This document shows, one piece after another, positions 1 through 64,000 of a stretch of 64,000 bases of DNA (position 1 is the first letter of the stretch; each line of letters opens with the position of its first letter). The stretch is from NCBI GenBank assembly GCA_900696495.1, contig CAADGI010000022.1, positions 1 to 64,000 of the forward strand, in the 5' to 3' direction. A program made the position numbers and the translations under genes. The notes under the pieces were generated by a model. It worked only from the letters and a program-made list of their open reading frames with translations, was not told the DNA's origin and made no database searches. Source of the DNA: an uncultured Alphaproteobacteria bacterium (lineage in GTDB: Bacteria > Pseudomonadota > Alphaproteobacteria > Micavibrionales > Micavibrionaceae).

Positions 1-765
1 CAGAATAATAAAATCCCTTATGAATTTTCTTTGTTCTTCTTCTTTATTGCTTGTCGCTTTTCCTACCCAGCGTCGAAACGAACGATAAAGCTTTTCCCAG
101 TCTTGAATATCAAAATCATCTCGTCTTTCTACCTGCGATTTTTTGATGTTTAGCCTAGGAAAAATCGGCATCTGGTCGTGCCGCAAGAATCCTCTCGATA
201 TACCGTATTTGTATAGTGAAGAGATAAGCGCACGTTCATTGATAAGAGTTGCGTTTCTAACATCAGACGCCTTTTGCCTGCGCCAAACGTAATATTCTTC
301 AAAAGAATGTCTATTAAGCGTATCTAGCTTTTTCTTTTTTCCAACATAAGTCAGAAACCAGCGATTTAGTGACGTTGTAATTGTACTTACACGACCTTGC
401 GTAATAAGCCCTGATTTTGCCTCATCACTTTTGTATTTAATGAAATCTTTAACGAGTTCTTCTGCTGTTTTAGAAAAAATTCTATTCCCGTATTGAATAT
501 CTGCTTTAAGTTTAAAATACTGGTCTCTAGCGAGTTCTTTTGCTTCTTCTAAATTTTTTGTACGCAAAGACCTGCGATAAGCTTTTCCCTCTTCTCTTAA
601 CCAGCATGACATAGACCAGAATCTTCCACTCTTGGTCGTGCGAATAACTGTAACTGCGCCATCGAGCAGTTCGTAGCTTTCGACAATACGGTGACTGTCT
701 TTTGTTTTTGCTGATTTACTGCGCTTCTTAGATGTTTTCTGCGCTATTTGAGACCGATTGTTCAC
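1..765 (-). CDS. Tyrosine recombinase/phage integrase, C-terminus cut by window edge
   Basis: An open frame runs on the minus strand from a GTG at 765 off the left edge (about 255 residues visible). It reads as the N-terminal part of a tyrosine integrase: a basic leader, a short SAM-like section (GRFWSMSCW, then SLRTKNLEEAKELARDQY), a core-binding segment (TAEELVKDFIKYKSD, ITTSLNRWFLTYVGKKK) and the start of the catalytic domain. The catalytic R-H-R-Y residues would lie outside the window. An AGG about 9 bases upstream supports GTG 765; GTG 795 is an alternative and a stop lies just above it. The gene is clearly AT-richer than guaA and sits directly behind the guaA 3' end, a known integration hotspot, so an island probably extends leftwards. 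Family assignment is by reading; no search was run. Confidence 0.78.
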   Translation of the reverse strand, partial: MNNRSQIAQKTSKKRSKSAKTKDSHRIVESYELLDGAVTVIRTTKSGRFWSMSCWLREEGKAYRRSLRTKNLEEAKELARDQYFKLKADIQYGNRIFSKTAEELVKDFIKYKSDEAKSGLITQGRVSTITTSLNRWFLTYVGKKKKLDTLNRHSFEEYYVWRRQKASDVRNATLINERALISSLYKYGISRGFLRHDQMPIFPRLNIKKSQVERRDDFDIQDWEKLYRSFRRWVGKATSNKEEEQRKFIRDFIIL

Positions 766-904
766 AATAATCCTGTTTCTTTGCAGTATGTTCACAGTTC
801 ACAAAACTTAAGCTATTGAAAAATAGCATAGTTTGTAGAAAGTTTGTAGTAAAGCTGCAAAGATTAGTATTGTTTTAAATCAATGGTTTATGAGTAATTT
901 TTCT

Positions 905-935
905 AATAGAAATCACTCCCACTCGATGGTGCCGG
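905..935. other. Candidate attachment site at the guaA 3' end
   Basis: The last codons of guaA (GTIEWE plus stop) are highly conserved in the family and lie 148 bases from the integrase start. 3' ends of guaA are established target sites for tyrosine-integrase islands. A second copy of this stretch is expected at the far island end, outside the window, so the site is inferred only. Confidence 0.4.
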
Positions 936-2502
936 GGGGTTTACTCGTCACATCATAAACCACGCGGTTGATGCCGCGCACCTCGTTGATGATGCGCGTG
1001 GCGACGCGGGAGAGGAATTCGTGGCTGAACGGGTATGAGTCCGCCGTCATGCCGTCGGTGCTGGTCACGGCGCGAAGCGCGCAAACGTAATCATAGGTGC
1101 GGTCGTCGCCCATGACACCGACGGTTTTGACGGGGAGCAGCACGGCGAAGGCCTGCCAGATCGCGTCATACAGCCCGGCATTGCGGATTTCCTCCAGGTA
1201 AACCGTGTCGGCCTTGCGCAGGATTTCCAGTTTCTCGCGCGTGATCTCGCCGGGGATGCGGATCGCCAGGCCGGGTCCGGGGAACGGGTGGCGCCTGATG
1301 AATTCCTCGGGCATGCCGAGCTCGCGGCCCAGCGCGCGCACTTCATCCTTGAACAATTCGCGCAAGGGTTCGACCAGTTTCAACTTCATCGTCTCGGGCA
1401 GGCCGCCGACATTGTGGTGGCTCTTGATCGTGACGCTCGGACCGCCGGTGAACGAAACCGATTCAATTACGTCCGGGTACAATGTTCCCTGCGCGAGGAA
1501 TTCGGCCTGTCCCGCTTCTTTCGTAAGTTTCTCGAACACGTCGATGAACATCGTGCCGATCAGTTTGCGTTTCATTTCCGGTTCGGAAATCCCCTCGAGG
1601 CCGTTCAGAAACCGCTCGCTTGCGTCCTCATGAATGAGCGGGATGTTGTACGCGCCGCGGAACATGTCGACGACCTGCTTGCTTTCGTTCGCGCGCATCA
1701 GGCCGGTGTCGACGTAAATACATGTCAACTGGTCGCCGATCGCTTCATGCAGCAGCACGGCGGTAACGGATGAATCCACGCCGCCGGACAGACCGCAAAT
1801 CACGCGGCCCTTGCCGATCTGCTTGCGAATTTTCGCAACCGCTTCCTCGCGGAATGCCGCCATCGTCCAGTCGCCGGAGCAACCGCAGACGAGGTGCGTG
1901 AAATTTTTGAGGAGCTGCGCGCCGTGCGGCGTATGCATGACTTCGGGGTGAAATTGCACGCCGTAGAATTTTTTGGCCTCGTTCGCGACAAACGCATAGG
2001 GCGCGCCCTCGCTCGTGCCGACAACCTCGAACCCGCTCGGCAATTTCGTCACGCGGTCGCCGTGGCTCATCCAGACCTGTTCGGTGGCGCCGGGGCTCCA
2101 GACGCCCTCGAAAATCGCGCAGGGTTTTTGCACCTTGACGTAGGCGCGGCCGAATTCCTGGTGGTCGGAGCCTTCGACCTTGCCGCCCAGTTGCTGCACC
2201 ATCGTCTGCTGACCGTAGCAAATCCCGAGCAATGGCAGCCCGAGTTCGAATACGTAATCCGGGGCGCGGGGCGAGTCTGCCTTGGTCACGCTGGCCGGGC
2301 CGCCGGAGAGGATGATGCCCCTGGGCGCGAAGCCTTTTACCCGTTCCTCGGGCGCCTGGTTGAACGGCCAGATTTCGCAGTAAACGCCGTTTTCGCGCAG
2401 GCGCCTCGCGATCAATTGCGTAACCTGCGACCCGAAATCGAGGATCAGGATGCGGTCGTGGCGCTGGATATTGGCGGTGGTTTTGGGGGCGGTTTGTGTC
2501 AT
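913..2502 (-). CDS. guaA: GMP synthase (glutamine-hydrolysing)
   Basis: Converts XMP to GMP with ATP and glutamine in the cytosol, the last step of guanine nucleotide synthesis. The 529-residue length is normal. Order: class I glutamine amidotransferase (about 16-205) with nucleophile Cys95 in GICYGQQ and His185-x-Glu187 in FHPEV; ATP pyrophosphatase with the P-loop SGGVDSS at 239-245; dimerisation domain ending in the typical GTIEWE. The start is the ATG at 2502, about 20 bases upstream of the first family motif (ILDFG). It shares its strand with rsmB and guaB, which commonly neighbour it in alphaproteobacteria, but metF, the PfkB gene and metE now lie between. Its 3' end abuts an integrase gene. 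Confidence 0.98.
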
Positions 2503-2542
2503 GCGATTTTCTACAATATATGCACTTGAAAATCAACGAGTT

Positions 2543-2620
2543 CGTCATTGCGAGGAGCATGGCGACGAAGCAATCCAGCCTTCAGCTTTCTGGATTGCCT
2601 CGCTATCGCTCGCGATGACG
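2543..2620. repeat. Dispersed palindromic repeat, family A, copy 1
   Basis: Imperfect inverted repeat: left arm begins cgtcattgcgaggagc and includes gaagcaatccag; right arm has ctggattgc and ends ctcgcgatgacg. Lies between divergent guaA and metF. Other copies are near 7114, 38485 and 48118, with a half copy near 37821. Confidence 0.85.
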
Positions 2621-2669
2621 GCCAAGGTTCCGAATTGTCTTTTTCAATTTTCTGTGCCCATATGAAATA

Positions 2670-3509
2670 ATGAAACCGACCTACAGTTTCGAGTTTTTCC
2701 CGCCCAAAACCGAGGCCGCCGAGGCGTCGTTCTGGGAGGCGATTCCACTGCTGGCCGCGCTGGAGCCCTCCTTCATGACCGTGACCTACGGCGCGGGCGG
2801 CTCGACGCGGGACAAGACGCTGGAGATTGTTTCTTCCTTGCGCGCGAAAACCAACCTGCCGGTGGCTGCGCACCTCACCTTCATCAACACGACGCGCGAC
2901 GATGTTTTCGCCGTGACCGACGCGCTGTGGAATAACGGCACGCGCCACATCATCGCCCTGCGCGGCGACCTGCCGGCTGACCTCTCATGGCCGCTGGCGA
3001 AAGACGAAAATTACTTTCAGTATACGAGCGATTTCATCGAGGCCCTGTGCCAGCGTCACCAGTTCGAAATATCGGTCGCCGCCTATCCCGAGAAACACCC
3101 GGATTCAAACTCGCTCGAGGATGATATTTTCGCGCTCAAGAAAAAATGCGACGCCGGGGCGACGCGCGCGATCACGCAGTTCTTTTTCGAGAATGATAAA
3201 TTCTACAGCTTCGTCGAGAAGTGCCGGAAAGCGGGAATCGAGACGCAGATTTGCCCCGGCCTCCTGCCGGTCCATGATTTCAAATCCATGCTGCGCTTCG
3301 CCGGGCGCTGCCAGGCCAGCGTGCCGGGCTGGCTGGCGGAGGGTTTCTCGAAGTTCGAGGGAAAACCCGGGGATTCGCGCAAATATGCCGAGGAACTGCT
3401 GGTCAAACAGGCGCTGGATCTCGCCAAAAACGGCGTCTCCCATATCCATTTCTACACGCTGAACAAGCAGGATATTACAACGCAGGCGTGCAGGGCGCTG
3501 CGGACTTAG
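2670..3509 (+). CDS. metF: Methylenetetrahydrofolate reductase
   Basis: Reduces 5,10-methylene-THF to 5-methyl-THF with an FAD cofactor, giving the methyl donor for methionine synthase. The 279-residue protein is a single TIM-barrel of the bacterial MetF type, slightly short for the family. Visible family features are the N-terminal SFEFFPPKT with the conserved Glu8, VTYGAGGST, HLTFINTTRDD, ALRGDLP, and ITQFFFENDKFYSF near the middle. The ATG at 2670 has only a weak ribosome site. It lies upstream of metE on the same strand, with one unrelated kinase gene between, so the two probably serve the same cobalamin-independent methionine route. Confidence 0.95.
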   Translation: MKPTYSFEFFPPKTEAAEASFWEAIPLLAALEPSFMTVTYGAGGSTRDKTLEIVSSLRAKTNLPVAAHLTFINTTRDDVFAVTDALWNNGTRHIIALRGDLPADLSWPLAKDENYFQYTSDFIEALCQRHQFEISVAAYPEKHPDSNSLEDDIFALKKKCDAGATRAITQFFFENDKFYSFVEKCRKAGIETQICPGLLPVHDFKSMLRFAGRCQASVPGWLAEGFSKFEGKPGDSRKYAEELLVKQALDLAKNGVSHIHFYTLNKQDITTQACRALRT

Positions 3510-3592
3510 CAACCAAAAAACTATTGCGTTAAATCCGCTGTCTGTTAGAAATTATTCATACAAAAAAATGGGTCACTGGGAGAGTATTGCGT

Positions 3593-4573
3593 ATGAAGAA
3601 CGATTATCCTGTCACTATCTTTGCCGGCCGCGCCGTTGAAGATCATCTTCGGGGACTTAAATCTCTTCCCAAAAATTTTGGCGTAAAAACGCCTTATACA
3701 TCCGAACGTATTTTCGTGGGCGGCAGCGCCCCAAATGCCGCCATCGCGCACGGGATTCTGGGCCGCAAGGTTTATCACAGTGAAACGGCTTTCCTTTATA
3801 CCCCTTTCGGGCGTGTAAGAAGTGAAGTTGCCTCCGATCTTTCCCAACACGGCGTTATTCTTCGCGACTGCAATCCCGGCGATGATTTTTCACTGCAGCA
3901 GAATTTCGGTTTTTCCTTCGGTAAAGAACGTTCCATTCATCCCGATGAAACTGAAGAACGTAATATATACGCTGAGCACAAAATCGGCATGCCCGAAAAC
4001 CAACAGCGACGCCTCGTCTATGACATCAAAAAAGCCGATGTCGTTATGCTCGAATGCCGCTGCCCGTTAATCACTACCATGGTAGGGCGCGCCGCCCGTG
4101 ACAGTAACGTGCCTGTTGTTCTCGATGCAGGAACCTGGAAACCCTACGTGCCGCCGTTGATTGCGCTTTCTGATATCATCATCGCCTCGCATGAATTCGA
4201 ACCTGAAAATCAGTCAATGACCCCTGGAGAGATAATCGAATATTTCAAAAGCAAGGGCAGAGAACATATTGCAGTAACACGAGGCCATGAAAGCACCTTG
4301 CTGAATACGCCCAGCGGAATCATTGAAATCCCTGTGATCCTTTGTGAAGCTGTCGATACGCTTGCTTCTGGCGATATCATGCATGGCGCTTTCTGTTTTC
4401 ATTATGCCCGCTCTGGCGATATTGCTTGGTCGATCGAACAGGCGAATCAGGCAGCATCGGAAAGTGTTCGCTATTTTGGGCCTCGCGAGGGACTTCAGAG
4501 AATGACGGCTGAAATGATTCCCGCACCTAATAGCCGTAAAACCCCTGACGCTCAGTTTGCTTACAATATTTAA
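3593..4573 (+). CDS. PfkB-family sugar/nucleoside kinase, substrate unknown
   Basis: A 326-residue cytosolic protein of the ribokinase/PfkB fold. The glycine-rich substrate region FVGGSAPNAA is near residue 45, and the C-terminal signature is present as DTLASGDIMHGAF, where the second Asp would be the catalytic base. IIIASHEFEPE resembles the NE/EE region of the fold. The start chosen is ATG 3593, about 11 bases after a GGGAG site; a TTG at 3587 is closer but less likely. It sits between metF and metE with gaps of about 80 bases each side. Nothing in the sequence fixes the substrate, and a link to methionine metabolism is only positional. Confidence 0.8.
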   Translation: MKNDYPVTIFAGRAVEDHLRGLKSLPKNFGVKTPYTSERIFVGGSAPNAAIAHGILGRKVYHSETAFLYTPFGRVRSEVASDLSQHGVILRDCNPGDDFSLQQNFGFSFGKERSIHPDETEERNIYAEHKIGMPENQQRRLVYDIKKADVVMLECRCPLITTMVGRAARDSNVPVVLDAGTWKPYVPPLIALSDIIIASHEFEPENQSMTPGEIIEYFKSKGREHIAVTRGHESTLLNTPSGIIEIPVILCEAVDTLASGDIMHGAFCFHYARSGDIAWSIEQANQAASESVRYFGPREGLQRMTAEMIPAPNSRKTPDAQFAYNI

Positions 4574-4656
4574 GACAAACCCCCTCTCCCGTTGATTAAT
4601 TCCCCGCCCCCGCCTAATATCGCGGGACGATAAATCACATATATGGAAGATAGAAA

Positions 4657-6963
4657 ATGGTCCTCGCAACGAACCTTGGTTTCCCGCGCATCGGCGCACA
4701 ACGCGAACTGAAAAAAGCCGTCGAAAGTTTCTGGGCGGGCAAAAGCTCCGAGAAAGACCTGCTGGCGGCAGGTAAGGAACTTCGCGCACGTCACTGGAAA
4801 CTCCAGAAAGACGCCGGCCTCGACCATATCCCGTCGAACGATTTCTCTTTCTACGACCAGATGCTCGACATGACCGCCCTGCTCGGCGCGGTGCCGAAGC
4901 GTTATAACTGGACAAGCGATAAGGTCGACCTCAACACCTATTTCGCGATGGCGCGCGGACGCCAGCAGGACGGCGTCGATGTCACGGCCATGACCATGAC
5001 CAAATGGCTCGACACGAATTACCACTATCTCGTGCCGGAACTGACACCGGGCATGAATTTCAAAATTTCCTCGTCGAAAATTTTCGACGAATATTCGGAA
5101 GCCAAAGCGCTCGGCATCCAGACGCGGCCCGTGCTCATCGGCCCGATCACCTATCTGCTTTCAGGAAGCAAACCGGAAAACTTCACCGAATGCCGCTGCA
5201 CGCTGGTGCCCGGCATCGTCAAGGCCTACATCCATATCCTAAGAAACCTGCAAAATCTCGGCGCGGAATGGGTGCAGATCGATGAGCCCGCCCTCGCGCT
5301 CGATATCGAGGATCGTTATAAAGAAGCTTACAAAAGCGCCTATAAAACGATCGCCGATGCCGTGCCGGGCATCAAGATCATGCTGGCGACGTATTTCGAG
5401 TCCCTGCGCGACAATACCGACACAGCTTTTGCACTTCCGGTTGCCGGGATCCATGTCGACCTCGTGCGCGGCGCCGACCAGCTTGACAAGGTCATAGCGA
5501 AAGCGGGCGACAAGGTTCTCTCGCTCGGCGTGGTCGATGGCCGTAATATCTGGAAGAACGACCTATCCGCCTCTATCCAGAAAATCGAGAAGGCCGTGCA
5601 GAAACTTGGCACGGATAAAGTCTTCGTTGCGCCGAGTTGCTCGTTGCTGCACAGCCCGGTCGATCTCGACAATGAAAAGACATTAGACCCGCAGATCAAG
5701 AACTGGATGGCGTTCGCGACGCAGAAAGTCGCCGAGATCGTCGCCGTCGCCAAGGCCGTCAATAACGGCCGCGAATCCGTTTCGCTGGCGCTCCAAGTGT
5801 CCGACGGCATCGTGCAGGAGCGCAAAACCTCCCCGCGCATCCACGATAAACAGGTCCAGGAGCGCATGAAAGCGATCACGCCCGACATGATGAAGCGCAA
5901 ATCCTCGTTCAAGGACCGCCAGAAAATCCAGCACGCGGCGCTGAACCTGCCGCTGTTTCCGACCACCTCGATCGGCTCGTTCCCGCAGACGGAAAATATC
6001 CGCAAGGCGCGCGCCGAGTTCAAGGCGGGTAAAATAAACGATGCTGCCTATAAAAAGGCCATGCAGGATGAAATCAAATCCGCCGTTGATTTCCAGCACG
6101 GCATCGGCATCGACGTCCTCGTGCACGGCGAGCCCGAGCGCAACGACATGGTCGAATATTTCGGCGAGCAGTTGGCCGGTTTCGTGTTCTCATCCAATGG
6201 CTGGGTGCAGTCCTATGGTTCGCGCTGCGTGAAACCGCCGATTATTTTCGGCGATGTCTCGCGCCCGAAACCGATGACCGTCGAATGGTCGAAATACGCG
6301 CAGAGCCTCACGGACAAAGTCATGAAGGGCATGCTCACCGGCCCGATCACGATTCTGCAATGGTCTTTCGTACGCGACGACCAGCCGCGCTATATCACGG
6401 CGCGCCAGATCGCGCTGGCCATCCGTGATGAAGTTACGGACCTTGAACGTGCTGGCATCCGCATGATCCAGATCGACGAAGCCGCAATCCGCGAGGGCTT
6501 GCCGCTGCGCCAGGCCGATTACAAGGATTATCTCGACAAGGCCGTCGAGAATTTCCGCATCTCGGCCTCGGGCGTCGAGGACAAGACGCAGATCCACACC
6601 CATATGTGCTACTCGGATTTCAACACGATCATTGAATCGGTGGCGGCGATGGATGCGGACGTGATTTCAATCGAAACGTCGCGTTCGCAGATGCGCCTGC
6701 TGGATGCGTTCGCCGAGTTCAAATACCCGAACGAAATCGGACCCGGCGTTTACGACATTCACTCGCCGCGCGTGCCGGATGTGAAGGAAATGACCGACCT
6801 GCTTGAGAAAGCGGCGAAAGTCATCGCGCCGCGCCAACTTTGGGTTAATCCCGATTGCGGCCTGAAGACGCGCGGCTGGAAGGAAGTCAAACCGGCGCTC
6901 GAAAACATGGTCGCCGCCGCCAAGGAAATGCGCGCCAAGACAAAGAGCAGCGCAGCGGCTTAA
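4657..6963 (+). CDS. metE: Cobalamin-independent methionine synthase
   Basis: Transfers the methyl group of 5-methyl-THF-polyglutamate to homocysteine without B12. The 768-residue length and two-barrel layout are typical: N-terminal MetE_N from NLGFPRIGAQREL, C-terminal catalytic barrel from FPTTSIGSFPQT. The zinc site is complete: His649, Cys651 (HTHMC), Glu673 (SIETS) and Cys734 (NPDCGLKTRGW), with spacing identical to the E. coli enzyme. The start ATG 4657 follows a GGAAGA site. No SAM- or SAH-type riboswitch was recognised in the 83-base leader. A pair of dispersed repeats follows the stop codon. Confidence 0.98.
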   Translation: MVLATNLGFPRIGAQRELKKAVESFWAGKSSEKDLLAAGKELRARHWKLQKDAGLDHIPSNDFSFYDQMLDMTALLGAVPKRYNWTSDKVDLNTYFAMARGRQQDGVDVTAMTMTKWLDTNYHYLVPELTPGMNFKISSSKIFDEYSEAKALGIQTRPVLIGPITYLLSGSKPENFTECRCTLVPGIVKAYIHILRNLQNLGAEWVQIDEPALALDIEDRYKEAYKSAYKTIADAVPGIKIMLATYFESLRDNTDTAFALPVAGIHVDLVRGADQLDKVIAKAGDKVLSLGVVDGRNIWKNDLSASIQKIEKAVQKLGTDKVFVAPSCSLLHSPVDLDNEKTLDPQIKNWMAFATQKVAEIVAVAKAVNNGRESVSLALQVSDGIVQERKTSPRIHDKQVQERMKAITPDMMKRKSSFKDRQKIQHAALNLPLFPTTSIGSFPQTENIRKARAEFKAGKINDAAYKKAMQDEIKSAVDFQHGIGIDVLVHGEPERNDMVEYFGEQLAGFVFSSNGWVQSYGSRCVKPPIIFGDVSRPKPMTVEWSKYAQSLTDKVMKGMLTGPITILQWSFVRDDQPRYITARQIALAIRDEVTDLERAGIRMIQIDEAAIREGLPLRQADYKDYLDKAVENFRISASGVEDKTQIHTHMCYSDFNTIIESVAAMDADVISIETSRSQMRLLDAFAEFKYPNEIGPGVYDIHSPRVPDVKEMTDLLEKAAKVIAPRQLWVNPDCGLKTRGWKEVKPALENMVAAAKEMRAKTKSSAAA

Positions 6964-6970
6964 TCCATTC

Positions 6971-7035
6971 TGTCACCCCCGCGAAGGCGGGGGCCCGGCA
7001 AAAAGACCGGATGCCCGCCCAAGGCGGGCATGACA
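6971..7035. repeat. Dispersed palindromic repeat, family B, copy 1
   Basis: Two hairpins: tgtcacccccgcgaaggcgg followed by a gggcccggc - gaccgg section and gcccgcc-aaggcgggc ending in atgaca. The ends tgtca/tgaca are inverted. Similar copies are at 37755 and 38390. Confidence 0.85.
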
Positions 7036-7057
7036 TCTTTTGCCATACCAGCCGTAT

Positions 7058-7081
7058 TAGGAATTTATTCCTTTACATTTC
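7058..7081. repeat. 24-bp dispersed motif, copy 1
   Basis: Contains ggaatttattcc followed by tttacatttc. The same 24 bases recur at 43100-43123 with one mismatch, after an unrelated gene. Confidence 0.6.
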
Positions 7082-7113
7082 GGCCGACATCTATTACACT
7101 TTCTCCACTTTCA

Positions 7114-7183
7114 TCATTGCGAGGCCGCAAGGCCGAAGCAATCCAGTTTCTGGATCGCTTCGCTATCGCTCGCGATGACGATG
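7114..7183. repeat. Dispersed palindromic repeat, family A, copy 2
   Basis: catcattgcgaggc at the left and gctcgcgatgacgatg at the right, with gaagcaatccag and ctggatcgc facing each other in the centre. Lies 78 bases after family B copy 1. Confidence 0.82.
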
Positions 7184-7336
7184 TGACGACATCGTGAATA
7201 GGACCACACCCGCCCGCCGTTTCTCGGCGCGACGAACGAACTGATAGAAAATCTTTTGAAATCAATGAGGGGCCCCACCCCCCTCCCCGGAAATTGGCCG
7301 AATGAATAACTCGGAAACGAAAAGGGAATCAGGAGG

Positions 7337-8617
7337 TTAAGATTTCTTCTCCAGCACCGCGGCGAAAAACCCGTCCGTGTTATGCCGCAGCGGCGTCAGG
7401 CGCATGAAGGGCGCGCCCAGTTTTTCATCCACGGGCTGCACGGAAAACTCCGGGTGGCGTTTTAAAAATCCTTCCACCTGCTCCTCGTTCTCGGCGGGCA
7501 GCAACGAACATGTCGCGTAAACGAGTTTCCCGCCCGGCTTCACGCAGCCTGCGACCTTGTCGAGAATTTCGGTTTGGGTTTTCGTCAGTTCCTCAAGGCC
7601 CGGCCCGTAAAGCTTCCAGCGCTTGTCCGGATTTCTACGCCACGTTCCCGTTCCCGTGCAGGGCACGTCGCAGAGCACGATGTCGAATGTTTCCTTCTGG
7701 CGGCGCAGCCATTTGCGGTGGCGCTCGTCGCTTAAGGGGCGCACCTCGACGATATCGGCGACCTGTGCCTTCCTGAAGCGCTCCTTGCCTTTCTGCAGGC
7801 GTTTCGCGTCCATATCCATGGCGACGATACGGCCCTTGCGCTCCATCGCCGCGGCCAGCGCCAGCGTCTTGCCGCCGCCGCCCGCGCAGAAATCCAGCAC
7901 CTGCATGCCGCGCTTCGCGCCGCAGACATGCGCGATCATCTGCGATCCTTCGTCCTGGATTTCAACAAGCCCTTTCGCAAACGCCTTCGTCTTTGAAAGA
8001 TAAGCCTTGTCCCGCGCGCGCAGGCCCCACGGCGAGAATGGCGTCTCATCTGTTTTGACACCGTCTTTAGCCAGCGATTCCCTGACTTTCTCGCGCGGCG
8101 CGACAAAAACATTCGCGCGCATATCCAGCGTCGCGGATTTTTGCATGGCCTTCAGTTCGTCTGCGAAACCTTCACCAAAATACCCGCGCAGCGCTTCTTC
8201 ATAATCCAGCGGACATTCGACGCGCACGGCTTCGGGCATGTCGGGATGTTCGAGCGCTTTACCCTTCAGCCGTTCGAACAACGCAATTTCATCATTGGTC
8301 AGTTCAGAAGGCGCGAATTTCGAGCCGTCGAACAATTCCTTGAGCCTGTCCTCGTTCGTGCCCTCGGCCAGCACGGTATAGGCGATCAGCAGGTTGCGCG
8401 GCGTCAGTTCCGCACCCGCGCGCTGCAGCCACCAGTTCAGACGGCCCCAGGAGCGCATCACATTGTACGTACGCTCAGCGATATCGGCGCGGTCCTTCGA
8501 GCCGATATAACGGCGTTGGCGCATGTAGTCGCCGACGACGCCGTCCATCGGGATTTTCGCAGCGCCGATGCGTTCGTAAATTTCGATGACTGCCTGTAAG
8601 CGGGATGCCGGTCTCAT
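7337..8617 (-). CDS. rsmB: 16S rRNA m5C967-type methyltransferase (RsmB/NOL1/sun family)
   Basis: SAM-dependent cytosine-5 methyltransferase acting on 16S rRNA. The 426 residues comprise an N-terminal NusB-like helical RNA-binding part (to about 140), then a Rossmann methyltransferase with motif I VLDFCAGGGGKTLALA. Both catalytic cysteines of the family are present: one in DVPCTGTGTWRRNP and one in YATCSLLPAENE. Start is ATG 8617. The usual alphaproteobacterial neighbour guaB lies upstream on the same strand, separated by a small periplasmic gene and a terminator, so the two are probably separate units here. The exact target base is inferred from family membership. Confidence 0.9.
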   Translation of the reverse strand: MRPASRLQAVIEIYERIGAAKIPMDGVVGDYMRQRRYIGSKDRADIAERTYNVMRSWGRLNWWLQRAGAELTPRNLLIAYTVLAEGTNEDRLKELFDGSKFAPSELTNDEIALFERLKGKALEHPDMPEAVRVECPLDYEEALRGYFGEGFADELKAMQKSATLDMRANVFVAPREKVRESLAKDGVKTDETPFSPWGLRARDKAYLSKTKAFAKGLVEIQDEGSQMIAHVCGAKRGMQVLDFCAGGGGKTLALAAAMERKGRIVAMDMDAKRLQKGKERFRKAQVADIVEVRPLSDERHRKWLRRQKETFDIVLCDVPCTGTGTWRRNPDKRWKLYGPGLEELTKTQTEILDKVAGCVKPGGKLVYATCSLLPAENEEQVEGFLKRHPEFSVQPVDEKLGAPFMRLTPLRHNTDGFFAAVLEKKS

Positions 8618-8655
8618 GCGGGCTTATGTATCACGCGTTTAAAAATGGGCAAAGA

Positions 8656-8687
8656 AAAATCCCCGCCGCGTCACGCAGGCGGGGATC
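8656..8687 (-). terminator. Rho-independent terminator
   Basis: A 9-bp GC-rich stem (atccccgcc with ggcggggat) around a 10-base loop; on the minus strand it is followed by TTTTTC. It lies directly behind the small periplasmic gene at 8708-9034. Confidence 0.85.
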
Positions 8688-8707
8688 GTATCCTGGATCA
8701 GCCCTGA

Positions 8708-9034
8708 TTAGTGAGCTGCGTCTTCTGCGGGAGCAGCGTCGCCAGCGGCAGGAGCCGAGGGAACAACTTTACCGGCAGCGGTCGTGATTTTCGTACCGTC
8801 AGCGAGGGTGTGTTCGCCGTCCGGAGCAGGCGACTTCGTGCCGTCAGCGGCAACGACAGACGCTGCATCGCCTTCAACGACGAGCTTCGTGCCGTCAGCG
8901 AGCGTGTGCTCGACCGGAGCAGCGGCTTCAGCAGCCGGTGCATCCGCTGCCGGAGCATGGGTGTCTTCCGCCATGGCGGCGAAAGGTGCGGCTGCGATCA
9001 GAGCAGCTGCAGTAAGAGCGAGAATGCGTGTCAT
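8708..9034 (-). CDS. Small Ala-rich secreted protein with duplicated HTLADGTK motif
   Basis: A 108-residue protein beginning MTRILALTAAALIAAAPFAA, a clear signal peptide with cleavage expected after AMA. The mature part is rich in Ala, Pro, Asp and Glu and carries two copies of HTLADGTK (about residues 41 and 73), a third DGTK in between, and no cysteine. It is probably periplasmic or loosely envelope-bound. ATG 9034 was chosen because it begins the signal peptide and follows an AAGGA site; longer in-frame starts would hide the signal. It lies between guaB and rsmB and ends at a good terminator. No function is recognised. Confidence 0.75.
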   Translation of the reverse strand: MTRILALTAAALIAAAPFAAMAEDTHAPAADAPAAEAAAPVEHTLADGTKLVVEGDAASVVAADGTKSPAPDGEHTLADGTKITTAAGKVVPSAPAAGDAAPAEDAAH

Positions 9035-9162
9035 AGTGTTTCTGTCCTTGGAAATAAATGCGGCACCATTGCCGCATCGGTGAATCATTAGTCAATTCCA
9101 GTACCTCCCGCAAGATGCAGGGGCTAAAATATTTTCGCGTATTATGGGTAATTATATGGGAA

Positions 9163-10716
<1,554 letters not shown>

Positions 10717-10748
10717 TTATATGCCTTTTTGCGGGAAAAGCAAGGAAT

Positions 10749-11396
10749 TTATCCCCGAAAGCCTATAGCCACCAGATATTGCTCGGAACTCTCTTTCCGG
10801 CTGGCGGGCGGCTTGATGTGTTTCACGGTCTGGAAATCCTTTTTCATCTCGGCCAGCAGCGTGTTCTGGGCGCCGCCCTGGAACACTTTCGCGACGAACG
10901 TTCCGCCCGGCTTTAGAACTTCCTTCGCGAAGTAATAGGCCGCCTCGACCACCGCCATGATGCGGATATGGTCGGTCGATTTATGGCCCATGGTATTGGG
11001 CGCCATGTCGGAGAGCACCGCATCCGCCGGGCCGCCGAGCATCGCCTTCAGTTTGTCCGGCGCATCGTCGTCCATGAAATCCATCTGCGCGAAATCGACG
11101 CCGGGAATTTCATCCATTTCCAGCAGGTCGATCGCGACGACCGCGCAGCCTTTTTTCGCGGCGACCTGCGACCAGCCGCCCGGCGCGGCGCCGAGATCGA
11201 CGATCTTCATGCCTTTTTTCAGCAGGTTTATTTTTTCATCGATCTCGATGATCTTGAACGCGGCGCGGCTGCGGTAACCTGCCGCTTTTGCTTTATCAAC
11301 GTAAGGATCATTGAGCTGCCGTTCTAGCCAGCGCGTCGAAGACGTTTTTCTCTTTTTCGCCGTTTTAACCCGCGATTTTTTCTTGTTTCTGGACAT
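10749..11396 (-). CDS. rlmE: 23S rRNA (uridine-2'-O)-methyltransferase RlmE/FtsJ
   Basis: Methylates U2552 of 23S rRNA late in 50S assembly. The 215 residues have a strongly basic N-terminus (MSRNKKKSRVKTAKKRK) and the RrmJ Rossmann fold: RSRAAFKIIEID with the first catalytic Lys, VDLGAAPGGWSQVA as the SAM loop, LSDMAPNTMGH with the catalytic Asp, and GGTFVAKVFQG with the second Lys. Its ATG shares one base with the stop of the upstream membrane-protein gene (TGATG), so translation is probably coupled. guaB lies upstream on the same strand and begins 92 bases before this gene ends, after a short spacer. Confidence 0.95.
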   Translation of the reverse strand: MSRNKKKSRVKTAKKRKTSSTRWLERQLNDPYVDKAKAAGYRSRAAFKIIEIDEKINLLKKGMKIVDLGAAPGGWSQVAAKKGCAVVAIDLLEMDEIPGVDFAQMDFMDDDAPDKLKAMLGGPADAVLSDMAPNTMGHKSTDHIRIMAVVEAAYYFAKEVLKPGGTFVAKVFQGGAQNTLLAEMKKDFQTVKHIKPPASRKESSEQYLVAIGFRG

Positions 11397-11740
11397 CAGG
11401 GAATCATGACCGTGGCGGTTGTGAAAAACGACGCGAAGAAAAAGGCGATGGACCCGGCCATCAGCAACATGCCTTTCGCGTTAGGCGAAAAATGGAAGAA
11501 GGCGATATAGGCGAAATAAAACAGGCTGTAAATTATGAGCGCACGGCTATGAACCGGCATGTCGATCAAGCCGGTTATTCCGTTCGGATATCCTATATAC
11601 GTCATCAATTCCACAAGCATACGCATCATCACCATGCTGGCGATGAAAAAAGAAACGACCCAGCCGCGCTGGTCCTTTTTCGCCACGGCAAAAGCCATGA
11701 CCAGCCAGGCGACATCAATCCATTGAAGAACGAATTTCAT
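11396..11740 (-). CDS. Small integral membrane protein, unknown function
   Basis: A 114-residue hydrophobic protein with an estimated three or four membrane segments: around 4-20, 27-50, 67-85 and 92-112. Short cytosolic loops (KKDQRG) follow the first helix. There is no signal peptide or recognisable domain. Its TGA overlaps the rlmE start by one base, so it heads a two-gene unit with rlmE. Its start is a clear ATG at 11740 opposite the divergent M48 peptidase gene, 62 bases away. Confidence 0.7.
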   Translation of the reverse strand: MKFVLQWIDVAWLVMAFAVAKKDQRGWVVSFFIASMVMMRMLVELMTYIGYPNGITGLIDMPVHSRALIIYSLFYFAYIAFFHFSPNAKGMLLMAGSIAFFFASFFTTATVMIP

Positions 11741-11802
11741 ATCCTATTTTATTCTTTGGGGTTATGCTGCTGGGCAGAAAACAACCACAGATACATGGAA
11801 AT

Positions 11803-13155
11803 ATGGCATATAAAAGACCGCGCCTGAAACTGTTTTTGCGCAGCCTCGCTCTTTCATTGGTTCTCTGGCCCGGCCTTGCCGTTGCGGCGGCACCGCCCGT
11901 CATCATCCGCGACGTCGAAATCGAAACCACGCTCAGGGAATGGATCACGCCCCTGCTCGAGGCCGCCGGGATGGATAAAAACAGCGTCAACCTGGTTATC
12001 GTCCAAAGTCCCGAGATCAACGCCTTCGTCGCGGGCGGCGCGAACATCTTCATCTATACCGGTCTTATTGAGAGAACCGAGAATGCCGGCGAGATCATTG
12101 GCGTGCTGGGGCACGAACTCGGCCACATTTCAGGCGGCCACCTGATCGCCGCGCGCACGGCGATGGAACGCGCGTCTTACGAAAGCATCCTTGGCATGGT
12201 ACTCGGCATTGGCGTCGCGATGGCGACGGGCGAAAGCGGCGCGGCCTCCACCATCTCGGCGGGCGGCAATTCGATGGCGCTGCGCGGTTATCTCGCGCAC
12301 ACGCGCGTGCAGGAATCCAGCGCCGACCAGGCGGCGCTGCGCTTTTTCGAAAGCGCCCATATCAACCCCAAAGGCATTGAAACGTTTTTTCAGAAACTGG
12401 AATCCGAAGAGCTCCTGCCCTCGGACCAGCAAAGCGAATATATGCGCACGCACCCGTTAACGCGCGACCGTATCGACGCCGTGCGCCAGCGCGCGGAGCA
12501 ATCGCCTTATATCAATACGCCGCTGCCTGCGGCATGGACCGACCAACACAACAGGATGCGCGCAAAACTGGCGGGCTTCATTTCGCCGACGAAAATTCCG
12601 TGGATCTACGGCGACCGCGACGTCTCAATTCCCGCTTTGTACGCCAAGGCGATTGCCGCCTACCGCAACAAGGAAGTCGAGACCGCGCTCAAGGGCGCAG
12701 ACACGCTGATCGCCGCCGAGCCGGAGAATCCTTACTTCCAGGAACTTAAGGGCCAGATGCTGATGGATTTCGGCCGCGTCGCCGAGTCCGTTCCCTATTA
12801 CCGCAAAGCCGCCGCCACGTTGCCCGATGCGGGCCTTATCAGGCTGGCGCTGGGCCATGCCCTGCTTGAATCCGGCCATGAGGAAGAAGCCATCGAAAAT
12901 CTCGAACGGGCCCGGCAGGACGAGCCGCGCTCAAGCCGCATATTCAGGCTGCTGGCCACCGCCTACGGCAAGCTGGGCAATGAAAATATGGCGCGGCTGA
13001 ATTTGGCCGAGGAAGCGGTCCTGCAGCGGCAGATCCCCTATGCCCGCAACCAGGCCGAATCTGTTCTGAAAAATGCCCCCGCCAACAGCCGCGAATGGCT
13101 CAAGGCCCGGGATATTCTCGCGCACATCGAAACGATAGATGATGAAGACGACTAG
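11803..13155 (+). CDS. Secreted M48 metallopeptidase with TPR repeats (BepA-like)
   Basis: A periplasmic zinc protease likely to act in outer-membrane protein quality control. From ATG 11803 the 450-residue protein has a signal peptide (FLRSLALSLVLWPGLAVA) with cleavage near residue 28. The M48 domain carries HELGH at 104-108 and the third ligand region VQESSADQAA. The C-terminal third has tetratricopeptide repeats (KAIAAYRNKEVETAL, VPYYRKAAATLPDAG, EAIENLERARQDEP). ATG 11764 is possible but would place 13 extra residues before the signal. Architecture matches BepA/YfgC; the M48 - DsbA - aroQ - accB order is typical of alphaproteobacteria. Confidence 0.9.
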   Translation: MAYKRPRLKLFLRSLALSLVLWPGLAVAAAPPVIIRDVEIETTLREWITPLLEAAGMDKNSVNLVIVQSPEINAFVAGGANIFIYTGLIERTENAGEIIGVLGHELGHISGGHLIAARTAMERASYESILGMVLGIGVAMATGESGAASTISAGGNSMALRGYLAHTRVQESSADQAALRFFESAHINPKGIETFFQKLESEELLPSDQQSEYMRTHPLTRDRIDAVRQRAEQSPYINTPLPAAWTDQHNRMRAKLAGFISPTKIPWIYGDRDVSIPALYAKAIAAYRNKEVETALKGADTLIAAEPENPYFQELKGQMLMDFGRVAESVPYYRKAAATLPDAGLIRLALGHALLESGHEEEAIENLERARQDEPRSSRIFRLLATAYGKLGNENMARLNLAEEAVLQRQIPYARNQAESVLKNAPANSREWLKARDILAHIETIDDEDD

Positions 13156-13186
13156 CCAAAAATGCTAACATGGTTATAGTAAGCTG

Positions 13187-13990
13187 ATGAACCTTCAACC
13201 AAGGAGCCGCCCCGTGCGTTCAACATTCAAGAAATTCCTCTGCGCCTTGCCCGCCCTCGCGCTTATCATGGCCGCATTGATCACGCATTTCACGTCGTTC
13301 GCGCGCGCCGAGACAGCGGGTCTGAACGATGCGCAAAAGGCCGAAGTGCGGCAGATCATCCAGGACTATATCAGCCAGAATCCGGACATCGTGGTTGAGT
13401 CCCTCAAGCTGTACCAGGAAAAGCAGCAACGGGAATCGCTTGAGGCCGCCCAGCAAAAAATCACCGAGTACAAGGATTATCTCAACGGCAAGACAATGCC
13501 GAGCGCCGGTAATCCCGATGGCGATGTAACCGTGGTTGAATTCTTCGATTACAATTGCGGTTACTGCAAAAAAGCCATCGGCGACATCAAGGAAATTATC
13601 GATACCGACAAAAAAGTGCGCTTCGTTTTCATCGAGATGCCCATTCTCGGCCCAACCTCTTTGACCGCCGCGCTCTGGGCGCATGCCGCGCACAAACAGG
13701 GCAAATATTTCGAGTTTCACCAGATCCTGATGGAGCATAACGGCGCCATCGAGGACAGCGTACTCGAAGCCGCCGCGAAAAAAGCCGGTCTCGACGTTGA
13801 GAAAATGAAAAAGGACATCCAGTCCGAAGAGATCGGCCAGGAAGTCGATAAAGGCATGCTGGTGGGCCGCGATATCGGCATCCAGGGCACGCCCGGCTTT
13901 GTCATCAACGGCCAGCTTTATCCGGGCTATCTCGGCAAGGACGGCCTGAAGCAAGCCATCACGGATGCCCGCGCCGGCAAGAAAAGCTAA
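13187..13990 (+). CDS. DsbA-family periplasmic thiol oxidoreductase
   Basis: A 267-residue exported thioredoxin-fold protein with a helical insertion. The signal or anchor segment is about 18-40 (ending FARA). An N-terminal helical region (RQIIQDYISQNPDIVVESL) is the disulphide-isomerase-type dimerisation/extension seen in Com1/ScsC-like proteins. The active site is Cys124-Gly-Tyr-Cys127 and the cis-proline loop is GTPGFV. It probably oxidises or isomerises disulphides in the envelope. It follows the M48 gene by 31 bases and precedes a second thioredoxin-fold gene, so the three may be co-transcribed. Oxidase versus isomerase is not settled by sequence. Confidence 0.88.
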   Translation: MNLQPRSRPVRSTFKKFLCALPALALIMAALITHFTSFARAETAGLNDAQKAEVRQIIQDYISQNPDIVVESLKLYQEKQQRESLEAAQQKITEYKDYLNGKTMPSAGNPDGDVTVVEFFDYNCGYCKKAIGDIKEIIDTDKKVRFVFIEMPILGPTSLTAALWAHAAHKQGKYFEFHQILMEHNGAIEDSVLEAAAKKAGLDVEKMKKDIQSEEIGQEVDKGMLVGRDIGIQGTPGFVINGQLYPGYLGKDGLKQAITDARAGKKS

Positions 13991-14027
13991 ACGGCTTTTA
14001 TAAAAAGCGCATTGATTTGAGGTTTCA

Positions 14028-14636
14028 ATGATTGTCTGGCGTCTTTTTTACGTCGCGCTTTTCATTTCCGTCGCGCTTCTGGCCTATGCGGTCTATACGC
14101 TTGCCGCCGTTCGCGGCAGCCTTGACAACATCCCGGCCAGCTTTTCCTTCGGTCCTCCGGACGCCGGGCTGCATGTGGTCGGGTTTATCGATTACGATTG
14201 CGGAAACTGCCGCGCCGTAAACGCCGCAATGATGACGGCGCTGGAAAAAGACGGCAACGTGCGTTACTCGCCGCTGGTTCTGTCCCTCAACGCGCAGTCG
14301 CCTTCAAAATACGCGATGAGGCTCACCTATTCCGCAGGACTCCAGAGCAAATACAAAAACGCCTACCAATATTTCATGGCAAACGGCACCAACGTCGATG
14401 AAAAAGACATCGCCGATATCGCGTCACAAACAGGCATCGAAGAAAAAAACCTGGCCGGAGGGCTTAAGGAACCGATAATGGAAAGGCTCATTGAAAAAAG
14501 TGAGCAGACATTTTCAGCCCTGGGCGCAAGCACGGTTCCGACCTTCTATATCGGGCCTGGCATAAAATACACGCCGGAAGGCACGCCGAGCGCCGATGAT
14601 TTTTTGAAATTATTCGCGGAGGCGCGGGGCAAATGA
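14028..14636 (+). CDS. Second DsbA-like membrane-anchored thioredoxin-fold protein
   Basis: A 202-residue protein with an N-terminal membrane anchor (about 5-28) and a periplasmic DsbA-like domain. The active site is Cys58-Gly-Asn-Cys61, an unusual dipeptide, and the cis-proline loop is STVPTFYIG. It lacks the long N-terminal helical extension of the preceding gene. It lies 37 bases downstream of the first thiol oxidoreductase and overlaps aroQ by four bases (ATGA), so translation is coupled. It may partner the first protein, but its redox role is unknown. Confidence 0.78.
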   Translation: MIVWRLFYVALFISVALLAYAVYTLAAVRGSLDNIPASFSFGPPDAGLHVVGFIDYDCGNCRAVNAAMMTALEKDGNVRYSPLVLSLNAQSPSKYAMRLTYSAGLQSKYKNAYQYFMANGTNVDEKDIADIASQTGIEEKNLAGGLKEPIMERLIEKSEQTFSALGASTVPTFYIGPGIKYTPEGTPSADDFLKLFAEARGK

Positions 14637-15076
14637 GAAAAATCCTGATCCTCAACGGCCCCAACCTTAATATGCTTGGCACGCGCGAGCCGGAAATCTA
14701 CGGACGCGCGACGCTGGATGACATCAAGACACTGTGCGAGCAAAAGGCCAAGGCGCTGGACATGCAGGTCGATTTCCGCCAGTCGAACCACGAAGGCACG
14801 CTGGTCGACTGGATCCAGGAAGCGGCAAAAGGCAGGATTTTCGACGGGCTGATCATCAATGCCGCGGCCTATACGCATACATCCATCGCCATCCATGATG
14901 CGCTGCGCCTGCTGTCTGTCCCCATCATCGAGGTTCATCTGTCGAACCCGAAGAAGCGCGAAAAATTCCGGCGCTTTTCCTATGTGGGCCTCGTGACCAA
15001 ACATGTCATCGCCGGGCACAAGGAAAAGGGCTATGAAATGGCCCTTGAGAAAATATGGTCTCTGTTAAGCCGTTGA
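14633..15076 (+). CDS. aroQ: Type II 3-dehydroquinate dehydratase
   Basis: Dehydrates 3-dehydroquinate to 3-dehydroshikimate in aromatic amino acid synthesis. The 147-residue dodecamer-forming flavodoxin-like protein has the family start ILNGPNLNMLGTREPEIYG with the catalytic Arg and Tyr, NHEGTLVDWI, INAAAYTHTSIAIHDAL with the catalytic His, and EVHLSN. The usual C-terminal HHSYV is FRRFSYVGLV here, a mild divergence. It overlaps the upstream DsbA-like gene by four bases and is followed by accB after 84 bases, as in many alphaproteobacteria. Confidence 0.95.
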   Translation: MRKILILNGPNLNMLGTREPEIYGRATLDDIKTLCEQKAKALDMQVDFRQSNHEGTLVDWIQEAAKGRIFDGLIINAAAYTHTSIAIHDALRLLSVPIIEVHLSNPKKREKFRRFSYVGLVTKHVIAGHKEKGYEMALEKIWSLLSR

Positions 15077-15160
15077 TATTACTTGAGCTTTGACTTTTTC
15101 TGTCAAACCCTGTAAGCAATGGGGTCTGTTTTAGAGGGTTCTAAACCAAATAAGAGATTC

Positions 15161-15616
15161 ATGAAAATCGATCCCAAGACCATCAAGGAACTGGCCAAAC
15201 TGCTCGAGCAGACCGGCCTCACCGAAATCGAAGTGGCGGAAGGCGACAAGGTCATCCGCGTCAGCAAGGGAGCGACGGCTGTCGTTTCCTCAGGCGCCGT
15301 TTCCACGCATACCATGTCCTCCGATCCGACCGCGCCGCAGGCTGCGAATATGAGCGCGCCGGATAACGTCGCACATTCGCACCCGGGCGCCATCACCTCG
15401 CCGATGGTCGGCACCGCTTACCTGAAACCCTCGCCCGATGCCGCGCCGTTCGTGAAAAAAGGCGACACGGTAAAAGCGGGCGACACGCTGCTGATCATCG
15501 AAGCCATGAAGGTCATGAACCCGATCAAGGCTGAAAAAGGCGGAACCATCACGCACATCATGGTCGAGAACGGCAAGCCGGTCGAATTCGGCGACGTTCT
15601 GATGGTTATAGAGTGA
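15161..15616 (+). CDS. accB: Biotin carboxyl carrier protein of acetyl-CoA carboxylase
   Basis: Carries the biotin arm between biotin carboxylase and carboxyltransferase in the first step of fatty acid synthesis. The chosen ATG 15161 gives 151 residues beginning [17 protein letters not shown], the usual N-terminus; an earlier in-frame ATG at 15119 adds 14 residues unlike the family. An Ala/Pro-rich linker (about 50-75) leads to the biotinyl domain, with the biotinylated Lys117 in EAMKVMN and a thumb-bearing hammerhead. Its partner accC follows only after an intervening foreign-looking gene. Confidence 0.96.
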
Positions 15617-15625
15617 TGATAGTTA

Positions 15626-16030
15626 ATGAGTTATGCAGTTAAAGAGAATAATTCATTAGATAGTGAGAAGCTTATTAGAAGCTTTGAAGATTTACACGTT
15701 TACCAAAAGGCTTTTGAAATCTCTCTTGATATCCATCGTGAAAGTAAAAAATTTCCGCAATCAGAACAATTCTCATTAGCCGATCAGATACGACGCGCGA
15801 GCAAATCCATATGCGCAAATATTGCCGAAGGTTTTGGTAAACAAGGTGGATCAAAAAAAGACTTTAAACGCTATTTGGTAATAGCTTTGGGATCAGCTCA
15901 TGAAATGCTGGTTTGTATTAAATATTGTGAAAAATTGGAATTAATAAGCACCGAAAAAGTAAAATTATGGCGTGAAGAATATTTAATCATAATAAAAATG
16001 CTCCGGAGCTTCCATGCCAAAATCATCTAA
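15626..16030 (+). CDS. Four-helix-bundle protein (S23/23S-IVS family) between accB and accC
   Basis: A 134-residue helical protein of the family first seen in 23S rRNA intervening sequences, with the typical motifs SFEDLHVYQKAFEISLDI, FPQSEQFSLADQIRRAS, SICANIAEGFGK and DFKRYLVIALGSAHE. Members form pentameric four-helix bundles; their cellular role is unsettled, and some assist retroelements. The gene is markedly AT-richer than its neighbours and lies 9 bases after accB and 35 bases before accC, so it interrupts a normally tight operon without breaking transcription. No 23S rRNA or reverse transcriptase is nearby. Recent insertion is inferred. Confidence 0.88.
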   Translation: MSYAVKENNSLDSEKLIRSFEDLHVYQKAFEISLDIHRESKKFPQSEQFSLADQIRRASKSICANIAEGFGKQGGSKKDFKRYLVIALGSAHEMLVCIKYCEKLELISTEKVKLWREEYLIIIKMLRSFHAKII

Positions 16031-16065
16031 TCAACTCTTTAACCCATTAACTATTAACAAAACGA

Positions 16066-17415
16066 ATGTTCAAAAAAGTTCTCATAGCAAACCGCGGTGA
16101 AATTGCGCTCCGCATCATCCGCGCCTGCCGCGAGATGAATATCCAGAGCGTCGTCGTGCACTCGACCGCAGATGCGAACGCGATGGCCGTTCGTCTGGCC
16201 GACGAAACCGTCTGCATCGGCCCGCCCGCCGCGCGGGACAGCTACCTGAATATTCCTGCAATCCTGAGCGCCGCCGCATTAACAGGCGCGGACGCCATTC
16301 ACCCGGGCTACGGTTTCCTCTCCGAAAATGCGCAGTTCGCGCGCATCGTCGAGGAGCATGGGTTCACCTTCATCGGCCCCGCGCCCGAGCATATCGAGAT
16401 CATGGGCGACAAGGTCCAGGCCAAGAAAACGGTTAAGGAACTCGGCCTGCCGGTCGTTCCCGGTTCCGACGGCGCGGTCAAAAACGCGGATGAGGGCCTC
16501 GCGACCGCCAAGAAAATGGGCTTCCCGGTCCTGATCAAGGCGGCATCGGGCGGCGGCGGCAAGGGCATGCAGGTCGTGCATGAAGAAAAAGATTTCAAGG
16601 AATCGCTCGCCCGCGCCAGCGCGGAAGCGAAAGCGAATTTCGGCGACGACACGGTCTACCTTGAAAAATACCTGACCAACCCGCGCCACATCGAGATACA
16701 GGTTTTCGGCGACACGCACGGCAACGCCATTCACCTCGGCGAGCGCGACTGCTCGATCCAGCGCCGCCACCAGAAACTGGTTGAAGAAGGGCCCTCGCCC
16801 GCACTCTCCGAAGAGCTGCGCACCAAAATCGGCGGCCTTGCCGCCGAAACCATTCGTAAATTGGGTTATCGCGGCGCGGGAACGATCGAATTCCTGTATG
16901 AAAACGGCGAATTCTATTTCATGGAAATGAACACGCGAATCCAGGTCGAACACCCGGTCACGGAAATGATCACCGGCATCGATTTGATCGCCGAACAGAT
17001 CCGCGTCGCGGCCGGAATGCCGCTCAGCATCCAGACCGACCGGATTCGTTTTAGAGGCCACGCGATTGAAATACGCATCAACGCCGAAGACCCCGACACA
17101 TTCACGCCCTCGCCCGGCAAGATCACGCAGTTCCACGCGGCGGGCGGCCTCGGCGTGCGCTTCGACTCAGCGGTTTACACCGGTTACTCAATCCCGCCGC
17201 ATTACGATTCCATGATCGGCAAGCTGATCGTGCATGGCCGCGACCGCGAGGAATGCATTCGCCGTCTTCGCCGCGCCATTCGCGAAACGGTCGTCGATGG
17301 CATCAAGACCACCCTGCCGCTGCATTACTGGATCACCGAGCAGCCTGAATTCATCTCGGGCAATTACTCGATCCAGTGGCTTGAGAAAAAGCTCGCGGAA
17401 AAGCAGAAATCCTAA
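16066..17415 (+). CDS. accC: Biotin carboxylase subunit of acetyl-CoA carboxylase
   Basis: ATP-dependent carboxylation of AccB-biotin. The 449-residue length is standard. Visible features: N-terminal [20 protein letters not shown], the ATP-grasp lid [42 protein letters not shown], and [15 protein letters not shown] with the catalytic Arg and metal-binding Glu/Asn; C-terminal biotin-carboxylase domain with [15 protein letters not shown]. Start ATG 16066. The next gene aat begins 50 bases later on the same strand. Confidence 0.97.
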
Positions 17416-17465
17416 GCGATTTCCCGCCATTTCGCCTGCGCTGCATTTTGCCCTATAATAAATAT

Positions 17466-18119
17466 ATGCAGCTTATCCTGACGCCCGAACTGTTGATGGA
17501 GGCCTACCGCCAGGAGTTATTCCCCATGGCGTATAATTCCGGCAGCCCCTACATCCACTGGATCTGCCCCGAGATGCGCGGGCAGCTTTCGATCACGGAT
17601 ATTCATATCCCCCGCCGCCTGCGGGAGACGATCAAAAAGGCGCCGTTTGAAATCCGCATCAATAATGATTTCGAAGGCGTGCTGCGCGGCTGCGCCGAGC
17701 CGACGCCCAAGCGTCCCGAGACATGGATCAACGCGTCGATTTTTAAAGTTTTCTGCGACCTGCACAAGCGCGGCGATGCGCATAGCGTCGAATGCTGGAA
17801 AAATGACAAGCTCGTCGGCGGCATTTACGGCCTAGCCATCGGCGGCGCGTTCTTCGGCGAGAGCATGTTCTCGCGCGAGCGCGACGCCAGCAAGGTTGCG
17901 CTTTTGAATCTCGTGGCGCGGCTCTGGAAAGGCGGCTTTACATTACTGGATACGCAATTTGTAAATGAACACCTGAAACAATTCGGCGCCTATGAACTGC
18001 CGCATGATGATTACAAACAACGCCTTGATGAAGCGCTGAAAATCAAGGGCGATTTCCTGCTGCCGGGATTGGCGCAGGACGACATCATGAATGATTATCT
18101 TTCAATGAGAAAAAATTAA
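17466..18119 (+). CDS. aat: Leucyl/phenylalanyl-tRNA--protein transferase
   Basis: Adds Leu or Phe from aminoacyl-tRNA to N-terminal Lys/Arg of proteins, making primary N-degrons for ClpS/ClpAP. The 217-residue protein has family motifs LLMEAYRQELFPMA, IHWICPEMRGQL, WINASIFKVFCDLHKRGDAHSVECW, GGIYGLAIGGAFFGESMFSRERDASKVAL and LLDTQFVNEHLKQFGA. Start ATG 17466 gives the usual short N-terminus; an upstream ATG at 17448 is possible. It converges with the DUF2155 gene and overlaps it by four bases. clpS and clpA, its functional partners, lie about 7 kb away in this window. Confidence 0.93.
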   Translation: MQLILTPELLMEAYRQELFPMAYNSGSPYIHWICPEMRGQLSITDIHIPRRLRETIKKAPFEIRINNDFEGVLRGCAEPTPKRPETWINASIFKVFCDLHKRGDAHSVECWKNDKLVGGIYGLAIGGAFFGESMFSRERDASKVALLNLVARLWKGGFTLLDTQFVNEHLKQFGAYELPHDDYKQRLDEALKIKGDFLLPGLAQDDIMNDYLSMRKN

Positions 18120-18748
18120 TCGCCGAGCGGGCTTAATTCTTCGCTTTCGACCGGCGTGTCGGCTGGATTTTCGACCGCGCCTTCAGCCCCGGGCGTTTCC
18201 GCGGCGGGCGCGTCTGCAGCCGATGTTTCGCCCGTTGATGTTTCACCCTCGGCAGCAGGCGGCGCGGCCTCTTCCCCGGCTTTGGGCTCTTCCTTCTTCT
18301 CTTCTTTTTTGACGCCGGCTTTTTCGCCCCTGGCGTTCAGGCAATCCAGCACCCACACATCATAAATCGGGTGATCCATGTGCGAGAGCGCGGGCGAGGA
18401 TGCGAACATCCAGCCGCTGAAAATCCACTGCGCCTCTTCCTTGGGCGGCTGATCCTTTACCGAAACGCTGTCGCTCTCGCCTTTCGACTTCATTTCCCAG
18501 ATCTGCAGGAACGCCGCGGATTCAGGCTGTTCGATGGGCGGCGCCTTGGCGCAGGCCTGGATTTTGATGAAGAGCGAGCCGAATTTCACCGTGTTGCCGA
18601 CTTTCGCCTCGAAGGTCATGGTGCGCGCCGTGACCTTGTCGAGCGATTGCAGCTTTACGACCGGGTAGTTTTCCATCTCGCGCGCGGAAACGCTGCCCGG
18701 AACAGGCAGCAATAGAAAAACGGCTAAGAAAAATTTCGCGAAACGCAT
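18116..18748 (-). CDS. DUF2155 secreted protein with acidic/Ala-Pro-rich tail
   Basis: A 210-residue envelope protein of the alphaproteobacterial DUF2155 family. Signal peptide 1-22 (FFLAVFLLLPVPGSVSA). The conserved domain runs to about 135: KLQSLDKVTARTMTFEAKVG, SLFIKIQACAKAPP, FLQIWEM, WIFSGWMFASSPALSHMDHPIYDVWVLDC. The rest is a low-complexity tail rich in Glu, Ala, Pro and Thr, longer than usual. It follows mlaD by six bases on the same strand, and the NDUFA12 - DUF2155 - aat neighbourhood is conserved in the class. Function unknown; a possible link to lipid transport is positional. Confidence 0.85.
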   Translation of the reverse strand: MRFAKFFLAVFLLLPVPGSVSAREMENYPVVKLQSLDKVTARTMTFEAKVGNTVKFGSLFIKIQACAKAPPIEQPESAAFLQIWEMKSKGESDSVSVKDQPPKEEAQWIFSGWMFASSPALSHMDHPIYDVWVLDCLNARGEKAGVKKEEKKEEPKAGEEAAPPAAEGETSTGETSAADAPAAETPGAEGAVENPADTPVESEELSPLGD

Positions 18749-18754
18749 TTCGCC

Positions 18755-19423
18755 TTACGGGTGAGCCGGCTCGGATTCAGGTTCGGACTGGGCTTCAGGT
18801 TCAGGTTGAGATTGTTCTGCAGGTTGCTGCCCGGGGGCTGCCTCGGCGGGATGCTCTTCCATCACTTCGGGAACAGTGGTGTGCGGAATTTTCACTTCCT
18901 CCTCCTCGCCCTTCGGCGCCTCTTCCACGCGCGGCGAAGCCGGTGCAGGAACTTCCTGAGCCGCCGCGCCGTCTTTATCCTTGCCGCTGGCGCTGAAAAT
19001 AAACTGTCCGAGAAGCTGCTCGAGGTTCTGCGGCGCCTGCGTAAACTGGATGTGGCCACCGTCCTTCAGCATATTTTCATCCGCGCCGGGCTCCAGCGCG
19101 AGATAACGACCGCCGAGCAGGCTTTCGCTGCTGATCAGCGCCACCGTATCGGTCGGCAGTTCAACGCCGGACGCAACGTCCATGTAGACGCGGGCCAGAA
19201 AACTGTCCTTCATCAATTCGACCGATGTAACCGTGCCGACTTTCACGCCGCTGATGAGAACGTCATCGCCGGCCTTGAGACCGCCGATGCCCGAGAAATC
19301 CGCCGTCACGGTATAGCCGTTCATGCTGCCGACATTCGCGGTCTGATAGCTGAACACGAGGAAGAACCCCGCCACGGCGAGGACGAATGCCCCGAGAAGT
19401 GTTTCGATCGCGCTGCGCTTCAT
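18755..19423 (-). CDS. mlaD: MlaD-family lipid-transport substrate-binding protein
   Basis: An inner-membrane-anchored MCE protein that would shuttle phospholipids across the periplasm with an Mla ABC transporter. N-terminal anchor 5-26 (LLGAFVLAVAGFFLVFSYQT), then one MCE domain: YTVTADFSGIGGLKAGDDVLISGVKVGTV, LARVYMDV, LPTDTVALISSESLLGGRYLALEPG, then the C-terminal helix LEQLLGQFIF. After about 150 comes a long Pro/Glu/Gln-rich tail not found in E. coli MlaD. No mlaE or mlaF is in the window. Start ATG 19423. Confidence 0.9.
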   Translation of the reverse strand: MKRSAIETLLGAFVLAVAGFFLVFSYQTANVGSMNGYTVTADFSGIGGLKAGDDVLISGVKVGTVTSVELMKDSFLARVYMDVASGVELPTDTVALISSESLLGGRYLALEPGADENMLKDGGHIQFTQAPQNLEQLLGQFIFSASGKDKDGAAAQEVPAPASPRVEEAPKGEEEEVKIPHTTVPEVMEEHPAEAAPGQQPAEQSQPEPEAQSEPESEPAHP

Positions 19424-19565
19424 CGTTTATCCTTTTCCCCTGAGGGAGTTAATGAGGGATTTAGCCTGAAACAAGCCGCCCTGTAAACGAGATTATTGGG
19501 AATCTCCAGAAATTTGACATATTGTTTATTTTCATCGTATATACAACGCCAGATTGAGGCTGCGT

Positions 19566-20222
19566 ATGACTGAAGACAATCAACAACCGATAAATATGCC
19601 CGAAAATGATACGGGTCCCGACACACCTGTTGAGTCCGCTGAGTTTCTCGCGAAAAAGATCGCCGATAAAGACAAACCGACAACTCTTGTCCCACTTTCG
19701 GTTCCTGACCGAACCGAACTTCTGCAACGGTTGCAGGATATTTTTAATGAAGCTCGCGAAGAGCGTAGAAGTTTCAGAGCGGTGCGCGTTGCGTTCTCGG
19801 TTGCCGTTGGATTGTCGACTTCGGTTCAAAATAACATATTTAATGTTCAAAGCCCAGATGGGGCTATTCAATCCGCTGCTGTATTAGTTCTTTTCACAAC
19901 CACAGCATTGATTTCAAATCAGATCATTCATAGACGGATAGCGGAACTTACTGAAACCGGACGTCTTGCCGATGAGCAAATCAAGCAAATAAGCGGTAAA
20001 GACTTTCCCACTTACCTGCAAGTTTTTAATCAAGCGTTTGAGAAAGTGGAAGCGGAGAAAGATGCTAAAAAGAGATGGTGGTCAAATATAATTCCTCACA
20101 AACACAAAAAGATACTTGCACATCAGGAAACCCAAATGCTTAGCGCAAGTCTTGCAGTCGCCTTTTTAATATCTGCTGGCAGCATCCGCATAAAGCGCCG
20201 CCAACTGATGTCAACATCATAA
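19566..20222 (+). CDS. Hypothetical membrane protein, orphan
   Basis: A 218-residue protein with a hydrophilic N-terminus (about 1-60), two adjacent hydrophobic segments (about 68-90 and 95-120), a polar helical region, and a third hydrophobic stretch near 188-205. ATG 19566 follows GAGG at six bases; a TTG 12 bases upstream overlaps that site. The gene is AT-richer than neighbours and lies, with the next small gene, between mlaD and NDUFA12, which are usually close together. No domain is recognised. It could be a mobile or lineage-specific insertion. Confidence 0.6.
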   Translation: MTEDNQQPINMPENDTGPDTPVESAEFLAKKIADKDKPTTLVPLSVPDRTELLQRLQDIFNEAREERRSFRAVRVAFSVAVGLSTSVQNNIFNVQSPDGAIQSAAVLVLFTTTALISNQIIHRRIAELTETGRLADEQIKQISGKDFPTYLQVFNQAFEKVEAEKDAKKRWWSNIIPHKHKKILAHQETQMLSASLAVAFLISAGSIRIKRRQLMSTS

Positions 20223-20303
20223 GCACACCGAGCACGGTTTTATCTGAACCGTTAAAAATGCCGTCATATCCAGAAAAATGCGGACCGCAAGGCAGGCTTA
20301 ATT

Positions 20304-20522
20304 TCAATTTGGATTGTAGGGAGCCGGGGCAGATTCTTTAACAACGCTGTGCGTCTTTGTTATCTCTGAGGACGAAGCGGCACTTTTAGCAGATCTGTTT
20401 TCAAAATCATATGCCAGATAAGATAGCAAAGCGGTCCCTGCAGCAAAAACAACTGCCAGACAAACGCTTGTTACCGGATCTGAAGGGCTATTCGATTCAT
20501 CAATGACTTCTAAACGACTCAT
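20304..20522 (-). CDS. Small single-pass membrane protein, orphan
   Basis: A 72-residue protein with one hydrophobic segment (about 17-39, TSVCLAVVFAAGTALLSYLA) and a Ser/Ala/Lys tail. The ATG at 20522 is preceded by AAGG at a suitable distance. It converges with the orphan membrane protein gene; the two are the only occupants of the NDUFA12-mlaD interval. No function is recognised, and its short length makes it less certain. Confidence 0.5.
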   Translation of the reverse strand: MSRLEVIDESNSPSDPVTSVCLAVVFAAGTALLSYLAYDFENRSAKSAASSSEITKTHSVVKESAPAPYNPN

Positions 20523-20634
20523 TTTCTGCCTTTTTAATATATGGAAATATACAATCCCTTATCTAAAAATGCAATAAAATTTGATTTCTTCAAGCCACAC
20601 TCTGCTTAAATTAATAAGGCTAGTAATGAAATTT

Positions 20635-21024
20635 CTATTCCGGCTTCCAGGGCTCATAATCCCCGGTTGCCTTGTCCCGCTGTCCGCCCTCAAGAACGTG
20701 GCCGGGGGGGCGGTAGGCGCCGGTTGTGCCGGTCATATTGGGCTGGTGCGGTTTTTGCCATTCGCGGCGGAAACCGGCGTCATTGGCGGGGACGGCATCG
20801 GTCTGGTGGTGCATCCAGCCATGCCATTCCGGGGGAATCAGGCTGGCCTCGGGCGCGTCCTTGTATATTACCCAGCGGCGCTCGCGCTTTTCACCCCGGC
20901 GGGCGGCGGAGCGGAAATATGTATTTCCAAGCGCGTCCTGGCCGACCTTCTGGCCTCGGGCCGTCAGCTTGAAAAAGCTCATGTAAGTCGGGGAAAGCAC
21001 CCCCAGCATTTTAAAAAGTCCCAT
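20635..21024 (-). CDS. NDUFA12-family accessory subunit of NADH:ubiquinone oxidoreductase
   Basis: A 129-residue peripheral complex I subunit (B17.2/NDUFA12 family), widespread in alphaproteobacteria and mitochondria. Family features: GQKVGQDALGNTYF, RRWVIYKDAPEASLIPPEWHGWMHH and the C-terminal QKPHQPNMTGTTGAYRPPG. It acts at the matrix/cytosolic arm of complex I, near the quinone-side subunits. Start ATG 21024 is divergent from the RidA gene. Main complex I genes are elsewhere. Confidence 0.92.
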   Translation of the reverse strand: MGLFKMLGVLSPTYMSFFKLTARGQKVGQDALGNTYFRSAARRGEKRERRWVIYKDAPEASLIPPEWHGWMHHQTDAVPANDAGFRREWQKPHQPNMTGTTGAYRPPGHVLEGGQRDKATGDYEPWKPE

Positions 21025-21126
21025 CTGACGGTCCCTGGATTGTCCGGTGCGGCATTATGGCAGACAGGCGGGGCTTTACAAAGAGCTTTTGCGCCATTTT
21101 AATGGCCCGCACATAAGGAGAATTCC

Positions 21127-21591
21127 ATGGATATCCGCGCCAGACTGAAAGAACTGGGTCATGAGCTGCCGAAGGTCGCGCCGCCCGCCGCCAATTATGT
21201 CCCCTATTTGATCGCCGATGACGATTTTCTGTATATCGCGGGGCAAATCCCGTTCCTGAACGGCCAGAAAATGCATATCGGCCGCGTCGGCGACACTCTC
21301 ACGACTGAACAGGGTGTCGAAGCGGCAAAAGCCTGCGCACTCAATATCCTCGCCTGGGCCGACGCCGCCGTCGAGGGCGACTGGAAGAAAATCAAACGCT
21401 GCATCAAGCTCGGCGGTTTCGTGAACTGCACGCCGGATTTCACCGATCACCCGGCCGTCATCAACGGTGCGTCGAATTTGATCGGCGAAGTGATGGGCGA
21501 AAGCGGCAAGCATGTGCGCTTTGCGGTCGGCGCGAACGCTTTGCCGTTTGGAGTCGCGGTCGAGATCGAAGCCTTGTTCGAGCTGAAATAA
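21127..21591 (+). CDS. RidA family protein (YjgF/YER057c/UK114)
   Basis: A 154-residue protein of the RidA superfamily, whose best-known members hydrolyse reactive enamine/imine intermediates. Family signs: N-terminal IRARLKELGHELP, YLIADDDFLYIAGQIPF, EAAKACALNILAWADA, and the C-terminal FAVGANALPFGVAVEIEALFEL. The conserved arginine of true RidA (in xCVRVxV-type context) is not in its usual place, so this is one of the longer Rid subfamilies of uncertain activity. AAGGAG lies seven bases ahead of ATG 21127. It converges with a pilin-like gene one base away. Confidence 0.85.
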   Translation: MDIRARLKELGHELPKVAPPAANYVPYLIADDDFLYIAGQIPFLNGQKMHIGRVGDTLTTEQGVEAAKACALNILAWADAAVEGDWKKIKRCIKLGGFVNCTPDFTDHPAVINGASNLIGEVMGESGKHVRFAVGANALPFGVAVEIEALFELK

Positions 21592-21592
21592 C

Positions 21593-22318
21593 CTAGCGCG
21601 GAATCAAAATCTTGAAGAAATGATAGGTGCCCGCGCCGGGATTGCTGGCCGCATCGCCCTCGAAGCAACCCGCCATCTTGCCGGCCTGGTCGAGCGTTTC
21701 CGCGTCAGCCTGCGCGCCCGTATATTTTGTATTTCCCGCCGTCCATCCATTCCCGGTTTCAACCGGCGGATTGCCGCCGGGATTGGTGACGCCCAGCAAA
21801 TTGTTGATCTGGATGCAGAGCTGTTTCTTGATATAAGGCAAAACAGCGATGATCGCTTCATTGTCGGCACTGTCGCTTTCACACCCGGCGCCCGCAGAAC
21901 CCGTCTCCGGCACGCATGTATTTGCCGGGAAATACCACTGGCCCCTTAAGGCGGGCGCCGGAGAAATGGAATCATCCAGCCATTCGGCTACGGGGGGCTG
22001 GTAGACAAGCCCGCCGCCGTCACTATGAAACAATTTGCAGTTGTCAGTGGCCACGGACGTATGCGTGTAACCTGCGACAGCGCCGTTCTCGACGCTGATA
22101 TCCATATCGGCGCAGCCATTGGAGATTTTTATAGTCTGCGCGGCCTGGCGCATCGATTGCGCATAGGCGAGGATTTCATTCCCCGCCAGACGGGATTGCT
22201 CGACATTGATAATATCGGGGTTGCCGCCCTGCATCATGCGCGCCACCGCATAGGCCAGCGCCGCGAACAGGACCACGGCAATCAGGAGAATAAAGAGGAC
22301 GCTGCCTTTTTCTTTCAT
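21593..22318 (-). CDS. Pilin-like secreted protein, paralogue 1
   Basis: A 241-residue protein starting MKEKGSVLFILLIAVVLFAA: a short basic leader and Gly5 before a hydrophobic helix, as in type IV prepilins, though no Glu at +5 is present. The body shares a set of motifs with the protein at 28463-29251: F-H-x-(D/N)-G-G-G (LFHSDGGG), WYFPANT, IIAVLPYIKKQLCIQINNLLG and the C-terminal HFFKILIPR. Six or more cysteines suggest a disulphide-bonded outer domain. It is divergent from the receiver/deaminase fusion gene with 92 bases between the starts. Secretion route and function are unknown; pseudopilin-like is an inference from the N-terminus. Confidence 0.7.
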   Translation of the reverse strand: MKEKGSVLFILLIAVVLFAALAYAVARMMQGGNPDIINVEQSRLAGNEILAYAQSMRQAAQTIKISNGCADMDISVENGAVAGYTHTSVATDNCKLFHSDGGGLVYQPPVAEWLDDSISPAPALRGQWYFPANTCVPETGSAGAGCESDSADNEAIIAVLPYIKKQLCIQINNLLGVTNPGGNPPVETGNGWTAGNTKYTGAQADAETLDQAGKMAGCFEGDAASNPGAGTYHFFKILIPR

Positions 22319-22410
22319 GCCTTCAGTATACTGGCAAGTACGGCCTTGCGAAAGGCTGGGGGTATAAATTCCGGCTTTCGCCGGAGAGGCGGGTGTGGTG
22401 TAATAAGCCC

Positions 22411-23270
22411 ATGAGTGACGAGCGCTTCATCAATATCCTGATCGCCGAAGACAATGATGTCAGCCGGGAAATGATGGCGGGCGTCCTGCGCACGCAGGGT
22501 TACCGGATTTACGGCGCGATCGACGGCGAATCCGCGATCAAGGTGGTGGAAGACCGCCAAATCGACCTGGCATTCGTCGATGTGAGCATGAGCCCGCGCG
22601 GCGGCTTCGAATTCATCAAATATCTTGTCGTCAAAAGCATCGATATCCCGGTGGTGCTGGTCACCGCCAACGATTCCAGCGACACGCTGATGGAGGCCAC
22701 GGCGCTGGGCGTCAAGCGCGTGATCCAGAAGCCGGTCGAACCCGATCTTCTCATCCAGATCGCGCTGCGGCTTTTGAAAAAAAGAGGGCTCAATCCCAGA
22801 CCTCTCGCGGTGACGGGACAGGACACAAAATACACGCCTGAAGATCTGATGAAAAAGGCCATCGACCTTGCGGACAAAAACGCCAAATCAAAACGTGGCG
22901 GGCCCTTCGGCGCCATCGTCGCCGATCAGAACGGAAAAATTCTGGGCGAAGGCATGAACGGCATCACGTCCCGCGTCGATCCGACCGCGCACGCGGAAGT
23001 CATGGCGATCCGCAAGGCCGCCGATAAACTCGGCAAGGCGGATTTATCGGAATGCGTCCTTTACTGCTCGAGCCAGCCCACCATGATGGGCCAGGCACTG
23101 ATTGCCAGCGTCGGCATCAAGAAAGTCTATTACGGTCTGAGCCATCAGGAGATTTCATCAGTGCGCGACGCCAAAGGCGCAGCGCCGAAAACGGAATATA
23201 TCCAGATCGGCCACGATGAAGCGATGACGATGTTCAGGAACTGGGAAAGCCTGAAAGGCCGCGTGGCGGA

Positions 23271-23274
<4 letters not shown>
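22411..23274 (+). CDS. Response-regulator receiver fused to zinc-ligand-less deaminase-like domain
   Basis: A 287-residue cytosolic fusion. The receiver (about 8-125) is complete: Asp14, phosphoacceptor Asp57, Thr85 and Lys107. After a short linker, residues 140-270 match the cytidine-deaminase fold of guanine/tRNA-adenosine deaminases: GGPFGAIVADQNGKILGEG and PTAHAEVMAIRKA with His194 and Glu196. Where active enzymes have an E-P-C-P-M-C block, this protein has SSQPTMMG (220-227), so both zinc-binding cysteines are missing. It is therefore probably a non-catalytic nucleotide/base sensor or protein-interaction output. Start ATG 22411; a longer in-frame ATG 22393 is unlikely. It ends overlapping clpA by four bases, convergently. 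Confidence 0.85.
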
Positions 23275-25589
<2,315 letters not shown>

Positions 25590-25591
25590 GT

Positions 25592-25666
25592 GCTTATTCG
25601 CTTTTTAGCTTATTCGCCGCTTCAATATATAACTTATATCGAGTCAGCGAATAAGCAAATAAGCGG
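25592..25666. repeat. Inverted-repeat cluster in the clpS-clpA spacer
   Basis: Two tandem copies of gcttattcgc (25592-25601 and 25608-25617) face an inverted copy gcgaataagc (25647-25656) and a near copy ending at 25664. They could pair into a stem in the clpS-clpA transcript. The sequence is AT-rich between GC-rich genes. Confidence 0.7.
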
Positions 25667-25667
25667 A

Positions 25668-26045
25668 TTATTCTTTTTCCATCGTGCATTGAAGAGGTTG
25701 TTCGTTGGCGCGCGCGAAGTCCATGACCTGCGCGACTTTTGTCTCGGCGACTTCGAAGGTGAACACGCCGCAGACGCCGACGCCGCGGCGGTGGACATGC
25801 AGCATGACATCGGTGGCTTCCTGGCGGTTCTTGTTGAAGAAGCGCTCGACGACATGCACGACGAATTCCATCGGCGTGTAATCGTCGTTCAGCAGGAGAA
25901 CTTTATAAAGGGACGGCTTCTTGGTTTTGGGGCGCGTCTTGAGCAAGATGCCCGTATCGGGGCGCTCCTCGCGGGCGGGATTATCGCCATGACCGGCATC
26001 ATGGCCGGGCGAGTCATCCTCTGGACCCTCCATGTCCTCATTCAT
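25668..26045 (-). CDS. clpS: ATP-dependent Clp protease adaptor ClpS
   Basis: Binds N-degron substrates and delivers them to ClpA. From ATG 26045 (GGAAGAG site) the protein is 125 residues: a flexible acidic N-terminal extension (to about 40) that enters ClpA, then the core [20 protein letters not shown], the DD and Thr-Pro-Met residues lining the hydrophobic pocket, [24 protein letters not shown], and AxxxPL near the end. A longer start (26069) adds eight residues. It is upstream of clpA on the same strand. Confidence 0.95.
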
Positions 26046-26192
26046 AACGATCTCTTCCAAAACGAACACGCCCTGTGCTCCCTTCCACCAGTCAGACCTG
26101 CTTTAAAAGCCGATACAGGGTAATATAACCATTATAACAGAAATCTCCACTGTCCCGTGAAGAATCCCGAAAAATCATGGCAAAAAGCCAAT

Positions 26193-26230
26193 AAAAAGGC
26201 CCTTAAACCGCGCTTGGCAAGGGCCTTTTT
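26193..26230. terminator. Bidirectional rho-independent terminator
   Basis: A 12-base stem aaaaaggccctt / aagggccttttt around a 14-base loop, A-tract on one side and T-tract on the other. It lies just beyond the phasin stop codon and serves the minus strand. Confidence 0.85.
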
Positions 26231-26246
26231 GGATTATGTGAATAGA

Positions 26247-26759
26247 TTATGCGGCCATCGCCTCGGAGGCTTTGCGAATGGATTTACCCATCTGCTCGCT
26301 GATCGGCTCGGCGCTCTCGGTCAGGAGCTTCACGCTCATCTCCGACAGCTTGGTGGCGGCATTCATGATGTCGTCCAGGCTGGCCTGCGCAATCTTGTTC
26401 TGGGTCTCGGCCCACTCGTTCAGCGTCTTGCTGCTCATGGCCTTGTTCAGGAACTGGGCCTGCTTCTCGGCAGAGCTCTGGCCGAGAGCGATTGCCGTGC
26501 GGGCGATTTCCTCGAAACCTTTCGCGAAAATCGTGCTCGACTGCATGAAGGCTTCGAAGCCCTCGCGGCCGAAATTCGACGCGTCCTGCGCCATTTTATC
26601 CATCTGTGATTTGCTCTGTGACATTATTTTCTCCATTGCTTCGTTGTTTGGCTGAGGGAAAAAGCCCTCAAGAATATTGCTCGCCGACCCGGCCGGTCTG
26701 CTGGATTTACTGGAACGGCGGCTCGATGATTTGCCGGAGCGTTTCTTTGATTCAGCCAT
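26247..26759 (-). CDS. Phasin family protein
   Basis: A 170-residue protein with a basic Ser/Lys/Arg-rich N-terminus (about 1-26) and a long amphipathic helical region from about 35 onwards that matches the phasin_2 family (FEAFMQSSTIFAKGFEEIARTAIALGQSSAEKQ, in two continuous helices). Phasins coat polyhydroxyalkanoate granules or lipid surfaces. No PHA synthase is in the window, so granule association is inferred from family only. Start ATG 26759; a strong terminator follows. Confidence 0.85.
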   Translation of the reverse strand: MAESKKRSGKSSSRRSSKSSRPAGSASNILEGFFPQPNNEAMEKIMSQSKSQMDKMAQDASNFGREGFEAFMQSSTIFAKGFEEIARTAIALGQSSAEKQAQFLNKAMSSKTLNEWAETQNKIAQASLDDIMNAATKLSEMSVKLLTESAEPISEQMGKSIRKASEAMAA

Positions 26760-27092
26760 GTGCCATCCTTTTCTGCTAAAAATTAACGGTACTCAGCCGG
26801 GTAATAAGGCCAGCCAATGCTGGCTTTGCGGGTCTTTCCGTTTATTCCCAAATCATGCCGGAAATCACGGAATTACACTATTTTTACCATTTTGCACCCC
26901 CTCCGTCAACGGTTTTTTTGCACTGCACAAAAGTGGGTTAAATGCCCGTAAAGGTGGACAAACTTTGTTAATATATTTATGCTATCTTGAACTGAAGCGC
27001 TGTAAGAATGATAACATTCAGGCCTTCGCGGAAGTTCCGGTTCTACGCGATTTTATAAACAAAAGTTCGGTCCAGCTATCGGGAGTAACCTT
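26760..27092. other. Gene-free divergent region between phasin and carboxypeptidase genes
   Basis: About 330 bases with no supported gene. It contains a short hairpin gccagc-caat-gctggc (26809-26824) and a promoter candidate for the downstream carboxypeptidase gene. Otherwise AT-rich and featureless to the eye. Confidence 0.6.
26955..26983 (+). promoter_or_regulatory. Candidate sigma-70-type promoter
   Basis: tggaca (five of six of TTGACA), a 17-base spacer, then tatgct (four of six of TATAAT). It would start transcription about 100 bases ahead of the carboxypeptidase TTG at 27093. Position and spacing fit; no experimental support. Confidence 0.4.
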
Positions 27093-28463
27093 TTGACCAT
27101 TTTCTCAAGTCTCAGGGCAAATCGGTTATTTTTGTTTTTGACGGTTTTTACCGTCTTTTTCGCTGCGGGCATCCTCCCGGCCTGGGCCAAGGAAAACAAG
27201 CGTTACGCCTCGATCGTGATTGACGCCGATACCGGGGTGATCCTTTCCCAGAGCAATGCCGACAAGCCCCTGCACCCGGCCTCCCTGACCAAGATCATGA
27301 CCCTCCTGATGGCGTTCGAAGCCATGGAACAGGGCAAATTGTCGCCCCGCGACCGCATCCGCATTTCCAAACATGCCGCTTCCATGGTGCCCAGCAAGCT
27401 TGGCCTTTCCCCCGGCTCCACGATCAAAGTCCAGGACGCGATTTACGCCATCGTCACCAAATCGGCCAATGACATCGCCGTGGCGCTGGCCGAACAGCTC
27501 GGCGGCACGGAAACCAATTTCGCCCGGATGATGACCAACCGCGCGCGCCAGCTCGGCATGGCCAACACGACTTTCACCAACGCCTCAGGGCTGCACGACC
27601 CGCGCCAGTATTCATCGGCCCGCGACATGGCGACGCTGGCCCGTTTCGTGATCAACACCTACCCCTCCTATTACCGTTATTTCTCGACCGCGAATTTCAC
27701 GTACCAGGGCCATTCCTATCATAACCACAACCGGTTGATGGAAACCTACAAGGGCATGGACGGCATGAAGACGGGCTATGTCGGCCCATCGGGATTCAAC
27801 CTCGTCGCCTCCGCTGTCCGCAATGACCGCCGCATCATCGGCGTCGTGTTCGGCGGACGCTCCGCCGCCAGCCGCAATACGCATATGGCGAACCTGCTGG
27901 ATAGTGGTTTCGCCCGCGTCGGCGACTCTTCCGTCCTGATCGCTTCCGCCGATGCGCGGAGCCCGGCGCCCGTGCCGCCGCGCAAGCCCGCCATCCTCGT
28001 GGCGCTGAATACGCTCAACAAGGTTTCGAACGGCAAGCAGGACGTTAAACTCGCTTCGCTGGGTCCGGTTCTCGACCCGGTTAAATTCGGCGAACTGGTG
28101 GGCGAAGGCGATATCGACCCGGCGGAATCCCGCCGCATTGAAACCGGCCTTGTCGCCGTTTCCGCGATCAAGGGCAAGGGCGCCAAACCTGAGCAACGCG
28201 TGCTGAGCGCGCCTTCCGCCAACGATACATGGGCCGTCCAGATCGGCGCCTATTCCAGCCGCGCCGCAACCGACCAGGCGTTGCACGCAGCCGCACGTAA
28301 AATTCCAGCCAGCCTCGGCGGCGGCAACCCCGTCATCGCGCCGCTGAAAGTAAAAGACGGCTGGATGTTCCGCGCACGCCTTTCGGGCTACACCCGTGCG
28401 CAGGCCTTCAAAGCTTGCACCTATATCAAAGACTGCATGCCGGTCGCGCCTCAGAATAACTGA
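27093..28463 (+). CDS. D-alanyl-D-alanine carboxypeptidase (S11) with C-terminal SPOR domain
   Basis: A PBP5-like enzyme that trims terminal D-Ala from peptidoglycan stem peptides in the periplasm. The 456 residues have a signal peptide (about 10-32, ending PAWA), Ser64-x-x-Lys67 in HPASLTKIMT, Ser124-Ala-Asn126 in KSAND and Lys226-Thr-Gly in GMKTGYVG. After a linker, residues 375-450 form a SPOR domain (WAVQIGAYSSRAATDQAL, MFRARLSGYTRAQAFKACTYI) that binds denuded glycan at the septum. A TTG start at 27093 is preferred because GGGAG precedes it by about eight bases. Its stop overlaps the next pilin-like gene by one base (TGATG). Confidence 0.92.
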   Translation: MTIFSSLRANRLFLFLTVFTVFFAAGILPAWAKENKRYASIVIDADTGVILSQSNADKPLHPASLTKIMTLLMAFEAMEQGKLSPRDRIRISKHAASMVPSKLGLSPGSTIKVQDAIYAIVTKSANDIAVALAEQLGGTETNFARMMTNRARQLGMANTTFTNASGLHDPRQYSSARDMATLARFVINTYPSYYRYFSTANFTYQGHSYHNHNRLMETYKGMDGMKTGYVGPSGFNLVASAVRNDRRIIGVVFGGRSAASRNTHMANLLDSGFARVGDSSVLIASADARSPAPVPPRKPAILVALNTLNKVSNGKQDVKLASLGPVLDPVKFGELVGEGDIDPAESRRIETGLVAVSAIKGKGAKPEQRVLSAPSANDTWAVQIGAYSSRAATDQALHAAARKIPASLGGGNPVIAPLKVKDGWMFRARLSGYTRAQAFKACTYIKDCMPVAPQNN

Positions 28464-29251
28464 TGATCTTTTCCCCTGATATTCAAAATGCAGCGCAAGA
28501 CAAAACGCGCTCGGCCGAGCGCGGCAATATCCTGTTCATGATCCTGATTGCCGTTGTCCTCATCGGACTCCTTACGGCCGCGATCATGTCGACCAGCACG
28601 ACGGACGGCGCCAATATCGACAAGGAAACGCTTGTCATTCGCGCTTCTGAAGTGCAGCGCACCGCTTCCGAATATGAACGCGCCGTTCTTTTTATCGTCA
28701 GCAACAGAAAGAGTGAAACCGATATCCGCTTCGCGCATCCGGCCGCCGACGCCGCTTACGGCAATCTGACCGATGCGGATACGCTGGAGGAACAGCAGGT
28801 TCAGGTCTTTCACGCCAATGGCGGAGGAGCTTCCTACCGCGAACCGCCTGAAGACATCCAGACGGCAACCGGCGGCAAGTGGGAATTCTACGGCGGCACC
28901 GCCATTCCGGGCGTGGGCACATCCAGGCCTGACCTGATCGCCGTGCTGCCGAACGTGACGCAGCAATTTTGCAACAAGATTAACGATCTGAACGGCCAGC
29001 CCGTGACGCCGACGCCGGAAGATACCGGCTCATCCGCGGCGGGCGTGGGCGTGACGGGGGATTGCCTCAATATCGGCCCGCTCGGCCGCTTCAACGGCAC
29101 GCAGCAATTCTACACCTTGCCCAATACGATGGATGAAACCACGTTTGCACAAGATCCGAACACGAGCGCGGCGCGCCCGGCTCTGCAGGCCTGCGTGCAA
29201 TGCGACATCGGCCCGGCGCTGCATTTCTATCACGTGCTGCTCGCGCGCTGA
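28463..29251 (+). CDS. Pilin-like secreted protein, paralogue 2
   Basis: A 262-residue protein whose N-terminus ends a polar leader at SAERGNILFMILIAVVLIGL, a prepilin-like helix beginning around residue 22. It shares with the protein at 21593-22318 the motifs VFHANGGG, WEFYGGT, LIAVLPNVTQQFCNKINDLNG and the end ALHFYHVLLAR, so the two are paralogues. The middle differs. The start overlaps the SPOR-carboxypeptidase stop by one base, so translation is coupled, tying it to septal cell-wall work. No pilus-assembly gene is in the window. Confidence 0.7.
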   Translation: MIFSPDIQNAAQDKTRSAERGNILFMILIAVVLIGLLTAAIMSTSTTDGANIDKETLVIRASEVQRTASEYERAVLFIVSNRKSETDIRFAHPAADAAYGNLTDADTLEEQQVQVFHANGGGASYREPPEDIQTATGGKWEFYGGTAIPGVGTSRPDLIAVLPNVTQQFCNKINDLNGQPVTPTPEDTGSSAAGVGVTGDCLNIGPLGRFNGTQQFYTLPNTMDETTFAQDPNTSAARPALQACVQCDIGPALHFYHVLLAR

Positions 29252-29269
29252 GATTTTCAGAAAGATTGA

Positions 29270-29860
29270 TTAGCGACTGGTCGGCTGCTGTTGTGGCCGC
29301 TGGCCGGTGGTGCGGATGATTTTCGGCTTGGGCCGTGTCATGCGCTGAATCTCCCAGCTCATCGGCATGCTGTAATCGAACTGGCCGACCAGTTCACCCG
29401 TGCGTGCATCCATCAGGCGCAGCTTCACATCCAGTTCGTGATGGTCGTTGTAATAGGTTCCCGACATTACGAAATCCGGGTTTTCGTTGGGCTGGATATC
29501 GACGTAAGGGAAATCATTCTCGATATTCTGTGACACGTGCACGACATCGACCTGGTATCCAAGCTGCTGCAGGCGTTCGCCGATATGTTTTGAAATCACG
29601 CGGCCGATGCGCGTGCTGAGGTCCGGCGCGGCGTAATTGCGCAGCGGCATGACTTTTATTTCATCATTCTGCTTGTGAACGAAATTACCGCCCTGCTGCA
29701 TCAGGTAATCGGCGGCGGCATAACTTTTTTCCGCGAGATTGACTTCCGGGCGGTCGAAGATGTAATTCACGCCCGCCGCGCCGCCGGTCAGGATGGGATT
29801 ACAGCCGGCTAAAAAGGCCGGGACCATAAACAACAGCGTTATGGCGCGTTGCCTTTTCAT
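29270..29860 (-). CDS. FlgO-like outer-membrane lipoprotein
   Basis: A 196-residue lipoprotein: the lipobox FLAGC places the lipidated Cys at residue 20. The rest matches the FlgO fold: AAADYLMQQGG, IKVMPLRNYAAPDLSTRIGRVISKHIGERLQQLGYQVDVVHV, and DFVMSGTYYNDHHELDVKLRLMDARTGELVGQFDYSMPM. FlgO proteins associate with the outer membrane and, in Vibrio, with flagella; no flagellar gene is present here, so the role is open. It overlaps the upstream lipoprotein gene by four bases (ATGA). Confidence 0.78.
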   Translation of the reverse strand: MKRQRAITLLFMVPAFLAGCNPILTGGAAGVNYIFDRPEVNLAEKSYAAADYLMQQGGNFVHKQNDEIKVMPLRNYAAPDLSTRIGRVISKHIGERLQQLGYQVDVVHVSQNIENDFPYVDIQPNENPDFVMSGTYYNDHHELDVKLRLMDARTGELVGQFDYSMPMSWEIQRMTRPKPKIIRTTGQRPQQQPTSR

Positions 29861-30525
29861 TCCTGCGGCACGATGGCTACGGGTTCGCTTTCAGACGCGG
29901 CCGCCGTCCCTGAGGGCGCGGCCTGTACGCGCGGGGCGGGAAGAATCGTTCCCTCACCGTGCACATAACCGTACGCCGGCAACGGGCGCACGCTGCGCGC
30001 CTCGCTGACCGCCACGCCGTCCTTGAGCAAGGTCAGGACAAAAACAAACTCGCGCGTCTTCGCAGGCTTCCAGGCCCTGCTGTCGACATCCTCGTCGCCG
30101 TTATAAAGAACGACGGGGCCTTTGCCCTCATCGCCCACTTCGAATGCCTGGTACTTGATGTTCGTTGCGCCTGCGGGCGAGTCCGCCAGCATGTAACCGC
30201 GCGCGCGCAGTTCGTCGCGCAGGGCATTATCAAGGCTGAGGTTGAACGCGTTGCTGTGAGTCAGTTTCTCGAGATAAACCGGCTGCGGCGAAATGCCGGT
30301 CTGCGTTTCAAGATCATCGACCAGTCCCGTCGCGACCCCCGCCCACATATCGGTCATCTGCGTGTTGCGCTCGGGCGTATAGGCATAACCGAGACTGTCG
30401 GCGGCGGGACCGGGCTGCGCCTTATATTCATCATTGTGCCAGCTGTAACCGGCAGGCATCCAGGTCGGGCTTTCATAGCCGCATGCTGTAAGAAGAAGAA
30501 CCGGCAGAAGATATATGGCGCGCAT
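29857..30525 (-). CDS. Envelope lipoprotein, unknown function
   Basis: A 222-residue protein with a short signal and lipobox LLTAC (Cys15). The mature part has a motif-poor alpha/beta region (NAFNLSLDNALRDELRARGYMLADSP, ATNIKYQAFEVGD, TREFVFVLTLLKDGVAVSEA) resembling secreted proteins that compute expression of minor outer-membrane components, and an Ala/Pro-rich end. It is the first gene of a pair with the FlgO-like gene, translation coupled by ATGA. No domain is named with confidence. Confidence 0.65.
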   Translation of the reverse strand: MRAIYLLPVLLLTACGYESPTWMPAGYSWHNDEYKAQPGPAADSLGYAYTPERNTQMTDMWAGVATGLVDDLETQTGISPQPVYLEKLTHSNAFNLSLDNALRDELRARGYMLADSPAGATNIKYQAFEVGDEGKGPVVLYNGDEDVDSRAWKPAKTREFVFVLTLLKDGVAVSEARSVRPLPAYGYVHGEGTILPAPRVQAAPSGTAAASESEPVAIVPQE

Positions 30526-30609
30526 CTCGGAGAACCCTGGTTTGGTTAAATTCAGACAAGCGATTCTATCAATTAAGGCGGGGCGCGTACAGCCCCTATA
30601 TCGGGCCGG

Positions 30610-32163
30610 TTAGGCCGCTTCGGTGCGGATTTTCTTGATCGAACGCGTGGTGCTCTGGCCGTCCACGGCGGGCATGATGGCGACCGCGCCGCCCCCGGCC
30701 TGCACGGCGGCAGCCTCGGGGATTTGATCAATCGTATAATCGCCGCCTTTAAAATAAAGATCGGGCTTGAGCAGCGCGATCAGTTCGATCGCCGTATTGT
30801 CCTCGTTCTTTTTCGCCGCGCCGAAGAGCACAACCATATCGACGCAGGCCAGCGCGGCCAGAACGGCGGCGCGGGCATTTTCATCATGCACCGGACGGCC
30901 CTCGCCTTTCAGCAGCCTTACCGATTCATCGCGGTTGAGGCCGACGACCAGCCTGTCGCACTGGCCGCGCGCGGCGTTCAGGTAACTCACATGACCCGCA
31001 TGCAGAATATCAAAACAGCCATTCGTGAACCCGACCTTCAAACCTTTCGCGCGCCAGCGGCGGACCTGCTCGGCACTTTCATCCCATGCCGCGAGCGGCG
31101 CGCGCTTGTCTGCGTAGGCGAATTTCTTTTCGTCTGCGTTGCTTGCGGCTTCGATCAGTTCAGCGCTGCGAATCGGCGCGGTGCCAACCTTGGTGACAAC
31201 AATACTGCCCGCGATGTTGGCGAGCTCCGCCGCCTGCTCGTAATTTGCGCCCGCCGCCAGCGCCGCGGAAACAGTCGCGATCACCGTATCGCCCGCGCCA
31301 GACACATCGAACACCTCGATATCCTTGGCGCCGGGCAAATGCACGGCCTCGCCCATTTTGCGCACGATGCTCATGCCGTCTTTCGAGCGCGTCGCGAGCA
31401 CCGCACCGATATTGCAGCCGGAAATAATCTCGTGGCAGGCGCGCACGATCTCATCATCCGTGTTCGTCGCCGCGGCCCGCAGCGCGTCGGAAAGCTCGCG
31501 GCGGTTCGGCGTGATCAGGTCCGCGCCCGCGTACTTGCTGAAATCATGCCCCTTGGGATCGACGATCACAAGCACGCCTTTTTTCTTCGCCATACCGATC
31601 AGCGCCGCAATCACATCCGGGCGCAGCAATCCTTTGCCGTAATCGGAAATCACAAGGGCGTTCGCTTTCTTGATAAAAGCTTCCGCCTTTTTCAAAAGCT
31701 CCGCGGCGACCTTGTCGCTGATGGATTCTTTCGTTTCATGATCGGTGCGCAGTAACTGCTGATGCCCGGCGAGATAGCGCGTTTTGACAATGGTCGGGCG
31801 CGCCTTGTCGGCCAGCAATCCTGAATCGTCAAAACCAAAATCCTTGATCAAGCGGCGCAAAGACTTGCCGTTTTCATCCTCGCCCGTGACTGACAGGAGC
31901 ATGCCTTCCGCGCCGAGGCCTTTCAGATTGGCCAGCGTATTGCCTGCCCCTCCGGCCATGGTCTCTTCCCGGCGGACCGAAAGCACGGGCACAGGACTTT
32001 CCGGCGAGATCCGCTCGACATCCCCATAGACGAAACGGTCCAGCATGACGTCGCCCGCCACCAGGACGGGCACCCCGTCCATGGCTCTGACCAGGGCATC
32101 CAGACCCCCGCCCAGGCCGTCCTGACCGGAACCGGAAAAGGCTTTATTTTCAGTCTTTTTCAT
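30610..32163 (-). CDS. hldE: Bifunctional heptose-7-phosphate kinase / heptose-1-phosphate adenylyltransferase
   Basis: Makes ADP-heptose for the lipopolysaccharide core. The 517 residues have a PfkB kinase domain (about 30-350; AGDVMLDRFVYGDVERISPE, MAGGAGNTLANLKGLGAEG, DVSGAGDTVIAT) and a cytidylyltransferase-like domain (about 375-510; VGFTNGCFDILHAGHVSYL, GLNRDESVRLLKGEGRPV, LYFKGGDY). An extra Gly/Ser-rich stretch precedes the kinase. Start ATG 32163 is divergent from the cysteine-protease gene. Other LPS-core genes are not in the window. Confidence 0.95.
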   Translation of the reverse strand: MKKTENKAFSGSGQDGLGGGLDALVRAMDGVPVLVAGDVMLDRFVYGDVERISPESPVPVLSVRREETMAGGAGNTLANLKGLGAEGMLLSVTGEDENGKSLRRLIKDFGFDDSGLLADKARPTIVKTRYLAGHQQLLRTDHETKESISDKVAAELLKKAEAFIKKANALVISDYGKGLLRPDVIAALIGMAKKKGVLVIVDPKGHDFSKYAGADLITPNRRELSDALRAAATNTDDEIVRACHEIISGCNIGAVLATRSKDGMSIVRKMGEAVHLPGAKDIEVFDVSGAGDTVIATVSAALAAGANYEQAAELANIAGSIVVTKVGTAPIRSAELIEAASNADEKKFAYADKRAPLAAWDESAEQVRRWRAKGLKVGFTNGCFDILHAGHVSYLNAARGQCDRLVVGLNRDESVRLLKGEGRPVHDENARAAVLAALACVDMVVLFGAAKKNEDNTAIELIALLKPDLYFKGGDYTIDQIPEAAAVQAGGGAVAIMPAVDGQSTTRSIKKIRTEAA

Positions 32164-32346
32164 AGAAAAAACGCCAAAAGTTTAACGAATTCACGATTTT
32201 ATGCGCCTTTGTTAGGAATTCGTCAATCTTTCTAGTGTGTAATAAAGGGGTGGAAATCCGGATAAACGGCGGGTCTCCCAACCCGGCGGAAACAAGCAGG
32301 GCACTAAAAAAGGGCGTAATACAGGTGTGTTATAGAGGGGTGTCAC

Positions 32347-33276
32347 TTGAGTAACTCAGGTATCTTCAGGGAATTCAAAGCCATTCTCGGCCGCAACAGG
32401 CTCGGCGAACTTCTGGTCATCAAGGGCGTCATTTCTTCGGGCGATCTTCGCTTCGCGCTGAAGCAGCAAAAAGACACCAAGCTTCCTCTCGGAAAAATCT
32501 TCCTCAAGCACGCGATGATTTCGCGCCGCCAGCTGGCGATGATCCTGTTCCGCCAATGGGCGCTGCGCACGATTACGGCCGGTATGTTCTTCTTCGCCTC
32601 GATCCCCGGCAGCGGCATCAAAAAAGCCCGCGCGGATTCGATCAAAGATGTCCCCGCGCAGATCGCGCTGCAGGTTTCGGCGCCCGGCATCGGCAAACTG
32701 AACGTGCATCGCGGCCTTTTCGGTTCGGCTGAAAAACAATCAGGCAACCTCAAGCCCTTCACGAAATGGACGGGCATGTTCGCCCGCTTCGAGCGCGACC
32801 TCAAGCGCGAAAGCTCCGACAAGCTCATCGCCGAATTTCGCGAGAATTTGAAAGATTTCGAAGGCCTGCCGCTGAAAGAAATGGCGCGCAAGGTGAACGA
32901 CCTCGCGAATTCGAAGCCCTATATCAGCGACAACCGCAACTGGGGCCAGTCCGATTACTGGGCGACGCCGGTTGAGTTCCTGCAAAAAGGCGGCGACTGC
33001 GAGGATTACGCGATCGCCAAATACACGGCGCTGCGCGCGCTGGGCGTGCCTGAAGAGAGGCTGCGCGTCGTCATCCTGCATGACAATGTGAAGAACATCC
33101 CGCACGCGATCCTGGCCGTCTATACCGACGAAGGCATCTTCGCGCTGGATAACCAGATTAAAACACTCGTCGATGCCAACAGCGAAGGGCGCTACCGCCC
33201 CATCTTCTCGATCAACCGCCAGGGCTGGTGGCTGCACAGCGACCCCGGCGCGACCGTGGTTGCGAGCGCCGAGTAA
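32347..33276 (+). CDS. Transglutaminase-like cysteine proteinase with N-terminal MshEN/GspE_N-like region
   Basis: A 309-residue protein. Residues 18-66 (LGELLVIKGVISSGDLRFAL, LPLGKIFLKHAMISRRQL) match the MshEN/GspE N-terminal repeat, which in other proteins binds c-di-GMP or partners. A hydrophobic segment (about 75-90) follows. The C-terminal BTLCP domain has the catalytic triad Cys218 (GGDCEDYAIAK), His253 (IPHAILAVYT) and Asp268 (FALDNQ), as in LapG-type periplasmic proteases that release adhesins. TTG 32347 is preceded by GAGGGG and is the only start with a good site. It abuts pyk convergently with no spacer. Confidence 0.85.
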   Translation: MSNSGIFREFKAILGRNRLGELLVIKGVISSGDLRFALKQQKDTKLPLGKIFLKHAMISRRQLAMILFRQWALRTITAGMFFFASIPGSGIKKARADSIKDVPAQIALQVSAPGIGKLNVHRGLFGSAEKQSGNLKPFTKWTGMFARFERDLKRESSDKLIAEFRENLKDFEGLPLKEMARKVNDLANSKPYISDNRNWGQSDYWATPVEFLQKGGDCEDYAIAKYTALRALGVPEERLRVVILHDNVKNIPHAILAVYTDEGIFALDNQIKTLVDANSEGRYRPIFSINRQGWWLHSDPGATVVASAE

Positions 33277-34695
33277 TTATTCGACTTCAGCTATTCTAAG
33301 AAGATTTGTAGAGCCGGGCGTGCCGAAAGGTACGCCCGCTGTCATGACGAAGCGCTCGCCTTTTTTGGCGATGCCTTCGGTCCTGAGAATCCTGTTCGCA
33401 TGCGGTACGGGTCCGCTGAATTCGCCCTGTATCTCCGGCGCATGCACGGCATGCACGGCATAGGACACCGCCATGCGCCGCGCGACCTCCAGTTTCGGCG
33501 TCAGGCACAGCACCGGAATTTCCGGCCTTTGTCTCGACATTCTCAAAGCCGTCGAACCCGACATCGTATAGGTGACGATACACACCGCTTCGACATCCTG
33601 CGCGGTATAATAGGCCGCCGTCGTGATCGCGTCCGAGGGGTCGCCCAGCGTGCCGGGATGCGCGCCCGCCATCATTTGCAAGTAAGTTTCATCCGTCTCC
33701 GTGCGGCGGCAGATCTTGTCCATGAACTCGACGGCTTTCTGCGGATACTGGCCGCTCGCCGTTTCAGCCGAGAGCATCACCGCATCCGCGCCGTCATAAA
33801 CGGCGGTGGCGACGTCGGAAGCTTCCGCGCGCGTGGGCCTTGCATTTTGAATCATGGATTCCAGCATCTGCGTGGCGACGACGACAGGTTTTCCGGCATT
33901 GCGCACCTGCCGCACGACGCGTTTTTGCACACCCGGCACATCCTCGGGCGGAATTTCAACACCCAGATCGCCGCGCGCCAGCATGACGCCGTCGCAGATT
34001 TCGAGAATTTTATCGAGCGTCTTGAGCGCCGAGGGTTTTTCCAGCTTCACCATCAGCGCCGCCTTGCCGCCGATCATTTTTTTCGCTTCCGCCGCGTCCT
34101 CGGGTTTTTGCACGAAGCTCTGCGCGATCCAGTCGACGCCCATGGCGAGCGCCGCCTTCAAATCTTTTTTGTCCTTATCCGTGAGCGCCGGGATCGGGAT
34201 CACCGCGCCAGGAACGTTGAGACCTTTTTTATCGGAGAGAGCGCTGCCGGATTTGATCACGGCCTCGACATAATCCTTGCCCTTTTTCGTCACTTCCGCG
34301 CGCACCTTGCCGTCATCGAGGAAAATCTGGCTGCCCTTCTCGAGCACTTTCAAAATTTCGGGGTGCGGCAGATTGACGCGTGTTTCGTCACCGGGCTTCG
34401 CATCGAGATCGAAACGGATTGTCTGATTTTTTTTCAGCGCGATCTTGCCCTCTTTAAACGTGCCGATGCGCAGTTTCGGCCCCTGCAGGTCGGCGAGAAC
34501 GGCGATCGGCCTGCCCGTCTTTTTTTCCAGCGCGCGGATATGATCCAGCGCCGCCCTGTGATCGTCATGCGTGCCGTGGCTGAAATTCAGCCGGAACATG
34601 TTGACGCCCGCCTCGAACAGTTCGGCAATCATTTCCTTGCTGTTGCTGGCTGGACCGATGGTGGCGACGATCTTGGTGTTTCGTTTCTGGGGCAT
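33277..34695 (-). CDS. pyk: Pyruvate kinase
   Basis: Transfers phosphate from PEP to ADP, the last glycolytic step. The 472-residue protein has the canonical start TKIVATIGPASN, NMFRLNFSHGTHDDH, the catalytic-site KIE-type block LMVKLEKPSALKTLD, MLARGDLGVEIPPEDVPGVQK, VATQMLESMIQNARPTRAEASDVATAVYDGADAVMLSAETASG, and a C-terminal allosteric domain. The conserved K-I-E is K-L-E here, a mild change. ATG 34695. Expected K+-dependence is not decided by sequence. Confidence 0.96.
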   Translation of the reverse strand: MPQKRNTKIVATIGPASNSKEMIAELFEAGVNMFRLNFSHGTHDDHRAALDHIRALEKKTGRPIAVLADLQGPKLRIGTFKEGKIALKKNQTIRFDLDAKPGDETRVNLPHPEILKVLEKGSQIFLDDGKVRAEVTKKGKDYVEAVIKSGSALSDKKGLNVPGAVIPIPALTDKDKKDLKAALAMGVDWIAQSFVQKPEDAAEAKKMIGGKAALMVKLEKPSALKTLDKILEICDGVMLARGDLGVEIPPEDVPGVQKRVVRQVRNAGKPVVVATQMLESMIQNARPTRAEASDVATAVYDGADAVMLSAETASGQYPQKAVEFMDKICRRTETDETYLQMMAGAHPGTLGDPSDAITTAAYYTAQDVEAVCIVTYTMSGSTALRMSRQRPEIPVLCLTPKLEVARRMAVSYAVHAVHAPEIQGEFSGPVPHANRILRTEGIAKKGERFVMTAGVPFGTPGSTNLLRIAEVE

Positions 34696-34808
34696 GAATT
34701 TCGGATTGAGTGAAAACGCTGCAAAGTGCGGTTAGCATAACATATAGATTTTCCATTTTTAATGGTTTAGCGTGTTTTCATACAATCTCTGCAAAAGGTG
34801 GGCATATA

Positions 34809-35321
34809 ATGAATAAACATAATATCTTTGGTTTTCTGGCCGTTATTCTTTCCCTGGCGGTTTTTTCAGCGCCGGCGCACAGCGAAACCATGGCGGAAAA
34901 AAGCTATAAAAATATCGAGACGCATGTCTCCCAGAAATGCACGAGCGGCAATCTCGATCCCGCGCTCTGCGCCTGTGAAATGAGCAAGGTCAAAAGCGCG
35001 CAGTTTTCGGTTTTTACAAAAACGCTGAAAGCAGAGACGGATTTCCCCAAGCTCGACACATATTACGTGCAGAAGATTGTCGTGCCGTGCGTGCTGAACC
35101 GGGGCGTTTCGCAAAAACTCTGCATCCACAGCATGAAATCAAAAACCTCGGAATATTCCGACCAGGTCGTCAATGATTACTGCGAATGCGTTGCGGAAGA
35201 GATTTCCGAAAACGTCACAAGAGCCTCGCTGAAGGCCAAGGACAGGTTCGAGATCATGTCCGTGCTCAATGCCGAAAACGACAGGGCCCACAAGGTCTGC
35301 GACATGGTCCGCGTAAAGTAG
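34809..35321 (+). CDS. Secreted cysteine-containing protein, unknown function
   Basis: A 170-residue protein with a signal peptide 1-25 (FGFLAVILSLAVFSAPAHS). The mature part is helical-looking and has eight cysteines including CTSGNLDPALCACEM, VVPCVLNRGVSQKLCIHSM and YCECVAEEI. Disulphide bonding in the periplasm is likely. The ATG at 34809 starts the signal and follows AAAGGTGGG; an earlier in-frame start would add 33 non-signal residues. It is divergent from pyk and ends before a good terminator. No domain is recognised. Confidence 0.7.
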   Translation: MNKHNIFGFLAVILSLAVFSAPAHSETMAEKSYKNIETHVSQKCTSGNLDPALCACEMSKVKSAQFSVFTKTLKAETDFPKLDTYYVQKIVVPCVLNRGVSQKLCIHSMKSKTSEYSDQVVNDYCECVAEEISENVTRASLKAKDRFEIMSVLNAENDRAHKVCDMVRVK

Positions 35322-35339
35322 GGAAAAACCGGGAACGCC

Positions 35340-35374
35340 AATGCCCGAGTCGCGCGCGATTCGGGCATTTTTTT
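35340..35374 (+). terminator. Rho-independent terminator
   Basis: Inverted arms aatgcccga and tcgggcatt around a 13-base GC-rich loop, followed by a run of T. It closes the preceding secreted-protein gene. Confidence 0.88.
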
Positions 35375-35462
35375 ATCTTCTTATGTCATAGGACGGCGGA
35401 CCTATGACAACCGGAAATAGAATTTTGCCGCGTTATGAATAGGTCGTAAGAAATTTTATTGC

Positions 35463-35530
35463 GATTTTGAAATTCGCTCGCTGGGGATAAGGGATTGGAT
35501 AGAGCGAATTCTCCAAGCAGATTCAAAATC
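35463..35530 (+). other. Long hairpin-forming sequence upstream of nrdA
   Basis: Two nested pairs of arms: gattttgaa (35463) with ttcaaaatc (35522), and aattcgctc (35471) with gagcgaatt (35502). The 22-base apex is G-rich. It could be part of a 5' leader or a separate small RNA; it does not match a riboswitch I know. Confidence 0.55.
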
Positions 35531-35597
35531 TTTTGCTAAAATGGATAACAAGTTCAGGAATAATTTCCTGTACCCCTTCCCGAAAATTCATTGTTCA

Positions 35598-35616
35598 ATA
35601 CCACGAGATGTAGTAT
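35598..35616. promoter_or_regulatory. NrdR-like box 1 upstream of nrdA
   Basis: A 19-base near-palindrome containing ccac-agat-tagt, closely matching the first box at nrdB (43315). NrdR boxes are known repressor sites of ribonucleotide reductase genes and occur in pairs about 31 bases apart. Confidence 0.55.
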
Positions 35617-35630
35617 TTTGAATGAAGCTA

Positions 35631-35646
35631 ACCGCTAGGGATAGTA
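35631..35646. promoter_or_regulatory. NrdR-like box 2 upstream of nrdA
   Basis: accgcta-rich box whose centre lies about 30-31 bases from box 1, the same spacing as the nrdB pair. It shares accgcta with box 2 of nrdB. Palindromy is weaker than at nrdB. Confidence 0.45.
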
Positions 35647-35712
35647 GTTCTACTGTCTTTCAAACCACTACCAGCCTATATAATTGATACGAAAAAATTG
35701 GGGAGTTTACTC

Positions 35713-37551
35713 ATGTTTGACGTCGCGCAAATGGAACGGGGAAATCGTGTGCAGATCGACAGATCGCGCGATGCCTTTTTGACGAATTTTGGCAAAGCCA
35801 CGCTGACCGACCGTTACCTGCTGCCTGAAGAATCCTACCAGGATTTGTTCGCGCGCGTCGCGATGTTCTACGGCGATGACAGCGCCCATGCCCAGCGCCT
35901 TTACGATTATATCTCCAAGCTCTGGTTCATGCCCGCGACCCCCATTCTCTCGAATGGCGGCACCAATCGCGGCCTGCCGATTTCCTGCTTCCTCAACGAA
36001 ACCAAGGACGACCTGAAAGACATCGTCGAGCTCTGGAACGAAAATGTCTGGCTCGCCTCGCTCGGCGGCGGCATCGGCTCCTATTGGGGCAATGTCCGCT
36101 CGATCGGCGAAAAAGTCGGCCGCAACGGCAAGACCTCGGGCATCGTTCCCTTCATCCGCGTCATGGACTCGCTGACCCTCGCGATTTCGCAGGGCTCGCT
36201 CCGCCGCGGCTCGGCAGCCATCTATCTTCCCATCTGGCACCCGGAGATCGAGGAATTCATCGAGATCCGCCGCCCGACCGGGGGCGACCCGAACCGCAAG
36301 GCGCTGAACCTGCATCACGGCGTTCTCGTCAACAACGCGTTCATGATCGCCGTCGAGAATGACGAGCAATGGGCGCTGAAGTCACCCAAGGATAATCACG
36401 TCGTCGACAAGGTCTCGGCGCGCGAGCTCTGGATTCGCCTGCTCACCGCCCGCATCGAAACCGGCGAGCCCTACATCGTTTATATCGACCACGTAAATGA
36501 CCGCATCCCGGACCACCACAAGATGGCCGGCCTCACGGTGAAAATGTCGAACCTCTGCTCAGAGATCACGCTGCCGACCGGCGTCGACCATCTCGGCAAT
36601 GACCGCACAGCCGTTTGTTGCCTTTCCTCGCTCAATCTCGAGACATGGGACCAGTGGCACGACCACCCGACCTTCATCGAGGACGTCATGCGTTTCCTCG
36701 ACAACGTGCTGTCTGACTTCATCGAGAAGGCGCCGGATTCCATGAAGCGCGCGAAATATTCCGCGATGCGCGAGCGCTCGGTTGGTTTGGGAGTCATGGG
36801 TTTCCACTCCTTCCTGCAATCGAAAATGATCCCGATGGAAGGCGTGATGGCGAAAGTCTGGAACCGCCGCATATTCCAGCACATTAAACGCCAGGCCGAT
36901 GATGCGTCCGTGAAGCTCGCGGGTGAGCGCGGCGCGTGCCCAGATGCGGTCGATTACGGCATCCAGGAGCGTTTCTCGAACAAGATGGCGATCGCGCCGA
37001 CCGCTTCGATCTCGATCATCACCGGCGGCGCGTCGCCTGGCATCGAGCCGAATGCGGCCAACGCCTACACGCACAAAACCCTCTCCGGCTCGTTCCCGGT
37101 CAAGAACCAGTTCCTCGCGAAACTTCTCGAGGAGAAGGGCAGGAACACCGACGATGTCTGGTCCTCGATCTTCACCAACGAAGGTTCGGTCCAGCATCTC
37201 GACTTCCTGACGCAGGATGAAAAAGACGTATTCAAGACCGCGTTCGAAATCGACCAGCGCTGGCTGATCGAGCATGCGGGCGACCGCTCGCCGTTCGTCT
37301 GCCAGGCGCAATCGCTCAACGTCTTCCTGCCCGCCAACGTGCACAAGGCCGAGCTTCACCGCGTCCACTGGGAAGCATGGAAGAAGGGCGTCAAATCGCT
37401 CTACTACTGCCGCAGCAAATCCATCCAGCGCGCCGAGTCCGACGCGTCATGGAAACGCTCGCAGGGCGAAGCGCCGAAAGACAACCGCCAGCCGGAACTG
37501 TCCGAAAGCGCGGGACAAGGGAAATATGAGGAATGTTTGGCTTGTCAGTAA
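35713..37551 (+). CDS. nrdA: Ribonucleoside-diphosphate reductase, alpha (large) subunit, no ATP-cone
   Basis: Reduces NDPs to dNDPs with its NrdB partner. The 612-residue protein has Cys92 (GLPISCFL), the active-site Asn280-Leu-Cys282-Ser-Glu284, Cys303 (VCCLSSLNL), the radical-transfer tyrosine pair in SLYYCRS, and C-terminal thiols Cys608/Cys611 (ECLAC). It starts directly in the R1 domain; the N-terminal ATP-cone that mediates dATP inhibition in E. coli NrdA is missing. ATG 35713 follows GGGGAG at 10 bases; an upstream TTG overlaps that site. nrdB is 6 kb downstream, but both genes have paired NrdR-like boxes. Confidence 0.94.
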   Translation: MFDVAQMERGNRVQIDRSRDAFLTNFGKATLTDRYLLPEESYQDLFARVAMFYGDDSAHAQRLYDYISKLWFMPATPILSNGGTNRGLPISCFLNETKDDLKDIVELWNENVWLASLGGGIGSYWGNVRSIGEKVGRNGKTSGIVPFIRVMDSLTLAISQGSLRRGSAAIYLPIWHPEIEEFIEIRRPTGGDPNRKALNLHHGVLVNNAFMIAVENDEQWALKSPKDNHVVDKVSARELWIRLLTARIETGEPYIVYIDHVNDRIPDHHKMAGLTVKMSNLCSEITLPTGVDHLGNDRTAVCCLSSLNLETWDQWHDHPTFIEDVMRFLDNVLSDFIEKAPDSMKRAKYSAMRERSVGLGVMGFHSFLQSKMIPMEGVMAKVWNRRIFQHIKRQADDASVKLAGERGACPDAVDYGIQERFSNKMAIAPTASISIITGGASPGIEPNAANAYTHKTLSGSFPVKNQFLAKLLEEKGRNTDDVWSSIFTNEGSVQHLDFLTQDEKDVFKTAFEIDQRWLIEHAGDRSPFVCQAQSLNVFLPANVHKAELHRVHWEAWKKGVKSLYYCRSKSIQRAESDASWKRSQGEAPKDNRQPELSESAGQGKYEECLACQ

Positions 37552-37570
37552 ACTATTTTAGGGAGGGAAA

Positions 37571-37690
37571 ATGGCTAAAAAAAGCAAGACGAAAGTTGTC
37601 TATAAAAGTGCGGTATCGGGCCGGTTTGTAAAAAAGAAGACGGTTAAAAGCAATCCTAAAACAACCTATAAACAAAGAGTAAAAAAATAA
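37571..37690 (+). CDS. Small basic protein (39 aa)
   Basis: A 39-residue protein, 16 of them Lys or Arg, after a strong GGGAGGG ribosome site and directly behind nrdA. It contains SAVSGRFVKKKTVKSNPKTT, a pattern (S-x-x-S-G-R-F-V ... NP-T-T) found in a widespread group of small uncharacterised bacterial proteins. The gene ends just before a good terminator, so nrdA and this gene may form one unit. Nucleic-acid binding is a guess from charge. Confidence 0.65.
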   Translation: MAKKSKTKVVYKSAVSGRFVKKKTVKSNPKTTYKQRVKK

Positions 37691-37700
37691 TAGGTGAACT

Positions 37701-37725
37701 AAAAGCCCCTTCGGGGGCTTTTTTA
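37701..37725 (+). terminator. Rho-independent terminator
   Basis: Stem aaaagcccc / ggggctttt with a ttcg tetraloop, followed by TT-rich sequence. Ends the nrdA-small basic gene unit. Confidence 0.9.
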
Positions 37726-37754
37726 TTTCTCTATGTGACCCCCGCATTTCTCTA

Positions 37755-37810
37755 TGTCACCCCCGCGAAGGCGGGGGCCCGGCAAAAAAGACCGGATGCG
37801 CGGGCATGAT
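37755..37810. repeat. Dispersed palindromic repeat, family B, copy 2 (shortened)
   Basis: tgtcacccccgcgaaggcgg then gggcccggc and gaccggatgcgcgggcatga. The second hairpin is shorter than in copy 1. A partial start tatgtgaccccc precedes it. A family A half copy follows within about 10 bases. Confidence 0.78.
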
Positions 37811-37814
37811 AATA

Positions 37815-38027
37815 TCAGCGTGTCATTGCGAGGAGCCGCATCAACACCGAAGCCGTCTCTGGCCCGGCCTCGCGGTAATATTCTATCAAAGTTTTCTCGT
37901 CTTCCGTGATGTGGCCCAGGCGGACCGATAAATCGATATCCCCTGTCCGCGCGAAATCCTGAAAAGATGTAAGTTCCAGAGGTGTTTCCAGGCCAGATGA
38001 CTTTGATCCGTCTTTTTTCTTTTTCAT
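37815..38027 (-). CDS. Small hypothetical protein divergent from XRE regulator
   Basis: A 70-residue protein with a Lys/Ser-rich start and an acidic helical middle (FQDFARTGDIDLSVRLGHITEDEKTLIEYYREAGPE). AGGGG precedes ATG 38027. Its last six residues (LLAMTR) and stop codon lie inside a half copy of the family A repeat (37821-37838), so the original end may have been replaced by the repeat. It shares a divergent promoter with the XRE gene and two palindromes. It may be that regulator's partner; function unknown. Confidence 0.5.
   Translation of the reverse strand: MKKKKDGSKSSGLETPLELTSFQDFARTGDIDLSVRLGHITEDEKTLIEYYREAGPETASVLMRLLAMTR
37821..37838. repeat. Family A repeat, half copy
   Basis: gtgtcattgcgaggagcc, the left arm of family A only. 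It encodes the C-terminus of the 37815-38027 gene on the minus strand. Confidence 0.7.
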
Positions 38028-38042
38028 GAGATTCCCCTAAAG

Positions 38043-38056
38043 CGCTCTATAGAGCG
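38043..38056. promoter_or_regulatory. Perfect 14-bp palindrome, operator candidate 1
   Basis: cgctctatagagcg, in the divergent promoter between the 70-residue gene and the XRE regulator. A nearly identical copy is 23 bases away. Probable binding site of the adjacent XRE protein. Confidence 0.6.
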
Positions 38057-38065
38057 TCGATCATA

Positions 38066-38079
38066 CGCACTATAGAGCG
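38066..38079. promoter_or_regulatory. 14-bp palindrome, operator candidate 2
   Basis: cgcactatagagcg, differing from the perfect palindrome at 38043 by one base. Centre-to-centre spacing is 23 bases, about two helical turns. Confidence 0.58.
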
Positions 38080-38116
38080 CCACACTTGTTATTGCAATCG
38101 ATTAGAGGAGATTGCA

Positions 38117-38356
38117 ATGACCGTAAAAATTGCCTTCGGCCGCATACTTGAAAAAATCCGCATTAAAAGGAATCTTACCCAAGAGCAACTTGCTCTTGAG
38201 GCGAGTCTCGCTCGTCGTTTCTTGCAAGACATGGAAGCGGGAGAAAAACAACCTACGATCACAAGTCTGTTCAAACTATGCCGGGCGCTCAACGTGAAAC
38301 CATCCGAACTTGTAGACGCGGCATGGAAAGAATGGCTGAAATCCCAGAAAGACTAA
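38117..38356 (+). CDS. XRE-family helix-turn-helix regulator
   Basis: A 79-residue DNA-binding protein that is nearly all HTH_3 domain: FGRILEKIRIKRNLTQEQLALEASLARRFLQDMEAGEKQPTITSLFKLCRALNVKPSEL. Small size and shape resemble controller proteins of restriction-modification or phage repressors. A GAGGAG site precedes ATG 38117, flanked by two copies of attgcaat. The palindromes at 38043 and 38066 lie in its promoter, consistent with autoregulation. No restriction or toxin gene is adjacent; the divergent 70-residue gene is the only candidate partner. Confidence 0.85.
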   Translation: MTVKIAFGRILEKIRIKRNLTQEQLALEASLARRFLQDMEAGEKQPTITSLFKLCRALNVKPSELVDAAWKEWLKSQKD

Positions 38357-38382
38357 AAAAGCCCTTCGGGAGCTTTTTTATT
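38356..38382 (+). terminator. Rho-independent terminator
   Basis: aaaaagccc-ttcg-gggagcttttt stem with one bulge, then T-rich sequence. Ends the XRE gene. Confidence 0.8.
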
Positions 38383-38389
38383 TCTTAAC

Positions 38390-38457
38390 TGTCATCCCCG
38401 CAAAGGCGGGAGTCCGGCAAAAAAAAGACCGGATGCCCGCCCGAGGCGGGCATGACA
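38390..38457. repeat. Dispersed palindromic repeat, family B, copy 3
   Basis: tgtcatccccgcaaaggcgg, gagtccggc, gaccggatgcccgcc-cgaggcgggcatgaca. Complete two-hairpin form; followed 27 bases later by family A copy 3. Confidence 0.82.
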
Positions 38458-38484
38458 ATATTAATTACCGTCATTATTAATTAC

Positions 38485-38567
38485 CATCATTGCGAGAAGC
38501 TGAAAGCGACGAAACAATCCATTTTTTCTGGATTGCTTCGCTCACGTTGTTCGTTCGCAATGACGAT
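38485..38567. repeat. Dispersed palindromic repeat, family A, copy 3
   Basis: Left arm catcattgcgagaagc and aacaatcc; right arm ctggattgc, ttcgttcgcaatgacg. Partially diverged from the other copies. Confidence 0.78.
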
Positions 38568-38586
38568 TGCGTGCTAATCTTCCGCC

Positions 38587-38688
38587 ATGGACGACAACAA
38601 AACAGACAGGATTCGCAAATTTATCCTGCTCGCGCTCGCGGCGATGCTGGTTGTTATCGGCTATATGATGCTGCCGGTTTATAATTAA
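38587..38688 (+). CDS. Tiny single-pass membrane protein (33 aa)
   Basis: MDDNKTDRIRK followed by a 20-residue hydrophobic segment (FILLALAAMLVVIGYMMLPV) and YN. No strong ribosome site precedes the ATG. It overlaps the convergent VOC gene by four bases. Coding is plausible from the clean membrane-segment pattern but remains unproven. Confidence 0.4.
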   Translation: MDDNKTDRIRKFILLALAAMLVVIGYMMLPVYN

Positions 38689-39152
38689 GCCGCCTTGCCG
38701 AACATTTCCTGGCCGCGGCGGCGCACTTCGGCGTCCGAGACATCCTCGATATGCAGCGCCACCGTCCAGACCTGGCCGCACGGGTCGATAAAGCAGGCGG
38801 TGCGGTCGCCGTAGAACATGTCGGCGGGCTCCATCACCACTTCCGCGCCCTTTTCCTTGGCGCGTTTCAGCGCCGCGTCGGGGTCGTCGACATAGACATA
38901 GGTGCTCGACTGGGTCGGTCCCATGCCCTTCTTGCCCTTGGTCCATTCCGGGCGCTCCTCGGTCAGCATGATCTGCGAGTCGCCGATGCGCAGCGCGGCG
39001 TGTACGACCTTGCCGTCCGGCCCGTCCATGCGAAAATCCTCGGTCGCGCCGAAGACGTGCTTGTAGAATTCGATGGCCTTGTCCGCGCCCTTGAGCGTGA
39101 AATAAGGGGTGACGCTGTTCGATTGCGCTGGCTTTTTCTCAACCTTAGGCAT
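38685..39152 (-). CDS. VOC family protein (PhnB/glyoxalase-like)
   Basis: A 155-residue cytosolic protein of the vicinal oxygen chelate fold: SVTPYFTLKGADKAIEFYKHVFGA, SQIMLTEERPEW, STYVYVDDPDAALKRAKEKGAEVVMEPADMFYGDRTACFIDPCGQVWTVALHIEDVS. The PhnB-like subgroup is suggested by MFYGDR and the DPxG-x-W end. ATG 39152 with AGGAG at eight bases was chosen over upstream in-frame starts. Substrate and metal are unknown. It is divergent from the RNA methyltransferase gene. Confidence 0.85.
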   Translation of the reverse strand: MPKVEKKPAQSNSVTPYFTLKGADKAIEFYKHVFGATEDFRMDGPDGKVVHAALRIGDSQIMLTEERPEWTKGKKGMGPTQSSTYVYVDDPDAALKRAKEKGAEVVMEPADMFYGDRTACFIDPCGQVWTVALHIEDVSDAEVRRRGQEMFGKAA

Positions 39153-39189
39153 GGCAAAATCTCCTTTTTCCGGTAATAAATGATAACGC

Positions 39190-40446
39190 ATGAAGAATAA
39201 AATCGTTCCCCTGACCATAAATGAAATCGGCGCCAAGGGCGACGGCGTCGCGCTCCATGACGGCGCGCCGGTTTATGTGCCGAAGACCGCGCCGGGCGAT
39301 GTGGTGGAGGCCGTGATCAAGGGCGAGCGCGGCGCCGTGCAAAAAATCGTGACGCGGTCGCCCCATCGCGTGCACCCGGTCTGCCCTTACTTCGATAAAT
39401 GCGGCGGCTGTTCGTTGCAGCATGTTAGCTTAGAATTTTACCGCGAGTGGAAAATCGCCAAGGTAAAAACCGCGCTTTCCCGCGCAGGCATCGAGGCCGC
39501 GACATGGGGCGAGCCTGTTTTTCTGGAAGCCTCGACACGCCGCCGCACGACGATGACCGCGCTGCGCATAAAGAACGATGTCATTCTCGGCTATAACGAG
39601 GCACGCAGTCATAATGTTCTGGATATCGAACGCTGCATCGTGCTTGACCCCGCGCTCGAGGAAAAAATCCAGGCGCTGCGGCCCTATCTCCCGCGCCTGC
39701 TGGGCGATCAAAAAACCTGCGACATCACGCTCCAATATGCAGGCGGCGCGTTCGACATGGTGCTGACGGGCCGCCTGCAAAAGCGCGGGCGGTTCAGCTT
39801 CGAACAGGACGAGGCGCTCGGCGAGATCGCGGACAAGCTCGACATCGCCCGCATTTCGTACCGCGAGAAAGATTTCCGCCCGCCCGAAATCATCCTCGCG
39901 CGCAAGCCAATCGTCAAAAAATTCGGCGTACTTAACGTCGATCTGCCGCCGGCAACATTCCTGCAGACCAGCGAGGCAGGCGAACAGGCCCTGACCGAAA
40001 TCGTCATGAATTACGCCGAAGGCGGGACGAAATTCCTCGACCTCTTCTCCGGCTGTGGCACGTTCAGCGGCCACCTTCTCGCTCTCGGCCCGGTCACCGC
40101 CATCGACGGCGATGCCCCTGCGATCAACGCCGTCGCGCAAACCAAACACCCCGGCCTCACCGCCGCCCGCCGCGATCTTTTCAAAAATCCGCTGAAGGAG
40201 AGCGAGCTGGACGCCTTCGACACCATCATCTTCGACCCGCCGCGCGCCGGGGCGGCGGCACAGGCCTCTTTCCTTGCTTCCTCTGAAACCCCCAGAATCA
40301 TTGGGGTTTCCTGCAACCCGGCCAGTTTCGCGCGCGATGCGCGGATGCTGCTGGATGGCGGCTACAGCCTCGCCTCTCTCACACTGGTCGACCAGTTCGT
40401 GTGGTCGGCGCATGTTGAAATCGCGGGTCTTTTCACCAGACCCTGA
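39190..40446 (+). CDS. RlmD/TrmA-type class I m5U RNA methyltransferase
   Basis: Methylates a uridine in rRNA (or tRNA) at C5. The 418 residues begin with a TRAM domain (about 5-58) and then have the [4Fe-4S] ligands Cys65, Cys71, Cys74 (CPYFDKCGGC) and Cys149 (IERCIVL). The Rossmann part has LDLFSGCGTFSG, DPPRAGAAAQ and the catalytic Cys375 in GVSCNPASFARDA. Domain order matches RlmD more than TrmA; the exact target (747 or 1939 in 23S rRNA) cannot be told. Start ATG 39190. Confidence 0.9.
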   Translation: MKNKIVPLTINEIGAKGDGVALHDGAPVYVPKTAPGDVVEAVIKGERGAVQKIVTRSPHRVHPVCPYFDKCGGCSLQHVSLEFYREWKIAKVKTALSRAGIEAATWGEPVFLEASTRRRTTMTALRIKNDVILGYNEARSHNVLDIERCIVLDPALEEKIQALRPYLPRLLGDQKTCDITLQYAGGAFDMVLTGRLQKRGRFSFEQDEALGEIADKLDIARISYREKDFRPPEIILARKPIVKKFGVLNVDLPPATFLQTSEAGEQALTEIVMNYAEGGTKFLDLFSGCGTFSGHLLALGPVTAIDGDAPAINAVAQTKHPGLTAARRDLFKNPLKESELDAFDTIIFDPPRAGAAAQASFLASSETPRIIGVSCNPASFARDARMLLDGGYSLASLTLVDQFVWSAHVEIAGLFTRP

Positions 40447-40518
40447 AAACACCGTTTGAATGCGCGGCCCGCAGGCCTTATACTTATATGAGTAAATTCA
40501 AGAGGATTACCCCCCGCC

Positions 40519-41523
40519 ATGGAAGCCTTTCTAGCTCTCGATCTTCTGGACAAACCCATGTGGGTCTGGCTCGTGTTTTTCGCGATCATCCTCATTCTGC
40601 TGATCATCGACCTCGGCGTCCTGCACCGCGACCAGCATGAAATCGGCGTGCGGGAAAGCCTGAAGCTCTCGGGGAGCTATATCACCGTCAGCCTGCTCTT
40701 CGGCTTGTTCGTGTGGTGGGAGCTGGGCCAGGAAAGCGCCCTCGAATATTACACCGGCTATATCATCGAGAAGAGCCTCTCTATCGACAATATCTTCGTC
40801 ATGGCGATTATTTTCAGCGCGCTCTATATCCCGCGAAAGTTCCAGCACCGGGTGCTGTTCTGGGGAATTATCGGCGTCATTGTCATGCGCGGCCTGATGA
40901 TCGGTTTAGGGGCGGCGCTGGTCCATAATTTCCACTGGGTGCTTTATATCTTCGCGGGCTTCCTGCTCATCACGGGCATCAAACTCCTGTTCATGAAGGA
41001 TGAAGGCGACCACGGCAAGGCCGTCGAAAACAACCCGATCATCAAGTTCCTGAAGAAGAACTTCCACATCACGGAAACCCTGCACGGCCAGAAATTCTTC
41101 ATCCGCCAGCCCGACCCGAAGACCGGAAAAATGACGCTGTTCATGACGCCGCTGTTCCTCGCGCTGGTCACCATCGAATTCGCCGACCTGATTTTCGCGG
41201 TCGATTCCGTGCCGGCGATCTTCGCCATCACCACCGACACCTATATCGTCTATACCAGCAACGTGTTCGCGATCCTGGGCCTCCGGGCTTTATTCTTCGC
41301 GTTGTCAGCGATGATCGAGCGTTTCGCGTATCTGAAATACGCGCTTGCCCTGATCCTGATTTTCATCGGCTCGAAGGTTTTCCTGATCGATTTCTTCAAC
41401 TGGGAGAAATTCCCGGCCAGCGTCTCGCTCGGCGTCACCGTCGCGCTGCTGGCGGGGGGCGTGCTGTTCTCGCTCTATAAAACCCGGGACATTCCGAAAT
41501 CCGCGCAGGAACCGCCGGTTTAA
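40519..41523 (+). CDS. TerC-family membrane protein (Alx-like)
   Basis: A 334-residue inner-membrane protein with about nine hydrophobic segments and the TerC signatures ESLKLSGSYITVSLLFGLFVW, GYIIEKSLSIDNIFVMAIIF with the conserved Asp-Asn, and EFADLIFAVDSVPAIFAITTDTYIVYTSNVFAILGLRALFF. Alx/TerC proteins are linked to manganese export and alkaline pH responses. A central soluble loop (about 160-210) precedes the second half. GAGGATT precedes ATG 40519. It stands between the RNA methyltransferase and the AAA ATPase genes. Confidence 0.92.
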   Translation: MEAFLALDLLDKPMWVWLVFFAIILILLIIDLGVLHRDQHEIGVRESLKLSGSYITVSLLFGLFVWWELGQESALEYYTGYIIEKSLSIDNIFVMAIIFSALYIPRKFQHRVLFWGIIGVIVMRGLMIGLGAALVHNFHWVLYIFAGFLLITGIKLLFMKDEGDHGKAVENNPIIKFLKKNFHITETLHGQKFFIRQPDPKTGKMTLFMTPLFLALVTIEFADLIFAVDSVPAIFAITTDTYIVYTSNVFAILGLRALFFALSAMIERFAYLKYALALILIFIGSKVFLIDFFNWEKFPASVSLGVTVALLAGGVLFSLYKTRDIPKSAQEPPV

Positions 41524-41643
41524 GGATATTAAAAAATCATTTTTTTGTTATTAAAAACAATAAGTTATCTTGTTTTTTTATTTAGCATCAAAATCGTGAT
41601 CTTACAGATTGACAATTAGAATCAAGATATTGATACTAAATAT

Positions 41644-43098
41644 ATGAGCCTTGAAATTCACGAGCATGATATTGCCAGGCGCCTGGCTGAGGACAATCCT
41701 TGGTGGGATTCTTCAAATACCGAAGAAGATATTCCTTATCAAGGCCTCCCCCATAGGGATTATTTCGATAGCTTTTTGAAACTCACACAGACCCCCGTAC
41801 AAAGAGCGGTTATTTTGATGGGGCCTCGTCGCGTGGGTAAAACAGTTATGCTGCATCAGCTTGTCGGGCATTTGCTCAAGAATAATTTTTCAAAAAACCA
41901 GATACTTTATTGCTCGGTCGACACACCTACCTACAGCGGCCTTTCTCTCGAAAAAATTTTGCAAATTTGTGAAAATCATACAGGGCACGATAAAAAAGCG
42001 AAGAGATGCGTTATATTTGATGAAATTCAATATCTAAAAGATTGGGAGCGCCATCTTAAAATACTTGTCGACAAATTTCCAAAAACAAAATTCATCGCCT
42101 CTGGGTCTGCTGCCGCTGCGCTTAAGCTTAAAAGCCAGGAGTCAGGCGCCGGTCGTTTTACTGACTTCATTTTACCGCCTTTAACTTTTGCCGAATATAT
42201 AAGATTTTCTAATAAAGAACATTTACTCATTAGCGAAAAACAAGGCTCCGCAGGACCGCGCTCAAGAGAATATTCCTGTAATAACATCGAAGAACTCAAT
42301 CAGGAATTAATTAAATATCTTAATTACGGCGGCTATCCGGAAGCAGTCATGCAACCCGAGGTGCGTGAAGAAGCCAATAGATTTCTGGGTAAAGATATTA
42401 TTGATAAAATACTTCTAAAAGATCTTCCCAATTTGTATGGAATAGACAACATAGCGGAATTAAACAGGCTTTTCACAATGATTGCCTATCATACAGGTTG
42501 TGAAGTTAATCTTGAAAGTCTCGCTTCTTCCTCAAACGTAAGTAAAAATACGATTATAAAATATTTGGAATATCTTGAATCAGCTTTTTTAATTTGGCGT
42601 GTGCATAAAGTTAATGAGAGTGGTAAAACTTTTAAACGAATACGTCATTTCAAAGTCTATCTAACGAACCCATCAATGCGGGCTTCATTATTTGCGCCTT
42701 TGACCGAAGATGATCCTGCTTTGGGACATGTCATAGAAACGGGGATATTTTCTCAATGGGTCCATACTGAGGAAAAAATAGAAATTCATTATGCTCGGTG
42801 GGCAGGAGGTGAGGTTGACATGGTTTATCTAGACAAAACCACATCCATGAAACCGATATGGGCTGTCGAGATAAAATGGTCTGATAATTACGCATCGCAA
42901 AATAAAAGTTTAAAAAATATTTTAGAATTTGTTCAAAAAATAAAATTGGATTCTATAACTATAACTACCAAAACAATTTCAAATATTTTGAATATAGGCG
43001 GAATTAAAATCTCCCAAGTTCCCTCAAGCTTATATTGCTACACTGTAGGCAAAAATTTATTGAGACATAAAAATTTTAAAAATGCGTCGCAGATTTAA
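41644..43098 (+). CDS. AAA_14/DUF4143-type ATPase
   Basis: A 484-residue P-loop ATPase: Walker A GPRRVGKT at 60-67, Walker B VIFDEIQY, sensor I FIASGSAA, and the RFTDFILPPLTFAEYI segment. The C-terminal half (from about 210) is the DUF4143 region with a winged-helix part (LASSSNVSKNTIIKYLEYLESAFLIWRV) and a nuclease-fold-like end (YARWAGGEVDMVYLD, WAVEIKWSD). The gene is strongly AT-rich compared with TerC and nrdB on either side, a sign of transfer. Such ATPases recur in bacterial genomes with no agreed function. It follows TerC by 120 bases. Confidence 0.85.
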   Translation: MSLEIHEHDIARRLAEDNPWWDSSNTEEDIPYQGLPHRDYFDSFLKLTQTPVQRAVILMGPRRVGKTVMLHQLVGHLLKNNFSKNQILYCSVDTPTYSGLSLEKILQICENHTGHDKKAKRCVIFDEIQYLKDWERHLKILVDKFPKTKFIASGSAAAALKLKSQESGAGRFTDFILPPLTFAEYIRFSNKEHLLISEKQGSAGPRSREYSCNNIEELNQELIKYLNYGGYPEAVMQPEVREEANRFLGKDIIDKILLKDLPNLYGIDNIAELNRLFTMIAYHTGCEVNLESLASSSNVSKNTIIKYLEYLESAFLIWRVHKVNESGKTFKRIRHFKVYLTNPSMRASLFAPLTEDDPALGHVIETGIFSQWVHTEEKIEIHYARWAGGEVDMVYLDKTTSMKPIWAVEIKWSDNYASQNKSLKNILEFVQKIKLDSITITTKTISNILNIGGIKISQVPSSLYCYTVGKNLLRHKNFKNASQI

Positions 43099-43099
43099 C

Positions 43100-43123
43100 T
43101 AGGAATTAATTCCTTTACATTTC
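43100..43123. repeat. 24-bp dispersed motif, copy 2
   Basis: ggaattaattcc followed by tttacatttc; differs by one base from the copy at 7058-7081. Confidence 0.6.
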
Positions 43124-43314
43124 CTCAAATTCGTAATACGCTTCATAAAAGGCCTGGCGGTGTGCCGGGACTTTTGTACTGCCCGGGTGGTCCAGGCGCC
43201 TATAGTCCGTTTGGCGAAGGAAGGGGAACGAACTGATGGAAAAATATTCGAAATCAACGGCTTCCGCCCTCTCCCCCTCAAAAAAGACCAAACGAACTGA
43301 TAAGATGTGGAAAA

Positions 43315-43330
43315 CCACAAGATATAGTGG
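43315..43330. promoter_or_regulatory. NrdR box 1 upstream of nrdB
   Basis: ccacaagatatagtgg, 16 bases, close to the palindromic consensus for NrdR operators (acaCwAtATaTwGtgt). Pair partner lies 31 bases downstream. Confidence 0.7.
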
Positions 43331-43345
43331 CACTAAACCGAAAAG

Positions 43346-43361
43346 ACCGCTATATATGGTC
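43346..43361. promoter_or_regulatory. NrdR box 2 upstream of nrdB
   Basis: accgctatatatggtc, centred about 31 bases (three helical turns) from box 1, the spacing typical of NrdR box pairs. It lies about 150 bases before the nrdB start. Confidence 0.68.
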
Positions 43362-43507
43362 GTGCCTGAGTACACTAAATCCTGCCTTTATCCCCGTTCT
43401 CCGCGCATTTTCAGTCAGAAATGACTCTGCGCGGGGACCGGGTAAGTCTAAAATTCCAAGCACCCAACCGATTCTCAAAAGAAAGAAAAAACGAGGAGCA
43501 ATACCCC

Positions 43508-44578
43508 ATGGCCAAAAAAGTAATCGACGACGTCACAGATTCCCCTTCCCGCCTGCTGCAGGAGCGCCATGTGTACAAGCCCTTCCTCTATCCCTGGTGC
43601 TACGAGGCGTGGCTGACCCAGCAGCGCATCCACTGGTTGCCTGAGGAAGTGCCTTTGGCAGAAGATGTGCGCGACTGGAAGAAAAAGCTGACGCCGTCCG
43701 AGAAAAACCTCATGACGCAGATTTTCCGCTTCTTCACGCAAAGCGACGTCGAGGTCAACAATTGCTACATGAAGCATTACAGCCAGGTGTTCGGCCCCGT
43801 CGAGGTGCAGATGATGCTCTCGGCCTTCTCGAACATCGAAACCGTACACATCGCCGCCTACGCGCATTTGCTCGACACGATCGGCATGCCCGAGGCGGAA
43901 TATTCCGCGTTCCTGAAATACAAGGAAATGAAAGACAAGTTCGACTATATGCAGAACGTATCGATGAAATCGCGCCGCGACATCGCAAAAACGATGGCCA
44001 TGTTTGGCGCCTTCACCGAAGGTCTGCAGCTGTTCGCGTCCTTCGCGATCCTCATGAACTTCCCGCGCTTCAACAAGATGAAAGGCATGGGCCAGATCGT
44101 GACATGGTCGGTGCGTGATGAAACGCTGCACTGCCTGTCGATGATCAAGCTCTTCAACGCTTTCGTCGCCGAGAACCCGGATATCTGGGACGAGCAGCTC
44201 CGCCAGGAGATCACCGATTGCTGCCGCACCATCGTCGGCTTCGAGGACGCGTTCATCGATCTCGCCTTCGAACAGGGCCCGATCGAAGGGCTCGAGCCGC
44301 AGGATGTCAAAAATTACATACGCTATATCGGCGACCGCCGCCTGCAGCAGCTCAATCTCGAGCCGATCTTCCATATCGAGAAAAACCCGCTGCCGTGGAT
44401 GGACGAGATGCTGAACGGCGCCGAGCACGTCAATTTCTTCGAAAACCGCGCGACGGAATATTCCAAAGCCTCGACGCAAGGATCGTGGGAAGAAGTTTTC
44501 GCGGGCGATATCTTCACCGGCAATTACGCCAAGCCCGACCCGGATGACGGCGGCAGCAGCAAGAAAGAAGCGGCGTAA
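43508..44578 (+). CDS. nrdB: Ribonucleoside-diphosphate reductase, beta (small) subunit
   Basis: Makes the tyrosyl radical for nucleotide reduction. The 356-residue ferritin-like protein keeps all iron ligands and the radical site in class Ia spacing: Asp80, Glu111, His114 (ETVH), Tyr118 (radical), Glu171, Glu205 and His208 (DETLH). No ATP-cone is present at either end. ATG 43508 follows GAGGAG; an earlier in-frame ATG adds 29 residues without family similarity. It is preceded by two NrdR-like boxes and is apart from nrdA by an interval with eight genes. Confidence 0.95.
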   Translation: MAKKVIDDVTDSPSRLLQERHVYKPFLYPWCYEAWLTQQRIHWLPEEVPLAEDVRDWKKKLTPSEKNLMTQIFRFFTQSDVEVNNCYMKHYSQVFGPVEVQMMLSAFSNIETVHIAAYAHLLDTIGMPEAEYSAFLKYKEMKDKFDYMQNVSMKSRRDIAKTMAMFGAFTEGLQLFASFAILMNFPRFNKMKGMGQIVTWSVRDETLHCLSMIKLFNAFVAENPDIWDEQLRQEITDCCRTIVGFEDAFIDLAFEQGPIEGLEPQDVKNYIRYIGDRRLQQLNLEPIFHIEKNPLPWMDEMLNGAEHVNFFENRATEYSKASTQGSWEEVFAGDIFTGNYAKPDPDDGGSSKKEAA

Positions 44579-44586
44579 AATCAGCC

Positions 44587-45195
44587 TTATGCTGGAGTGA
44601 GCGCGCTGGCGAAAACTGCGCCGGGCTGATTTTCCTTCGCGAGCTTCATTTTTATATCCAGCGGCAAAAAGGCTGATTGAAGAGCTTCGTCGAAAAAATT
44701 CCAGAACCCGGGTTCGGCCCGAAGGCGGTCCAGGAAAAGCTCCGACTGATAGTATTTTATGCGCCAATCGGTCATGATTTTTCGTGAATGATGATCATTA
44801 TTCATCTGCAGGCTCATATATTTTTGTCTATGCGCCTCTATAAATTCGTTGCGATGCATGATGGTTGAAAACAAGATGTCCGTATCCTGTTCGCGGCTTA
44901 GGCTGAAAATCATCTGCGGATTTTTCTCATCGCCTCCTAATGTCACCTGGATTTTATAATCACCTTCCGGCAAGCCAAGAAAATCGGCTTGATGGCCATC
45001 ATTGAGCGAACGGGAAAAATTTTCCGTGCAGCCGGGAATTATTTTTGAACGCAGGATGATCAGCGGCAGACCGTTGGCCTTGCGTATTTCGGGATTGAAA
45101 TTCTGGCCTGCGTCGAGAGACAGCGGAAAAGCCGCCGGATCAAGCTTTATTTCGACCAGCCTGCCTGATGTTTTGGTTTGCGCGCGGAATTTCAT
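44587..45195 (-). CDS. Hypothetical cytosolic protein
   Basis: A 202-residue protein without signal peptide or membrane segments. The first half is beta-rich (LVEIKLDPAAFPLSLDAGQNFNPEI, ADFLGLPEGDYKIQVTLGG), the second helical with Arg/Gln-rich stretches (IEAHRQKYMSLQMNNDHHSRKIM) ending in Asn/Pro-rich sequence. The start is uncertain: ATG 45195 is chosen, but a TTG at 45231 is in frame and neither has a good ribosome site. It lies between convergent nrdB and the ilvA gene on its own strand. No family is recognised. Confidence 0.5.
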   Translation of the reverse strand: MKFRAQTKTSGRLVEIKLDPAAFPLSLDAGQNFNPEIRKANGLPLIILRSKIIPGCTENFSRSLNDGHQADFLGLPEGDYKIQVTLGGDEKNPQMIFSLSREQDTDILFSTIMHRNEFIEAHRQKYMSLQMNNDHHSRKIMTDWRIKYYQSELFLDRLRAEPGFWNFFDEALQSAFLPLDIKMKLAKENQPGAVFASALTPA

Positions 45196-45240
45196 GCCAC
45201 TTGTTATAGAAAACAAACCGGCTTTAGTCAAACAATTATG

Positions 45241-46452
45241 TTAAACTTCGCTCTTGGCGCTGACAGTGAAACCATGCTTGCGCAGGGCCTTAAGGATGCG
45301 CTTCACGTGGTCTTTATCCTGCGCTTCAATGACGACATCAAGCTCGGCGCGCTTCAGCGGCACGGCCTGCATCATGCGCTGGTGGATGACCTCGATGACG
45401 TTGGCCTGGGATTCCCCGATGATGCGCGCGATGTCGGCAAGCTGGCCGGGCGTGTCGTCGATCTCAAAACGCAGCCTTGTAATTCTTCCGTCGCGCACAA
45501 GGCCGCGCATGATCAGCGTCGAGAGCATGCGCGAGTCGATATTGCCGCCGCAGACGACGAGACCGACCTTCTTGCCCTTGAAATGATCGAGATTGTTTTT
45601 AACGACCGCGAGGCCGGCTCCGGCCGCGCCTTCGGCAACGATTTTTTCCGCCGAGAGAAAATCGAAAATCGCTTCCTCGATTTCAGTTTCCGTCGCGGTT
45701 TCAACACGCGAGACAAGCTTTTTGATTATTCTGACATTCTCGTCGCCGGGATGTTTGACCGCGATGCCTTCCGCGACTGTTGAACCGCCGATCTTGTGAC
45801 TTTCATTATCGACCATATTTTTAACGGCCGCGTAATTCTTCGCCTGCGCGCCGATGATTTCGACTTTGGGATTAATTGCATGCACTGCCGTCGCAACGCC
45901 CGCCATCAGACCGCCGCCGCCGACAGGAACGACGACGACATCCAGATCCGGACGCTGCTCCATCATTTCCAGACCAATGGTGCCTTGTCCCGCCGCGACG
46001 ACAGGGTCGTCATACGGGTGAATGAAGGCAAGGTTGTCTTGGCTCGCGCGGCGATGCGTTTCATCCATCGCCTCCGGCAATGTTTTTCCGAACAGCACGA
46101 CCTTGGCGCCGAAATCCTGCGTCTTGGCGATTTTGTTGAAAGGCGTTCCTTCCGGCATGATGATCACCGCCGGGATGCCGAGACGCTGCGCGTGGAACGC
46201 AACGCCCTGCGCATGATTGCCGGCGCTGCAGGCGATGACGCCGTTGCGCCGCTGCGCGGGTTCCAGCGTCAGGAGTTTATTGAGCGCGCCGCGCGCCTTG
46301 AATGCATTCGTATACTGCATGTTCTCGAGCTTGAGATAGAGCTCGATCCCCAGATGCACGGACAAACGCGCCGCGCGCACCGTCGGCGTGCGGATGATGT
46401 AATCCTTGATGGCCTTGTTGGCCTTCTGAATATCTTTGAATTCCAGGGTCAT
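45241..46452 (-). CDS. ilvA: Threonine ammonia-lyase (short, with ACT domain)
   Basis: PLP-dependent deamination of threonine to 2-oxobutanoate, the first step to isoleucine. The 403-residue protein has the PLP lysine Lys52 in NAFKARGAL, SAGNHAQGVA, the phosphate loop VPVGGGGLMAG, and VCGGNIDSRM. One ACT domain (about 325-400; ITRLRFEIDDTPGQLADIARIIG) provides regulation. It is shorter than the two-ACT biosynthetic E. coli IlvA and close to the TdcB/short-form type; whether it is biosynthetic or catabolic is not decided. Start ATG 46452. Confidence 0.9.
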   Translation of the reverse strand: MTLEFKDIQKANKAIKDYIIRTPTVRAARLSVHLGIELYLKLENMQYTNAFKARGALNKLLTLEPAQRRNGVIACSAGNHAQGVAFHAQRLGIPAVIIMPEGTPFNKIAKTQDFGAKVVLFGKTLPEAMDETHRRASQDNLAFIHPYDDPVVAAGQGTIGLEMMEQRPDLDVVVVPVGGGGLMAGVATAVHAINPKVEIIGAQAKNYAAVKNMVDNESHKIGGSTVAEGIAVKHPGDENVRIIKKLVSRVETATETEIEEAIFDFLSAEKIVAEGAAGAGLAVVKNNLDHFKGKKVGLVVCGGNIDSRMLSTLIMRGLVRDGRITRLRFEIDDTPGQLADIARIIGESQANVIEVIHQRMMQAVPLKRAELDVVIEAQDKDHVKRILKALRKHGFTVSAKSEV

Positions 46453-46523
46453 GGCGGGGCAGGCTATACAGAATTGGGGGAAAAGGCAATCAGAGAGGAA
46501 ACAGGCAAAGATCGCCGCGTATT

Positions 46524-47024
46524 TTAAGGGGTTTTGACAGGTCCCGGCAATTTGACGGCTTCAACCGGCTTGGCGGCTTTTATTCCCTCCGCCTCGCGCC
46601 GGGCGGCGACAACGGCGGAGCAGCGCGTATATATATTGATGAAATTCTGCATGCTTTCGGGCGTGCTGAAATTATCATTCCATTGTTTTGCTTCCGCACT
46701 TATTTGCGCTGATGTGGCATTCGGGTCGCGCTTCATGGTGATTTTTTTATCAAGCGCGAGGACCAGCTTTTTATCCTGCTCGGTGCAGGGTTGCTGCGTG
46801 AGCGGCACAACGCCCGGCGGATACAAATTCACGCCCGGGGGAAGAACCTGTTCCTGTTGCGGATTTTGATTCTGGACACCGCCCTGCGGCGCGGGCTGGA
46901 CGGATTGTTTCTGCGGCGCGGATGTCGTCGTCTTATTTTTCTTGATAAAAACTTCCGCAGCATCAACCGTTCCGGCGCCGAAAACCGTCAATAAAACAAG
47001 AGCTGCAAGAAGAGCGTTCTGCAT
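46524..47024 (-). CDS. Secreted Pro/Gln-rich protein, unknown
   Basis: A 166-residue protein with a signal peptide 1-23 (LLAALVLLTVFGAGTVDA). The mature protein starts with a low-complexity Gln/Pro/Thr stretch (to about 75) and ends in a small helical domain with two cysteines (QQPCTEQDKKLVLALDKKI, NIYTRCSAVVAARREAEG). The helical part may be the functional core. It is divergent from phoH with 325 bases between. No family is recognised. Confidence 0.65.
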   Translation of the reverse strand: MQNALLAALVLLTVFGAGTVDAAEVFIKKNKTTTSAPQKQSVQPAPQGGVQNQNPQQEQVLPPGVNLYPPGVVPLTQQPCTEQDKKLVLALDKKITMKRDPNATSAQISAEAKQWNDNFSTPESMQNFINIYTRCSAVVAARREAEGIKAAKPVEAVKLPGPVKTP

Positions 47025-47349
47025 GAAGCGTTTTTCCCCGAAAAATCACTACATCCACCATTATACCCGTTTTTTCGAATAGCGTAAAATTCTTTAAATC
47101 GGAGGAAAAGCTTTGAAATCCGTGGTTAGACGCAGGTTTTTCTGATAGGCTTGTTTTCAGGTACAGGTCCAGTTTACTTCCTCAGTTCACAAAGCAGGCC
47201 CCGTTGGATTCATTCCTTCACACCTCGAACTGCTCTTCCCTTCGCTCTTTGTCGAAATACCTGTCCTGCCCCCTCTCCGAAATCCTCCAAACCCCCTCCG
47301 CCTGCACCCACTTCTCCCTTAACCCCAAGCCCCGAGAAGGAGCCTCTGC
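47025..47349. other. Upstream region of phoH, C-rich and G-poor
   Basis: No gene of normal size. A well-placed ribosome site (cggagg) lies before a ten-codon open frame at 47114-47146. From about 47220 to 47340 the + strand is C-rich and poor in G (by hand count about 56 C to 15 G in 120), with a Rho-utilisation-like bias. Confidence 0.5.
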
Positions 47350-48114
47350 ATGGCTAAAAAGTCCCGTCGTAACCGTAACCTCCATACCGTAAAAACCCAG
47401 ACCAACATCGTCCACCCCGATTTCGAAGACCTCCCGAGAACCCAAGACTGGCACCCCCTAGACGACGAGATAGACCGCAACCGGGACAAAAAATACGTCA
47501 AGAATGTCCGCCCCCGCACCGAGGGGCAGACCCGCCTGATGGAAGCCATCGACAGACACAACCTCACCCTCGCCATAGGACCCGCCGGCACCGGCAAGAC
47601 CTACCTCGCCATCGCCAAGGCCGCCGAGGCTCTCGCCGCCGGGAAAGTCGAGCGCATCCTGCTCTCGCGCCCGGCGATGGAAGCCGGGGAATCTCTCGGC
47701 TACCTGCCCGGCGACCTGCATGAAAAAATGGCGCCGTACCTGCGGCCGCTTTACGACGCTCTTGGCGACCGGATGGGCGGCAAGCGCGTGCGGCAATATA
47801 TAGAGGACGGCACGATCGAGATCGCGCCCGTTGGTTTCATGCGCGGGCGCACGCTCAACAATTCCTTCGTCGTGATCGACGAGGCGCAGAACTGCACCTA
47901 TGCGCAGCTCAAGATGCTGCTCTCGCGCCTTGGCTGGCATTCGACCATGGTGGTCACGGGCGATCCGGACCAGTCCGATCTGCTGGACGGGATTTCGGGC
48001 CTGTCGGAGACGGCCAGGAAGCTGGAGACATTGCCGAACATCGCCGTCGTCCGTCTCGCGCAGACCGACATCGTCCGGCACCCGCTGGTGGCGGAAATGC
48101 TGACGGTTCTCTAG
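47350..48114 (+). CDS. PhoH-like ATPase
   Basis: A 254-residue cytosolic P-loop protein of the PhoH family, implicated in RNA metabolism and stress. After a variable basic N-terminus (MAKKSRRNRNLHTVK), the Walker A GPAGTGKT is at 77-84, then RILLSRPAMEAGESLGYLPGDLHEKM, FMRGRTLNNSFVVIDEAQN and MVVTGDPDQSDL. It lacks the KH/RNA-binding module of larger PhoH2 proteins. ATG 47350 with GAAGGAG. A family A repeat follows, then an MFS gene. Confidence 0.88.
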   Translation: MAKKSRRNRNLHTVKTQTNIVHPDFEDLPRTQDWHPLDDEIDRNRDKKYVKNVRPRTEGQTRLMEAIDRHNLTLAIGPAGTGKTYLAIAKAAEALAAGKVERILLSRPAMEAGESLGYLPGDLHEKMAPYLRPLYDALGDRMGGKRVRQYIEDGTIEIAPVGFMRGRTLNNSFVVIDEAQNCTYAQLKMLLSRLGWHSTMVVTGDPDQSDLLDGISGLSETARKLETLPNIAVVRLAQTDIVRHPLVAEMLTVL

Positions 48115-48117
48115 GCT

Positions 48118-48198
48118 TCGTCATCGCGAGCCGCTGCAAGCGGCGTGGCGATCCAGAAAAATAAAAAGGCTGGATTGCTTCGCTACGCTCGCAATGAC
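48118..48198. repeat. Dispersed palindromic repeat, family A, copy 4
   Basis: ttcgtcatcgcgagccg at the left; gaaaaat loop; ctggattgcttcgctacgctcgcaatgaca at the right. Directly behind phoH and able to form a long hairpin; may serve as terminator-like structure. Confidence 0.75.
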
Positions 48199-48209
48199 AA
48201 ACTCGCCGT

Positions 48210-49448
48210 ATGAACGGCCTTTCCTTTAATGTCCTGCGTCTTCGCGATTTCCGCCTGTTGCTGGCGGCGCGCTTTTGCACGGTTGTCGCGCTGCAGGCGC
48301 AATCGGTCATCGTCGGCTGGCAGATTTATTCCCTGACGCGCGACCCGCTGCTGCTCGGCCTCACCGGCCTGACCGAGGCCATCCCGGCGATTTTCTGCGC
48401 GCTGTTCGCCGGGTATTTCGTCGATATCGGGCATCCGAAGCGCATCTATCTTTACTGCCTTGGAACGCTTTGCATCAATACGTTCATTCTTTTGATCGTT
48501 GCGGGGGGTTATCTGCCGCTCGATGAAAACCATGTCGTCGCGGCGCTGTTTACAGGCGTATTTATTTCCGGACTTGCCCGGAGTTTCGCGATGCCGGCGG
48601 CCTTCTCGATCCTGCCGCGTATCATCCCGCGCAATGAAATGGCCGCGGCGCTGTCGTGGCAGACCAGCGTCTTCCAGATCGGCGCCATCACCGGCCCGGC
48701 GGTGGCGGGACTGATCTATGGCGGCTACGGCGCGCACGGCGCGTGGTGGATGCCGGTGGCGATGCTCTGTGTTTCCTTCACCATGATCGGCTTTATCAAT
48801 CTCCCGAACTGGGAGCGCGCCGCAACCAAACCCAAGGCCTTCGAAAGCATCCGCGAAGGCTGGGCGTTCATCCTCGGCAATAAAACTTTGCTCACGGTCA
48901 TGGCGCTCGACATGTTCGCCGTGCTGTTCGGCGGCGCGGTGGCGATGCTGCCTGCCTATGCCGATCAGGTTCTTCGTATCGACGCGGAAGGACTCGGCGC
49001 ATTGCGCGCCGCGCCCGCGATCGGCGCTGTTCTCACGGCGCTTGTGTTCGCCCTGAGACCGATGAAAATCATTTCCGCGCGGCGGCTGTTGTTCGTGGTC
49101 GCGGGTTTCGGCGTCTGCATGATCGGTTTCGGCCTGTCGCAATATTTCTGGCTGTCGATGATTTTTCTTGCGATCAGCGGCGCATTCGATTCCGTCTCCA
49201 TGATTATCCGCGGCACACTGATGCAGCTTCTCACGCCCGAAAACATGAAAGGCCGCGTCAGCGCCGTGAATTCGATGTTCATCATTTCCAGCAACGAGAT
49301 CGGCGCGTTTGAATCGGGCGTCGCCGCGAAACTGCTCGGCCTTGTGCCTTCCATCGTTTTCGGCGGTATCGCCACCTTGAGCGTCGTCGCGGCGGCGGCG
49401 CGGTCGAAATCGTTCCGCCGGATGAGCGTCCGGGCCGACGAAATATAG
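48210..49448 (+). CDS. MFS transporter (EntS/MFS_3-like)
   Basis: A 412-residue inner-membrane transporter with about eleven or twelve helices. The start NVLRLRDFRLLLAARFCTVVALQAQSVIVGWQIYSLTRDPLLLGLTGLTEAIPA is characteristic of the MFS_3 group (enterobactin exporter-like). The motif-A-like GYFVDIGHPKR follows helix 2, and the C-half has GTLMQLLTPENMKGRVSAVNSMF. Substrate unknown; siderophore or drug export is only suggested by family. Start ATG 48210. Confidence 0.88.
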   Translation: MNGLSFNVLRLRDFRLLLAARFCTVVALQAQSVIVGWQIYSLTRDPLLLGLTGLTEAIPAIFCALFAGYFVDIGHPKRIYLYCLGTLCINTFILLIVAGGYLPLDENHVVAALFTGVFISGLARSFAMPAAFSILPRIIPRNEMAAALSWQTSVFQIGAITGPAVAGLIYGGYGAHGAWWMPVAMLCVSFTMIGFINLPNWERAATKPKAFESIREGWAFILGNKTLLTVMALDMFAVLFGGAVAMLPAYADQVLRIDAEGLGALRAAPAIGAVLTALVFALRPMKIISARRLLFVVAGFGVCMIGFGLSQYFWLSMIFLAISGAFDSVSMIIRGTLMQLLTPENMKGRVSAVNSMFIISSNEIGAFESGVAAKLLGLVPSIVFGGIATLSVVAAAARSKSFRRMSVRADEI

Positions 49449-49544
49449 CCTCAAAACCCGCGGAACCTTCCTTCAGCATCAGGCATTCGTGAAGCGGGAG
49501 GAATCGATTCCTTTCCACGGAACAACCAACATGAGGACTTAAAA

Positions 49545-49682
49545 ATGCTGAAGAAAAGAACAATGCTGGTACTGGGCGCCCTGCTCTGCACGTTTGCGGT
49601 AACCGCCTGCGAAAACACCTGGCACGGCATGGGCCGCGACACCGAGCGCGTCGGCGAAAAAATGCAAAACCAATACAACTAA
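49545..49682 (+). CDS. Entericidin-like small lipoprotein
   Basis: A 45-residue protein with a basic start (MLKKRT), hydrophobic segment and lipobox-like VTAC giving lipidated Cys20, then CENTWHGMGRDTERVGEKMQ, the entericidin pattern N-T-x-x-G-x-G-x-D. Entericidins are small cell-envelope lipoproteins, some linked to bacteriolysis as toxin-antitoxin pairs. AGGA lies 10 bases upstream. It is too short for normal gene finding but the pattern is clear. Confidence 0.82.
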   Translation: MLKKRTMLVLGALLCTFAVTACENTWHGMGRDTERVGEKMQNQYN

Positions 49683-49756
49683 GCGCTTTTAAGGCTTCGG
49701 GGCGCCCCGTCATACGGAATTTGCATTTGGTAGATAGATTATGATAAATAAGCGCC

Positions 49757-49912
49757 ATGAAAACCAAGACAGTTAAAAATCTTCTGGTTCTGGTCGCGCT
49801 CATGGCTTCTGCCGGCGCCCTGAATGCCTGCGCGCTTTGCCATGGCTTCGACAGCCATCACGCCAAGGAAATTCGCGACAAATACTGGGACCACTCCAAT
49901 ATGCAGTGGTAA
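49757..49912 (+). CDS. Tiny secreted protein with overlapping lipobox and CxxCH
   Basis: A 51-residue protein with a signal peptide (LLVLVALMASAGALNA) followed by CALCHGFDSHHAKEIRDKYW. Cys25 fits a lipobox (LNAC), and Cys25-Ala-Leu-Cys28-His29 fits a CxxCH c-type haem or metal site; both cannot use Cys25 at once. Three more histidines follow. It lies 74 bases after the entericidin-like gene; no strong ribosome site. No family is recognised. Confidence 0.55.
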   Translation: MKTKTVKNLLVLVALMASAGALNACALCHGFDSHHAKEIRDKYWDHSNMQW

Positions 49913-49990
49913 ACGGCACATCCCGGCTTTTAACCATTAATTATCCTTTAAGATTTAGACTTGGCCCATGCGCATTTAAGGGAGTGCCGC

Positions 49991-50884
49991 ATGAGCGAAG
50001 CGTATGAAAAGTATGCCAAAGATGTTTATGCAACGGTTTTCAAAAACATGAAATCCGCACTGCACGCCGCGGGCAAAAAATCCTTACTGGTTGTCAGCGG
50101 TGAATCGCACGGAGATAGTTTTTGGGAAACGTGGGTTACCAATACCTATACTCCCGATGAGAAGGAAAAACCGGCACTTGCCGCGGCCTATGCGCATATT
50201 TCAGCCATGACAGCGGCCGAAAAACTGGTCGGCCAGAAAAACGTCATTGTCAGCATTGAAGCGACGCCGGAAAGAATCCAGGAAATACTCAAGAAATTTG
50301 ATAAAGGTCTCAAACCTGAAGAAATAGAAATGGACCGGGGTACACCCATGACATATGCACTTTATCACGCTTATGAAAGCGGATTTAAAATTGTTGGCAC
50401 TGACAGCGGCAGTAAAAAAGCCAGAAAATTGGCTGAAGAAGAAGGTATTTTTCCTGACAAAAAAGTAGATGAAGCTATAGCATCCGAAGAACGGTTGGGG
50501 GCCGAAAGAAATGAAATCGGCAAGCTGGCGTCAAAAGCAAAGATCGTTGTGCATCTTGGTGGGGCCGCTCATATACCTTCATTTTATGGCCATAAGATGG
50601 ATGAAGATTTTACAAAGCCGGATTCACTACAAATGACTCATCACGCCAATCCCATGCTTAAATATTATGGCCGCGTTATTTTTTTCAACAGCGCTGACAA
50701 AGATGATAGCGATCTTACGGCTACTTTCTTTTCAAGCACACGCAATGCCATACAATTCAAGCCCCCAGGTAAAATGTCACCTCGCGATAGCGTGGATATT
50801 AACGAACAAGTATTAAGTGCGGCGGAATCTTATAATATGTCGCCTGTCCCGTCTTCTCCTACAGCACCCGGAATGAAACGATAA
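49991..50884 (+). CDS. Tiki/EreA-superfamily-like cytosolic protein, unknown
   Basis: A 297-residue protein without a signal peptide. Its pattern resembles the Tiki/ChaN/EreA fold: SGESHGD (GExH at 37-40), IVSIEATPE with a Glu at 90, and HLGGAAHIPS (GxxxH with His194) later on. The C-terminus has a Pro-rich end. Active members bind metal and hydrolyse or capture small molecules; here only the motif set is seen, so activity is uncertain. ATG 49991 follows GGGAG; a longer ATG 49961 lacks one. It converges with the Cys-rich gene. Confidence 0.45.
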   Translation: MSEAYEKYAKDVYATVFKNMKSALHAAGKKSLLVVSGESHGDSFWETWVTNTYTPDEKEKPALAAAYAHISAMTAAEKLVGQKNVIVSIEATPERIQEILKKFDKGLKPEEIEMDRGTPMTYALYHAYESGFKIVGTDSGSKKARKLAEEEGIFPDKKVDEAIASEERLGAERNEIGKLASKAKIVVHLGGAAHIPSFYGHKMDEDFTKPDSLQMTHHANPMLKYYGRVIFFNSADKDDSDLTATFFSSTRNAIQFKPPGKMSPRDSVDINEQVLSAAESYNMSPVPSSPTAPGMKR

Positions 50885-51199
50885 TCATTTATTTCGCTTT
50901 ATTTCCTCGCACCAGCGTTTGCTGCTGGTGCATTTGAGGGCGTTGGGCTGATAGCCTTCGGGACATGCATTGTTGCGTGTTTCCTTCGCGCCCGCCTTCG
51001 CCATTGTGCGCACGCTTTCGGCGCAGCATTCGTCGATACGCTTGTGCGGGACATATAACAGGTAATCGCGCCAGCTTTCGCGCACGGCGTATTCGCAACT
51101 TTTCATCAGCCGCCCGTAATAGCTTTCGGCGGTTTCCCTGAACGCGGCGGATGCGGGCGCGCTGTATACAACGAGCGTAATGAGAATAACGCGGAACAT
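50885..51199 (-). CDS. Secreted six-cysteine protein, paralogue 1
   Basis: A 104-residue protein with signal peptide 1-18 (MFRVILITLVVYSAPASA). The mature region has the pattern YYG-x-L-x3-C, then CC, CPEGYQPN, LKCTSSKRWCEE, giving six cysteines. The protein at 53301-53621 has the same pattern, so the two are paralogues of an undescribed small periplasmic family. Disulphide bonding is likely. It starts one base after the HD-GYP gene stop and so is probably co-transcribed with it. Function unknown. Confidence 0.7.
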   Translation of the reverse strand: MFRVILITLVVYSAPASAAFRETAESYYGRLMKSCEYAVRESWRDYLLYVPHKRIDECCAESVRTMAKAGAKETRNNACPEGYQPNALKCTSSKRWCEEIKRNK

Positions 51200-51200
51200 A

Positions 51201-52304
51201 CTAGGATAATATATCCGCGTCGGTGAGAATGGAAGAAAACATTTTCACGAAATTCTGGTCGAGATGCGTCGTCATCTCGTCCTTCATGATCTCGATTGCT
51301 TTTGACGATTCCATCGGCGGCTTGTAGACGCGCCTGTCGGTCAGCGCGCTGAACACATCGACTACCGCCGCCATGCGCGCAAGCTCGTTCAATTGTGCGC
51401 CCTTCAATCCGTTCGGATATCCGGTGCCGTCGATTTTTTCGTGGTGCTGTTCGGCGATAATGAAAATCGCGTTCGGTATATTCCCCGCGATCTTCAGATA
51501 TTTGATCGTCTCCGGCACATGCGATTTCATGATTTCGAACTCGGCGGTATCGAGCTTGCCGGGCTTGTTCAGGATATGGTGCGGGATCATCATCTTGCCG
51601 ACATCATGCAACAACCCGCCGGAAGCCAGCATCAGTTGCTCTTCGTTTTTAAATCCCGCCGCGTGGCCGAGCAGCGAAAGCATCGTCGCCACGCGCATAG
51701 AATGCGCATAGGTATAGTCGTCGTGATTGCGCACGCCGTCGAGAATGGATTTGAAGTCGTTGTTCTCGATCGCGGTGACGAGGGGCTGGACGGATTCTTT
51801 GACGGCGCTCAGCGGCAGAACTTCTCCGGTCGAGAGCACGTCGGCGAGGTTGCCGAACAGACTGGCCGTGCCTTTGAGGGCGGCTTGCTGCAATTCCGGG
51901 AGCGCCTCCCATTCATGTTCGATGCTGGCGTTGAGCAACTGAGATATGGTTTTGATGAGCTGGCTGCGCCGGTAAGGCTTGGTGAGGAACTCGTTCGTGC
52001 CGGCGGCCTTGCCTTCGGCGACCAAGCCGAAATTTTTCTTGTCGATAATATAGAGGATCGGAATTTCATTCAGCGCGCGCTCGCTGCGCACGGCGCGGAT
52101 GAAATTCAGGCTGCCGCCGGGACTGACCTCCTCGCCGACCAGAATGATGGCGGGCGGATGGGCGGCGAGTTTTTTCAGCGCTTCCTTGCCATCGTCGAAC
52201 GGCGTGACGTCGTAGAACGACATCAATGCTTTTTCGACCTCGGCGCGGTGGCCCGTGGAATCGACCAGCGCGACGGAATGTTTGTTAAGGACAGGATCTT
52301 GCAT
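51201..52304 (-). CDS. Pseudo-receiver HD-GYP domain protein
   Basis: A 367-residue signalling protein. Residues 8-125 are receiver-like, with Asp15 and Lys109, but the phosphoacceptor position reads ILVGEEV (Gly57-Glu58), so it probably cannot be phosphorylated. A linker of helices leads to an HD-GYP domain from about 185: HSMRVA, GGLLHDVGKMMIP with His233-Asp234, and EKIDGTGYPNGL with Gly295-Tyr-Pro297. HD-GYP enzymes hydrolyse c-di-GMP; all core motifs are present, so activity is plausible. It lies between a Cys-rich gene and a lipoprotein gene on the same strand. Confidence 0.85.
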   Translation of the reverse strand: MQDPVLNKHSVALVDSTGHRAEVEKALMSFYDVTPFDDGKEALKKLAAHPPAIILVGEEVSPGGSLNFIRAVRSERALNEIPILYIIDKKNFGLVAEGKAAGTNEFLTKPYRRSQLIKTISQLLNASIEHEWEALPELQQAALKGTASLFGNLADVLSTGEVLPLSAVKESVQPLVTAIENNDFKSILDGVRNHDDYTYAHSMRVATMLSLLGHAAGFKNEEQLMLASGGLLHDVGKMMIPHHILNKPGKLDTAEFEIMKSHVPETIKYLKIAGNIPNAIFIIAEQHHEKIDGTGYPNGLKGAQLNELARMAAVVDVFSALTDRRVYKPPMESSKAIEIMKDEMTTHLDQNFVKMFSSILTDADILS

Positions 52305-52366
52305 GAATCAAGCTAAACGAGTGGCCGGGTTACTTAAGCTTATTCTAGCAAGAATTCGTTAAGGTT

Positions 52367-52621
52367 TCACCAACCAACCGAATTGCCGACCGCGCGGCTC
52401 GGGTCCTGGCCGGAATGCGGCTGTTCGCGCAGGATTTCACCGCATTCAAGGCCCCGCGCGTCGATTTCATCCTTCAGCGCCCGGTTCGATTTCCCGTAGG
52501 CGTAGCGGTAGCAGAGCGTGTCGGCGGACATTTTCGACGGGTCGCCGCTCAGCCCCGGGGTTTTATAGCCGGAGCAGGCCGCCAATAACAAAATCGATGT
52601 CATCATGAATTTAAGCCGCAT
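52367..52621 (-). CDS. Small envelope lipoprotein
   Basis: An 84-residue protein with lipobox LLAAC (Cys16). The mature part has DTLCYRYAYGKSNRALKDEIDARGLECGEIL, in which two cysteines flank a helix; this small motif occurs in assorted proteobacterial lipoproteins without known function. It lies 11 bases after the three-helix membrane protein gene and 62 bases ahead of the HD-GYP gene, in the same run. Confidence 0.7.
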   Translation of the reverse strand: MRLKFMMTSILLLAACSGYKTPGLSGDPSKMSADTLCYRYAYGKSNRALKDEIDARGLECGEILREQPHSGQDPSRAVGNSVGW

Positions 52622-52632
52622 ATTTTCTCCTG

Positions 52633-53292
52633 TTATGCGATGGATTTAAATAACAGCGCCGCGACCTTGATGAAAATCTTGAGCGAGGGAACGGCAAGAG
52701 CTGTGAATCCTGCGCCGTAGAAAGCCAAGAGAGCGGCACGCAGCCCCGCGCGATATTGATTCATGTGCGAAAAATAAAAATCCATCAGGTCGGGCAAAAA
52801 TCTTTCATCCTCGAGCACCAGCGTGCGCACGCCGTGATCGCCGTAACCATATCCCTCTTTCAAAAAACGGTCGTAATATTCAGGCGTGGTGTCCTTGAGA
52901 AACTCAGAGATACGCAGGCGTTCCTGGCGGCTGATATGTTCACGTTCCTGCGCAACGTAATCGGCGGCGGAAGCATATTGCTTGATCTCGCGCGGGCAGA
53001 ATAACTGGTAAAGCAGCGATCCTGCCGCGATCATGCACAGGCCGAAATAAACGCAGAGCAGATTGAGCGGAACATGCGCGGCGGCTTGCGTGTCCACAGA
53101 AGCGCCATTCGTCAGCGCGCGTGAGAGCTCGATATAAGGCAGGAGTTTTTCGTTGAAGAGAATCCAGTAACCGACAAGCGGGATGAAAATCGTGAGCTTG
53201 ATAGCATTGGAATTGCTGACGCCGCGGAAAAACGTCCATGGAATATGAGCCGGGTGCGTGCCTGCGGTTTTCGGTATCAGTTTTCCGAGCAT
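52633..53292 (-). CDS. Membrane protein with three hydrophobic segments, unknown
   Basis: A 219-residue protein with hydrophobic segments at about 32-50, 78-98 and 188-208, and a soluble helical loop (about 105-175: YVAQEREHISRQERLRISEFL, PEYYDRFLKEGYGYGDHGVRTLVLEDERFLPDLMDFYF). The loop is charged and may face the cytosol. It lies eight bases after the six-cysteine gene and precedes the lipoprotein gene. No domain is recognised. Confidence 0.65.
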   Translation of the reverse strand: MLGKLIPKTAGTHPAHIPWTFFRGVSNSNAIKLTIFIPLVGYWILFNEKLLPYIELSRALTNGASVDTQAAAHVPLNLLCVYFGLCMIAAGSLLYQLFCPREIKQYASAADYVAQEREHISRQERLRISEFLKDTTPEYYDRFLKEGYGYGDHGVRTLVLEDERFLPDLMDFYFSHMNQYRAGLRAALLAFYGAGFTALAVPSLKIFIKVAALLFKSIA

Positions 53293-53300
53293 TTGTTCCC

Positions 53301-55466
<2,166 letters not shown>

Positions 55467-55577
55467 TTTTGATGGCCATACCCTTGCACAGACAGGGTTT
55501 TTGTCAAGGTAAAGAACCCCCCTGCGACCCCCTAAAAAATCTTGCATTATGACAATAATTTCGCTATTGTCCGGGCC

Positions 55578-56078
55578 ATGAGCCAAAGCACCAGATATTA
55601 CGCTTCGAATAATGACGGCAGCATTTTTTGCGTGCTGGCAAAGACTCCTTCCAAAGAATCCCTCCTGACCTTTCATATGTACCGTGAAATCAAGGGTGCG
55701 CCTGATAGAAAAATAGGAGAGGTTTCCATGCGGCTTTCAGGAGATAAAGGTAAAAATCCTTATTTGACCAATTTTCAATTAGAACCCGGACTAGACGAAA
55801 AAACAGGACAGCTCCTTTATACTTCTGCGTTGAAATATCTTCGCGAGGAAACACAGCATCACTATGCCCGGGTTGAAATATTGCACAACAGGGATATTCC
55901 AAGAAAAAGCGCGATTCTCAGTAATTTCGAGAAATCGGATGAATATATAGCCGATGGCAAAAAATTTATAGTTTACCAATATGATCTTGAGTTTATGCGT
56001 CACGCGCCTGATCTTATGAAACTCATAGATTATCAATTACAAAATAAACGAGTTGATACTCCCTTCCCCGGGCGTTAA
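55578..56078 (+). CDS. Hypothetical protein, possible GNAT-like fold
   Basis: A 166-residue cytosolic protein. Residues 58-140 hold GEVSMRLSG, LTNFQLEPGLDEKTGQLLYTSALKYL and RVEILHNRDIPRKSAILSNF, which looks like the second half of an acetyltransferase fold, but no clear acetyl-CoA loop R-x-x-G-x-G is visible. ATG 55578 is chosen over an earlier in-frame start at 55542 that adds 12 residues. The gene is AT-richer than its neighbours. It is divergent from thiC and followed by the SCO1 gene ten bases on. Confidence 0.45.
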   Translation: MSQSTRYYASNNDGSIFCVLAKTPSKESLLTFHMYREIKGAPDRKIGEVSMRLSGDKGKNPYLTNFQLEPGLDEKTGQLLYTSALKYLREETQHHYARVEILHNRDIPRKSAILSNFEKSDEYIADGKKFIVYQYDLEFMRHAPDLMKLIDYQLQNKRVDTPFPGR

Positions 56079-56088
56079 TCTTCGGCCC

Positions 56089-56724
56089 ATGAACGACCAA
56101 TTCAAAAAGCGCCTCAGGCGCACGGCAATGCTCGCGGCCATCGCGCTGGCGGTCGGCGCCATGATCGGTTTTATCCAGCCCGGCGGGAATAAAAATGCGA
56201 TGGTCGTCGACAAGGGCTCAGCCCCGGCCGCCATGCCGGGCGTGCAGGTCGGCGGTCCCTACACTTTGATCAACCAGGACGGCAACGAAGTCACCGACAA
56301 AAGTTATTCCGGATACAAGCTGGTCTATTTCGGCTTCACGATGTGCCCCATGATCTGCCCGACGGGCCTGCAGAAAATCGCGAAAACCCTGGATCTAATG
56401 GGCAGGCAGGGCGAAAACATCACGCCGATCCTGATCAGCGTGGATCCCGAGCGTGATACGCCGCCGGTGATGAAGGAATACGTGAAGCAGTTCCACCCGC
56501 GCCTCGTCGGCCTGACGGGCAGCAAGGAACAGATCGAAAGCGTGGAAAAATCCTACCGCGTCTTCGCGAATAAAGTTGAGGATGAGTCTTCGACCGAATA
56601 CAGCATGGATCATTCCAGCTTCACTTACCTGATGAGCCCGGACGGGCAATTGCTCGGGCTGTACCGCGATTCCGACACGGCTGAATTCATGGCCGACGAT
56701 ATCAGGAAAAAAATCGGGGGTTAG
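56089..56724 (+). CDS. SCO1/SenC-family copper chaperone
   Basis: Delivers copper to the CuA site of cytochrome oxidase in the periplasm. The 211-residue protein has an N-terminal membrane anchor (about 12-30) and thioredoxin fold. The copper site is Cys86-Pro-Met-Ile-Cys90 (FTMCPMICPTG) and His175 (MDHSSFTYL). ATG 56089 was chosen because the anchor begins directly; a longer start lacks family similarity. It overlaps the SCP2 gene by four bases, convergently. Confidence 0.92.
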   Translation: MNDQFKKRLRRTAMLAAIALAVGAMIGFIQPGGNKNAMVVDKGSAPAAMPGVQVGGPYTLINQDGNEVTDKSYSGYKLVYFGFTMCPMICPTGLQKIAKTLDLMGRQGENITPILISVDPERDTPPVMKEYVKQFHPRLVGLTGSKEQIESVEKSYRVFANKVEDESSTEYSMDHSSFTYLMSPDGQLLGLYRDSDTAEFMADDIRKKIGG

Positions 56725-57032
56725 TCCTCGAGAATCCCATTCAGCTTCATGGCGAGACCCATGGAGCCTTTCACTTTCAATTTACCCATCATGAAGGCGA
56801 TGTTGGGATCCTGCGTCCCGGCGAGAAAGCCTTTGAATGTATCGATGCTGCAGGCGAGCGTGACATCGGATTCCGCATCCTGGTTCGAAACGGCGGCGGG
56901 ATCCTGGGTTGAATCGACGAAGACAATTCCATCATCGCCGAAATCGAATTTGACCCGCGCCTTGATATGGCCGGCTTTTCCAAGTTTATCCCTGATTTTA
57001 GCGGTAATGTCGTCGAGGCTCATGCGATTCAT
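56721..57032 (-). CDS. SCP2 sterol-binding domain protein
   Basis: A 103-residue protein that is a single SCP2 domain: VKFDFGDDGIVFVDST, DAESDVTLACSIDTFKGFLAGTQDPNIAFMMGKLKVKGSMGLAMKLNGIL. These small soluble proteins bind lipids or acyl-CoA. The start is ambiguous between ATG 57032 and ATG 57023; neither has a strong site. No neighbour identifies the ligand; the acyl-CoA dehydrogenase gene is about 2.4 kb away. Confidence 0.85.
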   Translation of the reverse strand: MNRMSLDDITAKIRDKLGKAGHIKARVKFDFGDDGIVFVDSTQDPAAVSNQDAESDVTLACSIDTFKGFLAGTQDPNIAFMMGKLKVKGSMGLAMKLNGILED

Positions 57033-57243
57033 AATAGCCTGATTTGACAGGAAAATACATGGGTGAATGCGGAAGAATTTCTATGCGCGTATTTTCCAAA
57101 AGTGGTTGTACGGCCTAAAAACGGGTGCTAATGTACCAAGGATTATTTAGGGATCGCCTAAGTCGCAGTTAATGCTGAGTTTTTTCTCAGGCTTTCACAT
57201 TTTCAAAACCGGTTTTTTTACAGGCCATACGGGACCAGGAATC

Positions 57244-59370
57244 ATGAAAAACACCACGCTGACGCTACTCGCAACCACAATTTTGTCCGCCGCCGCGATG
57301 CAGGCAAACGCCGCGCCGTTGAAAGAACCGGAAGCGCAATTCTATCCCGCGAAGTCGTGGATCGTCGGCAACGGCGCCACGCCCGCCGACTGCGTCGTGC
57401 AGAGCGAGTTCAACAACGGCTTCGTGCTCCGCTTCGAGGGAACGAAGGACTGGGTTCAGTCTTTCAGCATCAATTTCCGCCAGAATATCTTCATGGCCGG
57501 CAACACCTACAACGTCACGCTGAGCGTTCCGGGCAAGGGCAGCAAGCAATTCTCCGCCGGCGCCACCGACATGACCACGCTGTCGCTGCGCGCCGACAAG
57601 GACATATATCAATTCGCCCGCGACAATTCCGTGCTTGATGTGGTTATCGACGATAACAGCTTCCGCTTTTTCCTCGTGAATTTCGCCGCGGCCGCGAGCA
57701 AGTTTGAAACCTGCATGGCGGGCGGCGATATGGGCGGCGGAACGGCCGCTCCTGCCGTTGCCGCGGAACCGCAACCCGTTTCCGCACCGGAACCCCTGGA
57801 ACTCGCGCCTGCCCAGCCGCAGCATGTCTCTGCGCCGGAGCCGCTGAAATCCGCGCCCGTCCGCGAGGTCAGCAATTCCATTCCGCAAGGCGCCACGGCG
57901 CCGCCCCCGCCCAATGCAAGGAATGTCGATGCCATCGCAAGCCTGAATGAATCCATCGCACTGGAAGAGCGCGAGACGTCGGGCAAAAATGTTCCGGTCA
58001 CAGAAATTCTGCCGGAAGATCCAAAGCCGACCATGCAGAAAATTCCCTACACCGAAACCGTCAAGCTCGGCGATGAAGTCATTTCGAAGGACGGCCAGAA
58101 TGTTTCGCCGCCGCCTGCCGCTTCGCCTGCCCCGTACCGCAAGCGCATGTCCGAGCAACTGGCCCAGGAAATGGCGACCAACCCATCGACCGCCTCAATT
58201 CTCGAGGGGGAAAATTCGCGGCCTGTAGCGTCCGCGCCTGTTGAAACCGCGAAAGCCGAACCGCTCGCACCGATCCAGAGCGAAGAGCCCATGGCCGTGC
58301 CGCCGACAATCGAGGAAACGGTTACACCGCCGCCCGCAGCGCAGGAAGAGCCTGAAGAAGCGCCGCCCCAGATTATCGCATGGTCATCGCCGCCGCCATC
58401 GCCCCCTGCCTCGGCGGCTCCGAAGGCTGCTCCGGCGCCTATTGCCGAAGCGCCAGCGCCGCAACCTGCACCGGCCGCCGCGCCAGTCAAAATTACCTCG
58501 CGTATTACGCCGGAACAGGCACGCGCCATGGCCGCTGCGCAGCAAGCCGGGCAGCCCGTTGGCCTCGTTCAGCAAATTCAGCCGGCGCAGGCGCAGCCCG
58601 CCCCGGCCAAACTGCAGCCTATAAAGCAGGCCGAACTTGCGCCGCTGCCGTCCCTGCAGCCCGCAGCATCGCCTGACGATCCGTCTGACGAGCCTTTCGC
58701 GCAACGCGGCGAGATCATTAAAACCGACCAGCTGGGCAGCGCGGACAGAACCGCGGCGCCCGCCCCCATCATCCCGCCGCCGCCCGGTCTCGACGAACCT
58801 GTGCTTGACGAGCCTGCGCCCGCTTCAAACGTCAAGCGCATGCAAACTCCGAAAGTGACGGTGCACAAGCAGACCTATCAAGCCGAGGCCGATTTCACGG
58901 AGAGCGAGGATCTGCCTCCTGTTCTGCAAAGCGGCCAGCCCACGATGCGCCGCAAGGCCGATCCGGAAATGCTGATGAAAATTTCCCAGCTTGAGAAAAA
59001 AATCAATGAGCTGGAGAAAGAAAACAACGCGCTGCAGAACAATATGAGCAGCAACAAACAGGAAGCGGTGTCCATCGAAACCGACAACTGGAATCTCGAG
59101 CGCGCGACCGCCCGCTATAACGAGGCCGAACGCCAGATCAAGCGTCTGGGCGAGCAGCTCCAGCGCGAGCGCGCCCTCCGCGCCTCCGAGAAGAAAGACC
59201 TGGAAGCCCAGCTTTTCGATCCGCAGATTACCGAGCAGCAGCAACTGGCGCGCCTTGCCGAGCTGGAGCAGAAGCTGGATGAGGCGGAGAGCAGGCTGGA
59301 GCAGCAGCGCATCCGCTATGAAGAGCGCCTCCGCAATACGCAAGCGCCCGCGGCCCGTCCGGCTCAGTAA
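57244..59370 (+). CDS. Large secreted Pro/Ala-rich protein with C-terminal coiled coil
   Basis: A 708-residue exported protein. Signal peptide 1-22 (TLTLLATTILSAAAMQANA). Residues 25-165 form a compact beta-rich domain with two cysteines (AQFYPAKSWIVGNGATPADC, FVLRFEGTKDWVQSFSINF, FRFFLVNFAAAASKFETCM). Residues 170-560 are very rich in Pro, Ala, Glu and Gln. The last 120 residues are a charged coiled coil (ISQLEKKINELEKENNALQ, RLGEQLQRERALRASEKK). No transmembrane segment. ATG 57244 after AGGA; an earlier in-frame ATG is unlikely. Its architecture suggests a periplasm-spanning or scaffold protein; function unknown. Confidence 0.75.
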   Translation: MKNTTLTLLATTILSAAAMQANAAPLKEPEAQFYPAKSWIVGNGATPADCVVQSEFNNGFVLRFEGTKDWVQSFSINFRQNIFMAGNTYNVTLSVPGKGSKQFSAGATDMTTLSLRADKDIYQFARDNSVLDVVIDDNSFRFFLVNFAAAASKFETCMAGGDMGGGTAAPAVAAEPQPVSAPEPLELAPAQPQHVSAPEPLKSAPVREVSNSIPQGATAPPPPNARNVDAIASLNESIALEERETSGKNVPVTEILPEDPKPTMQKIPYTETVKLGDEVISKDGQNVSPPPAASPAPYRKRMSEQLAQEMATNPSTASILEGENSRPVASAPVETAKAEPLAPIQSEEPMAVPPTIEETVTPPPAAQEEPEEAPPQIIAWSSPPPSPPASAAPKAAPAPIAEAPAPQPAPAAAPVKITSRITPEQARAMAAAQQAGQPVGLVQQIQPAQAQPAPAKLQPIKQAELAPLPSLQPAASPDDPSDEPFAQRGEIIKTDQLGSADRTAAPAPIIPPPPGLDEPVLDEPAPASNVKRMQTPKVTVHKQTYQAEADFTESEDLPPVLQSGQPTMRRKADPEMLMKISQLEKKINELEKENNALQNNMSSNKQEAVSIETDNWNLERATARYNEAERQIKRLGEQLQRERALRASEKKDLEAQLFDPQITEQQQLARLAELEQKLDEAESRLEQQRIRYEERLRNTQAPAARPAQ

Positions 59371-59388
59371 GAGAAAACGGAACCAACA

Positions 59389-59417
59389 AAAAACCCCGCC
59401 TCAGAGCGGGGTTTTTC
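59389..59417. terminator. Bidirectional rho-independent terminator
   Basis: aaaaaccccgc / gcggggttttt stem with a six-base loop. It lies between the convergent coiled-coil and acyl-CoA dehydrogenase genes and serves both. Confidence 0.9.
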
Positions 59418-59434
59418 CTTGAGATTTGTTTTCT

Positions 59435-61225
<1,791 letters not shown>

Positions 61226-61303
61226 GGGTGGAATCCTTTTATTGGGCGTACTTCCCCTTAAATATAGCTCAAAATCGTTAATTTTTCAGGGATAAAAGGG
61301 GAT

Positions 61304-61633
61304 TTAATGGCGGGTTTCGTTCTCGCCCATAAGAAAGCGGATTTCATCGGCGACGCGGTCGGAATTGGTCTGGGCGATCTGTTTCCTGGCCTGTTCGGTC
61401 AGCGACATCTGTTTCTGGACCAGCGCCGCGGCGATTTTCTGGATGGTTTCCTCGCCAACACGCTCGCGTGCCGCGCGGGCATTAGCCAGCGCCTGGGCGC
61501 GAATGTCTTCACTCCCCGAACGCTGGCCTTTATTCGTAGTCCCCACACTCCCGCAACTCGCCTGAAGACTTCCTTTCGGGGCCTTCGACCGTTTGTCCGT
61601 TTTTTTCTTGTTTGGTTTTTTTGTCCAAAACAT
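61304..61633 (-). CDS. Hypothetical basic/helical protein
   Basis: A 109-residue protein with a Lys-rich N-terminus (MFWTKKPNKKKTDKRSKAPK) and a helical C-terminal half (AQALANARAARERVGEETIQKIAAALVQKQMSLTEQARKQIAQTNSDRVADEIRFLM). No signal, membrane segment or cysteine pair. The helical region, with its EETIQKI-QKQ pattern, resembles a conserved alphaproteobacterial small protein, but I cannot name a family. The start has no clear ribosome site. Confidence 0.55.
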   Translation of the reverse strand: MFWTKKPNKKKTDKRSKAPKGSLQASCGSVGTTNKGQRSGSEDIRAQALANARAARERVGEETIQKIAAALVQKQMSLTEQARKQIAQTNSDRVADEIRFLMGENETRH

Positions 61634-61696
61634 GGGGCCATCATGGCCGCAAAAGATTAAGGAGCCATGAATAAAAGGATTAAATTCCGGTAAAGA

Positions 61697-64000
61697 TCAG
61701 CCTACGCAGTGATTGAAATCATTGAAAATCATACCGAGCAATTCATTACGGTTGAAACATTCCTCAATAGGCTTCATCACTTGTTCGACCAATTCCCGGT
61801 AATCGGGCGGCGCCTGATAATCGGAAGGTTTGGCAGGCAGATCATTACCGAAACCGTTTTCTGATTTTTGAAAAAGCTGATTCAATATGCCAAGGTATTT
61901 GCGCTCGAATTTTGTAAATCCTTCTACAATACTTTCATTCGACACGTTATGCCGTCCAGCAATTTCTGGAATAACAGGCGAGGCGGCGTGAGTAAATAAT
62001 TTGACAATGGACATCAGGCGCACACCATGCGCAATTGCCATGTTTGTCTTCTGCTTCCGGGTAACCTTGATTGTGGGAGCCTGGAAATCCTCGTGATTTT
62101 CCAGACCGGTTTTTTTAAAGGTTTTGCTGATAAAATCGTAATCCATACGGATTTTGCTGACAATATCCGTTGCATCTTTATAGATTCCAAATTTTATCAG
62201 GTCGTTGGCCATAGTGATGCAGCTCTCTTTTTCAGATCCGTCCATAAACTCGGCACGGTGGGCCCAGAGGGCTGGATTATATAGTTCGATATATGAGGAG
62301 AGAATGCCCGGATCCGACAAATGCAATGCGCGCATGACCATCGCCAAACGCCGGCGGAAAGATTCAGATTCCTCTCCCAATTTCTGAAAATCCGCGGGAT
62401 TGCTTTTTATAGCGGCGGCGACCCCGCCAAGCACGGTCATTAGATAGCAAATCTGGATCAAGCCAGCGTTATACCGGATGGCCCGAAGCTTTTTGAAAGC
62501 ATTCTGAACCTCGTCGTTGGTTGGCCTGCTGCCTGAAATCTGCGAAAGGTTCTGCATAAACCGCAAAATCGTCTTAAGCGGAGTTTCTTCATCCGGGGAG
62601 TCGCCTGAATATTCTTCATGCGCGTTGCGCGCAACCGAGAACATGTGCAGGAAATCATGATCGGAGTTATAATAAATATCATTGGATTGGCTGTGATCAG
62701 CAAGGAAATAAGCCGCGGTCTGAACCATCTCCGCCACGCAGCCTTCCACAGTCGTAAACATCGTCTGGCCGCGCCCGCCCTGATAGCTGCACTCTGTTAT
62801 AATCTCTACACCTCTCTCGCGCGCATGTTTCAAATTTTCCGGTGAGACATAATAAGCCATCCTGTCAGTTACGCCGCCTGGATGGTTGCCGCGAGCCATA
62901 TTATTGCCGCCGATATGGAAAAATTTTAACTTTACGCCTTTTGCTGCCAGCCCGCTTGAAACATGCAAATCGATAAATTCGCGTACTGTGCGATCATGAA
63001 ACGCGCCTGCCGCGAACTGTCCTGCACCTACAGCATAATCCGAATACCCAAGAGAGAGAGAGACCACACCTCTTTTCTGGACATATTCCCTGAATTCGGA
63101 ACTGCTGTAGAGATCGGTCATGATCTCTTTAGCCCTGAAGCTGCCTTCCTTATCTTCAAAGAGCGGACAGACATCTATATTGTCGAGCAAACCCAATTCT
63201 TTCAGGAACAGAAGAACGGTTTTTATCGTGGAGGCATTGTGTGTTTCCGCGACTATAAGGCGGGCAGTTCCATGAGTCTCGATTTCATCTTTCATTTGCT
63301 GCGCCAGAGCGGTCATCGTAAACAGCAGGACGTTTGAATCTGCGACGTCCAGAAGATTGGCGTGTTTTTCAATGACTTCGCGCAGGCGTTTTTCAAGCGG
63401 GGCGGAATGGCTGCTATCCGTTGTACCTCTGTCTTCGATAGTTACTCCCTGGGTTGCCTGCAACGCGGGAATAGCCGATTTCGCACCTATCCGGAAATGA
63501 GGCTCTGCCGCGCTAAGACCGAATGATTTTAAAAGGCCTCTCAGTATGATTGCCTGTTCAGTGGCATCACTATTGATATTTTTATCGATAATTTTTTGCA
63601 TCGTATCAACAAGCGGCAACGTATCGATAACCAGATTTTGTTTATCCTGGACGAGTTTCGTTGCCCATTTGTGAAGGTTTTTACGATTCTTTTTTTCGTC
63701 CTTGCCGTAATCGGCATAAAATTTACGATGCTTATCAATTATCGTGCGACTACGCTTAAAATCCGAAATCATTTTCCTGATAACGGATTTGTCTTCGCCT
63801 TCAAGTGTGCCCGCCAGTTTCTGCAGTTGCGGGATATACCTATCCAGCATTATTTGCTGAAGGCGCAGCCTGTTTTCCAACGCGTGGAACCATTTGATAT
63901 CCTTGCGGCCATCCCAGTCGAAAGACCCCCATGTACCAAAGCGGCCGAGGCAATAATTTATTTTTGTCCATTCATCGGGATGCGTTTTTTGCACCACTCG
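61697..64000 (-). CDS. Divergent phosphoenolpyruvate-carboxylase homologue, N-terminus outside the window
   Basis: About 768 residues are visible; the frame stays open to the right edge. Blocks align with PEPC in order: THPDEW (the catalytic-His HPTE region), IVAETHNASTIKTVLLFLKELGL, CPLFEDKEGSFRAKEIMTDL, SLSLGYSDYAVGAGQFAAGAF, FFHIGGNNMARGNHPGG and QISGSRPTNDEV. Key residues differ: the Lys of the GYSDSxKDxG block is Val, and the glycine-rich GRGGxxGRGG loop has lost its first Arg. The C-terminus lacks the usual NTG ending. Fold is likely kept; carboxylation is doubtful. Confidence 0.75.
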   Translation of the reverse strand, partial: RVVQKTHPDEWTKINYCLGRFGTWGSFDWDGRKDIKWFHALENRLRLQQIMLDRYIPQLQKLAGTLEGEDKSVIRKMISDFKRSRTIIDKHRKFYADYGKDEKKNRKNLHKWATKLVQDKQNLVIDTLPLVDTMQKIIDKNINSDATEQAIILRGLLKSFGLSAAEPHFRIGAKSAIPALQATQGVTIEDRGTTDSSHSAPLEKRLREVIEKHANLLDVADSNVLLFTMTALAQQMKDEIETHGTARLIVAETHNASTIKTVLLFLKELGLLDNIDVCPLFEDKEGSFRAKEIMTDLYSSSEFREYVQKRGVVSLSLGYSDYAVGAGQFAAGAFHDRTVREFIDLHVSSGLAAKGVKLKFFHIGGNNMARGNHPGGVTDRMAYYVSPENLKHARERGVEIITECSYQGGRGQTMFTTVEGCVAEMVQTAAYFLADHSQSNDIYYNSDHDFLHMFSVARNAHEEYSGDSPDEETPLKTILRFMQNLSQISGSRPTNDEVQNAFKKLRAIRYNAGLIQICYLMTVLGGVAAAIKSNPADFQKLGEESESFRRRLAMVMRALHLSDPGILSSYIELYNPALWAHRAEFMDGSEKESCITMANDLIKFGIYKDATDIVSKIRMDYDFISKTFKKTGLENHEDFQAPTIKVTRKQKTNMAIAHGVRLMSIVKLFTHAASPVIPEIAGRHNVSNESIVEGFTKFERKYLGILNQLFQKSENGFGNDLPAKPSDYQAPPDYRELVEQVMKPIEECFNRNELLGMIFNDFNHCVG

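Follow-up and report, generated by a model that had tools for sequence, protein, structure and literature searches.

A very divergent PEP carboxylase relative without two textbook substrate-binding residues in a fad gene row

Judged by its sequence, the gene at 61697..64000 on the minus strand is a very divergent relative of phosphoenolpyruvate carboxylase (PEPC) that is devoid of two textbook substrate-binding residues, its catalytic core being otherwise retained. It probably encodes a functional, highly divergent anaplerotic PEPC, insensitive to aspartate and linked to beta-oxidation, with a rebuilt bicarbonate/phosphate site. The window, i.e. the whole stretch of 64,000 nucleotides analysed, contains the C-terminal 767 codons of the gene (codons 204-970 and the stop). 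The open frame runs on to an ATG 609 bases past the window, at contig position 64609 (C22:64609), so that the N-terminus, which the earlier note had rightly placed outside the window, could be recovered and the full product amounts to 970 aa.

By sequence, the PEPC scaffold proposed in that note was confirmed. The PF00311 profile matched the protein with 70.7 bits (E 9e-20; Pfam gathering cut-off 22.4), and the solved structures it matched were PEPCs without exception. The NCBIfam PEPC equivalog NF000584 scored 75.3 bits, far from its cut-off of 815, and the archaeal-type PEPC profile PF14010 gave 18 bits, below its gathering cut-off of 25. Likeness to archaeal-type PEPC (PF14010, TIGR02751) consisted of a weak match in the region of the GYSD/RG loops, with models that are only ~500 positions long. 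The scaffold is shared with E. coli Ppc over its full length, at 15.5% identity. A first scan of genome contigs with the single target protein as query returned no match. Two sister species (G097 and G098) have homologues that are 73% and 72% identical, in unchanged gene order. A plasmid or phage origin was considered and rejected, since close relatives are absent there.

Active-site residues and selection

The active site of PEPC is usually regarded as fixed. When aligned with E. coli Ppc, the present protein retains the catalytic histidine H138 together with a series of motifs, all encoded on the minus strand: TWGSFDWDGRKD (63899..63934), with W227 (= W248) and the aspartate residues of the loop GGDxDGN; PHFRIGAK (63479..63502), with R373 (= R396, PEP phosphate); PLFED (63152..63166), with the metal ligand E485 (= E506); GSRPTND (62513..62533), with R695 (= R699); and KLRAIRYNA (62465..62491), with R709 (= R713, PEP phosphate). 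The roles of these individual residues in metal binding, base catalysis and phosphate binding are presumably those established for PEPC, carried over by alignment. E. coli H138, H579 and R587 are reported as important for catalysis in PMC11832675, which cites Terada & Izui 1991, Terada et al. 1991 and Yano et al. 1995; all three have their counterparts here.

The substituted loops and the altered C-terminal NTG described earlier were found again in this alignment. In GYSDYAVGAG (63020..63049) the metal ligand D524 (= D543) is retained and V527 takes the place of K546. In HIGGNNMARG (62888..62917) H565 (= H579) and R573 (= R587) are retained, G567 takes the place of R581, and G580 of E. coli Ppc has become I. 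HPTE has turned into HPTY, and the C-terminus FNHCVG (61700..61717) ends in CVG (61700-61708) instead of NTG, with the terminal glycine (G970) preserved. A sequencing error or frameshift as the origin of these substitutions was rejected, V527 and G567 being present in both sister species as well. At QGGRGQ (62765..62782) an arginine is new where the large related clade A, described below, has QGGDG.

In a comparison of 62 PEPC-like sequences of all types, 19 of 883 E. coli positions were invariant, and H138, W248, R396, E506, D543, R587, R699 and R713 were among them (hypergeometric p 8.5e-15); the divergent types are only ~14-17% identical to E. coli in these alignments, with unambiguous motifs. 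K546, H579 and R581, on the other hand, differ from type to type. K546V was seen only in the genus of the target, every sequence outside it having K or R at position 546, and it goes along with QGGRG in place of QGGDG. One may speculate that the QGGRG arginine is a possible compensating charge for K546V.

The aspartate-inhibition site is altered, too: K773 is replaced by L, R587 is retained, and R832 and N881, both in poorly aligned regions, are not conserved. Loss of two residues of this site (K and N) is known from the serine-cycle enzyme Ppc1 of Methylosinus (PMC3615186), and the target resembles this 'non-regulated' type of serine-cycle PEPC in lacking the same K and N. PEPCs of Methylobacterium/Methylopila (L102-L106), for which a serine-cycle function is presumed, still have K546 as well as FHGRGG and, unlike the target, cluster among the canonical PEPCs.

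The gene is constrained by purifying selection, though it evolves faster than the fad genes around it: dN/dS against the sister species was about 0.11 for the PEPC-like gene and 0.03-0.06 for fadA/B/E (NG86). Towards G093, the PEPC-like protein has dropped to 31% identity, compared to 76% for FadB. Synonymous divergence (dS) of the PEPC-like gene departed from that of the fad genes (L002:7698-10610 vs L167 and L205). Between the target's genome (G000) and the sister species dS was 1.6 for the PEPC-like gene and 0.6-1.1 for the fad genes, whereas between the two sister species it was 0.17, lower than the 0.5-0.6 of the fad genes. This pattern hints at allelic exchange at the PEPC-like gene.

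Related types and their phylogeny

The target belongs to a side branch, A' (the target's genus with G093 and G051; SH-aLRT 97), that forms one clade with clade A at 100% support. Canonical PEPC and two further types, B and C, were each recovered with 100% support as well, in a tree from a quick search with long branches and an unsure exact order of the clades. Clade A consists of full-length relatives and counts more than 560 confirmed matches in GTDB genomes among the matches listed, in Methylobacterium, Bosea, Acetobacteraceae, Stella, Burkholderiales and others, and is apparently unstudied: a search of open-licence papers for non-canonical PEPC families or these clades found none, nor did we find an activity measured for any protein of A or A'. 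Members of clade A, the sister clade (e.g. WP_342312569.1 of Burkholderia, or the gene in the tartrate row of M. longum), share with the target the overall layout of the loops and a C-terminus in G. They differ from it in having K546R, H579D/N, R581H and QGGDG, for which the target shows V, H, G and QGGRG, respectively; their loops read GYSDxGRxxGQ and FDTHGES. For the clade-A protein of Stella, full length, a model was predicted with pLDDT 86.4 and pTM 0.90. Its best PDB match was 1jqn (E. coli PEPC; E 2.9e-20). The matches had TM scores of 0.59-0.62 with a high rmsd, indicating that domain positions differ. For the target itself, AlphaFold was applied to the part encoded in the window and gave a poor model (pLDDT 59), which was left out of account.

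Type B has the loops AKSDTTRQDG and NGGGHALQRGGG. Its loops were also recorded as AKSDTTRQDGRG and NGGGHALQRGGGRVTE, in proteins that end without an NTG-type C-terminus (L158:8278-11274, L149:9005-11752, L162, L157, L164 and others); none of these was seen in the fad slot discussed below. Type C proteins (~1100 aa; L150:1586-4885, L154:7296-10553, L180-L191) are very divergent, and the two members scanned fall under, or just clear, the PF00311 cut-off.

Among the 104 genomes of the window's family searched with PF00311, no PEPC with a canonical score was found: the best score was 98 bits, compared to ~790-1100 bits for canonical copies elsewhere. A/A' occurred in 10 of these genomes, type B in 9 and type C in 17, G071 being the single overlap. 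A PEPC-like gene is lacking in about two thirds of the genomes, which thus manage without the function. Outside the family, Methylobacterium/Methylopila genomes combine a clade-A gene with a PEPC that has a canonical active site, and clade A alone was found in Stella, Elioraea, Falsiroseomonas, Bosea and others. The neighbourhood in Phyllobacterium, where the clade-A gene comes after sucCD-like genes, had prompted the idea that clade A is a serine-cycle PEPC; it was dropped in view of the second copy with canonical active site in Methylobacterium/Methylopila.

Gene row and metabolic setting

The target lies in a row of genes of one direction, fadA-fadB-[ceramidase-like]-PEPC-[109 aa]-fadE. The acyl-CoA dehydrogenase gene fadE (59435..61225, minus strand) borders the slot downstream. 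Between it and the PEPC-like gene there is an ORF of 109 aa (61304..61633, minus strand), without a Pfam match and kept in the sister species. This small ORF has a dN/dS of about 0.15, and ORFs of like size occur at the same place in several relatives. Next to the PEPC-like gene on its other side, the ceramidase-family gene (PF05875; L002:10730-11389 = C22:64729-65388) is variably present in the fad rows of relatives, and a PD-(D/E)XK (PF13366) gene sits between fadA and fadB in some genomes only (L002:14254-14703, L154:13868-14347, L211). Given intergenic distances of 64-363 bp, and with an upstream match to a promoter-like sequence, a single transcript of the row remains putative.

The slot between fadB and fadE is occupied by A' in 4 genomes (G000, G097, G098, G093) and by type C in 7 (G031, G092, G094, G030, G024, G057, G053). 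In G095, G022, G056, G051, G080, G021, G071, G035 and G076 it is without PEPC, and A', type C and the empty slot all occur within one genus (g36; G092-G095). Common descent of the A' and type C genes in the slot was ruled out: monophyly of A'+C was rejected in an AU test under the same model as the tree (p-AU 3e-9), so two distinct PEPC-like types reached the same slot. That both stand there in different species suggests an interchangeable function, and the finding is best explained as one function swapped for its equivalent.

The own genome, a draft assembly whose rating of 100% completeness makes absences good, not perfect, evidence, gave no match to pyruvate carboxylase (PYC), isocitrate lyase (ICL) or ATP- or GTP-dependent PEPCK. 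The search for a second, canonical ppc suggested by the earlier note came back empty, the genome having one PEPC-like gene in all. Malic enzyme is present and could be a source of C4 acids.

Clade A has no conserved neighbours overall apart from lineage-specific ones, and some of these are informative. In M. longum (L039:2123-11826), genes for an MFS transporter, tartrate dehydrogenase (TIGR02089, 578 bits, cut-off 470), a glycerate 2-kinase-like protein, pyruvate kinase and enolase are followed by a co-directional clade-A PEPC; the same genome has another clade-A copy, besides a canonical PEPC. In Sphingobium the row consists of a 2-hydroxyacid dehydrogenase, an APH-type kinase, enolase and an FAA-hydrolase-family protein, then the clade-A PEPC. 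On the basis of these two rows, and the tartrate-enolase row of M. longum in particular, PEP is very probably a substrate of clade A. In Burkholderiales an RraA-family protein, relatives of which bear the name oxaloacetate decarboxylase, and D-glycerate dehydrogenase adjoin the clade-A gene.

Proposed reaction and alternative explanations

The lack of PYC, ICL and PEPCK in the own genome, taken together with the clade-A contexts, makes an anaplerotic PEPC the best reading. The general mechanism of PEPC proceeds via carboxyphosphate, a histidine and trapping of CO2 (review, PMC10176493). Transferred to the present protein, the metal held by E485/D524 would bind PEP, whose phosphate would be gripped by R373 and R709. 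Carboxyphosphate would form from bicarbonate near R573/R695, and H130 would accept the proton, allowing CO2 to be set free; the enolate would then capture it, yielding oxaloacetate. At the vacated positions of K546 and R581 other groups would have to take over, perhaps the QGGRG arginine. With its aspartate-inhibition site gone, the enzyme should escape aspartate feedback, and its placement between fadB and fadE would let it provide oxaloacetate to match the acetyl-CoA that beta-oxidation yields, in a cell that has neither a glyoxylate shunt nor pyruvate carboxylase. Points against this reading are the concurrent loss of K546 and R581, the fast evolution, the many genomes of the family that lack a PEPC-like gene, the presence of malic enzyme and the poor AlphaFold model of the target's own window part; a relative with measured activity in A or A' was looked for and not found.

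The loss of the two residues and the fast evolution could be taken to indicate a catalytically dead or regulatory paralogue, the pseudo-enzyme of the earlier note, the more so as a canonical ppc is absent from the family. We find this very improbable: the general base, the metal ligands and the arginines that hold the PEP phosphate are retained under purifying selection, as are R587, R699 and the terminal glycine, survival of all eight core residues is not expected of a decayed gene, and no active partner PEPC to be regulated was found in the own genome. The same note had also envisaged a new activity on the PEPC scaffold. Its premise of rebuilt loops stood up, the changes K546V, R581G and HPTE to HPTY going past conservative substitution in the target's genus, and L006/L008 being changed differently. 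Such an activity might be bicarbonate-dependent PEP hydrolysis, for instance, or involve a different enol-phosphate as substrate or a different acceptor, in connection with beta-oxidation; we consider it unlikely, and less likely than PEP carboxylation. It would fit the position next to fad and not glycolytic genes, and the reported importance of E. coli H138, H579 and R587 for activity (PMC11832675) means that loop changes can matter. Precisely these three residues are retained, however, the PEP-handling residues R396, R713, W248, E506 and D543 are invariant, the clade-A context with its enolase rows is one of PEP/glycerate metabolism, and the occurrence of type C in place of A' in this slot points to a common reaction. 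That PEPC scaffolds without K546/R581 run a different reaction coupled to beta-oxidation, on which unrelated PEPC-like lineages converged within one family, appears doubtful to us.

A further explanation shares the chemistry of an anaplerotic PEPC and differs on its role: the gene would be a fast-evolving PEPC without a special link to fatty acids, and the fadB-fadE slot only a tolerant insertion site. The ceramidase-like and PD-(D/E)XK genes are likewise variable in the fad row, and GC is 0.47 in the PEPC-like gene part, below the about 0.55-0.58 of the fad genes, as in acquired genes. A general hot spot is nevertheless unlikely to have received two unrelated PEPC-like types exactly here in several genera, and we give this explanation little credence.

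Many genes labelled 'phosphoenolpyruvate carboxylase' or 'hypothetical' appear to belong to uncharacterised families of this kind. The A' relative in G093 (L006:1354-4407) has all eight catalytic-core residues, yet no Pfam match at E 0.1, and would be overlooked by automatic annotation. These large, apparently unstudied clades, in which the eight-residue core is retained, the bicarbonate/phosphate loops are replaced and two types alternate in one operon slot, offer a natural test for which PEPC residues are essential, and point to PEPCs that may by nature be free of aspartate feedback.
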